Shown one piece after another: positions 1-51,315 of a DNA stretch of 51,315 bases. Both the position numbers and the translations under genes were made by a program. The stretch comes from Acidimicrobiia bacterium (lineage in GTDB: Bacteria; Actinomycetota; Acidimicrobiia; Spongiisociales; Spongiisociaceae), in NCBI GenBank assembly GCA_011523635.1, contig WTGI01000015.1, forward strand, positions 1 through 51,315. The letters are read 5' to 3'. The notes beneath the pieces were generated by a model, which worked only from the letters and a program-made list of their open reading frames with translations, did no database searches and was not told the DNA's origin. Every line of letters begins with the position of its first letter. Within the stretch, counting starts at the first letter, position 1.

Positions 1-254
1 ACGAGCTGGTCATCGGCAACCTTCTGGGTTCCAACCTCTTCAACTCCTTCCTGGTGGTGGGGGTGGCAGGGGTGGTCGGCGCCGGTCCGATCGGAGAGCG
101 GCGGGTGTGGGAACACGTCATGATGATGGTGATCGGCCTTGCGGTGGGCGCCATGGCCGCCACCCGCTCCCGCCTGGGACGCCTCCACGGCGTGACCCTG
201 CTGGGATTGTTCGGGCTGTTCATCGTGGTGGTCGGGACCAATGCCACGGTGTGA
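1..254 (+). CDS. C-terminal end of a CaCA-family sodium/calcium (cation) exchanger, partial
   Basis: The gene enters from the left edge in the third frame and 83 residues are visible. The stretch IGNLLGSNLFNSFLVVG matches the second alpha-repeat of calcium/cation antiporters (family pattern GN..GSN.FN), and two further hydrophobic segments follow before TGA. Proteins of this type exchange sodium or protons for calcium across the cytoplasmic membrane. Only the last membrane segments can be judged, so ion specificity is unknown. The next gene begins about 95 bases downstream on the same strand and is functionally unrelated. Confidence 0.75.
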   Translation, partial: ELVIGNLLGSNLFNSFLVVGVAGVVGAGPIGERRVWEHVMMMVIGLAVGAMAATRSRLGRLHGVTLLGLFGLFIVVVGTNATV

Positions 255-348
255 TCCGGTTGCCCGGCGGTGCGCCCCGGCAGCGGTGCGGGTAGTGTTC
301 TGACAGTGGCGTACCAAGGGCCGACGGCCACCGAAGTGACGGTTTAGC

Positions 349-939
349 GTGCAAGCGATCGGCGCCTTTCTGGACGCAATCGCCCGGACCGTGGTGATGG
401 TCGCCGACACCCTCACCGAAAGTTGCGGATGGATCGCCCGGGTGCTGGTGGCGATCCTCATCCCGGTGGGTTTCCTCAACGTCTTCCTGCGCTACGTCGG
501 GCGTTACACCGAGACCCAGTTGGTGAACAACACCTGGATCGAGGCGCAGTGGTACATCTACGGGGTCCTCTTCCTGCTCATGTTCCCGTACCTGCTACGC
601 CACGACGGGAACGTGCGGGTCGACTTCTGGTATGCCGAACGTTCAGAGAGGGTGAAGACCAGGATCGACCTGGTCGGCCACCTGGTCGCCCTGGCGCCTT
701 TCGTCACCCTGGCCGTATGGGTGTCGTACAAGCCGGTACTGGACTCGTGGCGCATCTGGGAGGTCTCGCCCGATCCGGGCGGCCTGCCCCGGGCGCCGCT
801 CAAGGCGATGATCCTGGCGGCCTTCCTCTTGCTGGGCCTCCAGACGATCGCCACCCTGATCCGGCTCGGGGCTCGCCTGACCGGCCGGGAAATCGGCATC
901 CGGGAAAGACGCTCCGACGCGCCACTGAGGATCGAGTAA
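349..939 (+). CDS. TRAP transporter small permease (DctQ family)
   Basis: The 196-residue protein has four hydrophobic segments, near residues 25-50, 65-85, 108-130 and 148-170, the usual layout of DctQ-type small subunits, and HDGNVRVDF lies in the expected loop. It pairs with the large permease, whose ATG overlaps this stop codon by one base (TAATG), so the two are translationally coupled. The start is a GTG with only a weak ribosome site and could be off by a few codons. No DctP binding protein is in view. TRAP systems import organic acids or zwitterions with a sodium gradient; the substrate cannot be read from the sequence. Confidence 0.9.
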
Positions 940-2303
940 TGGGCGCGGAATGGCTCGCCATGATCATGTTCGCCATCTTCCTGGTGCTCCTGCTGGTGGG
1001 CTACCCGGTGGCCTTCTCGTTCGCCGGCACGGCCGTCATCTTCGGGGCCATCGGTCTCCTCCTGGGAGAGTTCGACCTGAACCGCCTGATCATCCTGTTC
1101 AGCCGCTGGTTCAAGGCGGTGGACAACTTCACGCTGCTGGCGGTGCCCTTCTTCGTGTTCATGGGGGCGATCCTCGAGAAATCGGGGCTGGCGGAGCGCA
1201 TGCTCACCACCATCGGGATGGCGCTGGGCCGGCTCAAGGGAGGTCTGGGGCTGACCGTGGTGATAGTCGGAGCCATGCTGGCGGCGGCCACCGGCGTGGT
1301 GGCGGCCACCGTGATCGTCATGGGCCTGCTGTCCCTTCCCACCATGGTGCGCTACGGGTACGACCACCGGCTCGCTACCGGCCTCATCACCGCCTCGGGC
1401 ACCCTGGCCCAGCTGCTCCCACCCTCGCTGGTCCTGATCCTGCTGGCCCAGGTGGTGGGCGTCTCGGTGGGCGACCTGTTCCTGGGGGCGATGGTCCCCG
1501 GGTTGATGCTGGCCACCATCTACGGACTCTGGGTGATCTTCAAGGCCTATACCAAGGACGGGGTGGCGCCCGCCCTTCCCGAGGAGGCGCGCACCATCCA
1601 CGGCTTGGCTCTGGTGGGCGAGTTGCTGATCGCGGTGGTGCCCATCCTCCTCCTGATCCTGGCGGTGCTCGGGTCGATCTTCACCGGGATCGCCACGCCG
1701 ACCGAGGCCGGAGCGGTAGGGGCCACCGCCGCCGTCGTCCTGGCTGCCCTGAACCGGAACCTGAAGATGCCGGTTCTGGTCGGCGCCACCCGTTCGACTG
1801 CGCACATCACCGGGCTGGTGCTGATGATCCTGTTCTGCTCGACCTTCTTCCAGCTGGTCTTCGACCAGCTCGGGGGCCAGCGGCTGGCCCAGGAGATACT
1901 CACCGGCCTGCCGGGCGGTTTCTGGGGATTCATCATCATCGCCAACATCGCGGTGTTCCTGCTCGGCATCAACCTGGAGTTCATCGAGATCACCTTCATC
2001 GTGATGCCGATCTTCGTCCCGGCGATCCGGGTACTTCATGAACTGGGTGAGACACCCTTCGAGACCCTCCCCGCCCTGATGATCTGGTTCACGGTGATGA
2101 TCGCCATCAACCTCAACATGGCCTTCATCTCACCGCCGGTGGGATTCTCGCTGTTCTACCTCCAGAGCGTGGCGCCACCCGAGGTCAAGACGCTCGACAT
2201 CCACCGGGGCGCCCTCCCGTTCATGGCCCTCCAGGGCGTGGCGCTGATCCTGGTGATGGTCTTCCCCGCCACCGTCCTCTGGCTGCCATCGGTAGTGGGC
2301 TGA
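939..2303 (+). CDS. TRAP transporter large permease (DctM family)
   Basis: The product has 454 residues and about 12 hydrophobic segments, starting [19 protein letters not shown]. It has family landmarks such as the [12 protein letters not shown] segment and the late [20 protein letters not shown] segment. It is the substrate-translocating subunit of a sodium-driven tripartite carboxylate or zwitterion importer and works with the small permease directly upstream. The start was set at the ATG overlapping the dctQ stop; a longer open frame upstream is only a shadow of dctQ. No binding protein follows; after the stop there is an AT-rich spacer. Confidence 0.95.
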
Positions 2304-2507
2304 TCAGCCGCACCGACCGGAATCTCGCATGAGGGATCGAATTACACGGATGTAACTGTTGTTCTGTTCCTTTATTTTGCGAGTAACTTAACAATTTCGG
2401 ACCTCTGCGGGCCGGGGCCGCGGACGACCAGGGGTCCGGTTCAGTACGGGCTACCTGAAATGGTCACACACCTGAACCACCCGATTGTTCGGTATGATTA
2501 TTTTGCG
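2304..2507 (+). promoter_or_regulatory. AT-rich spacer with a candidate promoter for a leaderless Fic mRNA
   Basis: Part of this spacer, about 2335-2400, is far more AT-rich than the rest of the window. A good -10-like hexamer TATGAT lies at 2493-2498, ten bases before the ATG at 2508. Transcription would then begin at or within a few bases of that ATG, giving a leaderless or nearly leaderless message, which is common in actinobacteria. No strong -35 element is visible. This was read by eye only. Confidence 0.35.
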
Positions 2508-3524
2508 ATGAGCGAACAAATTCCCGTTCTCAGGCCGGGTAGACCAACCCGCAACGACGTCTATAACCGGCTCGCCGTCCAGATCCGGCAACTCCAGGAT
2601 CGCTTGGGGGGGCTTCCCGGTCCGATCGAGGCGACCGGCATCTGGAAGGGGATCTGGCATGGAGAAGTCCATCACTCCACCGCCATCGAAGGCAACACGC
2701 TGGTTCAACGCGAGGTCGATGTGCTGCTCGAAGACGGAAGGGCCATCGGTGATCGGACTCTGCGCGAGTACCTGGAGGTCAGGGGATACGCCGATGCCGC
2801 GGAGTGGGTGTACGGGCAAGTGGCCCCGTCGCGAGGAGCATCCGAAGCCGGCCCGATCCTGACGCTGGCCGATGTCAGAACCGTCCATCACAAGGCGATG
2901 GCTCCGGTGTGGGAAGTCACGCCCCACCCCGAAGCCACCGAACGCGAGAGGCCGGGCGCCTATCGGGAGCACGAGATAAGGCCTTTCCCCGGCGGGATGA
3001 CCCCTCCCTCATGGCCGCTCGTCCCCGGGGAGATGACTGCGTGGATCGAACAGGCGAACTCGCTCGATCCCACCGCTCTCGACTTCCCTGAGCAACTAGC
3101 CGCCCTTCACTGTCGCTTCGAGCAGATCCATCCGTTCCTCGACGGGAACGGGCGCGTCGGGCGGCTGGTCCTGAACCTGATCCTCGTCCGGCTCGGCTAC
3201 CCGCCGGCGATCATCTACAAGCGCGACCGGGCACGGTACCTCCGCGCGCTGCAGCGAGCCGACGAGGGTGAACCGGGAACCCTGGGCATGCTGATCGCCC
3301 GCGCCATCCTGGACACCCTCTACCAGCACGTGATACCGGCCGTGGCAGGGTCGGCGCGCCTGGTCCCGCTCGCCGCGCTGGCCACACCCGACCTCAAGGC
3401 TCCGGCTCTGCGGATCGCAGCCTCCCGCGGCAGGCTGCAGGCGACACGGGCACCGGACGGCCGGTGGCGAAGTTCGCGTGTCTGGGTCGAGGAGTACAAG
3501 GCGAGCCGCTGGATCCGGACCTAG
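2508..3524 (+). CDS. Fic domain protein (putative AMP transferase) with N-terminal inhibitory helix
   Basis: The catalytic Fic motif HPFLDGNGRVGR is complete near residue 208, including the catalytic His and the GNGR phosphate loop. Near residue 57, STAIEGN matches the inhibitory-helix pattern [S/T]xxxE[G/N] placed N-terminal to the Fic core, the class II arrangement in which the Glu restrains activity. The C-terminus is basic and may hold a DNA-binding or winged-helix segment. Fic enzymes usually transfer AMP to hydroxyl side chains of target proteins. I chose the ATG at 2508 rather than the in-frame ATG at 2460 because a TATGAT element lies just upstream. A Doc-like remnant lies beside it on the other strand. 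Confidence 0.88.
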   Translation: MSEQIPVLRPGRPTRNDVYNRLAVQIRQLQDRLGGLPGPIEATGIWKGIWHGEVHHSTAIEGNTLVQREVDVLLEDGRAIGDRTLREYLEVRGYADAAEWVYGQVAPSRGASEAGPILTLADVRTVHHKAMAPVWEVTPHPEATERERPGAYREHEIRPFPGGMTPPSWPLVPGEMTAWIEQANSLDPTALDFPEQLAALHCRFEQIHPFLDGNGRVGRLVLNLILVRLGYPPAIIYKRDRARYLRALQRADEGEPGTLGMLIARAILDTLYQHVIPAVAGSARLVPLAALATPDLKAPALRIAASRGRLQATRAPDGRWRSSRVWVEEYKASRWIRT

Positions 3525-3587
3525 ATACCGCACCGGACCATCCAAATCGCCAAGAGACCGCAGGCAGGCTGGAGCGAGAGGGGTGGC

Positions 3588-3764
3588 TCAGGCGAGGAGC
3601 CGCCTGAGTTGACCCGCCAGCTGGTCAATGTCTTCGTTTCCGGCCGCGACATCCATCACGAACCGGTAGACATCGTCGTTGGCAATGCCGGTGACCGTGA
3701 CCCCATTGATCTCGAAGAACGTCGCTGTGCCCACGGCGTGATGGTGCCGGATTGAGACTAGGCC
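3588..3764 (-). pseudogene. C-terminal remnant of a Doc/Fic-type toxin
   Basis: On the minus strand, an open stretch reads HHHAVGTATFFEINGV and then DDVYRFVMDVAAGNEDID, followed by QLAGQLRRLLA and TGA at 3588. This resembles the end of death-on-curing proteins, where a helix carrying FLxLNG is followed by a [DE]xxxxVMxVAxG segment. The HPFxxxNKR active motif and everything before it are missing. A stop at 3765-3767 closes the frame and the only in-frame start would be a GTG giving 49 residues. I read it as a decayed toxin gene. The family match is from memory and by eye. Confidence 0.5.
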
Positions 3765-3815
3765 CTATTCGTGGGATCGACCGGCCCGCCGACCATCGGT
3801 ACACTCCACCGGCTG

Positions 3816-5354
3816 ATGGACTACGACATCGTCTTTCTCGACCGGGTGGAGTTGACACCTGTCTCGCGCCGGGCCTTGGAGAGGGTCGGCTCGGTCAGGA
3901 CGGTTCCAGTTACGGCTCAGGAGGACCTCCTGGCAGCGGTGCGTGATGCGGACGCCGTCGTCTACCATCTGTTCCCCGGCCATCTGACGCGAGACGTTCT
4001 GGAGCGTTGCCGCCGTCTCAGGGTCATCGGCCGGATCGGCATAGGCATGGATCAGGTGGACCTGCCGGCCGCTGCCGGAGGTGGCATCACCGTGGTCAAC
4101 GCGGCCGGCGCCCAGGCCGCCGCGGTCGCCGACCATGCCATGGCCCTGATGTTGTGCCTCGCTCGCAACGTTGTGGCGTCCCACACGGCCCTCGTAGCAG
4201 GGGACCGCAACCCTCCGTGGCAGTTCATGGGAGTCGAACTGGAGGGCAAGTCCCTGGGCATCATCGGCTTCGGCGCCATCGGGCGGCGTCTCGCCCAGCG
4301 GGCCTTCGGGTTCGGGATAGCGGTCCAGGCATACGATCCCTACGTCGCGCCCGACGCCATCGAGGAGGCCGGAGCTACACCCGTCGGCCTGGCCGAACTG
4401 CTCGCCGGCAGCGACTTCGTCTCCGTCCACGTCCCCCTCACGGACGAGACCTGGCATCTGATCGGCGCGGATGAACTCGCCACGATGCGACCCACCGCCT
4501 ACCTGGTCAACACGGCGCGGGGCCCCATCCTCGACGAGGCCGCCCTTGTAGCCGCTCTGCGCGACGGAGTGATCGCCGGTGCCGGACTCGATGTGTACGA
4601 GGAGGAGCCACTGGCGCCCGGCAACCCGTTGCTGGCGCTCGATGGGGTGGTGCTCACCCCGCACATCGCCGGATGGGCGATAGAGGCCCAGGTCCGCACC
4701 CAGGAGAGCGTGGTGAAGGACGTGGCCCGGGTGCTACGGGGTGAGACCCCTGTCAGCCCGGTCTCGAGTGCCGGTGGTACGGGAGCACCTTCGTCGACCG
4801 GCGCCGGGCACCGGCCCGGTGAACCCCGCCCGGCCGCCCAGCCGATGCTTCCGTATTCCGCATGGGAGGAGAGCGGGCTTCCCCACCCCAGTGCCACCCA
4901 TCCGTTCGGCGCTGTTCCGGGCCTGCGGAGGATCATCGAGACGGAAGGACCGGTCACGACCGATCGGGCCTACAAGGTCTACATACGGGGATCGGGCTCC
5001 ACCCGGGTCACCAAGCTGGCCAGGTCCAAGCTGGATCAGGCCGTCAACCGTCTGCTTGCTCAGAAGCAGGCGCAGATCGACGAACTGGGCAGCCCGGGAG
5101 ACAGCGAGTACCAGCGCGTCCTCCGCGTCCCCGGGAGTGCACCGGTAGTCGTTCGCGAGATCGGAAGCCGCGACCTCTACGAAGTGCCGCTGAACGAGGT
5201 CGTGGCCTTGATGCGGCAACGACTCGAACAGTTCCCGGGTGCGTCACACGAGGAACTGATGCGCTTCGTCCTCGATACCTACGGATGGAAACGCCTCACC
5301 GACAAGGCCCGTACCTACCTGACCGATGCGATCCGCTTGATGTACGAGGGGTAA
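3816..5354 (+). CDS. D-2-hydroxyacid dehydrogenase fused to a C-terminal DUF3320-like domain
   Basis: Residues 1-310 form a full NAD-dependent 2-hydroxyacid dehydrogenase: Rossmann motif GFGAIGRR near 150, catalytic Arg in NTARGPILDEAALV, Glu in VYEEEP and His in TPHIAG near 281. After a Gly/Pro/Ala-rich linker (about 310-345) comes an unrelated stretch of about 165 residues, with IIETEGPVTTDRAYKVYIRG, then VREIGSRDLYEVPLNEVVAL and YGWKRLT. It resembles the winged-helix-like region found at the C-terminus of some actinobacterial helicase and nuclease proteins (DUF3320 type). The frame is continuous and the fused protein has 512 residues. ATG 3816 is preferred over GTG 3771 because it starts at the first Rossmann strand. 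Confidence 0.82.
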   Translation: MDYDIVFLDRVELTPVSRRALERVGSVRTVPVTAQEDLLAAVRDADAVVYHLFPGHLTRDVLERCRRLRVIGRIGIGMDQVDLPAAAGGGITVVNAAGAQAAAVADHAMALMLCLARNVVASHTALVAGDRNPPWQFMGVELEGKSLGIIGFGAIGRRLAQRAFGFGIAVQAYDPYVAPDAIEEAGATPVGLAELLAGSDFVSVHVPLTDETWHLIGADELATMRPTAYLVNTARGPILDEAALVAALRDGVIAGAGLDVYEEEPLAPGNPLLALDGVVLTPHIAGWAIEAQVRTQESVVKDVARVLRGETPVSPVSSAGGTGAPSSTGAGHRPGEPRPAAQPMLPYSAWEESGLPHPSATHPFGAVPGLRRIIETEGPVTTDRAYKVYIRGSGSTRVTKLARSKLDQAVNRLLAQKQAQIDELGSPGDSEYQRVLRVPGSAPVVVREIGSRDLYEVPLNEVVALMRQRLEQFPGASHEELMRFVLDTYGWKRLTDKARTYLTDAIRLMYEG

Positions 5355-5360
5355 TCGCTA

Positions 5361-5390
5361 GCCGGTACCCACCGGCTGCCGGTGACCGGC
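5361..5390. terminator. GC-rich hairpin between convergent genes
   Basis: GCCGGT at 5361-5366 pairs with ACCGGC at 5371-5376 across a four-base loop, and a second GCCGGT...ACCGGC pair follows directly. The hairpins lie between the dehydrogenase fusion stop and the stop of the convergent ATPase gene. No T tract follows on either strand, so this is at best a weak bidirectional terminator. Confidence 0.3.
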
Positions 5391-5412
5391 GGCCAGTGGG
5401 CACTGTTTCGAC

Positions 5413-6516
5413 CTACTCGAGGACGAGGGTGTGGGCAAGCTCCCAGGAGGCGGAGACCCGGTCGCCGATCCGGTAGGCGGACTCGTCCTCGTGGGACATG
5501 CGCTGGCTGACGAGCTGGCCCAGGCCCGGTATGTCGACGTGGAAGAGGCTCATCGCCCCGAGGTAGATGACCTCCTCCACCGTTCCTACGACCACGGACC
5601 CGTCGGGATGGGCAGGAGCGCCGGCCGGACCCAGGGCGATGCGCTCTGGTCGGACCGCCGCCCGCAGCGTGGTCCCGACCGCCACATCCGCATCCACACG
5701 GGCGATCACCCAGCCTTCACCGACCGTCATACCACCGGTATCGTCCTGTCGCTGCTGGATCTTCAAGTCCATGGCGTTGAGGGATCCGATGAACCCGGCC
5801 ACGAAGGAAGACTCGGGGTGCTCGTAGATCTCCCGTGGAGTACCGACCTGCTCCACCCGGCCCAGGTTCATGACCGCGATGCGGTCGGACATGGTGAGGG
5901 CTTCCTCCTGGTCGTGGGTGACGTACACGAAGGTGGTCCCCAGATCGTGCTGGATGGCCTTCAACTCCAGCTGCATCTCGCGGCGCAGCTTCACGTCGAG
6001 GGCGCCGAGCGGCTCGTCGAGCAACAGGGCCGACGGCCGGTTGACCAGAGCCCGGGCCAGGGCCACCCGCTGCTGCTGGCCCCCGGAGAGCTGGAAGGGC
6101 TTGCGCTTCTGGAACCCGGGCAGCCGGACGATCTCGAGTATCTCCGCCACCCGCTGCACCCGCTCCTTCTTCCTCACGCCGGAGACTCGCAGCCCGAACA
6201 TCACGTTGTCCTCCACGTTCATGTGGGGGAACAGGGCGTAGTGCTGGAAGACCATGTTGACGTTGCGCTTGCTGGGCAGGTCCCCGCTCACGTCCTTGTC
6301 GCGCAGGAGAATCCGGCCGGTGTCCGGTACCTCGAAGCCGGCGATCATCCGCAGGCTGGTGGTCTTGCCGCACCCGCTCGGCCCCAGCAACGAGTAGAAC
6401 TCCCCCTCACGGATGACGATGTCGACGTCGTCGACCGCTACCACCTCGCCGAAGGTCTTGGTTATGCCCTTGAGGTGGATCCCGACCTCGGATGTCACAG
6501 AAGAGCTAGCCGTCAT
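5413..6516 (-). CDS. ABC transporter ATP-binding protein, spermidine/putrescine (PotA) type
   Basis: The 367-residue protein has Walker A GPSGCGKT at 45-52, signature LSGGQQQR at 143-150, Walker B LLLDEP at 164-169 and switch His in THDQEE near 201. A C-terminal TOBE-like extension follows, with RPERIALGP. This is the energising subunit of the importer whose other parts lie upstream in the operon. The start at 6516 has AAGGAG seven bases ahead and overlaps the stop of the upstream hydrolase as ATGA; a longer open frame to 6576 lies inside that hydrolase. It is the last gene of the operon. Confidence 0.95.
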   Translation of the reverse strand: MTASSSVTSEVGIHLKGITKTFGEVVAVDDVDIVIREGEFYSLLGPSGCGKTTSLRMIAGFEVPDTGRILLRDKDVSGDLPSKRNVNMVFQHYALFPHMNVEDNVMFGLRVSGVRKKERVQRVAEILEIVRLPGFQKRKPFQLSGGQQQRVALARALVNRPSALLLDEPLGALDVKLRREMQLELKAIQHDLGTTFVYVTHDQEEALTMSDRIAVMNLGRVEQVGTPREIYEHPESSFVAGFIGSLNAMDLKIQQRQDDTGGMTVGEGWVIARVDADVAVGTTLRAAVRPERIALGPAGAPAHPDGSVVVGTVEEVIYLGAMSLFHVDIPGLGQLVSQRMSHEDESAYRIGDRVSASWELAHTLVLE

Positions 6517-8264
6517 GATCCATCTCCTTGGTGCAGGGTGAAGGTTACCGATGACTCGCGGCCCGGTTCGTGGCAAATGCCGTGCATGGCCGCTATCCCG
6601 TCCCAGGTAGGGGTCGCCGCGGGCAAAGCACCGGTCTGCGGGTTGATGTCGAAGGCCGGGAAGGCCCCGCTGGTCACGTGGAGGCGCAGCTGATCACCGG
6701 GGCGGATCAGGGCGGCGGTGGACTGCATCCGGATCTCGACCTCCGCCACACCGTCCTCGTCCCGAGCCTCGGCGAGATCCTCGGCCGTCATCCGCCTGAT
6801 CCCGTCGCTGATGTTGAGCGACGTGCCGTTGTGGACCAGGCACAGCCGGGTGACGTAGTCGGCGGAGACCGCCTCGGTGGCGGTCCACAGACGGGCGGTG
6901 ACCGGTCCGGCGAGGGTGACCTCCTCCGTGAAGGGCTCCGTCGAGTAGACGAGGATCTCGGGCAACCTCTCCAGGAAGTGCTGGCTGCGCGGTCCGGCGG
7001 GCATGGCGTTCTCGTCGCAGCAGGTGTGCCCGCCGGCCGCGGCCACCGGGATGCGGGGAACGAAGTGGTACAGGTCGGCCGGTTCCGGCTCCCCTGGAGG
7101 CGCCTCGTCGAGACGGCCGTCTCCACCCACCGTGTTGGCCGTTCCATCCGAGCGAAGGTAGAGGGTGGTCTCGGTTCCGGGCGGCGGCCAGGATGGGACA
7201 TCGTGCCAGCTGTTCTCGTACAGCACGTAGTAGCGGACCCGGTTCTGGCCGGTCTCCGGGGCCTCCCCGTCGAGATGGCGGTGGAAGAAGTCGACCTGGA
7301 CCTGGTCGAGATTGACCGTCCCCCTGGCCTGCGGCCCCAGGATCAGGTCTCCGATGCACTCCCCGCCCGGGAGGTGTCCCCACGGACCGAGGATCAGCCA
7401 TTGCTCGGGACCGTCCGGCCGGGCCGCCAGTTCCCGGTAGGCGACCAGGGCGCCTTCGAGGAACGTGTCGAACCAGGCGCCTATGTGCAGGACGGCGCAG
7501 TTCACTGAGTCCATGCGGTGAAGGGCGCTCCGTTCCTTCCAGAAGGAGTCGTTGGTGGGGTGTTCCAGCCACTCCTTGTAGAACTCGGCGTTCTCCAGCG
7601 GCTCGAGGTCGGCCGGCGCCGCCGAGCCCAGCCAGGCGGCGGCCTGCGATGGTACGGCCCGGATGGCCCTGCCGCGGGCCGTCAACCCGGGGTCGCCCCG
7701 TCTCCTACCGGCTTCCATCATCAGGGCGGCCGTCCAGTGGGGAACGAACAGGCGTAGGGCTCCCCCCTCGTACGTCCAGTGGCTGTAGAGGTCGGCGGCG
7801 GCCACCGTGGGGGAGATCGCGCCCAGGCTGGGGGGAGCCTCGGCGGCCGCAAGGTATTGAACCATTCCGGGATAGCTGGCCCCGTACATGCCGACCCGCC
7901 CGTTGGAGCCCTCGAGGCCGGCCGCCCACTCCACCGTGTCGTAGCCGTCCTCCAACTCGTTCAGGTAGGGCACGAACTCGCCGTCCGACCCGAACCTGCC
8001 CCTCACGTCCTGCACCACCACCACGAAGCCATGCCGCACGTACCAACCCGGGTGCAGGTAGTGGCCGTCGTGCACGAAGTCCTTTCCGTAGGGCGTCCGG
8101 TGCAGCAGGACCGGACGGGGTCCGTCGCCGAGCGGTCGGTAGATATCGCTCCGCAGGGTGACGCCGTCCCTGGTCTGCATCTCGACGTTGCGTTCGAGAT
8201 CCACCCCGGCCCAGGTGTGGGTCCGCCGCGAGTAGGGCTGGCGAAGCGACGCTCGGTCCGACAT
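6513..8264 (-). CDS. CocE/NonD-family alpha/beta hydrolase (X-Pro dipeptidyl-peptidase S15-like)
   Basis: The 583-residue enzyme carries the nucleophile elbow GASYPG with Ser near 130, and a likely Asp near 266 (GAWFDTF) and His near 297 (GPWGH). The C-terminal half is the jelly-roll domain typical of CocE-type esterases and acylases. Such enzymes cleave esters, amides or N-acyl groups. It is embedded between permease and ATPase genes of a PotABCD-type transporter and is coupled to the ATPase by an ATGA overlap, suggesting that it acts on the imported compound. No signal peptide is visible. Start: ATG with AGGAAG upstream; the GTG three bases earlier is an alternative. Confidence 0.9.
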   Translation of the reverse strand: MSDRASLRQPYSRRTHTWAGVDLERNVEMQTRDGVTLRSDIYRPLGDGPRPVLLHRTPYGKDFVHDGHYLHPGWYVRHGFVVVVQDVRGRFGSDGEFVPYLNELEDGYDTVEWAAGLEGSNGRVGMYGASYPGMVQYLAAAEAPPSLGAISPTVAAADLYSHWTYEGGALRLFVPHWTAALMMEAGRRRGDPGLTARGRAIRAVPSQAAAWLGSAAPADLEPLENAEFYKEWLEHPTNDSFWKERSALHRMDSVNCAVLHIGAWFDTFLEGALVAYRELAARPDGPEQWLILGPWGHLPGGECIGDLILGPQARGTVNLDQVQVDFFHRHLDGEAPETGQNRVRYYVLYENSWHDVPSWPPPGTETTLYLRSDGTANTVGGDGRLDEAPPGEPEPADLYHFVPRIPVAAAGGHTCCDENAMPAGPRSQHFLERLPEILVYSTEPFTEEVTLAGPVTARLWTATEAVSADYVTRLCLVHNGTSLNISDGIRRMTAEDLAEARDEDGVAEVEIRMQSTAALIRPGDQLRLHVTSGAFPAFDINPQTGALPAATPTWDGIAAMHGICHEPGRESSVTFTLHQGDGS

Positions 8265-8294
8265 CACACTTCCTGTCCTCGCCCGCCCTTCAAC

Positions 8295-9176
8295 TCATTC
8301 CGTGTCCGCGTCGGCCACGCCGAGCAGCCCGGCGGTCTGGCTGAGCACCCGGTAGCGCCGCTCGAAGACCCGGCGCATCACTTCGGCGCCCACCACCACC
8401 AGCAGCGAGATCGTCACGACGACCACCGAGATGGCGATGATCTGCGGTACACGCACGGGTACCTGCAGCTCGGCCAGAACGAAGATCGGGAACGTGGTGA
8501 CGGGACCGCTCACGAACACCGCCACCGCGTACTCGTTGAAGGAGATGATGAAGGAGATCACGTAGGCAGCCGCCAGGGCCGGCGCTATGAGGGGCAGGAT
8601 GATGGTCCGGAAGGTCCGCCACCCGCTGGCGCCCAAGTCCTGCGCGGCCTCCTCGAGGTGGGCGTCGATACGTTGCAGGCGGGGTATCAGGATCAGGACG
8701 ATCAGGGGCATCAGGACGACGACATGCCCGATAGCCACCGCCGGCAACGACAGGGGGAACTCCAGGACACCGTTCGTAAGGACATCAACGCTCCGGAAGG
8801 TGATCAGCAACGCCACGCCGAACACCAGATGGGGCACCACCAGCGGACTCAACACGAGGGCCATGATCGGCGTCTTGGCCTTGAACTTGCGCCGGGCCAG
8901 GGGAATGGCCATCAGCAGGCCCACCACGATGGAGGCCGTGCTCGACATCAGGGCGATCGTGGCGCTGGTACGGATCGAGAGCAGGAGGCCGCGGTTGGTG
9001 AAGGCCGTCTCGTACCAGTCGAGGCTGAACCCGACGAAGGGGAACCCGACGACGCTGCCCTCGTTGAACGAGAAGATGTAGAGCAAGGTGACGGGGGCGT
9101 AGAGGAAGATGATCTCGAAGACGAATATCCCGATCAGGACCCACTTGGCCCACTTGGAGGTGGCGATGTCGATCAT
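8295..9176 (-). CDS. ABC transporter permease, PotC type
   Basis: The 293-residue protein has six predicted membrane segments and the binding-protein-dependent permease motif EEAAQDLGASGWRTFRTIIL, which contacts the ATPase. It starts MIDIATSKWAKWVL at an ATG overlapping the stop of the upstream permease as ATGA. A longer frame to 9251 is only overlap with the upstream gene. The C-terminal tail is polar. Together with the adjacent PotB-type permease it forms the channel of an importer for polyamine-like or other small cationic or amide compounds. Confidence 0.92.
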   Translation of the reverse strand: MIDIATSKWAKWVLIGIFVFEIIFLYAPVTLLYIFSFNEGSVVGFPFVGFSLDWYETAFTNRGLLLSIRTSATIALMSSTASIVVGLLMAIPLARRKFKAKTPIMALVLSPLVVPHLVFGVALLITFRSVDVLTNGVLEFPLSLPAVAIGHVVVLMPLIVLILIPRLQRIDAHLEEAAQDLGASGWRTFRTIILPLIAPALAAAYVISFIISFNEYAVAVFVSGPVTTFPIFVLAELQVPVRVPQIIAISVVVVTISLLVVVGAEVMRRVFERRYRVLSQTAGLLGVADADTE

Positions 9177-10105
9177 GACTCGGCCAGCCTCCCGAAGCGC
9201 ACCAGGCGCATGAACAGCAGCGCGAGGATGAACACCGCCATCACCAGCCACAAGGAGAGCACCGATCCGGTCCGCCAGTCGAGACCCATCCCGAACAGGT
9301 CGTCAATGGCGCTCCCGAACATGTAACCCTTGGTCCCACCCACCAGCTTGGGCACCACGAACTCCCCGATGGTCGGGATGAAGACGAAGAAGAAGGAGGC
9401 CACCACTCCCGGGAGGCTGAGCGGGAAGGTCACCTTCCAGAAGGCCCGCCAGCGGCTCGCCCCCAGGTCGGCGGCTGCCTCCAGCAGCCGGCGGTCCATG
9501 CTGATCATCGCCGCGAACATCGGCAGCATGACGAACGGGATCCACACGTATCCCAGCACGATCATCACCGGAATCTCTCCGAAGGCGAGTCCCTCGATGG
9601 GATTCCCCTCGTCTCTCAGGCCCGACCAGATCAGGAAGGAGTTGAGCACCCCCTGCCTGCCGAGGAGCACCTTCCAGGCCATCACCCGCATGAAGAAGTT
9701 GGTCATGAAGGGGGCGATCATCAGGAGTAGCAACGAGTACTTGTACTTGTCGGCGATCATGGCGAGGAAGTAGGCGATCGGGTAGGCGAGGATCACCACG
9801 ACCACTGCCACGATCAGGGCCATGCGGAACGATTTGATGAAGAGCAGCATGTAGACGTTCTCGCCGGTGAGGAAGATCCGCCAAGTCTCCAGGCTGACCC
9901 CCTCCTCCTTGGTGAAGGTCTCCAGTATCCCGACGCTGTAGGCGACGACCAGCGACACCGGGATCAGGAAGAACAGCACCAGCCACCCGAGCGGCAACGC
10001 CAGCAGGGAGCGCGTCACCCGATGGCGGCGGCGCGCCAGGCTGGCTACGCGAACCTTCTTCTCAGAAGTGTCGCTCTTCTCAGAGGTGTCGTTCTCTGAA
10101 ACCAT
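9173..10105 (-). CDS. ABC transporter permease, PotB type
   Basis: This permease has about 310 residues. A hydrophilic N-terminus with two DTSEK repeats is followed by six membrane segments, and the ATPase-contact motif EAAADLGASRWRAFWKV is present. It is the first permease of the operon, about 125 bases after the binding protein gene. I chose ATG 10105 over the in-frame TTG at 10114; neither has a clear ribosome site. The last four bases overlap the next permease start, so translation is coupled. Confidence 0.9.
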   Translation of the reverse strand: MVSENDTSEKSDTSEKKVRVASLARRRHRVTRSLLALPLGWLVLFFLIPVSLVVAYSVGILETFTKEEGVSLETWRIFLTGENVYMLLFIKSFRMALIVAVVVVILAYPIAYFLAMIADKYKYSLLLLMIAPFMTNFFMRVMAWKVLLGRQGVLNSFLIWSGLRDEGNPIEGLAFGEIPVMIVLGYVWIPFVMLPMFAAMISMDRRLLEAAADLGASRWRAFWKVTFPLSLPGVVASFFFVFIPTIGEFVVPKLVGGTKGYMFGSAIDDLFGMGLDWRTGSVLSLWLVMAVFILALLFMRLVRFGRLAES

Positions 10106-10230
10106 GGCGCTCAAGGGTAGGGGTCGGCAGGTCTCGCGGCCCGCCGACCCGGGAGGATGCCGGACAGCGACAGGTTCTCACCGGCCACCGGCAGCCCGGC
10201 ACCCTCCTGGATCGTTGATTCGATTTGGGA

Positions 10231-11481
10231 TCAGACTCCGGCCGCGGCCTTGACCTCGATCCACGCGTCGTTCAGCCTGTCGATGTTCTGCATCTTGTCG
10301 AGCAGCGATACCCCGTCCAGTGCGGCAGGGTCACCGAGTCCCATCACGTCCACCAGCAACGGGTTGTCGACGGCGGTCGCCTTCAGGTTGGAGTTCCCGA
10401 AGTTGAACTTGTTCGAGATGGTCAGGGCCGCCTCGACGCTGACCGCCGCGTTGACCCACTCGTGGGCGTGGTAGTACTGATCGGCATCGGCCATCAGGAA
10501 GTAACCACACGAGAACCCGATGAAGCCCTCGTCCGGGGTGATGAAGGCGATATCGACGCCCTGCTTGGTCAGCTCGATCCACTGGGTGGGAGCGACGTAG
10601 GACGCCACGATGTTGCCCGTGGCCAGGTCGGTCTGGTTGGTAGCCAGATCGCTGTACAGAGCAGCCGGCACGATCCTGATCTTCCGCTTCATGAACTCGA
10701 CCAGACGGTCCAGTTCCTCCTCGGTCGGATCGAGGGGGTTGGCCACGTTGTTCTCGGGCAGCTTGCCGGCCACCACGAACCACTCGGCCGAGTCCGTCCA
10801 GGTGACCTTCCCCGCCAGGTCCTCATCGAAGAGGATGGAGTAGGAGTTCTCCTTGGGCGTGTACAGGTCGGCCCGGTAGATCGGGATGGCGAGCCCGTAC
10901 AGCAACGGGATGGCGTACTGGTTGCCGTCGCGGGAGGTGGCTGCCGTGAGGTTGGGGTTCAGATCCGCGAAGTTGGGAATCAGACTCGTATCCCACGGCT
11001 GTACCAGACCCTCGCTCACCGCGGTGTCGAACACCGCGAAGCACGGGTTCCAGATGTCCGGCTCGATGGCGCCCAGCTGCAACTCGCCCAGGGAGGCGAA
11101 GCTTCCGGCGGTGGCGGCGAACTGCGGGTGCGGGAACCTGCCCAGATAGCCGGGCCACTGCGTGGGAACTTCCCGCCCGGGTGGGGCGTAGATGAGAAGG
11201 TCGGCGCCGTTCTCCGCCGCCAGACCCGCCTCGCGCATACCCATGGTGGTGGTGGGGGCCTCTCCCGGAACCTCGACCTCGACGATCTTCTCCTCGATGA
11301 CCGTCTCGGTCTCGGTGACGATTCTCTCCTCGATGACGGTCTCGGTGACCACCACCGTCTCGGGCGGAGCATCCTCGCCGCAAGCGGCCAGAGCGGCCGG
11401 CATGGCGCCCGCGACGAGCGCCCCTTTGCCCGCTAGCTTGACGAAATCCCTCCTACTGATCGGATCGCGGCCATCAGACAT
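10231..11481 (-). CDS. Tat-exported substrate-binding lipoprotein, PotD type
   Basis: The 416-residue protein begins with a twin-arginine signal (SRRDFVK, Arg10-Arg11) and a lipobox LAAC with Cys34, so it should be exported folded and lipid-anchored. Residues about 42-72 form an odd Val/Thr/Glu-rich linker (VVVTETVIEE, VTETETVIEE). A periplasmic-binding domain of the spermidine/putrescine class follows, with GKVTWTDSAEWF, the PTQWIEL segment and the late MGLGDPAALDGVSLLDKM stretch. A strong GGAGGAGG lies before the ATG at 11481. It is the first gene of the importer operon and has a recognisable promoter. Confidence 0.92.
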   Translation of the reverse strand: MSDGRDPISRRDFVKLAGKGALVAGAMPAALAACGEDAPPETVVVTETVIEERIVTETETVIEEKIVEVEVPGEAPTTTMGMREAGLAAENGADLLIYAPPGREVPTQWPGYLGRFPHPQFAATAGSFASLGELQLGAIEPDIWNPCFAVFDTAVSEGLVQPWDTSLIPNFADLNPNLTAATSRDGNQYAIPLLYGLAIPIYRADLYTPKENSYSILFDEDLAGKVTWTDSAEWFVVAGKLPENNVANPLDPTEEELDRLVEFMKRKIRIVPAALYSDLATNQTDLATGNIVASYVAPTQWIELTKQGVDIAFITPDEGFIGFSCGYFLMADADQYYHAHEWVNAAVSVEAALTISNKFNFGNSNLKATAVDNPLLVDVMGLGDPAALDGVSLLDKMQNIDRLNDAWIEVKAAAGV

Positions 11482-11510
11482 CGGCACCCCTCCTCCGGGT
11501 AGCTTGATCG

Positions 11511-11539
11511 ATTATGGCCCCGGGGGAGTGCACGCGCAA
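11511..11539 (-). promoter_or_regulatory. Candidate sigma-70-type promoter of the PotD operon
   Basis: On the minus strand, TTGCGC (11539-11534) and CATAAT (11516-11511) are exactly 17 bases apart. They match four of six -35 and five of six -10 consensus positions. The implied start near 11504 leaves a short leader holding the GGAGGAGG site before ATG 11481. Confidence 0.5.
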
Positions 11540-11582
11540 CTGATTTGACGTGTTAATGCAGACCGTCTCCTAGCTCAGCCTT

Positions 11583-11840
11583 CTACGCACCTGGTTTCAT
11601 GTAGTGGGCGGTCCGTCTTTGGCCGATCGGTTCGAGCTTTCCCTCGTCTCGCAGGCGCCTCCGGAGACGGCTCGCCTGCTCGGAGGCAACCTGGCACAGA
11701 TCAGCCGCGTCGCGGCGTGTGATGGAGCCGTACCGATCCGCGAACGCGATGCTGAGGAAACCGCTCGGGCAGCCGATACGCAAAGTTTTACGTCTTTCTA
11801 GAGGTTTGCGCAAAAGCCCAAGACTTTGCATCCGGTGCAA
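11583..11840 (-). CDS. Small winged-helix-like protein (possible remnant of a larger regulator)
   Basis: This 85-residue ORF contains AFADRYGSITRRDAADLC and then SEQASRLRRRLRDEGKL, which looks like the winged-helix segment at the C-terminus of AlbA_2/ATP-binding regulators, ending with a basic wing. The first 25 residues show no domain character and there is no good ribosome site, so the true start may be internal or the gene may be a remnant of a longer one. Its 5' region has several palindromes built on ACTTTGC, suggesting autoregulation. It stands alone between the importer operon and the BMC operon. Confidence 0.45.
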   Translation of the reverse strand: MHRMQSLGLLRKPLERRKTLRIGCPSGFLSIAFADRYGSITRRDAADLCQVASEQASRLRRRLRDEGKLEPIGQRRTAHYMKPGA

Positions 11841-11843
11841 AGT
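11779..11843. promoter_or_regulatory. Cluster of ACTTTGC palindromes (candidate operator)
   Basis: ACTTTGCA at 11823-11830 and its exact reverse complement TGCAAAGT at 11836-11843 flank a five-base spacer. TTTGCGCAAA at 11805-11814 is a perfect 10-base palindrome. A further ACTTTGCG is on the minus strand at about 11780-11787. The region is locally AT-rich and overlaps the 5' end of the small winged-helix ORF. This is the pattern expected of a dimeric regulator's operator. Confidence 0.45.
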
Positions 11844-11882
11844 GAGCCCTTCGGTGTCCGGATTCTGCTCGACCGGTCCGGC

Positions 11883-12425
11883 CTAGGGTCGGTGGCGCTC
11901 TATAACGAGCTCGACTCCCTGATTCTTCCAGACGTGGTCGCCAGCCCGGCGGAAGGCCTCCATGTCTTCGGGTGCCACGCGGGCGAAGATGTTGGTGAGA
12001 CCCACCCCTCCGGTGTCGCCGTAGAACATGGCGATGATCATGCGGTCGGGCCAGTAGGCGATGTTGCCGGCCCGCTGGGCCTTCGACTGGTTCTCAGGAC
12101 CCATATAGGTCCGGATCGGGAACATGAGCTCATCGCCGGCGAGGCGGGCATGGTTGACGGTGCCGGAAAGGGGGAGCAGGTCACGGATGGCGGATGCGGT
12201 CGCCGGTGCCTCGTCCAGGAGGAGCGTGGCCCGGATCTCCTCGCCGGCCACCTTGATCACTATGTCCGCGTCGCGGTCTCCGGGCCCTTCGATGATGCGG
12301 ATCCCGGCCAGGCCTGCTTCCTCTCTGGCCGCAGCGGTGATCACGGTGGGCGGTTCCACCACCAGTTCGGTCTTGCCCTGGCGGGCGACAGTCCTGATGT
12401 CCTCGGTGGTCAGTATCCGGCGCAT
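11883..12425 (-). CDS. DUF3830 cyclophilin-like protein with EutQ-like N-terminal domain (BMC operon)
   Basis: Residues 1-47 (MRRILTTEDIRTVARQGKT onward, ending GIRIIEG) form a small domain like the N-terminus of EutQ. The rest, about 53-180, matches the DUF3830 cyclophilin-like barrel: AGEEIRATLLLDEAP, NHARLAGDELMFPI, PENQSKAQRAGNIAYWPDRM and LTNIFARV. The function of DUF3830 proteins is not established. The same N-terminal domain is on the aldehyde dehydrogenase of this operon, so it may be a cargo tag for the BMC. Start ATG 12425 has GGAGAAGG upstream; it begins four bases after the BMC-T stop codon. It is the last gene of the operon. Confidence 0.8.
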   Translation of the reverse strand: MRRILTTEDIRTVARQGKTELVVEPPTVITAAAREEAGLAGIRIIEGPGDRDADIVIKVAGEEIRATLLLDEAPATASAIRDLLPLSGTVNHARLAGDELMFPIRTYMGPENQSKAQRAGNIAYWPDRMIIAMFYGDTGGVGLTNIFARVAPEDMEAFRRAGDHVWKNQGVELVIERHRP

Positions 12426-12429
12426 CGGA

Positions 12430-13065
12430 TCATCCTTCTCCAAGAGCCTCGAGCGCCACGCGGTGCCCGATCTCTACCTCCGCCTCGCTCCCCGCGAGGA
12501 TAAGCCGCCCGGTGGCGCCGTGGAGTCTGACCAGGACCATGCGGAGCGAGGTTTGCTTCTCCACCTCGTTGGCCGCCAGCGCCACGTACGCGGCCGGCTC
12601 GGTCTCCACGACCAGCATGGCGTCACCTTCCCGGAGCCGGTCGCGGACGCCCATCCGGTTCACCAGACCGGCCTCCGCCCCTGTCACGTTGCTGACAACG
12701 CGCGTGGTCACCAGAGAGGGTGCTATGCCGGGCGCCGAGGAGCTGCCGATCATCGCCAGCATGATCGTTCCGGCCTGGCGGACGGCGTCAGGGTTGGCCG
12801 AATGGAGTTCGAGCGTCCCGTACCTCCGCTCAGCGACCAGCATCGAGGAGGAGTTCTCCGTGTTCTTCAGCGCGGCGTTGGCCAGCGAGAACACCAGCGT
12901 GGCAGGCGCCACCTCCACGTACAGCTGCGACATCCCTTCCAATGCCGGGCCGTCCCGGTCGTCCCTTCCCACGTAGGCCGCCCAGGCCGGTTGCATCTTG
13001 TCGACATACACGTAGGCGCGCAGGGAGTTGCCGCCCCCGCCACCTGATTGCCCCGGACTAGTCAC
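12430..13065 (-). CDS. Tandem-domain BMC shell protein (BMC-T)
   Basis: The 211-residue protein contains two BMC-fold halves. The first (about 15-108) opens with LRAYVYVDKMQPAWAAYVG and contains YGTLELHSANPDAV. The second (about 140-205) has MLVVETEPAAYVALAANEVE and LHGATGRLILAGSEAEVEIG, the usual ET..a...AA....K pattern with a late glycine-rich loop. Tandem BMC proteins form pseudohexameric trimers in the shell facets, often with a gated pore. The opening motif recalls the BMC-T protein of the Mycobacterium/Rhodococcus compartment (from memory). Start GTG with GGGAGG upstream, one base after the BMC-P stop. Confidence 0.82.
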   Translation of the reverse strand: MTSPGQSGGGGGNSLRAYVYVDKMQPAWAAYVGRDDRDGPALEGMSQLYVEVAPATLVFSLANAALKNTENSSSMLVAERRYGTLELHSANPDAVRQAGTIMLAMIGSSSAPGIAPSLVTTRVVSNVTGAEAGLVNRMGVRDRLREGDAMLVVETEPAAYVALAANEVEKQTSLRMVLVRLHGATGRLILAGSEAEVEIGHRVALEALGEG

Positions 13066-13066
13066 C

Positions 13067-13333
13067 TCATCCTCCCGGGTCGTGGCTTGCTTCGTCGACG
13101 ATGCCGACGATCGTCGCGTCGGTCGGCGCCGACGCGGTGGCTTCCGGAATCCTCGCCGCGGTCCCCTGGGCGACCAGCACCAGGTCTCCCGACCCGGCGC
13201 CCACGGCGTCCAGCGCCACGAACGAAGAGGCGGGGTCGCCGCCCTCCGGCCGCACCACCAGCAGCTTGGCCCCTCCTAGCCCGCCGGCCCGCACCGTCAC
13301 CACGGTGCTTCCCGTAACACGGCACAACAACAT
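13067..13333 (-). CDS. BMC-P pentameric vertex protein (EutN/CcmL family)
   Basis: The product has 88 residues, the usual EutN/CcmL length. It opens MLLCRVTGSTVVTV, has GAKLLVVRPEG, then a stretch from FVALDAVGAGSGDLVLVAQG to ATIVGIVD. These match the beta-barrel landmarks of pentameric vertex proteins (vDxvGaGxGe.Vlv..G and d..vvGIVD). Pentamers close the vertices of the polyhedral shell, so its presence implies a closed compartment and not just shell sheets. It lies between the BMC-H and BMC-T genes. The ATG at 13333 has only a weak ribosome site. Confidence 0.93.
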   Translation of the reverse strand: MLLCRVTGSTVVTVRAGGLGGAKLLVVRPEGGDPASSFVALDAVGAGSGDLVLVAQGTAARIPEATASAPTDATIVGIVDEASHDPGG

Positions 13334-13404
13334 CTACGTACCCTCGCTTTCGCTCCGCCTGCGATTCCCGGCTGCCCCGCCTTTCGGATGGACAGGCGCG
13401 GGGA

Positions 13405-13683
13405 TCAGCCGTCGAGCAGAGCGCTCACCTTCCCCAGGTCCTCGTGGGGCTTGGGGATCAGATGGGCTGCGACGAGTTCCCCGACCTTCTTGGCCGCGGA
13501 GGCGCCTACATCCACCGCCGACTTCACCGCACCGACCTCGCCCTGCACCATGACCGTGACGTACCCGCCTCCGATCACGTCGCGCCCGACGATCTCGACA
13601 CGGGCCGCCTTGGCCATCGCGTCGGTCGCTTCGATGGCACCGACGAGCCCGCGAGTCTCGATCAACCCTAGAGCACCTTCCAT
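13405..13683 (-). CDS. BMC-H hexameric shell protein
   Basis: The 92-residue single-domain BMC protein opens MEGALGLIETRGLVGAIEAT and has ARVEIVGRDVIGGGYVTVMV and VGELVAAHLIPKPH, all standard BMC-H positions. Hexamers of this protein tile the shell facets; the GGGYVTV segment borders the central pore region. The start at 13683 was chosen because the BMC fold begins at MEGALG and GGGAGG lies upstream; the open frame extends 11 codons further with no family character. It follows the aldehyde dehydrogenase by 14 bases. Confidence 0.96.
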   Translation of the reverse strand: MEGALGLIETRGLVGAIEATDAMAKAARVEIVGRDVIGGGYVTVMVQGEVGAVKSAVDVGASAAKKVGELVAAHLIPKPHEDLGKVSALLDG

Positions 13684-13697
13684 GATCCGAACCTCCC

Positions 13698-15482
13698 TCA
13701 GTTGTCCTCGTACCAATCGTTGAATCCGCGCCCGATATTGACGTGCACGTTCTTGGTCTCCATATACTCGTGGAGCGACTCCAGACCCAAATCGTGGCCC
13801 GTGCCGCTCTCCTTGTAGCCGCCGAAGGGCGCCTCGCTCGGATACACGCCGAAGTGGTTGACCCAGATCGAGCCCGCTTCCAAGTCCCGTGCCACTCTAT
13901 GCGCCTTGCCGACGTCGGTGGTCCAGATCCCGGCGGCTAATCCGTAGCGGACGTCGTTGGCCAGCCGGACGGCCTCCTCCTCGCCGCTGAACGGCATCAC
14001 CACCGCCACCGGACCGAATATCTCCTCCTGCGCGATCCTGAACCCGGGCTCGACATTGACAAAGGCAGTGGGTCTGATGAAGTTACCCCGGCCGAGTTCG
14101 GGATCGTCGGGCGGGGCACCGCCCCCTAGGACGGTCGCTCCTTCGGCCCGGCCGATATCCACGTACTCGTAGACCCGCTCCATCTGCCGCTCGTTCACCA
14201 GCGGGCCCAGCTGAGTCTCCCACCGCCACGGCAGCCCGATCCGGATGGATGCCGCCCGGGCCGCGAAGCGCTCCACGAAGTCGTCGTAGACGGGCCGCTC
14301 CACGAGAATCCGCGAACCGGCGGAGCAGACCTGGCCCTGAGCCAAGTAGATGCCGAAGAGGGCGCCGCTGACCGCCCGGTCGAGGTCGGCGTCGGCGAAC
14401 ACGATCGAAGGCGACTTGCCTCCCAACTCCAGGGACACCCGCTTGATCGTCCCGGCCGATCCCCGCATCACGGAGCGGCCGACCACCGTCGAGCCTGTGA
14501 AGGCGATCTTGTCGACCCCCCGGTGCTCGACCAGGGCCTGCCCGGCAACCTCTCCGGCGCCCGGCACCACGTTGAACACGCCGGGCGGGAGGCCGGCTTC
14601 GAGGCAGATGCGGCCCAACTCCAGGCAGGAAAGCGGGGCGAGTTCCGGTGGCTTGAGCACGACGGTGTTACCGGCCGCGAGGGCCGCGGCGGACTTCCGG
14701 CAGGCGATGTGGAGGGGGAAGTTCCAGGGGATGATCATCCCCACCACGCCCATGGGCTCCTTGCGCACGTAGTCGAGGGAGTCCTGCGGTAGGGCCAGGA
14801 CCCGGCCGTCAATCGCTCGAACCAGACCCTGGAAGAACCGGAAGGGATCCCAGGATGCCGGAAGGTCGATCAGAGTCGTCTCCCTGATGGGCCGGCCCAC
14901 GTCCTGGCTCTCCACCTTGGCCAGGAACTCGTGCTCCTGCTCGATCCGCTCGGCAACCTTGAGCAGGAGATCGGCTCGCTCGGCGGGATCGAGGACGTGC
15001 CACTCGCGATAGGCCCGCCGGGCGGCCCCGACCGCCAGGTCGATGTCATCGGTGGCGGCGGACGCCACCTCCACGATGGTCTCGTTGGTCGCCGGGTCGA
15101 CCGAACGGTTGGTGGCTCCTCCGGTTGCGTCCCGGAACTCGCCGTCGATAAGGAGCTTGGGGTGCATGCGGGCGGGATCCGGGAGTCCCTCGAAACGGGG
15201 ACCGGCGCTCGTGGTCGCCCTCGGCGAGGCCGGCGCAGCATCTCCGACCGTGACCGCCGAGGCGCGGAACGGGGGCGGAGTAGGAGGTGGGACGGGGCGG
15301 GGCCCGTCTGCCGCAGGAGGCCGGGGAGCGGCCAGGCGGGAACCCTCCACCAACCGCACTCCCAGGCGGTGCGCCTCGTCGAGGGCCGCGTCGGTCAGGA
15401 CCGTCCCCTCGCGCATCATCAACTCGAACTCGCCCACCTCGGCCAGTTCGCGGATGTCCTCGGTCGTTACGAACCGCCTCAT
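13698..15482 (-). CDS. BMC-associated aldehyde dehydrogenase with EutQ-like N-terminal domain
   Basis: Three parts are visible in 594 residues. Residues 1-47 (MRRFVTTEDIRELAEVGEF onward) repeat the EutQ-like domain of the DUF3830 protein. Residues 48-105 are a Pro/Ala-rich linker. Residues 108-594 are a complete NAD(P)-dependent aldehyde dehydrogenase with MIIPWNFPLHI, catalytic Glu352 in SLELGGKSP and Cys386 in GQVCSAGSR, the usual 34 residues apart. It belongs to the ordinary (non-acylating) aldehyde dehydrogenase superfamily, unlike PduP/EutE. It should oxidise an aldehyde inside the compartment to a carboxylate. The shell genes follow directly, so this is probably the cargo core enzyme. 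Confidence 0.92.
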   Translation of the reverse strand: MRRFVTTEDIRELAEVGEFELMMREGTVLTDAALDEAHRLGVRLVEGSRLAAPRPPAADGPRPVPPPTPPPFRASAVTVGDAAPASPRATTSAGPRFEGLPDPARMHPKLLIDGEFRDATGGATNRSVDPATNETIVEVASAATDDIDLAVGAARRAYREWHVLDPAERADLLLKVAERIEQEHEFLAKVESQDVGRPIRETTLIDLPASWDPFRFFQGLVRAIDGRVLALPQDSLDYVRKEPMGVVGMIIPWNFPLHIACRKSAAALAAGNTVVLKPPELAPLSCLELGRICLEAGLPPGVFNVVPGAGEVAGQALVEHRGVDKIAFTGSTVVGRSVMRGSAGTIKRVSLELGGKSPSIVFADADLDRAVSGALFGIYLAQGQVCSAGSRILVERPVYDDFVERFAARAASIRIGLPWRWETQLGPLVNERQMERVYEYVDIGRAEGATVLGGGAPPDDPELGRGNFIRPTAFVNVEPGFRIAQEEIFGPVAVVMPFSGEEEAVRLANDVRYGLAAGIWTTDVGKAHRVARDLEAGSIWVNHFGVYPSEAPFGGYKESGTGHDLGLESLHEYMETKNVHVNIGRGFNDWYEDN

Positions 15483-15494
15483 GCCGGCCCTGCC

Positions 15495-16310
15495 TCAGAC
15501 CAGTTCATCGACTATCCCTCTCGCCTCGGACAGGGTCAGGACCTGGTACGGATCCCTGACCACCCGCTCGCGGAAGTGGGTGACCGTCCACGGGTCACCC
15601 CCGTATTCGCGGTCCTCATCGGTGAGCTCCTTGGGTTCGATCAGCGCGCCGGGCGTGTGGATACAGGCCACCTCCTGGGAGGTCATCCCGTCCGGCGCCA
15701 GCCCGATCCACATCAGCCCCAGGTCGGGGCGGGCCAGGAAGAAGGGGGGAACCCCGAGATCGAAACCGCGCTGCGCCAGGCTGTCGACCAGGAACGGGGC
15801 CAGATCGTGGGGATGCAGGTCGGTGTGGAGGTAGGTGTGGAAGTGCTCGGTCTCGTCATCGGCGTACCACCCCAATACCTGCTGCCAGTGGTCGGACGCG
15901 ATGTAGGAGAGGATGCCCTCCCGATCCGTATCGGTTGCCCTTCTCGGACCTACATCGCCCAGGTAACTGCGCTCCCCTCCGTCGGTCCAGACGTCCAGGA
16001 AGTCCTCGTGGTGGTCGGCGATCACCGACGAGTCGTCGTAGCGCCATACCACGTTGACCACCGGCCTGGTCTCCGGGTAGATCTTGATCCAGCCCCATTC
16101 GCCGACGAACGCGTGGCCCACGTTGCGCACCCGGCGGCCGATCCGGTCCAAATACTCCACGAACAGGAACTCGAGCGAGAGCGGGTGGACCACGGTGGTC
16201 ACCTTGGCCTCGAAGAAGCTCACTCCCGGATCGTCCAGCAGGCCTTGGGCGTCCGCCCACGCGTCCGACCGGAAGAAATCGAGCAGCCCGTCCCGAAGCG
16301 TCGTGGACAT
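15495..16310 (-). CDS. Protein of unknown family, copy 1 (BMC operon)
   Basis: I do not recognise this 271-residue soluble protein. It has a close-length paralogue at 47365-48180 and a decayed copy at 46151-46255. Blocks shared with the paralogue include ERSYLG[DE]V.PRR, then EHFH...L...[IL]HP.DLA, then RPD.G.MWIG.AP.G, HTPGA..EP.ELTD.DR.YGGD and a C-terminal RDPY...TLSEAR. The conserved EHFH and HP.DLA histidines could bind a metal, which is inference. It has no signal peptide or membrane segment. It is 12 bases upstream of the aldehyde dehydrogenase in the same transcript direction. The ribosome site before ATG 16310 is weak. Confidence 0.85.
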   Translation of the reverse strand: MSTTLRDGLLDFFRSDAWADAQGLLDDPGVSFFEAKVTTVVHPLSLEFLFVEYLDRIGRRVRNVGHAFVGEWGWIKIYPETRPVVNVVWRYDDSSVIADHHEDFLDVWTDGGERSYLGDVGPRRATDTDREGILSYIASDHWQQVLGWYADDETEHFHTYLHTDLHPHDLAPFLVDSLAQRGFDLGVPPFFLARPDLGLMWIGLAPDGMTSQEVACIHTPGALIEPKELTDEDREYGGDPWTVTHFRERVVRDPYQVLTLSEARGIVDELV

Positions 16311-16367
16311 CCAGACCAGCCGGCGTCTAGCCCGGCCGTCCGGGCGAGGCCGGGTCAGCCGGGGCCA

Positions 16368-17426
16368 TCACAGGTGGATGACTTGTTGTGTCTCGGCCGA
16401 CTCGTAGGCGGCGAACACCACCTCCATCGTCTTGGCGTTGTCAGACGCCACCGTGACCGGAGGGATGCCGTTGTCCAGGTAGTCGAGGAATGCCATGTAG
16501 CACCCCACGGTGCCCTCCCGGAGCTCGTCGGCCGGCCAGGGCGCCGAGTACCCCACGGTGTGCCCGCCCGGGGGCTTGGTGTCCGTAGGGGGATAGTGCC
16601 AGCCCTCGAGGCCCGGCTTGTCGGTGTATAGCTTGTAGGGGTGGTCGGGCTGGTTGATGAAGATCGAGCCGATGGTGCCGTCAATACGCATGCGCATCAC
16701 GTACTGGTCGCCGCGGGCCGACACCCAGCACTCGTCGATGCGGGCGATTACCCCGTTGTCGAACTCCATCGTGATCATCGCGAAGTTCTCGCCGGCCAAC
16801 TGCTGGGTGGCGATCTGGCGGGTCATGGCGTGCACCCTCACCACGTCTGCGTCGACGAGATGCCGGATCACGTCGATGTAGTGGACGTCCTGCTCGTACA
16901 TGAGGAAACGTTCCTGGTCGCGCCGGTAGGTGGGATCGATGTCGTTGATGAACTCCTCGACCCGCACGTGGAAGAGGTCGCCGATCAGCCCCGCGTCGAT
17001 CCGCTGCTTGGCATCTACCAGGTCGGGGTACCACCAGAAGTTCTCGGCGATCATGAACTTGATCCCGCTGTCCTCCACCACCTGGACGAGTTCCGCCACC
17101 TCCTCCGGTGAGGCGGCCATCGGCTTCTCGCAGATGACATGCACACCGGCCGCGGCGGCCGCCTTGGTGACCGCCAGGTGGAGGAAGGGCGGCACGCAGA
17201 CGGAAATGATGTCGAGGTCGGCCTGCTCGATCATCTCCTCGAACGGGCCGTAGACCTCGGGGATGCCATACTCGTCCGCTCTCTGCCGGGCCAGGTCGAG
17301 GTCGAGGTCGGCGATGGCCACCGTCTCGACACCTTCGACGCGTTGCTGGACGGGCAGGTGGTAGACCGAGGCGGCGAAACCCGCCCCCACGCATCCGACC
17401 CTGTAGTTACCGTTGCGTTCGGCCAC
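16368..17426 (-). CDS. Gfo/Idh/MocA-family NAD(P)-dependent oxidoreductase
   Basis: The 352-residue enzyme has a Rossmann start YRVGCVGAGFAASVYHLP and the EKP signature in VICEKPMA, whose Lys acts in catalysis, followed by the C-terminal alpha/beta domain with DVHYIDVIRHLV. The family oxidises or reduces hydroxyl groups of sugars, polyols and related compounds. Its place in the BMC operon suggests that it prepares or finishes the substrate. The start is GTG with GAGGAGGAG upstream. The substrate cannot be inferred from the sequence. Confidence 0.92.
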   Translation of the reverse strand: MAERNGNYRVGCVGAGFAASVYHLPVQQRVEGVETVAIADLDLDLARQRADEYGIPEVYGPFEEMIEQADLDIISVCVPPFLHLAVTKAAAAAGVHVICEKPMAASPEEVAELVQVVEDSGIKFMIAENFWWYPDLVDAKQRIDAGLIGDLFHVRVEEFINDIDPTYRRDQERFLMYEQDVHYIDVIRHLVDADVVRVHAMTRQIATQQLAGENFAMITMEFDNGVIARIDECWVSARGDQYVMRMRIDGTIGSIFINQPDHPYKLYTDKPGLEGWHYPPTDTKPPGGHTVGYSAPWPADELREGTVGCYMAFLDYLDNGIPPVTVASDNAKTMEVVFAAYESAETQQVIHL

Positions 17427-17446
17427 CGGCTCCTCCTCGATACCCG

Positions 17447-17914
17447 CTAGTCGGTCATTTCCTCGTACTTGGCGCTGATGTCATCCCACGGGACCAGAGT
17501 GTCGGCCCACCAATGGAGGCGACCCAGATAGACGCTCAACTCGTGGGTGTAGGCCAGGTACTCCTCGCGCGTCTCCATGTGGTCGAGCGCGTCTAGAGAA
17601 CCACGCACCAGCGCGACGCTGTCGTCGAGCCCGTACCAGTTGTGGAGTATGCCAAGCTGCGCGTCGCAGAACATCCGTACCACCTGCTTGAGCGTCTCCA
17701 GATCGAGCGACTCATCCCGGCCGGCATTGCGTAGCACCGCCATGTCGTCGGCGAAGGCCCTGGTGTTCTCCTCGGCGCAGATGATCATCGGCCATCCGTA
17801 CCCCTTGGTCCCCCGCCGGGTCGTGAGCCTCCGGACCTCGTCCGGCATCTCGTACCAGATGGCATTGGTGGCGCGGTTCAGCACTTCGATGGTGTTGGCA
17901 ACCCTGTAGTCCAT
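17447..17914 (-). CDS. Unknown 155-residue helical protein (BMC operon)
   Basis: I do not recognise this protein. It is acidic, rich in Asp/Glu/Leu/Trp, and looks all-helical: IEVLNRATNAIWYEMPDEVR, then GYGWPMIICAEENTR, then LKQVVRMFCDAQLGILHNWY and a Trp-rich end (LHWWADTLVPWDD). It has no signal peptide or membrane segment. It lies 20 bases upstream of the MocA-type gene and about 70 bases downstream of the phosphotriesterase-like gene, so it is probably co-transcribed with the BMC genes. It could be an enzyme subunit or a structural adaptor; nothing in the sequence decides this. Confidence 0.7.
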   Translation of the reverse strand: MDYRVANTIEVLNRATNAIWYEMPDEVRRLTTRRGTKGYGWPMIICAEENTRAFADDMAVLRNAGRDESLDLETLKQVVRMFCDAQLGILHNWYGLDDSVALVRGSLDALDHMETREEYLAYTHELSVYLGRLHWWADTLVPWDDISAKYEEMTD

Positions 17915-17981
17915 GAGTCATCCCATCCTATCGGCCTCCGCCGCGGCGGCGCCAGCCCCAGGGCGGCAGCCCCTGATCCGG

Positions 17982-19028
17982 TCAGGCTGCCTTCATGGCG
18001 AGGGCGAGAGCGCGCGCCGGGTTGTCGATGACGGTCCCGTAGAGGGTGTTGACCGGCATGCCCCGCTTCTTGAGCGACGGGAGGATCACATTCATGATGT
18101 GGTCCCAGCCCGGGCCTCCGAAGCTCGACAGGCGGGCCTTCAGACCGATGTCGTGCGCGAAGAGGAGCTTGCCGCCCAGACCGTCCTCGACCATCCACTC
18201 GACTGTGGACATCCGGTCCTCGTCGGATACGTATACCCCGTCGGTCGGGCACGGGTGGCCCCAGTCGTCCAACTCCAGGAAGGTGTCGTAGGTTGCTATC
18301 TCCTCCAGATAGGGCCGGTCGTCGGTGCACAGGTCCAGGTGGCCGGCGATGACCCGGCTGGGATGCACGCCGTGGTCCTCGATCAGGAACCCGAGAATCG
18401 ACGGCATCAGGCGCTGCTCGTGGAGCGCATGGATCTGGATGGCCGCACCGGTGGCGTGGTGGGTGATGGCGGCCGCTTCCAGGACCTTCCACTCGTTGCG
18501 CGTCACCGGGTCGGAGGTACCGATCTCCCCGATGATCCCGCAGCGGATGTCGGTTCCGTCGGCGCCGGTGGTGATGTCACCGATCATTCCCTCGGCCAAC
18601 TCCTCGGCGGTCATCGAATCCACGTACCAGGGATGGGCATGGTCGACGTAGTACCCGGTGCCCGAGATGATGTTGATTCCGACATCGTCGGCGATCTTGC
18701 GCAATCCCCACACGTCCCTACCCAGACCGAGGTTCGACGAGTCGACCACGCTGCGGCCCAGGGCCATCTTGAACCGCCTGATCTCCTGCGCGCTGAGCCG
18801 CCAGTCGGTGTTGATCAGGTTGTCGCGGCTGCGGTAGGGAAACTCCCGGAGCAGCGCCGCGTTGTGGGGGGTCACCGGTACGTAGGAGTCGGACCCCAAG
18901 CCCCGATGCGTGCCTTCCAGGAACCACATGAGGCATGTGAACAGCAGATGCTCGTGCATCATGGTCACGCCGAGTTGGTGAGGCTCGATGGGACCGTTGA
19001 CCGTGATGATCTTGCCTGTTTCCTTCAT
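17982..19028 (-). CDS. Phosphotriesterase-family metal hydrolase, copy 1 (first gene of BMC operon)
   Basis: The 348-residue protein shows the two-metal TIM-barrel ligands of the phosphotriesterase group: HEH at 25-27, Glu in IIGEIGTSDP in place of the carbamylated Lys, His in IQIHALHEQ, His in VIAGHLDL and Asp in LFAHDIGLK. Family members include lactonases, esterases and amide hydrolases; true phosphotriesterase activity is rare. A paralogue of nearly the same length (44965-46014) shares long identical stretches such as GLGRDVWGLRKIADDVG. The start has GGAG seven bases upstream. Leading the BMC operon, it may release the aldehyde precursor. Confidence 0.92.
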   Translation of the reverse strand: MKETGKIITVNGPIEPHQLGVTMMHEHLLFTCLMWFLEGTHRGLGSDSYVPVTPHNAALLREFPYRSRDNLINTDWRLSAQEIRRFKMALGRSVVDSSNLGLGRDVWGLRKIADDVGINIISGTGYYVDHAHPWYVDSMTAEELAEGMIGDITTGADGTDIRCGIIGEIGTSDPVTRNEWKVLEAAAITHHATGAAIQIHALHEQRLMPSILGFLIEDHGVHPSRVIAGHLDLCTDDRPYLEEIATYDTFLELDDWGHPCPTDGVYVSDEDRMSTVEWMVEDGLGGKLLFAHDIGLKARLSSFGGPGWDHIMNVILPSLKKRGMPVNTLYGTVIDNPARALALAMKAA

Positions 19029-19093
19029 GGTCTCTCCGTCGCTTATCCCGATGACACTAGGAGGGTACTGTGGCGCGGCACGGCGGACAGGCC

Positions 19094-19534
19094 TCAGAAC
19101 AGGCCGGAGACCTTGACTTTGACGTCCGCCACATCGGACTCGACTATGACCGTGATGTTCTCCACCCCGGGGTTGTACACCCAGATGGCCCGGTCGACGC
19201 CCTCCTCCGTCCTCACATCGAGAGGCGGCTCGAGCGCACCCGTGTAGAAGTCGACGAGCTCGTCGAAACCGGCGGTCACATCGAAGAAGACATCGTCACC
19301 CGCCCCCGTGGGTTCCCAGTAGGCCGAGGTCACGCCGGGCGGGACCAGCTCGGGCGGAAATCTCGCCGGGAGTCCTTCAGTGGGCGCGGCAACTGTCGTC
19401 GGCGGCAGCGTGGTCATGGACGCCGGCTCGGTGGTGGCGGGAGCGGTGGTCGTGGCGGTGGTGGTCGGGCCGGAGTCACCGCCGCACGCGGCGAGGAGCA
19501 GTAGGGCGATCGCCGGAACTACGTGGCGTTTCAT
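19094..19534 (-). CDS. Small lipoprotein of unknown function
   Basis: The start MKRHVVPAIALLLLAACGG gives a short signal peptide with lipobox LAAC and Cys17. A Thr/Ala/Pro-rich linker follows to about residue 53, then a small domain of about 90 residues (VPPGVTSAYWEPTG, TAGFDELVDFYTGAL, VENITVIVES). It should be anchored outside the membrane. The start was chosen for the signal peptide and the GGGAGGG site; a longer frame upstream has no such features. It lies next to the divergent permease genes and may be regulated with them. I do not recognise the C-terminal domain. Confidence 0.75.
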   Translation of the reverse strand: MKRHVVPAIALLLLAACGGDSGPTTTATTTAPATTEPASMTTLPPTTVAAPTEGLPARFPPELVPPGVTSAYWEPTGAGDDVFFDVTAGFDELVDFYTGALEPPLDVRTEEGVDRAIWVYNPGVENITVIVESDVADVKVKVSGLF

Positions 19535-19613
19535 AAACCCTCCCGGTGATCCCAAATCGATCAGTCTGCCGCCGATCCTAGCCCCCGGTCGATAGGGCGG
19601 TCGGTGGTGACAG

Positions 19614-19642
19614 GTGACGGATCGCGCGGCAGTGGGTAGCAT
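19614..19642 (+). promoter_or_regulatory. Candidate promoter of the tandem permease genes
   Basis: GTGACG at 19614-19619 and TAGCAT at 19637-19642 are 17 bases apart, each matching four of six consensus positions. They lie about 30 bases before the first permease ATG, whose ribosome site GAGGAG follows. The divergent lipoprotein gene starts about 80 bases to the left. Confidence 0.35.
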
Positions 19643-19668
19643 CCGCGACGCGTCTGTAGAGGAGCCGG

Positions 19669-20577
19669 ATGGCCAGAGGTAGTCGTCGGCGAGGTGTCTC
19701 GCCTCCGGCGCGACCTCCGAAGCAGTCGTTGCTGATCGCCCAGGCCGCCTTCGTCCCGGTGATTCTGGCGATCGTCTGGTTCTTGGTGACCAGGGAGACC
19801 CCGCTGGACCCCATGAGCCTGCCCTCGTCACTGCGCCTGTTCTTCACAACCGGCAGTTCGGGTCTTACCCGCATCGACCCGGTGTACCTGCCCCCGCCCG
19901 AAGCGGTTTACCACAGCGCCATCGAACTCTCCGATGTTCTCCCGGGCGCCCTCTGGATCTCGATGCGGATCGTGCTGCTGGGCCTCGCGTTCGGGGGTGT
20001 GGCCGGCATCGCCACCGGCCTGATCCTCGGCTACAGCCCGACGATCCGACGGTACTTCGAGGCCACGCTCGACAACCTGGTGCGCCCGGTCCCGTTCATC
20101 GCGTTCATCTACCTGTTCATCCTCTGGTTCAGGGTCGAGGCCGTCCGACTCGTCGTGCTCGTGGCCATCGGGATTTTCCTGCTTCTGAGCCTGACCACTC
20201 TCGAGGCGGTACGGAACGTCCCCCAGATCTACGTCAAGGCGGCCCTGACCGCCGGGGCGGAACGGTTCCGCATCTACCGAACGGTCGTCGTCCCGGCCAT
20301 TACGCCGCACCTGATCGCATCCGTACGGTTGGGAGCCGCCTACGCCTGGGGGCTGCTTGTCGCAGCCGAGCTAGCCGGTAGCCAGCAGGGTCTCGGCTAC
20401 ATCCTGATCAGCCGGGTCAACTTCTACCTGGACACCGCTTCCGCGGTGCTCATCGTGTTCATCTTCTGCTCCCTGGCGGTGGTCTTCGATCAATCGGTGC
20501 GGTACGCCGCCGGTCGGCTGACCAGGTGGAGCCCGCGGGCGAGGCGGGGAATGGTCGGCCACATGCTGGGGAATTGA
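19669..20577 (+). CDS. ABC transporter permease, SsuC/TauC type, copy 1
   Basis: The 302-residue protein has a basic N-terminus and about six membrane segments. The permease motif AALTAGAERFRIYRTVVVPA contacts the ATPase. The family imports sulfonates, taurine, nitrate, thiamine precursors and related compounds. It is followed five bases later by a second permease of the same family; both end in the same way (RWSPRARRGMVGHMLGN here). GAGGAG precedes the ATG. No ATPase subunit is present in this gene group, so one must be encoded elsewhere. Confidence 0.92.
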   Translation: MARGSRRRGVSPPARPPKQSLLIAQAAFVPVILAIVWFLVTRETPLDPMSLPSSLRLFFTTGSSGLTRIDPVYLPPPEAVYHSAIELSDVLPGALWISMRIVLLGLAFGGVAGIATGLILGYSPTIRRYFEATLDNLVRPVPFIAFIYLFILWFRVEAVRLVVLVAIGIFLLLSLTTLEAVRNVPQIYVKAALTAGAERFRIYRTVVVPAITPHLIASVRLGAAYAWGLLVAAELAGSQQGLGYILISRVNFYLDTASAVLIVFIFCSLAVVFDQSVRYAAGRLTRWSPRARRGMVGHMLGN

Positions 20578-20582
20578 CGCGA

Positions 20583-21443
20583 ATGCGGCGACTAGGCCTT
20601 CGACGGTCCAGAACGGAGAGGAGGGAGGTTCAACTCCAGATCCAACCGGTGACCGCCGGACCGGCGCGCCGGCTGGCCGAGGCGTCGGTGGTACCGCTCG
20701 TCCTGGTAGCGGTCTGGTATGCGCTGACGCGAAACATCCTCGATCCCGGCATATACCCCGGCCCGGACAAGGTTCTCGCGTCCCTGGTGGAGATCATCGA
20801 TCTCATCCCCTCCGCTACCTGGGTGTCGCTGCGCATGGTGTTGCTGGGAATGGCGGTGGGTAGCGTCGCCGGGTTGGCCACGGGCATCGTCTTCGGTTAC
20901 AGCGCGTTCATCCGTCGGTTCTTTGAGGCAACCCTGGACAACCTGGTCCGTCCCGTTCCGTTGTTCGCGCTGATTCCGTTCTTCATCCTCTGGTTCGGAG
21001 TCGGGTACGCGCCCCAGGTGTCTCTGGTCGCACTGGCCATGTTCCTCTTGTGGACGCTTGTCACCTTGGAGGCCATACGCAACGTCCCCCACATCTACAT
21101 GCAGGCCGCACTCACCACGGGAGCGAGCCGCTTTCACATATACAGGACGGTGGTGGTACCGGCCATCATGCCGCACCTGGTGGGCTCTCTCCGCCTGGCC
21201 GCAGCCTCTGCCTGGGGCCTCGATGCGGCCGTGGAACTCATAGGCGGTTCCCGGACCGGACTGGGCTTCATCCTGTTGGTTCGTAACCAGTACCTCGATC
21301 CGGCCGGGATGATGATGATCGTGTTCATCTTCTGCACGATGGCGATCATCTTCGACCAGACGGTTCGCCTCATTTCGGCGCGAATAATTCGCTGGAGCCC
21401 ACGCAGCGACCGCGGCCTCGTAGGTAGCATGCTCGGTAACTAA
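20583..21443 (+). CDS. ABC transporter permease, SsuC/TauC type, copy 2
   Basis: The 286-residue paralogue of the preceding gene has the motif AALTTGASRFHIYRTVVVPA and the ending RWSPRSDRGLVGSMLGN. Long matches such as FFEATLDNLVRPVP, shared in form with copy 1, indicate a tandem duplication followed by divergence. The two probably form a heterodimeric channel. ATG 20583 is preferred because it follows the upstream stop by five bases; an earlier in-frame ATG lies inside the upstream gene. Confidence 0.92.
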   Translation: MRRLGLRRSRTERREVQLQIQPVTAGPARRLAEASVVPLVLVAVWYALTRNILDPGIYPGPDKVLASLVEIIDLIPSATWVSLRMVLLGMAVGSVAGLATGIVFGYSAFIRRFFEATLDNLVRPVPLFALIPFFILWFGVGYAPQVSLVALAMFLLWTLVTLEAIRNVPHIYMQAALTTGASRFHIYRTVVVPAIMPHLVGSLRLAAASAWGLDAAVELIGGSRTGLGFILLVRNQYLDPAGMMMIVFIFCTMAIIFDQTVRLISARIIRWSPRSDRGLVGSMLGN

Positions 21444-21528
21444 GTGGGAAGCAGGCTGCCGGCGCGGCCTACGCGGCCTGATTAACGCCCGGCAGGAGAG
21501 TACGCACTCCCACGCGATGGGAGGCAAA

Positions 21529-22884
21529 ATGCGACGCTCACCCAGGAAACGGCTCTTCATCCCGATCATGATGGTCCTAGCCCTGATGGCGACGGCTTGC
21601 GGGAGCGAGGAACCTGCCGCAACTACGGCTGCGCCCACCACCGCCGCGCCGACTACCACGGCCGCGCCCACCACTACGGCCGCGCCGACTACCACGGCCG
21701 CGCCCGCGCCTACCACCACCGCTCCCCCGACGACGGTGATCCGGGAGGTGGTCGAGGTGGTCGAGGTGGTCCGCGAGGTGGTCGTGGAGCCGGAGGAAGA
21801 GGAGATGGGCCCGATGATCCCGGATGCGCCACTGGTGACGGTGCGGATCAACGGTGGACCTTTCTATCCGTTCAACCTGTGGGCCGCGTCCAAGGAGTTG
21901 GGCATCGCCGACGAACTCAACATCGAGTTGGACATCTCGAGCCAGGGCTTCTTCCCGACCGCCGCACTGAAGCGGGGTGAGTTCGACGTGATCGCCTCGT
22001 GCCCGGCCTGCGCGTTCGGCGTGTACGAGAGCATTCCGGAGTTCCGTAACTGGATCACGTCCTACCAGTGGAGGGGATTCCAGCTGATCGGCCGCGCCGA
22101 TCCCGAGACCGGCGCCCCGGTACATAAGCCATGGATCGACTTCTTCGTCGACGCCGGCGGTGACTTGGATCAAGCCAACCGGGAGTTCGCGGCATCGCTC
22201 GCCGGACGGAGCTTCGCAATCTGGGATCCCGGTGGCATCGCGACGCTCAAGGCCCTGATCGAGCAGGGCGGGTTGACCCTTGACGATATCGAGATCATCG
22301 GCTTCGCCGACATCAACGTAGCCTCTACGTCGTTCATCGCCGGCGAGGGTGACTACCACTCCGGTGACAGCATCCAGATGCACCGGATGCTGACCGCACC
22401 CGACCTTAGAGACAGCTTCGTATCGGCTGCCCCGTTCCAAGCCTACGGGGCGACCGGGTTGTGGTACAGCACCTTCGCGTCCACCCAGGACTGGCTGGAC
22501 GCCAACGAGGAGACGGCGCTGCGAATGCTGGCAATCTGGTACCGGACCACCCGCTACCTGCACAACCGCACCGCCGACGTGCTCCCGCCCATGCACGAGG
22601 CAGTGCGCCGGGCCGGCGGAGTCCTGGTGGACGACGAGACGCTCAAGGCCGAGTTGTTCAACATCGAGGACTTCGTGCGGTACCAGGATGCGTGGGATCA
22701 CTACTTCGCCGACGGTTCGCCCACCAACATGGACCTGTCCATCGCCCTCACCCACAAGAACGCGGTGGAGGCCGGGACCGTGGGGGCCGACTCGGACTGG
22801 CGGGTCTTCGAGGTCGAGAAGGAATGGTTCCAGAAACTGATGGCCAGACAGGACCTGGTCAACTGGATCATGAAGCCGCTGTAG
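21529..22884 (+). CDS. Substrate-binding lipoprotein, SsuA/NMT1-like
   Basis: The 451-residue protein has a lipoprotein signal with lipobox ATAC and Cys24. A Pro/Thr/Ala repeat linker (about 34-70) and a Val/Glu-rich stretch (VVEVVEVVREVVVEPEEEE) follow. The binding domain then has GGPFYPFNLWAASKELGIAD, LKRGEFDVIASCPACAFGVY and SFAIWDPGGIATLKALIEQG, as in ABC proteins for sulfonates or pyrimidine precursors. It follows two matching permeases, so it presumably delivers their substrate. GGGAGG lies before ATG 21529; the ATG at 21517 itself overlaps that site. A strong hairpin follows the gene. Confidence 0.88.
   Translation: MRRSPRKRLFIPIMMVLALMATACGSEEPAATTAAPTTAAPTTTAAPTTTAAPTTTAAPAPTTTAPPTTVIREVVEVVEVVREVVVEPEEEEMGPMIPDAPLVTVRINGGPFYPFNLWAASKELGIADELNIELDISSQGFFPTAALKRGEFDVIASCPACAFGVYESIPEFRNWITSYQWRGFQLIGRADPETGAPVHKPWIDFFVDAGGDLDQANREFAASLAGRSFAIWDPGGIATLKALIEQGGLTLDDIEIIGFADINVASTSFIAGEGDYHSGDSIQMHRMLTAPDLRDSFVSAAPFQAYGATGLWYSTFASTQDWLDANEETALRMLAIWYRTTRYLHNRTADVLPPMHEAVRRAGGVLVDDETLKAELFNIEDFVRYQDAWDHYFADGSPTNMDLSIALTHKNAVEAGTVGADSDWRVFEVEKEWFQKLMARQDLVNWIMKPL
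21607..21735 (+). repeat. Tandem codon repeats encoding the Pro/Thr/Ala linker
   Basis: The linker is encoded by near-identical units of about 18 bases giving repeated APTTTA blocks. It is a low-complexity repeat inside the lipoprotein gene and not a CRISPR or mobile element. Copy number may vary between strains by slippage. Confidence 0.7.
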
Positions 22885-22899
22885 CAAACAGCCAACCGA

Positions 22900-22932
22900 G
22901 AGCAGGCCCCGGACCGGAGCCGGGGCCTGCTC
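22900..22932 (+). terminator. Strong GC-rich hairpin after the binding-protein gene
   Basis: GAGCAGGCCCCGG at 22900-22912 is an exact inverted repeat of CCGGGGCCTGCTC at 22920-22932, with a seven-base loop. It lies 16 bases after the stop codon and 33 bases before the next start. No U tract follows, so it may end transcription weakly or protect the 3' end of the transporter mRNA. Confidence 0.6.
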
Positions 22933-22964
22933 CGCGCACCGGGCCGCTCAAGGGAGAAGAGGAA

Positions 22965-24143
22965 GTGACCGACATCAGCGGGAGGGTGGCCGCCGGGTTC
23001 GAGCCGGTGGTGGAGGCCTTCGAGGAGAACTTCGCCGTCCGGGGCGAGGTGGGGGCCGAGTTCTGCGCCTACGTGGGAGGCGAGCCGGTGGTCGACATCT
23101 GGGCCGGGATAGCCGCCCCGGGGAGGCCGTGGCTCGAGGACACGTTGGTGCCCGTGTTCTCGGTCACGAAGGGTCCGACCGCCCTGGTGGCCCAGATGCT
23201 GGTTGATCGTGGCCTCATGGACCTGGATACCCCGGTTTGCGAATACTGGCCGGAGTTCGCGGCCGGGGGCAAGGGTAATGCGCGGGTGCGGCACGTTCTC
23301 GGCCACACGCTGGGGCTTCCGTCCTTCCCCGACTACTGGAACCTGGTGAGCTTCGACGCTGCGGAGGGATGGCACCGGTATGGAGAGATCTCGTCAAGGC
23401 TGGCCACCGCTCCCCTCGCCTGGGAACCGGGAACCCGGGTGGCTTACCACTCCATCACCTACGGTTGGCTGGTGGCGGAACTGGTGCGGCGGATCGACGG
23501 CCGGACGCTGGGCGCCTTCTTCGCCGAGGAGGTGGCCGCCCCGCTGGGACTCGACTTCTGGATCGGGCTTCCGGCCGAACATCACGATCGGGTCGCCAGG
23601 CTGTGGCACGATCCCGACCCCGCGTTCGACCTCGTCGAGGCGCTCGGAGGACCCGAGAAGGCGGCCGGGGCGGCCCTGTTCATAGGTCCGGAGCGCGGAT
23701 CTCCGATCGACCTCGCCAACGACCCCGACTTCTGGACGGCCGAGATGCCGGCCGTGAACGGCGTCGGCACCGCCCGCAGCGTGGCGCGGATGTACGCCAT
23801 GCTGGCCTCGGGCGGGGAACTGGACGGCGTGCGCCTGGTGTCCGACGAGTCGGTGGCCACGCACGCTGCCGAGCAGGCCAGGGGCACCGACGCCATCTTC
23901 GGGGGCGAGACCCGCGTGGCGCTCGGGTACGGGCGCTCGACGCCCGGAGGACTGTCGCTCGGACCTAACGATGAGGCGTTCGGGATGCAGGGGATCGGAG
24001 GATCGGTTGGCTACGCGGATCCGGTCGCCGAGGTCGGCTTCGGCTACGCCATGAACCAGACCCACATGGAGGTCGGCACCGACCGCCGGCCCAGGGCGCT
24101 GTCGGTCGCCCTCTATCGAGCGATCGCCGGCCGGGACGGTTGA
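22965..24143 (+). CDS. Serine hydrolase of the beta-lactamase class C / family VIII esterase fold
   Basis: The 392-residue enzyme has the catalytic SxxK motif as SVTK (Ser66, Lys69) and a Tyr motif YHS near 161, as in family VIII esterases and class C-like hydrolases; HTLGLPSF after the first half is also typical. No signal peptide is visible, so a cytoplasmic esterase or amide hydrolase is more likely than a secreted beta-lactamase. The start is a GTG with AGGGAGAAGAGG upstream; a longer frame overlaps the upstream gene. It lies after a hairpin behind the SsuA-like gene and may act on the imported compound. Confidence 0.88.
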   Translation: MTDISGRVAAGFEPVVEAFEENFAVRGEVGAEFCAYVGGEPVVDIWAGIAAPGRPWLEDTLVPVFSVTKGPTALVAQMLVDRGLMDLDTPVCEYWPEFAAGGKGNARVRHVLGHTLGLPSFPDYWNLVSFDAAEGWHRYGEISSRLATAPLAWEPGTRVAYHSITYGWLVAELVRRIDGRTLGAFFAEEVAAPLGLDFWIGLPAEHHDRVARLWHDPDPAFDLVEALGGPEKAAGAALFIGPERGSPIDLANDPDFWTAEMPAVNGVGTARSVARMYAMLASGGELDGVRLVSDESVATHAAEQARGTDAIFGGETRVALGYGRSTPGGLSLGPNDEAFGMQGIGGSVGYADPVAEVGFGYAMNQTHMEVGTDRRPRALSVALYRAIAGRDG

Positions 24144-24161
24144 TACCGGTCCACGAGGGAC

Positions 24162-24938
24162 TCAGACCGGGTTGTCCTTGCCCTCCGGACCCATGGCTGT
24201 GTACCCGCCGTCCACCTTGAGGTCGATGCCGGTTATGAACGAAGCGTCGTCGCTGCAGAGGAACAGGATGGCCCTGGCCACATCCATCGTCTCGCCGCAG
24301 CGATCCAGCATCAGGCGCGGGATGATGTAATCCTCGAAGGCCCGGCGCTCCATGACATTGGCGGTGGCTTCGGTCCAGGTCCATCCCGGGCTGACCGTGT
24401 TGGCCCGGATGCCGTGGGCGCCCAGGTCGAGGGCCATGCACTTCGTCATCGCCACCAGCGCCCCCTTGGTGCTGTGATAGGTCCAGGCGCCCGGCTTGGC
24501 GACTCCCGCCACCACGCTGGCCACGTTGACGATGGCGCCGTTGCCCGCCTGCTTCAGCGGCTCGAAGGCGGCCTGGACCATGTTGGTGGCGCCCAGAACG
24601 TTGGTGGACCAACTGGCCTCCCACTCCTCCCTGGTGACATCCAGCCCTGCGACCACGAAGCTGGCCGCGTTGTTGACCAGGCAATCGACCCGGCCGAACG
24701 TGTCGACCGCGGCCGCCACCGCCCGGCGGCAGTCCTCTGATCTCGCCACGCTGCCGCCCACCGACCGCAGGGCCTCAGGCGAGCAATCGAGGCCCTGAGT
24801 GACGAGGTCGTGGTCCACCGGTTGGCGGTCGAGCACCACCACCCGGGCGCCCTCCCGGAGGAATTCCCTGGTCGTTGCCCGGCCGATCCCGGAGGCCCCC
24901 CCGGTAACCAGCACCACCCGATTCTCGAAGCGCATCAT
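24162..24938 (-). CDS. Short-chain dehydrogenase/reductase (SDR)
   Basis: The 258-residue classical SDR has TGGASGIG for NAD(P) binding, an NNAAS segment, Ser in NVASVVAG and the YxxxK pair in YHSTKGA, so the catalytic residues are complete. The C-terminus ends GIDLKVDGGYTAMGPEGK, typical of the family. GGAG lies seven bases before ATG 24938; a longer frame to 25010 lacks support. It lies about 130 bases after the sarcosine oxidase delta gene on the same strand and may belong to that operon. Confidence 0.9.
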   Translation of the reverse strand: MMRFENRVVLVTGGASGIGRATTREFLREGARVVVLDRQPVDHDLVTQGLDCSPEALRSVGGSVARSEDCRRAVAAAVDTFGRVDCLVNNAASFVVAGLDVTREEWEASWSTNVLGATNMVQAAFEPLKQAGNGAIVNVASVVAGVAKPGAWTYHSTKGALVAMTKCMALDLGAHGIRANTVSPGWTWTEATANVMERRAFEDYIIPRLMLDRCGETMDVARAILFLCSDDASFITGIDLKVDGGYTAMGPEGKDNPV

Positions 24939-25067
24939 GAGGGTCTCCATTCCCGAGGAGCCATGGCCTGAGACCTCACCCGGTGAGGGTCCCACGCCGC
25001 CTGCCCGCAAGCGTATGGCCGGCCCGGGTGGGCGTCAACATCGTGGTGCTCACAGGCGTCACGCCGG

Positions 25068-25289
25068 CTAGATGGTTGTATCCCGCTCGATGGCCTGCCA
25101 GCGGCCGCAGCCTCCGGCGTGGAACCAGCGCTCCTGCTTCGCTCCCTCCGTGTTGCTCATCATGAAGCCACGGTCCACATCACGTTCGTCGGCTCCGGTC
25201 AGGTGGTCGGGAGGGTCGGGAACCTCGCCGTACACCCACTCGTCGACCGGGCGGACACCACAATGCGGGCAGTGGAGACGCAGGGCCAT
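25068..25289 (-). CDS. soxD: Sarcosine oxidase, delta subunit
   Basis: The small 73-residue protein has the zinc-binding pattern CPHCGVRPVDEWVYGE and a later ERWFHAGGCGRW, the landmarks of SoxD. In heterotetrameric sarcosine oxidase this subunit holds a structural zinc. The start overlaps the soxB stop by one base (TGATG). A longer open frame reaching 25442 lies within soxB and was not used. Confidence 0.93.
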   Translation of the reverse strand: MALRLHCPHCGVRPVDEWVYGEVPDPPDHLTGADERDVDRGFMMSNTEGAKQERWFHAGGCGRWQAIERDTTI

Positions 25290-26503
25290 CAGTGCGTCGT
25301 CCCGGTCGAACCGGGGTCGAACATCAGCCGGTCCTCCTTGAAGCGGTTCAGGGAGAAAGGGGCGATCAGCTCGGGCGTGCGATCCGTGGCTATGAGCTCC
25401 GCCATCTGCTCGCCGCCGGCGGGGATCCCCTTGAATCCCCACGTTCCCCAGCCTGTCGTGACCAGGAAGCCGTCCACCCCCGTGTATCCCATTATCGGGG
25501 ACAGGTCGACCGACATGTCACAGACGCCGGCCCACTGGCGCAGGATCGTCAGGTTCCTCAGGAACGGGAGCAGGGTGACGGCGGGAAGCGAGCAATGCGA
25601 GAGGAACTCGTAGCTGGAACGGTACGAGTAGCTCGGCTGGCTGTCGATGCCGGCGCCCAGGAGCATCTCCCCTCTCGGCGTCTGGCTCACGTAGAAGCCC
25701 ATGTCAGCCGAGGCGACGATGGGACGGAAGGAACGGCTGTAGTGGTTGGTGACGAACGCCTGGAGGGGGTGGGTCCGGATCGGTAGCCGCACCCCGGCCA
25801 TGGCCGCCAGGGTCGACACATGACCCCCGACCGCGCTCACGACGACACCGGCCGCCACCGGTCCCCGGTCGGTCAGCACACCCGTGATCCTGTCTCCGGA
25901 CCTGAGCAGGCCGGTCACCGCGGTTCGCTGATGGACGTGGACCCCGAGCTTCATCGCGCCCTCGGCCAGCGTCCACACCACCCGATCATGGCGCGCCGTA
26001 GCGGCGTGGGGACTGTACGAGCCCCCCGTCACCCGGTACTCGCCTCCTCCCGCGTTCAGGTCCACCTCCGGACAGATCTGCCGTACCTCCTCCGGAGTCA
26101 CGTATACCGTGTCGGCTCCGAAGGCCTGGTTGACGATGGACCGCGCCCGCTCGTGGCGGGTACCGGGAGTCCCGTGCACCAACCACAGGAGCCCCTTGCG
26201 GTCGTGCATGATCCAGCGCCCGGACTCCTCCTCCAGCCTGGAGTAGAGGTCTACGCTCCGCTGGTAGAAACGAACCGCCTCGGGGATTCCGTAGTTCGCC
26301 CGGATGATGGTGGTGTTACGACCGGAGTTGCCCGATCCGATGTAGCCACGTTCCAGAACCGCCACGTTCGTCATCCCGTGGCGGGTAGCCAGGTGATAGG
26401 CGGTCGACAGGCCATGCCCGCCTCCCCCGACGATCACCACGTCGTAGGACGATCGGAGGTCCTCCCACCCGAAGGCCACCTGGGCTTCGATGAACTCGTT
26501 CAT
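25289..26503 (-). CDS. soxB: Sarcosine oxidase, beta subunit
   Basis: The 404-residue flavoprotein has the dinucleotide motif VVIVGGGGHGLSTAYHLA, GSGNSGRNTTIIRANY, and TARHDRVVW near residue 172, where the His matches the covalent FMN site of SoxB. The C-terminal DGFLVTTGWGTWGFKGIPAG binds flavin. The enzyme oxidatively demethylates sarcosine to glycine, giving hydrogen peroxide and formaldehyde or methylene-tetrahydrofolate. The gene is coupled to soxG by ATGA and to soxD by TGATG. Confidence 0.95.
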   Translation of the reverse strand: MNEFIEAQVAFGWEDLRSSYDVVIVGGGGHGLSTAYHLATRHGMTNVAVLERGYIGSGNSGRNTTIIRANYGIPEAVRFYQRSVDLYSRLEEESGRWIMHDRKGLLWLVHGTPGTRHERARSIVNQAFGADTVYVTPEEVRQICPEVDLNAGGGEYRVTGGSYSPHAATARHDRVVWTLAEGAMKLGVHVHQRTAVTGLLRSGDRITGVLTDRGPVAAGVVVSAVGGHVSTLAAMAGVRLPIRTHPLQAFVTNHYSRSFRPIVASADMGFYVSQTPRGEMLLGAGIDSQPSYSYRSSYEFLSHCSLPAVTLLPFLRNLTILRQWAGVCDMSVDLSPIMGYTGVDGFLVTTGWGTWGFKGIPAGGEQMAELIATDRTPELIAPFSLNRFKEDRLMFDPGSTGTTH

Positions 26504-26907
26504 TCCCGCCTATCCCCCAGACCGAGACGATCCTCCAGGTGGTGCGCCAGCACGGCCGGCACTAGGACCCGAACCCCGCCCTCGTCGAAGAGCATCTTGA
26601 CCGGTATGCCGGCAAGGTGCCCCTGGGCGACCGCCGGACGGTGCCGGGGGAACTCCCAGGCCGACACGGCTTGCAGACGAGCCAGTTGGGAGCGGCCGAA
26701 CCAGGCCGCCGAGAAGCCGGTCTCGGGCTCGATGATGGCGTACCGGTCGGCTACGTCGACCCGCGCCAGGGCCGGTAGCACGAGCAGGTCGTCAGGGGCC
26801 AGACGCACCAAGCGCCCGCCGTCCGGCGATTCGATCCCGTCGAGCGCCCCGGGGTCGGCGACGATCCTGGTGGCCTCCAACCGCTCGAAGCGTTCAGGCA
26901 CGGACAC
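26500..26907 (-). CDS. soxG: Sarcosine oxidase, gamma subunit
   Basis: The 135-residue protein has gamma-subunit character: DDLLVLPALARVDVADR, ETGFSAAWFGRSQLARL, and a late GVRVLVPAVLAHHLEDRL. SoxG is the most diverged subunit of the family, so the call also rests on its place between soxA and soxB. The start is GTG 26907, five bases after GGAGGG, inside the end of soxA. Its stop overlaps the soxB start as ATGA. Confidence 0.85.
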   Translation of the reverse strand: MSVPERFERLEATRIVADPGALDGIESPDGGRLVRLAPDDLLVLPALARVDVADRYAIIEPETGFSAAWFGRSQLARLQAVSAWEFPRHRPAVAQGHLAGIPVKMLFDEGGVRVLVPAVLAHHLEDRLGLGDRRE

Positions 26908-29116
26908 GTGAACCCTCCGGATCGTAGAAAGGCACGGCCACCTTCCGAGCCGGGCGTCCATCGATCAGGATGTCGCCGGCAAACGCCCCGTCCCGGGCGT
27001 ACAGCCAGGCCAGAATCACCGAGCGGCCCAGCACGCGGGACCAGGTGGTGGAGGTTACGAACCCGGCGTAGTCGCCTTTCACCCGCAGGATCGCGCCCTG
27101 GGGCGGCGGACCGCCATCCATCTCCAAGCCCACCAGCAGCCTGTCCAACTCCATCCGGGAGGTCCGGGCCACCGCGGGCTTACCCAGGAAGTCCGCCTTG
27201 TCCATCCGGACCGCCCAGCCGTGACCCAACCGGCGGGGCGTGGAGTCCGGCAGGCTGTCCACCCCGACCAGAATGTGGCCCTTCTCGAGACGCAACTCTT
27301 CCAGCACCTCCAGCCCGTGCGGCCACACGCCCAGGTCCGCACCGGACTCCATCAAGGCATGCCAGAGGCGGCGCGATTCACTCGCCTGGTGGTGGAGCTC
27401 GTAGGAGATCTCACCCGTGAAGCTGAGCCTCATGACCCGGCACGCGACACCCGCCACCTCCATCTCCGTGTGGCCCATGAAAGGAGGCAGCCGATCAGCG
27501 GCGCCGAGCCGGGAGAGGAACTCACCGGACCGGGGTCCGGTCACGTTGATCGCCCCCCAAGAGGCGGTGCGGTCCAGGATCCTCACGTCCATCTTCCAGG
27601 CCTCGGCCCAGTCGCGCAGCCACATCTCGAAGTGGCCGGCGCCGGCGGACGTGGAGGTGAGCAGGAACCGGTTCGCGCCCTCGCGGCACACCAGCCCGTC
27701 GTCGAACACGTAGCCACGCTCGTCGAGAACCAGCACGTACTTCGCCCGGCCGGGGCGGAGCGGGCTGATGCCTGTCGGGTAGATACGCTCGAGGAACGCG
27801 TCCGCGTCGGGACCTGACACCAGGATCTTCCCCAGGGTGCTCACGTCGCAGATGGACACCCCGGACCGGACCGCCCAGTACTCGCGGTCCGCGTCTCCGT
27901 AGGTCCAGGGCCTGAGCCAGCCTCCGGAGCGTTCCATCCTGGCCCCCAGAGCAAGATGCTCGTCATGGAGAGCGGTCCGCCGGTCGGGATGGTGGTACCA
28001 GCCCGCCGCGGCCTCCCCCATCGTGATCTGGGTGACCACCGGACGAGCGGTGAACGACGGAGGCAGTTCCTGCCCCCCTGCGGCCACGAAGCTGCGCACG
28101 TGCGGCATGCAGACGGCGCCCTGGCAGGCACCCGTGCCCGCCAACGTGGACCGCTTGATCAACTCCAATTCGTGAAATCCGCGGTCCCACACCGACCGAA
28201 GATCGTCCACCGTGACCTCGGAACACGGGCAGACGACGCCCGCCTCGGGTACGGGCGGCCGGTCGAGATGTCCGGCGGCGCTGCCCACCGCGCGCGCTCC
28301 CGGCAAGCCGTGGGCCATCCGGGCGAGCGTGTCCCGCGGACCCGATCCGAGACCGACCACGGCGGTATCGCATGGATATGCGCGTTCGGCGCCGGTCTCC
28401 TCGTCCCGGGTAACCACCCGCCGCACCACTCCTTCCCCCTCGAATCCGACCAACCTGCCCCGGGCCGGCTCGTGGCCCACCCCCTCCGGTGGCCTACCGA
28501 CCGATACCACCCTTCCCAGATCCACTCCGGAAGCTGCCAGCCCCTCGGCTGCCCGCCTGGTCAGGATGCCGGCCAGCTGGTTCCCGGGACATACGGGCTG
28601 CGCCTCGACCGACCCGGTCGCCACCACGACCTCCTCGCTGAAGATCCTCGCCATGCCTTCAGGTGTCCGGGCCACCACCTCCGGACCGGGATATACGCCG
28701 ACCGCTTCCGTGCCGGCCCGCGCGTCGAGGGTGGCCACCCTGCGGCCTCTCTCCTCGGCCTCGGCAGCCGCCTCCCTCCCCGAACGACCCTGGCCGATCA
28801 CCACGGTGTCGCAATGGACCATCTCGAAGCCGACCGCACTCTCGCCGGTGGGCGCTCGGGTGGACGATGGAAGGGGCGGGTACCCGCCGGACGGATGCGA
28901 GGCGACCTTCATGCCTTCGACGGCCGGAGTCCGGCAGGCGCGAACGTACGAGACTCCCCCGAGGGTGACCAAGCAGTAGGGGCAGTCGCCGTCGGCGCAC
29001 AGGCATCCGCCCCACGGCCTCAGACCGGCTCGGAAAACAGCCGTCAGGACCGTGTCCCCCGCCTCGAACGGGACCTGCGTCCCGTCGAAGTCGATCACCT
29101 TGCCCGGGCGAGTCAT
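26894..29116 (-). CDS. soxA: Sarcosine oxidase, alpha subunit (short form)
   Basis: In 740 residues, an N-terminal ferredoxin-like domain (about 10-85, with GGCLCADGDCPYCLVTL) is followed by a dinucleotide-binding region (about 100-295), a BFD-like cysteine segment (VVCPCSEVTVDDLRSVWDRG, then GTGACQGAVC) and a GcvT-type folate domain (about 365-740). This is shorter than the usual 950-1000 residues. The loss lies in the dinucleotide domain, where the first motif reads GQGRSG and no second conserved Gly pair is seen. The gene is coupled to the upstream M24 gene by ATGA. Confidence 0.92.
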   Translation of the reverse strand: MTRPGKVIDFDGTQVPFEAGDTVLTAVFRAGLRPWGGCLCADGDCPYCLVTLGGVSYVRACRTPAVEGMKVASHPSGGYPPLPSSTRAPTGESAVGFEMVHCDTVVIGQGRSGREAAAEAEERGRRVATLDARAGTEAVGVYPGPEVVARTPEGMARIFSEEVVVATGSVEAQPVCPGNQLAGILTRRAAEGLAASGVDLGRVVSVGRPPEGVGHEPARGRLVGFEGEGVVRRVVTRDEETGAERAYPCDTAVVGLGSGPRDTLARMAHGLPGARAVGSAAGHLDRPPVPEAGVVCPCSEVTVDDLRSVWDRGFHELELIKRSTLAGTGACQGAVCMPHVRSFVAAGGQELPPSFTARPVVTQITMGEAAAGWYHHPDRRTALHDEHLALGARMERSGGWLRPWTYGDADREYWAVRSGVSICDVSTLGKILVSGPDADAFLERIYPTGISPLRPGRAKYVLVLDERGYVFDDGLVCREGANRFLLTSTSAGAGHFEMWLRDWAEAWKMDVRILDRTASWGAINVTGPRSGEFLSRLGAADRLPPFMGHTEMEVAGVACRVMRLSFTGEISYELHHQASESRRLWHALMESGADLGVWPHGLEVLEELRLEKGHILVGVDSLPDSTPRRLGHGWAVRMDKADFLGKPAVARTSRMELDRLLVGLEMDGGPPPQGAILRVKGDYAGFVTSTTWSRVLGRSVILAWLYARDGAFAGDILIDGRPARKVAVPFYDPEGSRVRA

Positions 29117-30438
29117 CGCAGCCCGAGAGGGTAGCCGGAGAGCAGCTCGGCTCCGCGATCGGTCACCAACACCTGCTGCTCCAGCTTGACGCCCTCCCCC
29201 CGGCCCCACCGACCCACGAAGGACTCTACGCACAGCACCATTCCGGCCTCCACCACGCCGTCCCAACCGGACTGGTCCCAGGTGTCGGGATAGACGATCA
29301 TCGGCCACTCGTCCGCCATGCCCACCCCGTGGAACTGCGTGGTGTAGTGACGGAACCGCTCCACATCCGGCACGTAGGTGTCGAAGGTCAGTTCGCGGAA
29401 GGTAATGCCGGGACGGAGCATCGCCATGTTGCGGTGGATCATGTCCTCCGCCCGCCCGAACACATCGAGTTGGTGGGCATTCGGAGGTTTGTCACCGGCG
29501 ATCCACGTTCTCGAGATGTCCACGCACATCCCGAACGGGCCGATCAGGTCGGTGTCGAAGGCCACGAGGTCGCCGTCCTCGATCACGCGGGCGGATGCCT
29601 CCTGGAACCACGGGTTGGTGCGGGGGCCAGAGGACAGCAGGCGCGTCTCGAGCCACTCGCCGCCCCGGCGGACGTTCTCCGAGTGGAGCACGGCCCACAG
29701 CTCCAGCTCGGTGATGCCCGGTTCGAGAGCGGCACGCATCGCGTCCAGGGAGCGATCGGTCACGACGGTCGCCGCCCGTATCAGCGTGATCTCCTCGGCG
29801 CTCTTGACGGATCGGGCCACCTCCATGACCTCTCCACCGTTGCGGAGTTCGAGACCGTGCCGCTCGAGGGCGTGGATGGCGTCGGGACTCGCCCGATCGA
29901 TCGCCACCCGACGATTGCCACCGCCGTGTTCCGCCACCAAGGCAGCCAACTCGGCGGACCAGCGCCGCAGGTTCCGGTCCATCTCGGCTCCCGACAGCTC
30001 GTACATCCACTGGGTGGCCGGCCGTACCTCTTCGACCAGTCGGGCGTGTCCGGCCAGGAAGGCCGCATCGCCGTAGTCGAAGAGGATCATGGGACCCTCG
30101 GCGCCGACCCACAGGTACCGGCAGGGGTTGTGAGCGGTCCAGAGCGACATGTTGGTGGTGTCGGAGGCGTAGCGAATGTGAACCGGGTCGTAGAGAACGA
30201 TCCCCGCGTAGTCCAGTTCCCGCAACCGATCTTGCACCCGCGCCAAGCGGTAGCGGCGTACCACGTCGAGGTCGGGAAGAACGATCCCGGCAGCCGCTAT
30301 CTCCGAGAGCGCATGCTGCGGCAACCCGATGGAGTGCCAGTTGTCGGCCACGGCCCGCCGGTACTCCGCGCCACCGACTCCGCGCGGGCCGATCCGGCTG
30401 CCAACCCGCGGTCCGAATGGGTCCCGGCCGGTTGTCAT
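29113..30438 (-). CDS. M24-family metalloprotein resembling the DMSP lyase DddP
   Basis: The 441-residue protein has a creatinase/aminopeptidase P-like fold with metal ligands Asp and Asp in AFDTDLIG, Asp in MCVDISRTW, His in QFHGVGMADEWP, Glu in CVESF and Glu in KLEQQV. Several stretches match DddP from memory, including AVLHSENVRRGGEWLETRLL and SGPRTNPWFQE, as do the Tyr five residues before the His and the Asp six residues after it that act in DddP catalysis. It could be a DMSP lyase or a related enzyme for a methylated amine. It heads the sarcosine oxidase operon. The start is uncertain; the frame is open to 30510. Confidence 0.85.
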   Translation of the reverse strand: MTTGRDPFGPRVGSRIGPRGVGGAEYRRAVADNWHSIGLPQHALSEIAAAGIVLPDLDVVRRYRLARVQDRLRELDYAGIVLYDPVHIRYASDTTNMSLWTAHNPCRYLWVGAEGPMILFDYGDAAFLAGHARLVEEVRPATQWMYELSGAEMDRNLRRWSAELAALVAEHGGGNRRVAIDRASPDAIHALERHGLELRNGGEVMEVARSVKSAEEITLIRAATVVTDRSLDAMRAALEPGITELELWAVLHSENVRRGGEWLETRLLSSGPRTNPWFQEASARVIEDGDLVAFDTDLIGPFGMCVDISRTWIAGDKPPNAHQLDVFGRAEDMIHRNMAMLRPGITFRELTFDTYVPDVERFRHYTTQFHGVGMADEWPMIVYPDTWDQSGWDGVVEAGMVLCVESFVGRWGRGEGVKLEQQVLVTDRGAELLSGYPLGLR

Positions 30439-30787
30439 CTCCGGTAGAAGGCGTCCGACCTCACCACCGGGAGGAGGCTCCCCCAACCGGACCCTCCGGC
30501 GTGACCACACCAGCGAGTGACCAGCGCTGAGTCATCCCTTGGCGGCACGTACACCGGCTCACCCTAGTGACGATGGCCGGTACCCAATGGGAGGCATAAC
30601 GCCTCGCGGACCACACGTGGCCGGGACGATGGGTGGTCGGCCGAGATCCATGGGCAGGGATCCGCCACCGTCTTCCAGACAAATCGCGTGGCTGACCGGG
30701 ACCCGGACGACCCGTCTCGTTATGGTGATCACACCGGCGTGACGCCTCGCGGCAGGTTCGGGAGAGGCCGGAAGGAAAGGGGAGACC
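30439..30787. promoter_or_regulatory. Divergent intergenic region, 349 bases
   Basis: This region separates the M24/sox operon from the amidohydrolase gene and must hold both promoters. An 11-base direct repeat ACGCCTCGCGG occurs at 30599-30609 and 30742-30752. GGGGAG before ATG 30788 is the ribosome site of the amidohydrolase. No convincing -35/-10 pair or small gene is visible, although part of its left side may be coding if the M24 gene starts further upstream. Confidence 0.35.
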
Positions 30788-31678
30788 ATGATCATCGACA
30801 GCCATGTGTGGCTCTCGAAACGCGAGCACTGGGGCGGCAAAGGCGTGATGGACGACGCCATGTACGCAGCGGGGTGGGCCAGCCGTGGCCTAGGCACCAA
30901 GACGGGGCTCTTGAAGGGCATGAGCGCCGAGCAGATGGTCGAGCGAATGGACGAGGCGGGCGTGGACATGGCGGTCTGCCATGCCAGCAAGGTCCCCCAC
31001 CTGAATTCGGAGGTGCCCCCCTCGTTCGTGGCGGCGGCGGTTGACAAGTATCCCGACCGGTATATCGGTCTGGGCAGTGTCGACCTGTTCGGGGGTCTCA
31101 GCGCGCTGCGCGAGATGGAGGAGATCGTCGACATGGGCCTGGTGGGAATGAAGATCTCGCCCGCCACCAGCTTTGACATACCTCTCAACGACCCCTCGAT
31201 CATGCCTATCTACGAGAAGGCCCAGGAACTCGGGATGGTCATCTTCGTCCACACCGGGTGGTCCGGGTACTTCCTCCTCAAGAACCAGCACCCGATCCTC
31301 CTGGACGACGTGGCCGTGGAGTTTCCCGATCTGAAGCTGGTGGTGGTCCACGCCGGGGAGAACTACTACGAGGAAGTAGTGATGATGATGCTGAAGAACC
31401 CCAACGTGTATGCCAACACGGGCTGGTGGGGCTTCCTCCAGCCGGTGGAGACCAACGTCCGGTTCCTCAAGTACGCCAAGCACTTCATGGTCCTCGACAA
31501 GGTCCTTTGGGGTACGGACAACTACGACTGCCGGGAGGATGTCCCGTTCGTGAAGTCCCTGCCCGCCCAGGCGGCCGAGCACAACATCGCCCCCGGACTG
31601 CCCGAGCTCACCGACGATGACATCGCCGACTACATGGGGAACAACGCCGCCCGCCTCTTCGGCGTGGACACCGGCTGA
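30788..31678 (+). CDS. Amidohydrolase family 2 (ACMSD-like) protein
   Basis: The 296-residue TIM-barrel protein has a start MIIDSHVW where most members have DxHxH; here the second His is Trp. Other ligands remain: His in VIFVHTGWSG, His in LVVVHAGENY and Asp in VLWGTDNYD. The family includes decarboxylases and hydrolases with one catalytic metal, some of which tolerate an altered first motif. The terminal DDIADYMGNNAARLFGV is typical. GGGGAG lies ahead of the ATG. A zinc alcohol dehydrogenase follows 29 bases downstream, probably in the same operon. Confidence 0.9.
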   Translation: MIIDSHVWLSKREHWGGKGVMDDAMYAAGWASRGLGTKTGLLKGMSAEQMVERMDEAGVDMAVCHASKVPHLNSEVPPSFVAAAVDKYPDRYIGLGSVDLFGGLSALREMEEIVDMGLVGMKISPATSFDIPLNDPSIMPIYEKAQELGMVIFVHTGWSGYFLLKNQHPILLDDVAVEFPDLKLVVVHAGENYYEEVVMMMLKNPNVYANTGWWGFLQPVETNVRFLKYAKHFMVLDKVLWGTDNYDCREDVPFVKSLPAQAAEHNIAPGLPELTDDDIADYMGNNAARLFGVDTG

Positions 31679-31707
31679 TCCCGATCCGGGCTCGATAACC
31701 TCCGCCC

Positions 31708-32640
31708 ATGCGGGCTGCCGTCATGCACTCGCCCGGTTCGCCGCTCGTGATCGAGGAACGGCCACGGCCCCGCACCGGGTCGGGTCTGATGGTGGAGGTG
31801 CTGGCCTGCGGTGTCTGCCACACCGACCTCGACCTGCTCGGCAGCGAGCTCACCAGGACCCCGCACGTGCTCGGCCATGAAGTGGTGGTGGCCGGCCCGG
31901 ACGGGGAACCGTGCCTGGTGTACGGCAGCTGGGGGTGCCGGCGATGCTTGCACTGCCGGTCGGGGGACGAGGCGATGTGCCCGGACGTGGTCATCGTGGG
32001 GGTGCACGCGGACGGCGGCTACGCGGAGGCTCTGGTGGTCCCCGACGAGAGCTACCTGTACCCGATCGGCGACCTCGACCCGGCCGAGGCCGCGCCGCTC
32101 GCCGACGCGGGCGCCACCTCGTACCGGGCGGTTCGCAGGGCCATGCCGGCCACCCGGGCCGTGGTGATCGGGGTCGGCGGTCTTGGCCAGTTCGCCATCC
32201 AATGGCTGAGGCTGGTGGCGGACTGCTCGGTCACAGCGGTGGATACGGCTCCTGACAAGCTCCACCGAGCCCTCGAACTCGGCGCGGACGAGGCCTGTCC
32301 ACCCACGGCCGAGATGGAGCCCGCGCCGGTCGTGCTGGACTTCGTCTGTACTACGGAGTCGTTGCAGTTGGCCAGGTCGCTGGTCGAGCGGCAGGGAAGG
32401 ATCGTGCTCGTGGGAGGCGGCGGAGGGACGATCGCGGTGGGCATGGAGGCGATCCCATACGAGACGTGGGTAACCAACTCCATTATGGGATCCCGGTCAG
32501 ACGTGACGACCGTGCTGGAACATGCGCAGCGGGGGAACGTGGATTGCCATGTCGAAGAACTTCCGCTGGACGATGCCGACACGGCTCTGGGACGGTTACG
32601 CGAGGGCGGGGTCACGGGCCGGCTGGTCCTGAAGCCTTAG
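31708..32640 (+). CDS. Zinc-dependent alcohol dehydrogenase (MDR family)
   Basis: The 310-residue enzyme has catalytic zinc ligands Cys and His in CGVCHTD and GHE, and a structural zinc loop with four Cys (CRRCLHCRSGDEAMC). The Rossmann motif VVIGVGGLGQFAIQWLR is complete. It should interconvert an alcohol and an aldehyde or ketone with NAD(P). At 310 residues it is about 30 short of the usual 340, mainly in loops. It follows the amidohydrolase gene, so the pair may act in sequence. Confidence 0.92.
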   Translation: MRAAVMHSPGSPLVIEERPRPRTGSGLMVEVLACGVCHTDLDLLGSELTRTPHVLGHEVVVAGPDGEPCLVYGSWGCRRCLHCRSGDEAMCPDVVIVGVHADGGYAEALVVPDESYLYPIGDLDPAEAAPLADAGATSYRAVRRAMPATRAVVIGVGGLGQFAIQWLRLVADCSVTAVDTAPDKLHRALELGADEACPPTAEMEPAPVVLDFVCTTESLQLARSLVERQGRIVLVGGGGGTIAVGMEAIPYETWVTNSIMGSRSDVTTVLEHAQRGNVDCHVEELPLDDADTALGRLREGGVTGRLVLKP

Positions 32641-32670
32641 GAGGCACCAGATCGTGGACGAGTCGAGCAG

Positions 32671-34320
32671 TCAGGAGTGGTAGGCCACGTAAGGCGCTTC
32701 GACGCTCGGGACCTTGACCTGGACCACCGCCGGCAATCCTGACTCCATGGCCCAGCGCAGTGCATCGCCAAGGTCAGCCTCATCGTCCACGTACTCGCCG
32801 TGCCCGCCCATCGCCTCCATTACTTGCCACCACGGCCGGCGGGGCAGGTCGAGCTCGATCTCGGTGCCGTAGGCCCGCTGCTGGGGCAGGGCGATGGCGC
32901 CCCACTTCTCATCGTCGTAGATCACCACGATGATCGGTGCCCCGTACCGGAGCGCGGTCTCCATCTCGAATCCGTGGAACGCGAACCCGCCGTCGCCGAC
33001 GATCACGACCACGGTGCTCGCCGGGGAAGCAAGCTTGGCCGCCACCCCGAAGGGAATCTCGGCGCCGAGGGCTCCCGACTGGCCCGCCCGCAGGTAGCGG
33101 CCCGGTGGCCGGACCCGCAGCACGGGGTCGGCCCAGAAGTCGATGTTCCCGTGCGAGGTCACGAAGGTGGTGTCGCTCGGCATCGCCTGCTCCAGCAGAG
33201 CGGTGAGCCGGGCGGGGTGTATCCCCCCGCCTTCGACCTGCGGCTCCACGGCCGCACGATCCCGCCACGAGCGCCAATCCTCGGCCACCCGGTGGCACCA
33301 GGCGCGGTCAAAACCTCCGGAATCGACCTTCGCCAGAGCGTCCAGCACGATGTCGGAGCCGGCCACCAGCCCGAGGTCCGGTTGCAGGAACTTGCCCACC
33401 ACGGCCGCGTCCGGATGCGATTGGATTACCACCGCGTCATCGGCCACCGGGCCGCCGTACCCCAGGTCCGCCTCGAATTCGTGACCGACGACCAAAACGA
33501 GGTCGGCTTCGGCGATGGTGTGGCGGAGCGGGGGGTTGGATCCGAGGTAACCCACCCCGGCGTAGTACGGATGATGCTCGTCCACCAGACCGCGGCCAAG
33601 ACGGAGGGTGACGAACGGGATCCGGAGGTGATCGACTGCATCGGTCAGAACATCGTGGGCCGTCGACCACAGGACATCGTCTCCCGCCACCAGGAGGGGT
33701 CGCCGGGAACCGGAGACGAGGTGCGCGAGGCGCCCTGCCTGCTCCGCCACCAACCCCGGGCCGAGCCGCCGACCCTTGGCCCGCTTCGCCGACGGAGCGG
33801 GCGCCGACCCGGCCAGCACATCCACCGGGATCTCGAGGAATGCCGGACCAGGACGCCCCGAGGTCATGGCCCTCCAGGCGGCATCCAGGTATTCCTCGAT
33901 CCGGGCGGGGTCTACGACCCGGGCCGCGTACTTGGTGACCGGCATCATCACCGGGAGAGGGTCGAAGGACATGACCGACTCCCTGTCCAGCACGCTCACC
34001 GGCGCCTGCCCGCCCAGGATCAGGAACGGCACGCCGGCCCGGACGGCCGTCAGCGCGGGCGTGACCGTATTGGTGACACCTGGCCCCAGCGTCACCGCGC
34101 ATACCCCGGGAGATCTGGTGACCCTGGCGGTGCCCTCCGCCATGAAGGCGGCTGCTGCTTCGTGGCGGGTGTGGACTATCCGGACAGGCACCCGCCGCGT
34201 GGCGTGGTAAATCGGGTTGAGTGGTCCGCCGGACACCGAGAAGACATGCCGGATGCCCCGGGCGGCCAGTAGGTCTACTACCAGATCACCGCCGGAATAG
34301 GGGGCGTCGGCGGTGGTCAC
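32671..34320 (-). CDS. Thiamine-diphosphate enzyme of the acetolactate synthase / benzoylformate decarboxylase group
   Basis: The 549-residue protein has three ThDP-family domains. The cofactor-activating Glu lies in VHTRHEAAAAFMAEG, the central domain runs to about 340, and the ThDP/Mg motif begins VVIVGDGGFAFHGFEMETA. Specificity could be decarboxylation, ligation or aldehyde release. It follows the lipoyl protein by four bases, so it is in the E1alpha-E1beta-lipoyl operon. It lacks features that would mark it as sulfoacetaldehyde acetyltransferase. The start is GTG with a weak site. Confidence 0.9.
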   Translation of the reverse strand: MTTADAPYSGGDLVVDLLAARGIRHVFSVSGGPLNPIYHATRRVPVRIVHTRHEAAAAFMAEGTARVTRSPGVCAVTLGPGVTNTVTPALTAVRAGVPFLILGGQAPVSVLDRESVMSFDPLPVMMPVTKYAARVVDPARIEEYLDAAWRAMTSGRPGPAFLEIPVDVLAGSAPAPSAKRAKGRRLGPGLVAEQAGRLAHLVSGSRRPLLVAGDDVLWSTAHDVLTDAVDHLRIPFVTLRLGRGLVDEHHPYYAGVGYLGSNPPLRHTIAEADLVLVVGHEFEADLGYGGPVADDAVVIQSHPDAAVVGKFLQPDLGLVAGSDIVLDALAKVDSGGFDRAWCHRVAEDWRSWRDRAAVEPQVEGGGIHPARLTALLEQAMPSDTTFVTSHGNIDFWADPVLRVRPPGRYLRAGQSGALGAEIPFGVAAKLASPASTVVVIVGDGGFAFHGFEMETALRYGAPIIVVIYDDEKWGAIALPQQRAYGTEIELDLPRRPWWQVMEAMGGHGEYVDDEADLGDALRWAMESGLPAVVQVKVPSVEAPYVAYHS

Positions 34321-34324
34321 CGGG

Positions 34325-34558
34325 TCAGGCTTCTCGGATCTCGGCGATCACTGCCCCGACATCCACTGTGTCGTCCTCCGTGACGTACACCTGGGTCAGG
34401 ATGCCCGAGGCCGGGGACTCCAGCTCGACCTCGACCTTGTCGGTCTCGAACTCCGCTATGGGCTCGCCCTCGACGACCGGGGCGCCCACCGGCTTCAGCC
34501 ACCGGATCAGCACCGCGTCCTGCATCGAGACGCCCCACTTGGGAAGTATCACCTGCAT
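34325..34558 (-). CDS. Stand-alone lipoyl-domain protein
   Basis: The 77-residue protein is a single biotinyl/lipoyl domain. It has MPKW-like start MQVILPKWGVSMQDA and the lipoylation site ETDKVEVE with Lys41, preceded by acidic residues as in E2 lipoyl domains. It has no subunit-binding or acyltransferase domain, unlike a normal E2. It is encoded directly after E1 beta and may shuttle the acyl group made by E1 to an enzyme encoded elsewhere. Confidence 0.92.
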   Translation of the reverse strand: MQVILPKWGVSMQDAVLIRWLKPVGAPVVEGEPIAEFETDKVEVELESPASGILTQVYVTEDDTVDVGAVIAEIREA

Positions 34559-34574
34559 ACCGGCCTGCCTCCCT

Positions 34575-35567
34575 TCACGCCGGGCCGACCGCCACCCGGT
34601 CGGCGAGTGTCGCCCTGATGGCCCGTTCCAGGTCGTCGGCGCCCACGTCGAGCCTTCCCTCGAGCACAGGGCTGAACGGGACGGGTATGTCCGGCCACGT
34701 GACCCTTTGCGGCTGGGACCGCAAGGAGTCCCAGGCTCGCTCCGACACGCCGGCGATCACCTCCGCCGCCAGGCCGCAAAGGCGGCGGGCCGGATCGGCC
34801 ACCACGAGCCGCCCGGTCTTGCGGACCGAGGCCACGATCGTGTCCCAGTCGAGCGGCACGAGGCTGCGGGGATCCACCACCTCCACCGAGATCCCGTCGG
34901 TCTCCAGCTTGTCCGCCACCTCGACGGCCGTGTGGACCAGCGAAGCCAGCGCCACCACCGTCACGTCCTCGCCCCGACGCTTGACGTCCGCCACCCCCAG
35001 CGGGATCTCGTAGGGATCCTCAGGGACGGGCTCGCGGCGGCGGGAGAGGCGCAGATCGGCCAGGAAGACGACGGGGTTGGGATCCCGTATGGATGCGATC
35101 ATCAGGCCCTTGGCATCATGGGGGGTGCTCGGCATCACCACCTTGAGGCCGGCCGTGTGCATCAGGATCGAGTGGGGGTTCTCCGAGTGCTGGGCGGCGG
35201 CGGAGCCCGACGGCCCGGTCCCGGCGAAATAGACGATGGGAAGTTCCACCTGGCCGCCGGACATGTAGCGGAGGCGGGCGGCCTGGTTGGCCACCTGGTC
35301 CATGGCGACGTAGAAGAAGCTGGAGAACATGACGTGGGCGAACGGCCTCAGACCGGCCGCGGCTGCTCCCACCGCGCCGCCGACGAACGCCGCCTCCGAA
35401 ATGGGCGTCTTGCGGATCCGGTTGGCGCCGAAGACATCGATCAGGCCCCGGGTGACGCCGAACACGCCCTGGTCCACATCCTCACCCATCACGATCACCG
35501 TCTCGTCCTCCTCCATGGCAGCGCGTAGCGCCTGGTGCATGGCCGCCATGAAGTACACCCTCGCCAT
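34575..35567 (-). CDS. 2-oxoacid dehydrogenase E1 component, beta subunit
   Basis: The 330-residue protein has the transketolase-like pyrimidine domain (DETVIVMGEDVDQ, PISEAAFVGGAVGAA, FSSFFYVAMDQVANQAARLR) and a C-terminal domain with VEVVDPRSLVPLDWDTI. It pairs with the alpha subunit encoded just upstream, forming a heterotetrameric ThDP E1 of the acetoin or branched-chain type. AGGAGG lies six bases before ATG 35567, so this start is preferred to the ATG two codons earlier. The stop-to-start gap with the alpha gene is two bases. Confidence 0.94.
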   Translation of the reverse strand: MARVYFMAAMHQALRAAMEEDETVIVMGEDVDQGVFGVTRGLIDVFGANRIRKTPISEAAFVGGAVGAAAAGLRPFAHVMFSSFFYVAMDQVANQAARLRYMSGGQVELPIVYFAGTGPSGSAAAQHSENPHSILMHTAGLKVVMPSTPHDAKGLMIASIRDPNPVVFLADLRLSRRREPVPEDPYEIPLGVADVKRRGEDVTVVALASLVHTAVEVADKLETDGISVEVVDPRSLVPLDWDTIVASVRKTGRLVVADPARRLCGLAAEVIAGVSERAWDSLRSQPQRVTWPDIPVPFSPVLEGRLDVGADDLERAIRATLADRVAVGPA

Positions 35568-35569
35568 CG

Positions 35570-36541
35570 TCATCCTCCTGCGGGGGCGAATACGTGATCG
35601 AGCGCCTCGTCAGGCGACGGGAGGGGGCTGGCCTCGGCGAAGTCCACGGCCCTGCGAACGGCCTCCTGCTCCTCAGCGTCGATGGAGTCGAGCTCCGCGG
35701 CCGTGATCCCGGCTTCGGTCTGGAGCAGGTCACGGAAGCGGGTAATGGGGTCGCGGGCCTTCCAGCTCTCCACCTCCTCATCCGTGCGGTACGCGGCCAC
35801 GAAGGCGCTCTCGCCCTCGCTGTGACCCGAGAAGCGGTAGGTGATCGCCTCGATCAGGGTGGGCCCCTCCCCGCGCCGGGCCCGGTCGACCGCCTCGCCG
35901 ACCACCCGCCGGACCTCGAGTACATCGTTGCCGTCCACCTCCAGGCTGGCGACCCCGAAGGGCTCGCCGCGGCGGAAGATCCTGCCCGCGGTGAGATCGG
36001 CCGTGGGAGTGAACTCCATGTACTGGTTGGACTCGCACAGGTAGATGACCGGGAGCTTCCAGATGGCGGCCAGGTTGAGGGCCTCGAGCAGGACGCCCTG
36101 GTTGGCGGCGCCGTCGCCGAAGAAGCAGATCGTCACCCCGTCCCGGCCCAGTACCGAGTCGGCGATGCCCGACCCGGTGGCCATCGGGATCCCGCCACCG
36201 ACGATGCCGTTGGCGCCCAGGATCCCCAGGCTGGTGTCGATGATGTGCATCGAGCCGCCCTTGCCCCGGCAGTAGCCGTCCTCCCGCCCGAAGAGCTCGG
36301 CCATCATCGGCGCGACATCGGCCCCCTTGGCGATGCAGTGGCCGTGACCCCTGTGTGTGCTGGTGATGTGATCGGTGTCGCGCAGCACGCTGCAGGCGCC
36401 CACCGCCACCGCCTCCTCGCCCACGTAGACATGCACGAATCCGGGCAGTTTTCCGAGCCGGTGGAGTTCCTGGACCTTCTCCTCGAAGACCCGGATGCGT
36501 ACCATCCGCCGGTAGAGGCGCAGAAGCGTATCGGGCGACAT
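35570..36541 (-). CDS. 2-oxoacid dehydrogenase E1 component, alpha subunit
   Basis: The 323-residue protein starts MSPDTLLRLYRRMVRIRVFE, the usual beginning of acetoin/pyruvate E1 alpha chains. It has the ThDP/Mg motif FFGDGAANQGVLLEALNLAA with the GDG..N pattern and the phosphorylation-loop-like region RFSGHSEGE. A longer frame upstream to 36760 has no family character. It is the first gene of an operon with E1 beta, a free lipoyl protein and another ThDP enzyme; no E2 catalytic domain or E3 gene is present. Confidence 0.94.
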   Translation of the reverse strand: MSPDTLLRLYRRMVRIRVFEEKVQELHRLGKLPGFVHVYVGEEAVAVGACSVLRDTDHITSTHRGHGHCIAKGADVAPMMAELFGREDGYCRGKGGSMHIIDTSLGILGANGIVGGGIPMATGSGIADSVLGRDGVTICFFGDGAANQGVLLEALNLAAIWKLPVIYLCESNQYMEFTPTADLTAGRIFRRGEPFGVASLEVDGNDVLEVRRVVGEAVDRARRGEGPTLIEAITYRFSGHSEGESAFVAAYRTDEEVESWKARDPITRFRDLLQTEAGITAAELDSIDAEEQEAVRRAVDFAEASPLPSPDEALDHVFAPAGG

Positions 36542-36839
36542 AGTGGTCGATCCTAACGGCACTCCTTCCAGCGTCCCCAGTGGCACGGAGAACGCGAAAA
36601 TCGCGCCGGCCGGCTTCGCCTGATGGGCCCTCCCCCTCCGCCACCACCTTGGTGTCGAGCGCGTTCCGTCCCTCCCCCGACGGGGCCGCTCGACGATATG
36701 TTCCCGGCGCGGTCCGGTCGACGTCGGAGCCGGACCGCAGGTGCTTACGGTATCCAACACCGTATAGCGGGGCTATGACAGATACAACCCCCTTGTTCGT
36801 GGGGGCGTCTACGGGTGTGATGACGGATCCGCCGCGCTG
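36542..36839. promoter_or_regulatory. Spacer upstream of the E1 operon with an inverted repeat
   Basis: About 300 bases between the class III aminotransferase stop and the E1 alpha start, both on the minus strand. TACGGT at 36746-36751 and ACCGTA at 36759-36764 form a 6-base inverted repeat with a seven-base spacer, next to a TATACG element on the minus strand. It could be an operator for a GntR- or TetR-type regulator. Nothing else is recognisable. Confidence 0.3.
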
Positions 36840-38225
36840 CTAGAGCAACCCTCCGGAACGCAGATCGGATTCCACCCGGTCGAGGCTGCGTTCGATCACG
36901 CCCACCACCCAGTCGCCTTCCTCGGCGGTCATGATCAGCGGCGGTGACAGGATGATGTGCTGGCGAAGCGGCCTCACGATCAGGCCCTCCTCCCGGCAAT
37001 AGGCCTCCACCCGCCCGGAAATCCCTACCTCCGGGGGAAACAGCGCCTTGGTGTCCCTGTTCGCCACCAGTTCGACCGCGGCCATGAACCCCAGACCCCT
37101 CACCTCGCCGACCAGCGAGGACCCGGACAGGTCCCGGAGCCGGGCCTGGAACCGGGCGCCCACCCGGGTGACGTGGCCGCAGAGATCCTCACGCTGGATG
37201 ATGTCGATGTTGGCGAGACCGGCCGCGCAACACACCGGGTGGCCGGAGTGGGTGAACCCGTGGGCGTAGATACGGTCCGGGTCTTCGGAGGCGCTGATGA
37301 CGTCGTGGATGCGGTCCGACACGACAGTTGCCGACAGGGGCTGGTACCCGGAGCTGATCCCCTTGCCGAGGGTGATGAGATCGGCCTGCATCCCGAAGAC
37401 CGGCTCGGCCGCCAGGAAGTATCCCAGCCGGCCGAATCCGGTCACGACCTCGTCGGCGATCACGAATATGTCGTTAGCACGGCATACCTCCACCATGCGA
37501 GCGTGGTATCCCTCAGGAGGGACGATCACTCCTCCGGCGCCCAGGACCGGTTCCAGGATGAAGCAGGCGATGTCGTCGGCCCCCAGGCGAGTGATCAGGC
37601 GTTCCAGGTCGTCCACCAGGTAGTCCACGAACAGATCCCCCTCCAGCCCGTCCGGAGCGCGGTAGGGGTAGGGAGAGCGGAGCTCGTGGACCACGTCCAC
37701 CACATGGAACGTCTCGTGATAGTTGCCCGAGAAGGTCAGCGACGCGGCCAGATACGTGGACCCGTGGTACGACTGATCGACGCTGAGGACAAGCCGTTTG
37801 CTGTCCCGGCCCTGGAGTCGGAAGTAGTGATGGACGGTCCGTATCGCTGTCTCGTTGGCGATCGACCCGCCCGTGCCCAAGAAGACCCGGTTCAAACCCT
37901 CGGGCGCCAGCCGGGCGATCCGGGCAGACAACTCGGCCGACGGCAGGTTGGCATTCCGGGCGAAGATCTGCCCGTAGCTCATCCGAGCCGCCTGCTCCCT
38001 GATTGCCTCCACCACCTCGTCCCGCCCGTAACCGACGTTGACACACCACAGTCCGGCGTTGGCGTCGAACAGGCGATTACCGCGAGCGTCCTCGAGGTAG
38101 CACCCGGCGCCACCCACGTACATGTCGTCGGGAGCGATCTCGGTGGTGGCCAGTTGGCTGAACGGATGGATGACGTGGGAACGGTCATGCCCGATCGCCG
38201 CGCGGTACGTCCCCTCGACAGTCAT
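36840..38225 (-). CDS. Class III (omega) aminotransferase, PLP-dependent
   Basis: The 461-residue enzyme has ADEVVTGFGRLG for cofactor binding and the Schiff-base Lys288 in LITLGKGISSGYQPLS. FLGTGGSIANETAIRTVHHY and the LEPVLGAGGVIVPP segment are typical of the omega-aminotransferase group that converts terminal amines such as taurine, beta-alanine, putrescine or aminoketones to aldehydes. It lies about 300 bases upstream of E1 alpha on the same strand. Its product aldehyde is a possible input for the BMC aldehyde dehydrogenase, but this is inference. Confidence 0.93.
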   Translation of the reverse strand: MTVEGTYRAAIGHDRSHVIHPFSQLATTEIAPDDMYVGGAGCYLEDARGNRLFDANAGLWCVNVGYGRDEVVEAIREQAARMSYGQIFARNANLPSAELSARIARLAPEGLNRVFLGTGGSIANETAIRTVHHYFRLQGRDSKRLVLSVDQSYHGSTYLAASLTFSGNYHETFHVVDVVHELRSPYPYRAPDGLEGDLFVDYLVDDLERLITRLGADDIACFILEPVLGAGGVIVPPEGYHARMVEVCRANDIFVIADEVVTGFGRLGYFLAAEPVFGMQADLITLGKGISSGYQPLSATVVSDRIHDVISASEDPDRIYAHGFTHSGHPVCCAAGLANIDIIQREDLCGHVTRVGARFQARLRDLSGSSLVGEVRGLGFMAAVELVANRDTKALFPPEVGISGRVEAYCREEGLIVRPLRQHIILSPPLIMTAEEGDWVVGVIERSLDRVESDLRSGGLL

Positions 38226-38505
38226 GGAAGTATCCGGATCACGGGTCCCGACCAGGTACGGGCCGGACGGGGCTTGGAGGCGGCGCCCATCTCCCGGGTC
38301 TTAACAGATCGTTCCTGGGACCGGTCACCCATGGGCCGCACCCTACACCGATCCGCCAAGTCCGCCGAGAGGTGCCCGGTCCGACCACATGCCGGGGGCG
38401 CCGGGCATCACACCCGCTAACGCTCGAGCCGCGTACACCGACCACGGAGGATCGGCCGCAAACCGGTTAGCCTCGATAGTCGGGAAGTCGGCAGGAGGTG
38501 ATCCT
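38226..38505. promoter_or_regulatory. Divergent spacer between aminotransferase and short MetE genes
   Basis: About 280 bases with no supported gene. It ends in a very strong ribosome site AGGAGGTGAT at 38493-38502 before the MetE-like gene. I looked for S-box or cobalamin riboswitch features upstream of the MetE-like gene and saw none that convince. Confidence 0.3.
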
Positions 38506-39675
38506 TTGGTGCTGGGAGCAACCAAGAACCGCCCCCTCGCCACCACGACCACCGGTGGCCTGCCCCGCCCGGGTTGGTACACCGAGTCGCTCTCAGGGAG
38601 ACCGTTCTCGGTGGCGATGGCAGGGCGAGGTTTCCGCGAGCAGTACCGCGACCTGGTCGCCGCGCTGGTGGCCGACCAGAACCAGGCCGGCATCGACATC
38701 CTGGTCGACGGAGACGCCCGGTTCGACGACGACGTGGCAGGGAGGCAGTGGATCGCCTACCCGGAGGAACGTCTGGCCGGTCTCGGAACTCCGGAACTGC
38801 GCAGCTATCCCATCCACCAGGGCCGTCAGCCCGGCGAGTTCATGTACGAGGTCATGGAGACGAGGATGCCGCGCGCCGTCATCGGCGAGGTCGGCCCGGG
38901 CCCGCTCGAGTACGACCGGATCTGGCTCACCTCGCAGGCCTCCACGGACAAGCCCGTGAAATTCGGTGCCATCTCGGCCCAGCTCCTCGAAGCCTCCATC
39001 AACAACGATTTCTACCGGGACCGGCGTCGCCTCGTCATGGATCTGTCGGAGATCATGAACGAGGAGTACCACCGCCTTGCCGACGCCGGCTGCCCGGTGA
39101 TCCAGGTCGAGGAGCCCGCCATCCACGGGATCGCAGGAACGGAACCGGGCACCATGCTCGACGCCGGCTTCTACGTGGAGGCCTTCAACCGGGAGGTGGC
39201 CGGCCTGCGCGACAAGACCGAGGTGTGGTGCCACACGTGCTGGGGAAGTCCCGGCGCCCAACGGACCCGCTCGCAGCAATTCTCCTACGAAGCGGCCCTG
39301 CCTTTCCTCAACGAACTGGACGTGGACGTCCTGACCTTCGAGGCGAAGGAGGCTTCGGGCGAGGAGATACCGATGATCGCCTCCGGCATCGGATCGGACA
39401 AGAAGATCGCCCTGGGGGTGGTGAGCCACCGCACGCTCCAGATCGAGCCGCCGGAAGAGGTGGCGGAATTGGTCCGGAGGGCGCTGGACCACATCGGCCC
39501 CGAGCGGTTGATCGTGTCGACGGATTGCGGGTTCGGACGCCAGGGGATGAGCCGCATGCACGCGTTCTACAAGATGGTCTCGTTGGTGCGCGGCGTGAAC
39601 CTGGTGCGGGCCGAGCTCGGCTTGAAGGAAGCCGACGTCCCCGCTGCGTCGCCCCGCCTGACCATGCTCGACTGA
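38506..39675 (+). CDS. Short MetE-like methyltransferase (cobalamin-independent methionine synthase C-terminal type)
   Basis: The roughly 389-residue protein matches only the catalytic C-terminal barrel of MetE. Zinc ligands are visible as His and Cys in EVWCHTCWG, Glu in LTFEAKE and Cys in STDCGFGRQ. IQVEEPAIHG is the core substrate region. It lacks the N-terminal duplicate barrel of the full 750-residue enzyme. Such short forms may use a corrinoid protein or another methyl donor. The start is TTG 38506, seven bases after AGGAGG; GTG 38509 is the alternative. It could recycle methyl groups released by methylated-amine catabolism. Confidence 0.88.
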   Translation: MVLGATKNRPLATTTTGGLPRPGWYTESLSGRPFSVAMAGRGFREQYRDLVAALVADQNQAGIDILVDGDARFDDDVAGRQWIAYPEERLAGLGTPELRSYPIHQGRQPGEFMYEVMETRMPRAVIGEVGPGPLEYDRIWLTSQASTDKPVKFGAISAQLLEASINNDFYRDRRRLVMDLSEIMNEEYHRLADAGCPVIQVEEPAIHGIAGTEPGTMLDAGFYVEAFNREVAGLRDKTEVWCHTCWGSPGAQRTRSQQFSYEAALPFLNELDVDVLTFEAKEASGEEIPMIASGIGSDKKIALGVVSHRTLQIEPPEEVAELVRRALDHIGPERLIVSTDCGFGRQGMSRMHAFYKMVSLVRGVNLVRAELGLKEADVPAASPRLTMLD

Positions 39676-39749
39676 CCGTCCGGAACTCGGGCACGTTGCC
39701 CGCCTCGGCGGTACGCTCAGCTCGTTCTCAGTCTTGACAGGAGCACCCT

Positions 39750-40604
39750 ATGGCCGAACGTAACGCGGACGTACTCGATCTCAGCGGCCGGGTGGCTGTA
39801 GTCACCGGCGCTGCTTCAGGACAAGGAAGGGCAGCAGCTCGGCGCCTGCACCGGGCGGGAGCGACGGTGGCGGCACTGGATCTGAATGCGGAGGGCCTCG
39901 CCACGTTGGGGGACGACATCCTGACGCTGTCGGTGGACACCTCGGATCCCGATCGGGTCGCAGAAGCCTTCGAGGAGATCGAGAGCTCGCTGGGACCGGC
40001 CTACATCCTGGCGTCGGCGGCGGCCGTCTGGGCGGGTTGGAACAGCATCGTCGACATGGACTACGGCGACGTGGAGCGGATCTTCCGGATCAACACCTTC
40101 GGAACGCTCTACTGTGTCAAGAACGCCGCCCGCCAGATGATCCGGGAAGGCGAAGGCGGCCGGATCATCCTGTGGTCGTCGATCGCAGCCGCCCGCGGCC
40201 AGGCCGGCGACATCCCGTACAGCGGCAGCAAGGCCGCCTTGGAGGGCATGGCCCGACCGCTGGCCGCGGAACTGGCCCAGCACGAGATCACCGTCAACGT
40301 GATCGCGCCCGGCGCCGTCGACACCCCGATGCTGGGCGGCACCGACCTGAGCTTCTACGACACAGTGCTGCCCGGCCGCCGGATCGGAACCCCGGACGAG
40401 ATCGCCGAACTGGTCGCCTGGCTCTGCTCGCCCCTTTCACGATTCGTCACCGGAGCGGTGATCCCCATAAACGGAGGCGTCGCGTCGATCAACGGACCGT
40501 GGGCGCTGGCCCACACTTTCCACCAGTTGGAGCCGGATCTGGTCGACCGGATGAAGGCGGCCCTGTACGGCGAGGACCAGCCAGCCAGCACCAGTTACGA
40601 CTAG
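39750..40604 (+). CDS. Short-chain dehydrogenase/reductase (SDR)
   Basis: The 284-residue protein has TGAASGQG for cofactor binding, Ser in ILWSSIAAARG and the YxxxK motif in IPYSGSKAALEG. The tail after the GGVASING turn is longer than usual. Catalytic residues are complete. AGGAG precedes the ATG by six bases. It lies 74 bases after the MetE-like gene on the same strand. The substrate is unknown. Confidence 0.92.
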   Translation: MAERNADVLDLSGRVAVVTGAASGQGRAAARRLHRAGATVAALDLNAEGLATLGDDILTLSVDTSDPDRVAEAFEEIESSLGPAYILASAAAVWAGWNSIVDMDYGDVERIFRINTFGTLYCVKNAARQMIREGEGGRIILWSSIAAARGQAGDIPYSGSKAALEGMARPLAAELAQHEITVNVIAPGAVDTPMLGGTDLSFYDTVLPGRRIGTPDEIAELVAWLCSPLSRFVTGAVIPINGGVASINGPWALAHTFHQLEPDLVDRMKAALYGEDQPASTSYD

Positions 40605-40608
40605 CAAC

Positions 40609-40814
40609 TAGCCCTGATTATTCCTGTTCCCAGCACACCAACGCGGATCAAGCCACGCCAACCACACATTTCGCAAGCGGCCACACTTCACCCTGCGGTT
40701 GACTCCCTACCGACTGGAAGACGGGACTATCAGATGACTGTCACCCCAGGCCAGGAGTACGATCGTTCCATTCTCGTCACCCGGACAGACCCCCACCATG
40801 AATAATCGGGGCTA
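40609..40814. repeat. 206-base element bounded by 15-base inverted repeats
   Basis: TAGCCCTGATTATTC at 40609-40623 and GAATAATCGGGGCTA at 40800-40814 are inverted repeats with one mismatch. The enclosed segment of about 176 bases is less GC-rich than its surroundings and contains no supported gene. The element fills nearly the whole gap between the convergent SDR and class IV aminotransferase stops. It may be a decayed MITE or part of a bidirectional terminator. No target duplication is evident. Confidence 0.45.
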
Positions 40815-40818
40815 AGTC

Positions 40819-41778
40819 TCAGTAGGGCCGGGATCCCTTCGGCCGGTCAGTCAGGTAGGGCTGGGTGATCTTGCGGGCCTGCTCGATAGGATGCACCCCC
40901 ACCTGCTGGGCAAAGGCGTCGATCAGCCGATCCACCACCGGACCGGGAGTCCCGGTCCCGATCTCCCGGCCGTCGATGCTGGTAACCGGCATCACGAAAA
41001 ACGGAGTGGAGGCGAAGAAGGCCTCATCGGCGGTCATCACGTCGTAGGGCTCGAGGTTGGTCTCCACAAACTCCATGCCCAGCTGCGGCGCCAGTTCCCG
41101 CACGTCCTCGCGGGTGATTCCCCGCAGGATGTTCCGCCCCTCCGGTGAGATGATGGCGCCGTCCTTCACGATCAGGAAGTTGGCCCCGCCCCCTTCGGTG
41201 ATGTAACCGTCGTCGTCCACGAACAGTGCCTCGGCCCTGGGGTCCACCTTCTGGGCCTCCCTCATGCCCTGCCCGTAGTGGATGCGGTTGCGGTTCTTCA
41301 TCTTCGGGTCGAGGTAGCGGGCCGGGATGTTCTTGGTCGGCGGTATGACGGCCGGAACTCCGTTCTCCAGCCCGTCTAGGAACCCGACCAGCGACGGTCC
41401 CAGCGGGATCACCATCATGAACACGGTCCGCTCGTAGGAGTCGTACGGTCCGGGATCGAACGGTTTGGCGATGCCTCTCGAGCAGTCGTTGTTCCACATC
41501 AGGTCGTCGTAGGGCTCGATGGTGGCCCTGTTGCGTTCGATGAACTCGTGGGTGACCTCCTCCATCTCCGCGATCGACATGCCGCAGTCGATATCCAGCG
41601 CCCTCATCGAGGCGTAGAGCCGGTCCAGGTGGTCACGGAGACGGTGAGGACGCAGGTCATAGGTCCGGACCGTCTCGAAAACGAACTCCCCGATCCGCAC
41701 CCCCACGTCGAATGGCGCCAGCCTCAACTCCGACTCTGGGATGAAATGACCATTGAAATAGGCGGTACGTTCGTTCAT
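40819..41778 (-). CDS. Class IV aminotransferase (branched-chain / D-amino acid aminotransferase fold)
   Basis: The 319-residue protein has the start YFNGHFIPESELRLAPFDVG, GEFVFETVRTYD for the early fold, Lys in LDPKMKNRNRIHYG as the likely PLP Schiff base, and EALFVDDDGYITEGGGANFL for cofactor phosphate binding. It could act on branched-chain or D-amino acids or on 4-amino-4-deoxychorismate. A strong GGAGGAGGGG precedes ATG 41778. It is divergent from a phosphotriesterase-like gene, sharing a gap of less than 100 bases. Confidence 0.92.
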   Translation of the reverse strand: MNERTAYFNGHFIPESELRLAPFDVGVRIGEFVFETVRTYDLRPHRLRDHLDRLYASMRALDIDCGMSIAEMEEVTHEFIERNRATIEPYDDLMWNNDCSRGIAKPFDPGPYDSYERTVFMMVIPLGPSLVGFLDGLENGVPAVIPPTKNIPARYLDPKMKNRNRIHYGQGMREAQKVDPRAEALFVDDDGYITEGGGANFLIVKDGAIISPEGRNILRGITREDVRELAPQLGMEFVETNLEPYDVMTADEAFFASTPFFVMPVTSIDGREIGTGTPGPVVDRLIDAFAQQVGVHPIEQARKITQPYLTDRPKGSRPY

Positions 41779-41872
41779 GTCCCCTCCTCCCGGCCGCCGC
41801 AGGCCCTCCCCCGCGCGACCGTTGTCGTCCATAATGGCACGGGGCAGACTCGGACGGTCGGTAGGAGGGCTG

Positions 41873-42847
41873 ATGGCGAATCAGGTAATGACGGTTGCCG
41901 GTCCGGTCGATGTGGAGGATCTGGGCCTCACACTCATGCACGAGCACATCTTCCTCGACCTGATGCGGGATGCCTGGATCTTCACCAACATCCTCAACGA
42001 CCCGGAGTTGGCGGACATCGAACTCGACATGCTCCGCCAGGCCGGTGGCGCCACCGTCGTCGACCTCACATCCGGAGGCCTCCGGGAGTACGACAACCCC
42101 ATCATGTTCCACCAGGACGATCTCTCGCCGCTGCCACCGCCCCTAGCGGTTCGCCGCGCCGCCGAGCGGAGCGGGCTCAAGGTCATCATGGGCGCCGGCT
42201 GGTACCACGAGAATTACTACAAGCCCCGGTTGTGGGACCTCTCCACCGACCAGTTGGCCGAGGAGATAGTCGGGGAACTCCGCCAGGGCATGGAGGGAAC
42301 CGACGTGAGAGCGGGGATCATCGGGGAGATCGGCGCCCAGTACAACCGCCTGTCGGCTATCGAGGAACGGGTGTTGCGGGCCGCCGCCCGCGCCCAGATG
42401 GAGACCGGCGTCGGCCTGACCACCCACACCACGAGAGGGGTCGGCGGGTTGGAGCAGCTGGACGTCCTGGAGCAGGAAGGCGTCGATCTCTCACGGGTGG
42501 TGCTCGCCCACTCCGGAGGCCAGCCCTACCCGGAGTACCACGCCCGGATCGCCCGGCGCGGCGCCTGCGTCTCGTTCGACCGCATGGGGAGCCTGCCGGA
42601 CATGACCGGCTTCCACCGCAACCGTGTCCTGGGCAGCATCAAGCGCCTGATCGATGACGGCCATACGGACAGGATCGTCCTGTCTCATGATGTGTGCTAT
42701 GCCGATGATCTGGCCACCAACGGCGGCCCCGGCTACGCCTGGCTCTCCGTGGCCGGCCGGGAGATGCTCGCACAGGAGATCGGTCTTACCGACCACCAGT
42801 GGCACACCATCATGGTCGAGACCCCCAAACGCATCCTGGCCGGCTGA
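41873..42847 (+). CDS. Phosphotriesterase-family metal hydrolase, copy 3
   Basis: The 324-residue protein has HEH at 23-25, Glu in AGIIGEIG, His in VGLTTHT, His in VVLAHSGG and Asp in IVLSHDVC, the full binuclear metal set. It is more distant from copies 1 and 2 than they are from each other; AGWYHENYY replaces their GTGYYV motif. GGAGGG lies before the ATG. It is the only copy on the plus strand and stands beside a class IV aminotransferase. Confidence 0.92.
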   Translation: MANQVMTVAGPVDVEDLGLTLMHEHIFLDLMRDAWIFTNILNDPELADIELDMLRQAGGATVVDLTSGGLREYDNPIMFHQDDLSPLPPPLAVRRAAERSGLKVIMGAGWYHENYYKPRLWDLSTDQLAEEIVGELRQGMEGTDVRAGIIGEIGAQYNRLSAIEERVLRAAARAQMETGVGLTTHTTRGVGGLEQLDVLEQEGVDLSRVVLAHSGGQPYPEYHARIARRGACVSFDRMGSLPDMTGFHRNRVLGSIKRLIDDGHTDRIVLSHDVCYADDLATNGGPGYAWLSVAGREMLAQEIGLTDHQWHTIMVETPKRILAG

Positions 42848-42885
42848 CCACCGCACCCGAGCCGTCGCCGGTAGCCGGCACCACG

Positions 42886-44016
42886 TCAGAGGCCGGCGGC
42901 CTCGTCGATCACGGCCAGGAACCGGTCGATGTCCTCCCGGTTGTTGAAAACGTGCGGATCCACCCGGAGCACGTCCGCGTAGTGCCAGCCGTCAACACCT
43001 CTCCTCCGCATCAGGTCGCACACCTCTCTGGGGCGTTCCATTCGCACGGCCACTATCCCGGCCCTCGCATCGGCATCGGGCAGCGTGTGGAGGTCGAGAC
43101 CGCGGGATAGCAACCCGTCGATGCAGTACCCGGCCAGATCCAGCACATACTGCTCGACCTCGGCCATGCCGACGCCCGTCAGGATTTCGAGCCCCGGGAG
43201 GGTGGCGGCCAGCCCGAGAAGCGGCGGAGCGCCCAGGCGGAACCGATCCGCGCCGGGCTTGGGATCCAACCCGCCTCCGGGCCACGACGGGTAGTCGTAC
43301 GAGAACCCGGTGATCCCGGCTCGGGGAGGGAGGCGGTCGACGTAGCGCCGGTCGGCATACAGGAACCCGACCCCGGCCGATCCCAGCAGCCATTTCATGG
43401 CGCCGCAGGCGAGGAAGTGGACCCCCGACCGATGCACGTCTATCTCCACGGCGCCGGCCGACTGCATGGCGTCCACGATGAGCGCCGCGCCGTGCTCGGC
43501 TGCCAGCGTCCCCAGCGCGTCCAGATCGTGGCGGAACCCCGTCATGTGACACACATGTGACACGCTCACCGCGATGGTGTCGTGGTCGATGGCCTCGGCT
43601 AGGTCGTCGATGTGGACCGCTCCGTCCCGTGGCGCCACGAAGCGGCAGTGGACCGACTCGCGTGCCGGCAGCATCCATGGATACACCGAGGAGGGGTAGG
43701 TGAGGGTGTCGAAGACCACATTGGATCCGGGGAACCCGTCGAGTATCTCCACCGCCAGATTGGAGCCGGCGCCTGTGCAATCGGTGACGACCACCTCGTC
43801 GGGTTCGGCCCCGATCAGCGACCCGAACAGATCCTGTACCCGGCGGTACTCCTGGTCGAGCCGGTCATAACGGTCCTTGGGGTCGTACGTGACCTCCTCT
43901 ACGAACCGCGCCACGGCTTCGCGGGCGGGGATCGAGGCGGGCGCCAGGCCGCCGCTGAACAGGTAGGCGCGCTCGGCCAGCACCGGGAACAGCGCGCGGA
44001 TCTCCGACTGGTTCAT
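42886..44016 (-). CDS. Class V aminotransferase (cysteine desulfurase / isopenicillin N epimerase-like)
   Basis: The 376-residue protein has the PLP Asp in ALIVDAMQSAGAVEIDV and the Schiff-base Lys in FLACGAMKWLLGSAGVGFLY; the family's late FNNREDIDRFLAVIDE is present. It could be a desulfurase, epimerase or kynureninase-like enzyme; no SufS-type active Cys loop is seen, so desulfurase is less likely. A ribosome site GAAGG precedes ATG 44016. It lies after RraA and phosphotriesterase copy 2 on the same strand. Confidence 0.9.
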   Translation of the reverse strand: MNQSEIRALFPVLAERAYLFSGGLAPASIPAREAVARFVEEVTYDPKDRYDRLDQEYRRVQDLFGSLIGAEPDEVVVTDCTGAGSNLAVEILDGFPGSNVVFDTLTYPSSVYPWMLPARESVHCRFVAPRDGAVHIDDLAEAIDHDTIAVSVSHVCHMTGFRHDLDALGTLAAEHGAALIVDAMQSAGAVEIDVHRSGVHFLACGAMKWLLGSAGVGFLYADRRYVDRLPPRAGITGFSYDYPSWPGGGLDPKPGADRFRLGAPPLLGLAATLPGLEILTGVGMAEVEQYVLDLAGYCIDGLLSRGLDLHTLPDADARAGIVAVRMERPREVCDLMRRRGVDGWHYADVLRVDPHVFNNREDIDRFLAVIDEAAGL

Positions 44017-44100
44017 GGGCCAACCTTCAAGCGGTCTCTGTGTGCCGGACGCGGTGGCGGACACCGGTCGGACGACGCCCACACCGCGCCTGCCACACCT

Positions 44101-44859
44101 CTACCCGCTGTTCCGGGCGCCGCGCCGCCGGCCTATCTCCAACCGCAACCGGGCGACGACCGAGCGAAACTCGGACGATGCCTCCGAGAACCCCTTCCTG
44201 GTCTTGGCGCCGGGTCCGTTCAGGTAGTCCAGGACGATCGCCTCGGCGGCTACGAATTCGGCGGCGGCCTCCGCCACCTCGGTTGCGATGTTCCCGGGGA
44301 TGCTGGTCACTCCGTTCAAGTCGCCGTGCAGCAGGTCGCCCTGGTTGACGACCAGGCCACCCACGCGGACCTGCTGCCCGACATGGAGGGTGCGGCAGTA
44401 ACCGTGGGCGCTGATGGTCGACCCGGTGAAGACCGGGAAGTCCAGAGCCCTTACCTGGTCCAGGTCCCGCCCGGCGCCGTTGGTCACCAGCCCCACAGCC
44501 CCGAAGGTCCGGTAGGTGGTGCACATGATCTCCCCGAACACCGCCGCGGCCGGCGGATCGTCGAGGTCCTGGTAGACGACCACTGGGGGACCTCCGAGCC
44601 TTTCGAACAGTTCGATCTGATCCTCGAGAGATCCGTAGACGTCGGTTGCCGACGGCTCGCCCGCCGAGCGGAAGGCGGCGGTGGCGGCCAGACCGACCAT
44701 CGGCGGCATCTCGGGAAAGGCAGAACGGATCCGATGATCCATGTAGCCCTGGTCCCGGGGTCTGACATCGAACAACTCGATCACGTTGCAGATGGTGGGC
44801 GTGTCGAACCGCCGGAGCAGGTCGAGGGTTGAAGCGGCGACCGGCGTCGAGTCCAGCAT
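44101..44859 (-). CDS. RraA/HMG-aldolase family protein
   Basis: The 252-residue protein has landmarks of the RraA-like superfamily: DTPTICNVIELFDVRP, VTNGAGRDLDQVRAL with the Arg-Asp pair, and VNQGDLLHGDLNGV with the second Asp. Members without a ribonuclease partner are often aldolases or decarboxylases of 4-hydroxy-4-methyl-2-oxoglutarate type. It has about 45 residues beyond the core at the C-terminus. It lies between phosphotriesterase copy 2 and a class V aminotransferase and is probably co-transcribed with both. Confidence 0.88.
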   Translation of the reverse strand: MLDSTPVAASTLDLLRRFDTPTICNVIELFDVRPRDQGYMDHRIRSAFPEMPPMVGLAATAAFRSAGEPSATDVYGSLEDQIELFERLGGPPVVVYQDLDDPPAAAVFGEIMCTTYRTFGAVGLVTNGAGRDLDQVRALDFPVFTGSTISAHGYCRTLHVGQQVRVGGLVVNQGDLLHGDLNGVTSIPGNIATEVAEAAAEFVAAEAIVLDYLNGPGAKTRKGFSEASSEFRSVVARLRLEIGRRRGARNSG

Positions 44860-44964
44860 CTCTACTCCCTATCTCTATCGGACGCCCGGCCCCAGCGAGC
44901 GGAGCGCCATTCCCGGCCCATCAGGACTGCTCCACTGGTCTGTGCCTGCGCATCGGCTCGGTTG

Positions 44965-46014
44965 TCAGGCGGGTGACTCTTCGGCAAGAGTCAGCACCCG
45001 GCGCGGGTTCTCGATCAGAATCTTGTTGATGATGTCGCGGGGTACGCCATCCCTGCTCAGCGTGGGGATGATCACGTTCATGATGTGGTCGTAGCCGGGC
45101 CCTCCGAAGCTGGACAGCCGCGCCTTGAGCCCGATGTCATGGGAGAACAGCAACTGGTCTTCGTGACCCTCGGAGATCATCCACTCGACGGCTCCGACCC
45201 GATCGGCGTCGGAGACGTAAACCCCTTCGGTCGGGCATGGGTGCCCGAAGCCATCGAGTTCGAAGAAAGTGCCGTACTCGGCAACCCGCTTCATGTAGCT
45301 GCGGTCGCCGGTGGTCAGGTCCATGTGGCCGGCGATGACCCTGGTGGGATGCACCCCCATCTCCTTGACCAGCAGGTCCAGGATGTCGGGCATCAGCCTC
45401 TGCTCATGCAAGGCGTGGATCTGGATCGCGGCGCCCGTAGCGTGGTGGGTGATGGCGGCGGCTCTCAAGGCCTTCCACTCGGAGGGAGCGACCGGATCCG
45501 ACGTCCCGATCTCCCCGATCAGCCCGCAACGGATCTCGGTGCCGTCCGCACCCTCGGTGATGTCCCGGATCATGCCCTCCGCCATCTCGTGCTCCGTCAT
45601 CGACTCGACGTACCAGGGCTGGGCGTGGTGGACGTAGTACCCGGTACCCGAGATGATGTTGACCCCGACATCGTCGGCGATCTTGCGCAACCCCCACACG
45701 TCCCTGCCGAGACCGAGGTCCGAGGAGTCCACGACGGTTCCGCCCAGCGCCATCTTGAAACGCCTCACCTCCATGGCGGTGAGGTACCAGTCGGTGTTGA
45801 TCAGGTTGTCCCGGTTGTGGTAGGGGAACTCCCTGAGCAGGGCCGCGTTCTGGGCGGTCACCGGCATGTACGCGTCCGATCCCAGGCCGCGATGGCTCTC
45901 CTCCAGGAACCACATCAGGCACGTGAACAGCAGATGCTCGTGCATGAGGGTGATGCCGAGCCGGTCGGGCTCGACGGGGCCGTTGACGGTGATCACCTTG
46001 CCCTGATCCTTCAC
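44965..46014 (-). CDS. Phosphotriesterase-family metal hydrolase, copy 2
   Basis: The 349-residue protein is a close paralogue of 17982-19028, with long identical stretches such as GLGRDVWGLRKIADDVG and HATGAAIQIHALHEQRLMP. All ligands are kept: HEH, IGEIGTSDP, IQIHALHEQ, VIAGHMDL and LFSHDIGLK. GTG 46014 was chosen because GGGAGG is five bases upstream and the start lines up with the MKETGK start of copy 1. Unlike copy 1 it is not followed by BMC genes but by RraA and class V aminotransferase genes. Confidence 0.92.
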   Translation of the reverse strand: MKDQGKVITVNGPVEPDRLGITLMHEHLLFTCLMWFLEESHRGLGSDAYMPVTAQNAALLREFPYHNRDNLINTDWYLTAMEVRRFKMALGGTVVDSSDLGLGRDVWGLRKIADDVGVNIISGTGYYVHHAQPWYVESMTEHEMAEGMIRDITEGADGTEIRCGLIGEIGTSDPVAPSEWKALRAAAITHHATGAAIQIHALHEQRLMPDILDLLVKEMGVHPTRVIAGHMDLTTGDRSYMKRVAEYGTFFELDGFGHPCPTEGVYVSDADRVGAVEWMISEGHEDQLLFSHDIGLKARLSSFGGPGYDHIMNVIIPTLSRDGVPRDIINKILIENPRRVLTLAEESPA

Positions 46015-46050
46015 GGCAACCTCCCTCGCCACGGTCCTGCCGGCACCAGA

Positions 46051-46074
46051 CGACAATCGACGGTCTGCTTGTCG
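46051..46074. promoter_or_regulatory. Inverted repeat upstream of phosphotriesterase copy 2
   Basis: CGACAA at 46051-46056 and TTGTCG at 46069-46074 form a 6-base inverted repeat with a 12-base spacer, about 40 bases upstream of the GTG start. It is a possible operator only; no matching repeat was seen before copy 1. Confidence 0.25.
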
Positions 46075-46150
46075 AATACAGGATCCTGCACCCCGGCGGT
46101 ACTCCTCTCCCGTCGGAGCGTACAGCAATCGGGCAGATCGTGGGCTGCGT

Positions 46151-46255
46151 CTACGGCACTCGGGCTATGACCGCTCGGGCTTCGCCGAGGGTTGCGGTCC
46201 GGTCGGGGTCCTTCGCGATGAGGTCTCTCGTCCCGGTGATGCCGTACCCGATCCA
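46151..46255 (-). pseudogene. C-terminal remnant of the unknown 271-residue family (copy 3)
   Basis: The minus strand reads YGITGTRDLIAKDPDRTATL followed by GEARAVIARVP and TAG at 46151. This matches the last residues of the paralogues, LREFIAKDPYRPVTLSEARA in the 47365-48180 gene and RERVVRDPYQVLTLSEARG in the 15495-16310 gene. No start or upstream domain remains, so it is a decayed copy. It lies just upstream of phosphotriesterase copy 2, echoing the pairing seen in the other two loci. Confidence 0.65.
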
Positions 46256-46310
46256 AGGAGCCGATGCCCGGCTGCGCCGGGTAGGCGGGCGCAGCCTCCC
46301 GCATCCGGCT

Positions 46311-47006
46311 TCAGCTACTCGGCCTTCCCACCGCCTCCTGGCCGGTGTGGCGCGGCTCCTTCATGCGGATGAAGGCCAACCCGATCAGAAACACCCAGGC
46401 GACCTGGAGCAGCAGGATGCCGCTTCCGACCTGATACAGGCGGATCACGTCCCCGCCTCCGAGCAATGCGATCAGCAGGAGGCACGCACCAAGGATGCCC
46501 GGTATCACTCCGAGAACGGTGGCCACCGCCCGATCTGGTCCCAACAAGCGAACGTTCACCGATCCCAGTGCGAACATCCCCACGCCGATCATTGTGAACG
46601 AGATCCCAAAGGAGACCAGGAGGGTGCCCTCTGTGGTGAACAACTCAGAAACCCCGGATGGCTGTTGCTCGCGGTCAAGATGCGTGGTCAAGAAGTGAGA
46701 GAAAGTCCACGAGATGGCCTCCGACACCAACCCCAGCACCAGTACCACCAGCCCCGCTTGCCTGAGATAGGCGACGCTCTGCCCGTCTCGGAGTACCCGC
46801 TCCATACCGATCATTCCCAGTAGAAAAGCAACAGAAACGAATATGCCGCCATCCGCTATCAGGTGAGACAATGCGGTATCCAAACCCTCATCGGGTTCCA
46901 GCGCAAGAACAACGAGGATACCAAGTGGGACACTTAGGACGGTCCCAATCACCAGTAACCAACCTACGGCTTTTGTGAAGGTTGGTCGGTCGGTGACCCC
47001 TGCCAC
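46311..47006 (-). CDS. Integral membrane protein of unknown function
   Basis: The 231-residue protein has about six hydrophobic segments (for example AVGWLLVIGTVLSVPLGILV, GGIFVSVAFLLGMIGM, AGLVVLVLGLVSEAISW and GVIPGILGACLLLIALL). Gly and Ala codons are less GC-biased than in neighbours, which may indicate foreign origin. I do not recognise the family. The start could be GTG 47006 or TTG 47009, both after AGGGGG. It sits between two decayed gene fragments. Confidence 0.7.
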   Translation of the reverse strand: MAGVTDRPTFTKAVGWLLVIGTVLSVPLGILVVLALEPDEGLDTALSHLIADGGIFVSVAFLLGMIGMERVLRDGQSVAYLRQAGLVVLVLGLVSEAISWTFSHFLTTHLDREQQPSGVSELFTTEGTLLVSFGISFTMIGVGMFALGSVNVRLLGPDRAVATVLGVIPGILGACLLLIALLGGGDVIRLYQVGSGILLLQVAWVFLIGLAFIRMKEPRHTGQEAVGRPSS

Positions 47007-47018
47007 CAAGGCCCCCTT

Positions 47019-47285
47019 TCAGAGACCCGCTTCCCCAGAGTCAACCCACATCTGGAGGCTGCGGTTCAAGACCCCTACCAACTCTGCCGACCGGTAAGTA
47101 TAGCAACGGGCCACCGCACGCGCCCTGGCCAGTCCGGCTGCGGCGTCCTCGAACCGAGGTTTGGTGGAGTTACACGACCCTGGTGCCTGAACAGGACACC
47201 CGCGATCGCCGCATGGGCACCTTCCGGCTTGGCCATGGCCGGACATCGTGTAGATGGATCCACAACACCCGTAGTAACTGGACAA
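47019..47285 (-). pseudogene. Possible IS21 IstA-type transposase remnant
   Basis: An 88-residue open stretch includes RFEDAAAGLARARAVARCYT and then YRSAELVGVLNRSL, which weakly resembles the C-terminal helix of IS21 IstA proteins (..EAACARAL..G..SYRSVKSIL). The first 40 residues are Cys/Gly-rich with no character. It lies in a 359-base gap between two genes. The match is weak and this may be non-coding. Confidence 0.25.
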
Positions 47286-47364
47286 GCCATGTCCCTCCGC
47301 AAAGGTAGGGCGAGTGGTCTCTCCCGACCCCCCTCCGCCGGGAGGTAGGCGGAGGTCTGCAGCA

Positions 47365-48180
47365 CTAAGGCCTGAGCACCTCCGCGAGCACGGCCCGCGC
47401 CTCGCTGAGCGTTACAGGTCGGTAGGGATCCTTGGCGATGAACTCCCGCAGTTGGGAAATGGTGAAGCCGTCGCCGCCGTAAGCCCGGTCGGCGTCGGTG
47501 AGCTCCTGGGGCTCCAGGACCGCTCCCGGGGTGTGGGTTGCCACGAACTCCATGGACTTGGTGCCCGGCGGGGCGTAACCGATCCACATCGAGCCGATGT
47601 CGGGCCTCGGCAGGTAGTAGGGCTCGACCTCCCCATAACCGGCCTCCCGGACGGCGTCGGAACAGCGTTCGGCCAGGTCATAAGGGTGGATCTCGGTCAG
47701 CAGGAAGTCATGGAAGTGCTCGATGTCCGGATCTCGCATCTTCCCGAGCATCTCCTGCCAGTGTTCCGAGGCGAAGTAGCGGTCGATGGCGTCGTGGTCG
47801 GAGTCGTTGATCCGCCTCGGGGCCACCTCTCCGAGGTAGGACCGCTCGCCGGCGTCGCCGAGCAGGACGGTGCTGCCGTCGGGATCGGGCCCGATGAGTG
47901 CGTCGTCCCCGTACGTCCACATCAGGAAGAAGGAGGGGCGGTCTGCGGTGTAGTACTTGACGAGTCCCCGGTTGCCCACCACGGCGTGGCCCACGTTGAC
48001 CACATCCTTTCCCATGGCGGCCAGGTACCGGTCGAACAGGAACTCCAGGGTCACCGGGTGGACACTCGTGGAGAGCATCACCTCATGGAGGGTCAGGTCG
48101 GATCGGCGCATCAAATCGATGTTCTCCGCCCAGTAGTCGGAACGGAAGAAGGTGATCAGCTCCTCGACCGTGGATGTCAT
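47365..48180 (-). CDS. Protein of unknown family, copy 2
   Basis: The 271-residue paralogue of 15495-16310 has identical length and matching blocks: FFRSDYWAEN, SVHPVTLEFLFDRYL, NVGHAVVGNRG, ERSYLGEVAPRR, IEHFHDFLLTEIHPYDLA, RPDIGSMWIGYAPPG and HTPGAVLEPQELTDADRAYG. The family is not one I recognise. His residues in EHFH and HP.DLA are kept in both copies. It follows a threonine-synthase-like gene in an operon that begins with phosphotriesterase copy 4. GAGGAG precedes ATG 48180. Confidence 0.87.
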   Translation of the reverse strand: MTSTVEELITFFRSDYWAENIDLMRRSDLTLHEVMLSTSVHPVTLEFLFDRYLAAMGKDVVNVGHAVVGNRGLVKYYTADRPSFFLMWTYGDDALIGPDPDGSTVLLGDAGERSYLGEVAPRRINDSDHDAIDRYFASEHWQEMLGKMRDPDIEHFHDFLLTEIHPYDLAERCSDAVREAGYGEVEPYYLPRPDIGSMWIGYAPPGTKSMEFVATHTPGAVLEPQELTDADRAYGGDGFTISQLREFIAKDPYRPVTLSEARAVLAEVLRP

Positions 48181-48204
48181 CTCAACTGCTCCTCGCGCGC
48201 CCGG

Positions 48205-49422
48205 TCACTGCCCGGACATCAGCCCGTCTAGGACGGCTTGTCCCGGATTGACGAGTTCCTCGCCGGGAACTCTGCCCGACAATACTTCGGGCCACTTCGG
48301 CCCGGCGCCCGTTATGCAGCAAACCACGAAGTCGCCGGGTTCGATCACTCCCTGGCGCGCCAACTCCCAGGCGCCGGCGAGGGCGGCGGCCGAGGCCGGC
48401 TCGGGGCTCACCCCCACCCTGGCAGCCCGATGGAGGGCCTCGAAGATGGCCGCGTCGGTGACTTCGACCGCGGTCCCGCCCGAGTCGCGGATCGCCTGGA
48501 GCGCGATCCGCCCGCCGGTGTCGTCAGCAATGGAGAGCGCCGCTGTGTCGGGACCAGGATGTACCGGAACGTCGTCCAACCCCTTCTCGATGGCCTCCAC
48601 GATCGGGTTGGCGCCCGCCGCCTGCACCCCGTGCACCCGGGGAAGCGACTCGGTCAGACCGAGGCGGTATAGCTCCTGGAAGCCCTTCCAGGGGCCGTAC
48701 AGGCCATCGCCGGCGGCCACGGGGAACAGGTAGTGATCCGGCGCCCGTCCCAGAGACAGCACCGCGTCATAGGCCATGGTCTTGTATCCCTCCACTCCGT
48801 ACGGCGTCGATACGGGCATGGGGGTCATGTAGGTCGAGGGGTACCAGCCGTGTTCTTCTACGAAGGCCTGGAGCGGAGGCTTGCGGTTCATCTCCACGAC
48901 CACGGTCGCCCCGAACAGGCGCATCCAGTCCCTTTGTGTCTTGGGTGCCCGAGGGTCGGCCAGTACCACGCAGCGCATTCCGGCCCGGGCCGCGTAGGCG
49001 GCGGCGCTCATGCCGTGGTTGCCGGTGGTGGAGCACACCACCCCTTCGAAGCCGAGCTGCCGGGCCATGGAAATCGAGACCGAATGGAAGCGGTCCTTGA
49101 ATGCGTAGGTGGGGTTGACGGTCTCGTTCTGGAGGTAGAGGAAGGGCAGCGGGTTCGCGCCGCTACGGGGAACCCTGATCATGGGCGTGCCGCCCTCCCC
49201 GAGGGTGATCCTCTCGGCGCCAGCGGGGAGCGGGAGGAGTTCGGCGTAGCGCCACACTGACGCCGACCGCCGTGCCCACCTTTCCAGAGACACGACCGAG
49301 CGGACCGCCGCCTCGTTGTACATCACCTCGAGGGCCTCGCCACATGCCGGGCAGCCCCGGAAATAGGCGCCCAGGTCGTAGTCGACCGCGCACCTGATGC
49401 ACCGCAGGCCTTTTGCGAACAT
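48205..49422 (-). CDS. Threonine-synthase-like PLP enzyme with N-terminal zinc ribbon
   Basis: The 405-residue protein has a zinc ribbon (Cys8, Cys11, Cys24, Cys27) followed by a fold-type II PLP domain: Lys109 in NPTYAFKDR, the CSTTGNHGMSAAAYAARAGM phosphate and substrate region, and a late CCITGAGPKWPEVL. True threonine synthases have NPTGSFKDR and SSGN; here YAFKDR and TTGN depart from this, so a diaminopropionate, cysteate or other beta-eliminating enzyme is possible. It lies 61 bases after the PhyH gene. Confidence 0.88.
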   Translation of the reverse strand: MFAKGLRCIRCAVDYDLGAYFRGCPACGEALEVMYNEAAVRSVVSLERWARRSASVWRYAELLPLPAGAERITLGEGGTPMIRVPRSGANPLPFLYLQNETVNPTYAFKDRFHSVSISMARQLGFEGVVCSTTGNHGMSAAAYAARAGMRCVVLADPRAPKTQRDWMRLFGATVVVEMNRKPPLQAFVEEHGWYPSTYMTPMPVSTPYGVEGYKTMAYDAVLSLGRAPDHYLFPVAAGDGLYGPWKGFQELYRLGLTESLPRVHGVQAAGANPIVEAIEKGLDDVPVHPGPDTAALSIADDTGGRIALQAIRDSGGTAVEVTDAAIFEALHRAARVGVSPEPASAAALAGAWELARQGVIEPGDFVVCCITGAGPKWPEVLSGRVPGEELVNPGQAVLDGLMSGQ

Positions 49423-49483
49423 CCTCAGCCCCCGTGACGAACGGCTACGGCGAGGATCGTGGGGCCCGGCGGCAGCGGAAACC

Positions 49484-50434
49484 TCAGCCCGAGGCGGTTG
49501 CCCACGGCTCGACGTTGATCTGGTCGTCCCCCAGCGTGAGCACCGCGTCGGAGGAAAAAGCGTCGATCGGGGTCTCCTGGGTGGAGTACCCGTCCAGCCA
49601 CGAAGTCCGGTAGCCGTCCTCCGACCAGAGGACCGGGAAGAAGTTGTCGTCGAAGTCCTGCTGTCCGGGCGCGAAATAGCGGCTGTAGGCCCGGTGGCGG
49701 ATCCGGGGGTGGTGACGCGAGCTGGCCGGAATCATATGGATGCTGTAGGACCGCCGGATGTTCCCGGGCCGGGTGTTGGGCCCGCTCCCGTGCCATATCC
49801 AGCCGGTGTGGAAAGCGGCCGACCCGGCCCCGAATACCAGCGACACCAGTTCGACCTCCTCCCCCTCGGGGGCGTACTGCTGGACGTAGTCGGTCCATCC
49901 CTCCATCGTGTCGCGGGCGATCTGGGTGGTGCCGGGCGCCGGCTGCGGACCCCACTTGTGGCTGCCCCGCACGTAAACGAGGGTCCCCCCGTCGGCGTAG
50001 GTGTCGTCGAGCGCGATCCAGCAGGTCCAGTTCCACACCGGATCGACCCAGCACATGAAGGCCGCGTCCTGGTGGATGTCGAAGGGCTTGCCACCCTCCG
50101 GCTTGTACATGGCGACATCGGCCCAGAGTCGGGCGCTCGACGCCCCCTCCAGCTGGCAGGCCAGCTTGCCGAACGGCCCCCCGAAGGTGTGCTTGGCCAC
50201 CACCGGATCGGCCCGCCATAGACCGGCCAGCACGCGATGGGCGTCCACGGGGTCCCGGCCCTTCTGCCAGTAGTACTCGTCCGGCCAGTTGACCAGGTCA
50301 TGCTGCCCGTCGAAGATGCGGTCGTACCTCTCCCGCAGCTCCATCACCGCGTCCATGTCTATCAGGTTCTCCACGATCAGGAACCCGTCGTCGCGATATT
50401 GCTGTATCTGCGCTTCGGTGAACTGCTCGATCAC
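49484..50434 (-). CDS. Phytanoyl-CoA dioxygenase-family (Fe(II)/2-oxoglutarate) oxygenase
   Basis: The 316-residue protein has the iron triad HxD in FDIHQDAAF (His121, Asp123) and the distal His in GWIWHGSGPN (about 215), with a 2-oxoglutarate Arg in NIRRSY. The family hydroxylates small molecules, including ectoine, phosphonates and N-methyl compounds. The substrate is not clear. The start is GTG 50434, seven bases after GGGAGG; TTG 50440 is too near to that site. It follows a VOC gene and precedes a PLP enzyme. Confidence 0.92.
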   Translation of the reverse strand: MIEQFTEAQIQQYRDDGFLIVENLIDMDAVMELRERYDRIFDGQHDLVNWPDEYYWQKGRDPVDAHRVLAGLWRADPVVAKHTFGGPFGKLACQLEGASSARLWADVAMYKPEGGKPFDIHQDAAFMCWVDPVWNWTCWIALDDTYADGGTLVYVRGSHKWGPQPAPGTTQIARDTMEGWTDYVQQYAPEGEEVELVSLVFGAGSAAFHTGWIWHGSGPNTRPGNIRRSYSIHMIPASSRHHPRIRHRAYSRYFAPGQQDFDDNFFPVLWSEDGYRTSWLDGYSTQETPIDAFSSDAVLTLGDDQINVEPWATASG

Positions 50435-50560
50435 TACCAATCCTCCCCGGGACCGCCGCCGCTCGCGACTATACCCAGCCGGGCTGGGCGAAGTACCTGG
50501 AAAACGCCTGGTCTGCTGTGGAGAGCAAATGTACGGCTCTCTCCGGCTCGGCCGCCAGGT

Positions 50561-50938
50561 TCAGCCGGCCACCTGGAAGATGACCAAGGGGTTGTTCTCG
50601 GGGTCGGTCAGCTCCACGTAGCGGCCCCACTTCCTGTTCACGAGCTCGCCCACCTCGACGCCGCGGGCGACGAGGCCGTCACGGGCGGCTTCGAGGTCGT
50701 CCACGTGGAAGCCGGCTGCGACCGATCCGCCGACGGCCATGGGCAACTCGGTGGGATGGACCGAGCGGTCGAAGATCTCGACTCCGGGCCCGCCGGCGTC
50801 GAGGTACACGAAGTCCACCCCCTCTTCGTACTCGGGGCCGGGGCTGATCTCGACCACCTTCAACCCGAGGACGTCCCGGTAGAAGGCCAGCATCGCCTCG
50901 AAATCATCCGCGTAGAGCAGTACCGCTCCCAGATTCAT
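50561..50938 (-). CDS. VOC (glyoxalase/dioxygenase-fold) family protein
   Basis: The 125-residue protein has two betaalphabetabetabeta modules: VLLYADDFEAMLAFYRDVLG and VAAGFHVDDLEAARDGLVAR, ending RYVELTDPENNPLVIFQV. It could be a glyoxalase, epimerase, or antibiotic-binding protein; metal ligands include Glu in VEIFD and GRYVEL. AAGGAGGGG lies before ATG 50938. It is 31 bases after the end of phosphotriesterase copy 4. Confidence 0.9.
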   Translation of the reverse strand: MNLGAVLLYADDFEAMLAFYRDVLGLKVVEISPGPEYEEGVDFVYLDAGGPGVEIFDRSVHPTELPMAVGGSVAAGFHVDDLEAARDGLVARGVEVGELVNRKWGRYVELTDPENNPLVIFQVAG

Positions 50939-50969
50939 ATCCCCTCCTTGGTCAGCAAGCCATCCTGGC

Positions 50970-51315
50970 TCAGACTGCGAAGATCCGCCGAGGGTTCTTC
51001 ACCAGCATGTCGTCGACCTGGTCCTCGGTAACCCCCAGTTCGCGCAGCTGCGGCACGATCTCGTTGAGGATGTAGGCGTAGCCCTTGCCGCCGTACTCCA
51101 CGAAGTGGATCTTGAGGCAGTTGTCGTGGGCCAGCATGATCTGGTTGCTGTAGCCGTCGGCGCACATGCGGGCGAGGGTCTCCACCCGCTCCCGGTCGGA
51201 GACCCAGTGGTCGCCGCCGAACAGCAGGTGGGAGTCGTTCCAAGGAGTCCCCCGGAACAGGTCGTAGTCGATTGAGACGCCCCGGTCCATCACCGACTCG
51301 TGATACTCGTAGTCA
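50970..51315 (-). CDS. Phosphotriesterase-family metal hydrolase, copy 4 (C-terminal part)
   Basis: The gene runs off the right edge; about 115 residues are visible. YHESVMDRGVSIDYDLFRGT is followed by RVETLARMCADGYSNQIMLA with the metal ligand Asp in HDN, and VDDMLVKNPRRIFAV at the end, as in the other copies. It appears to be the first visible gene of an operon with VOC, PhyH, threonine-synthase-like and unknown-family copy 2 genes. This repeats the pairing of a phosphotriesterase-like enzyme with the unknown family. Confidence 0.85.
   Translation of the reverse strand, partial: DYEYHESVMDRGVSIDYDLFRGTPWNDSHLLFGGDHWVSDRERVETLARMCADGYSNQIMLAHDNCLKIHFVEYGGKGYAYILNEIVPQLRELGVTEDQVDDMLVKNPRRIFAV

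Follow-up and report, generated by a model that had tools for sequence, protein, structure and literature searches.

A D-2-hydroxyacid dehydrogenase fused to a diverged DUF3320-type module in Acidimicrobiia: a possible enzyme-derived regulator

The fusion gene

The window analysed, that is, the whole stretch of 51,315 nucleotides from contig WTGI01000015.1 of an Acidimicrobiia bacterium, carries on its forward strand a gene at 3816..5354 that starts with ATG and translates into 512 residues with zero internal stops. The protein can be divided into a D-2-hydroxyacid dehydrogenase part (residues 1-316; 3816..4763), a variable linker rich in Pro, Ser and Gly (residues 317-344; 4764..4847) and a C-terminal module (residues 345-512; 4848..5351), which begins with a PYxxW...LPxP motif. 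The module comprises a predicted, DUF3320-like first winged helix (residues 364-441; 4905..5138), whose H2-H3 segment has a net charge of +6, and a second, three-helix HTH (residues 459-510; 5190..5345) assigned from predicted secondary structure and alignment only. A first-pass annotation of this DNA had described a complete dehydrogenase fused in frame through a flexible linker, in agreement with the uninterrupted frame, with the two Pfam domains that score above their cut-offs, and with the variable alignment columns, dN/dS of 0.3-1.2 and low pLDDT of the linker. The full-length AlphaFold model was poor (pLDDT 54.5) and was not used.

A -10-like box, TACACT (3800..3805, + strand), lies 10-12 bases 5' of the ATG and is kept in all 11 of the 11 readable orthologues, the sequence farther upstream being unalignable across genera. 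Since the box is conserved so close to the ATG, a start at 3816 is favoured over the GTG at 3771, and its position makes it likely that the mRNA is leaderless.

Genomic neighbourhood

Upstream of the fusion gene lie a gene for a Fic protein (2460..3524, + strand, E 1.5e-17) and a remnant of a Doc toxin gene that retains its C-terminal ~50 codons (3588..3740, - strand). The first-pass annotation had named both, correctly in each case; relatives carry at the remnant's position an intact Doc (Fic/DOC, E 2e-14) with an RHH antitoxin. Within the genus the fusion gene is flanked by conserved TRAP genes and by a convergent Pot-type ABC operon with a hydrolase, and the slot between the TRAP genes and the fusion gene is variable. 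Its cargo is Fic in G000 and G005, a divergent pair of RHH antitoxin and Doc in G001, G003, G005 and G007, an OLD-like ATPase in G002 and an FAD oxidoreductase in G004, while in G008 the slot is empty and the TRAP genes end ~130 bases from the fusion gene. Other genera again have Fic (G010, G011) and Doc (G010, G013) close to the fusion gene; in G011 the space between Fic and the fusion contains an AriA/Gabija-like ATPase and an AlbA_2 protein. The FAD-dependent oxidoreductase of G004 (L106 11318-12526, - strand; DAO, E 6e-61) ends 90 bases before the fusion gene and resembles by eye L-2-hydroxyglutarate oxidase, a hint at 2-hydroxy acid metabolism.

Comparison of G000 with G007 showed flanks that are mostly 94-100% identical, an unrelated stretch at 2333-3778, and 83-88% identity from 3778 to ~5000, returning to 99% inside the module. 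Synonymous divergence follows the same pattern, with a dS of ~0.5 in the divergent stretch vs 0.02-0.14 outside it. A divergent slot and gene between near-identical flanks fit cassette exchange by recombination in those flanks, and the slot together with most of the fusion gene, at 2333-5100, looks like an exchanged cassette with its boundary inside the module.

In six genomes (G001 L099, G003 L105, G005 L100, G007 L102, G010 L107 and G013 L101) two direct copies of TGATACC, 11 bases apart, precede the fusion gene by ~50-80 bases. Considering that the repeats are confined to the six genomes that keep Doc, they are probably the operator of that toxin-antitoxin pair, and they were dropped as an operator of the fusion gene; no other candidate operator for it was found upstream.

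Conservation of the fusion

Of the 14 other species-level genomes in the family, 11 contain the same in-frame fusion, with 63-90% identity. One of the 11 is a single-contig 3.0-Mb chromosome (OY282370.1); in G006 the contig ends within the fusion gene. No orthologue lacking the extension was found in the family, the three genomes without the fusion holding only paralogues of at most about 45% identity. Both parts of the protein are under purifying selection, dN/dS being 0.13-0.23 in the enzyme part and 0.08-0.25 in the module, against 0.3-1.2 in the linker. The window derives from a metagenome-assembled genome, which raises the question of an assembly chimera or a chance readthrough that joined two genes. 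Such an artefact is extremely improbable given the identical in-frame junction in 12 genomes, the single-contig chromosome included, and the purifying selection on both parts; these independent assemblies rule out an assembly error at the junction.

The dehydrogenase part

Residues 1-316 are a complete D-2-hydroxyacid dehydrogenase. They match PF02826 (2-Hacid_dh_C, E 2e-60, 203.6 bits vs a cut-off of 25.1) and PF00389 (2-Hacid_dh, E 4.7e-23, 81.8 bits vs 24.6), and the residues of the family are all present: the glycines G151, G153 and G156 of the GFGAIG motif (residues 151-156), the acidic, NAD-selecting D174, and the catalytic R235, E264 and H283. The nearest solved structure is a phosphoglycerate dehydrogenase (1wwk, E 2.3e-66), with glyoxylate reductases also close, and a relationship to CtBP is detectable (E ~1e-45). 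W287 is invariant in the fusions, the equivalent position of 1wwk being a Ser.

The NAD motif and the catalytic R235, E264 and H283 are conserved in 11 of the 12 fusion orthologues, so catalysis is probably retained. The sole exception is G003 (L011 1501-3045), which carries R235K and H283R with its NAD motif, E264 and module preserved.

The C-terminal module

The first-pass annotation had likened the C-terminal part to the DUF3320-like domain of large helicase or nuclease proteins. The likeness extends over both predicted winged helices, although the module scores only 15.6-19.1 bits with DUF3320, under the Pfam gathering cut-off of 25. Using hhalign, the profile of the dehydrogenase-borne modules aligned with that of the helicase- and coiled-coil-borne ones over 130 columns (98.5 probability, E 3.5e-15); the partner profile includes L090, which passes DUF3320 at 73.7 bits. 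DUF3320 is matched by 15 of the 16 members of the wider module set, at best with 4e-12. The module also matches the final 120 positions of the NCBIfam anti-phage ProA (NF058533; E 4.2e-7, 24.5-27.7 bits), whose cut-off of 1500 bits is set for the full-length helicase-nuclease, and the end of PADLOC PDC-S37 (E 3.3e-8). These matches cover the C-terminal end alone and Pfam found no helicase or nuclease domain, which places the protein outside ProA and PDC-S37. From these alignments we conclude that the module is homologous over its length, both predicted winged helices included, to the C-termini of MTES_1575-type helicase-nucleases (DUF3320 plus a second HTH), and that it is a diverged DUF3320-type copy. 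MTES_1575 ends in two wHTH domains that overlap DUF3320, and such C-terminal wHTH have been proposed to recognise invading DNA (PMC3710099).

The module was also modelled alone from a shallow alignment of 11 rows (pLDDT 74.5), giving an H-H-H-E-E first half followed by three further helices. Winged helices make up the overwhelming majority of the Foldseek and VIA matches of this model; many belong to DNA-binding transcription factors (HxlR, MarR/PadR types, FoxO1), and the winged helix of cohesin is also among them. The VIA Z reaches 9.8 for the first winged helix only and the best Foldseek E is weak (0.018); the model supports a winged-helix fold for the first half of the module. With a pI of 8.9 the module is basic, vs 4.9 for the enzyme part; other fused modules are partly neutral or acidic (AT5 pI 5.1, several SnoaL ~6). 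Neither ACT nor any other known regulatory domain of dehydrogenases was matched by the module in Pfam or NCBIfam. Matches to 'Pizza' designer proteins were discarded as repeat artefacts (single stretches of ~6 bits), and those to HD_assoc_2 and DUF7793, below cut-off, were taken as chance.

The module on other proteins

Profile searches showed the module to be rare. It occurs in 21 of the 395 genomes searched in this class and in 18 of 349 from one other actinobacterial class, and few of 396 genomes from across the phylum carry it. The carriers in the 21 Acidimicrobiia genomes are 12 dehydrogenase, 3 GNAT and 1 aminotransferase fusions, 3 large helicase frames and 2 short or unclear frames. 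Pfam identifies the partner as a class-V aminotransferase in L049, GNAT in L060 and L070, SnoaL_2 in L079, HEAT_2 in L089, and AAA_12 with MTES_1575 in L071; AAA_26/BioD-like partners occur in L082 (above cut-off) and L078 (just under it). The match of these BioD-like domains to AAA_26 is confined to its later part, and judged by eye they seem to have no P-loop. In L090 DUF3320 stands alone after a heptad-like coiled coil, judged as such by eye. Among plasmids the module was found once, at the end of a Deinococcus helicase, and no relatives were detected in phages or in the viral contigs scanned.

In a tree of the modules, whose deep branches often have weak support and are in some cases long, the enzyme-borne ones and two helicases (G218, Deinococcus) stand apart from the coiled-coil and other helicase modules, and those of the dehydrogenases form one group (support 97/85). 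One BioD-borne module is placed among SnoaL-borne ones, which suggests a partner swap between these carriers.

Some further copies were noted. A first-half fragment, with no partner visible, opens a contig from another class of the phylum (L080, G421:C96:30-248), and a short second copy of the module middle, in a 63-codon frame (L061 9971-10162, G008:C67), is apparently what remains of a further module gene on that contig. In G787 a HEAT-repeat protein with a terminal module (L116 6200-7030, + strand) follows PbeA (E 7e-214), PbeC (E 1e-101) and a 140-aa gene with no Pfam match (L116 1473-6183), and is a candidate for a further component of this Pbe phosphorothioate-linked defence operon.

Proposed function and alternatives

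The first-pass annotation had suggested a sensor or a defence-associated effector. The sensor is the better half of that suggestion, because not all of the domains to which the module is attached (SnoaL, BioD-like, HEAT and a bare coiled coil) can be effectors, whereas the link to defence, through the slot and the Pbe relative, is circumstantial. We give about an even chance to the fusion being an enzyme-derived one-component regulator that binds DNA in an NAD(H)-linked way; it would work in the manner of CtBP or MocR and belong to neither. The N-terminal dehydrogenase would bind NAD(H), and probably a 2-oxo or 2-hydroxy acid too; by dimerising like its enzyme kin it would bring two tandem winged-helix modules side by side, and the state of NAD(H) or substrate would set the binding of these modules to DNA. 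This is the most economical reading, in which we infer the dimer geometry, DNA binding, gating and target genes. It accounts for the presence of the module on domains with nothing but ligand binding or dimerisation in common, and for the tolerance of R235K and H283R in G003 with the NAD site and module kept, a single case that is only suggestive.

In favour of the regulator, 12 genomes keep the fusion intact and conserved, with purifying selection acting on it, and the module is basic, with +6 on H2-H3. The homology to a helicase-nuclease tandem wHTH proposed to recognise invading DNA points the same way, as do the winged-helix matches of the modelled first half, many of them DNA-binding transcription factors. 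The combination of the module with a bare coiled coil, GNAT, SnoaL, aminotransferase and BioD-like domains resembles a one-component architecture, and CtBP (PMC7949142) and MocR (PMC4944035) offer precedents by analogy. Against it, winged helices also mediate protein contacts, e.g. in cohesin, some other fused modules are neutral or acidic, the Foldseek matches are weak, and all but one of the 12 orthologues have their catalytic residues intact.

The chief rival is suggested by the module's family, by the variable slot next to the gene and by the HEAT protein of the Pbe operon. It is an anti-phage or toxin-antitoxin-linked component, in which the module would sense invading or modified DNA with the dehydrogenase as output, or the protein would control the toxin cassette. 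A module homologous to the ends of ProA and PDC-S37 agrees with this, and so do the slot contents, which change by genome between Fic, RHH-Doc, an OLD/AriA-like ATPase or AlbA_2, and the cassette-like divergence of gene and slot, far greater than that of both flanks between G000 and G007. Yet the fusion persists across the family even though what the slot carries changes from genome to genome, and is nothing in G008; nor is a dehydrogenase a known toxic effector. By eye no defence genes were recognised near the GNAT, SnoaL, BioD-like and coiled-coil relatives, and the module was not found in the phages and viral contigs searched, its one plasmid case being a helicase; we consider a defence role unlikely. 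Phosphoglycerate dehydrogenase and its kin bear C-terminal regulatory domains, and the fusion could likewise be a plain, non-regulatory metabolic enzyme whose extra domain helps it to oligomerise or directs it to a place in the cell such as the nucleoid. The conserved NAD motif and R235, E264 and H283 of 11 of the 12 orthologues, and the TRAP and Pot transporter genes that adjoin the fusion gene in its genus, would suit such an enzyme. However, the module is neither ACT nor another known dehydrogenase domain in Pfam or NCBIfam, it also ends unrelated domains, a bare coiled coil among them, and G003 has lost two catalytic residues with the rest retained, so that this explanation seems rather improbable.

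Beyond the single locus, the regulator reading can be extended, as a tentative and somewhat doubtful proposal, to an actinobacterial set of proteins in which a helicase-nuclease tandem wHTH would have moved onto metabolic and ligand-binding domains to give DNA-binding sensors, the dehydrogenase member being a directly DNA-binding, bacterial counterpart of CtBP. A putative DNA-recognition module known so far from predicted anti-phage helicase-nucleases is here linked, repeatedly and with conservation, to metabolic enzymes. Should the module be able to bind DNA by itself, its short coiled-coil and enzyme versions would be small proteins for testing the step at which the giant defence proteins recognise DNA, and the version with the dehydrogenase would amount to an NAD-sensing regulator in bacteria that shares the fold of CtBP.

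Comparison with known systems

Each half of the protein is known already, whereas the fusion and the spread of the module over metabolic domains are not previously described in the literature searched, a body outside which preprints and most subscription journals lay. With the MTES_1575-type SF1 helicase/Vsr-nucleases (ProA NF058533, PADLOC PDC-S37) the fusion shares a homologous C-terminal module of ~130 columns with predicted winged helices; unlike them, it has a dehydrogenase in place of helicase, HEPN and nuclease, and scores below the DUF3320 and ProA cut-offs. In comparison with D-3-phosphoglycerate dehydrogenase and glyoxylate reductase, it shares the fold, the NAD motif and the catalytic Arg/Glu/His, and adds the predicted C-terminal winged-helix module and a Trp at position 287, where 1wwk has Ser.

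CtBP is recruited by DNA-binding proteins, and we know of no wHTH module in it. The likeness to the fusion, a dehydrogenase fold acting as an NAD(H)-dependent transcription regulator, applies within the proposed model only, and CtBP (E 1e-45) is a more distant relative of the fusion dehydrogenase than phosphoglycerate dehydrogenase is (1wwk, E 2e-66). CtBP itself is an NAD(H)-dependent corepressor with a D-2-hydroxyacid dehydrogenase fold (PMC7949142, PMC9907507). MocR/GabR regulators, in which an aminotransferase-fold sensor is connected by a linker to a wHTH (PMC4944035), resemble the fusion in joining an enzyme-fold sensor domain to a wHTH. They combine an N-terminal wHTH with a fold-type I PLP domain, whereas the fusion combines a Rossmann dehydrogenase with a predicted C-terminal tandem wHTH and so falls outside that family; the aminotransferase relative L049 is nearer to MocR in content, with the domain order inverted.
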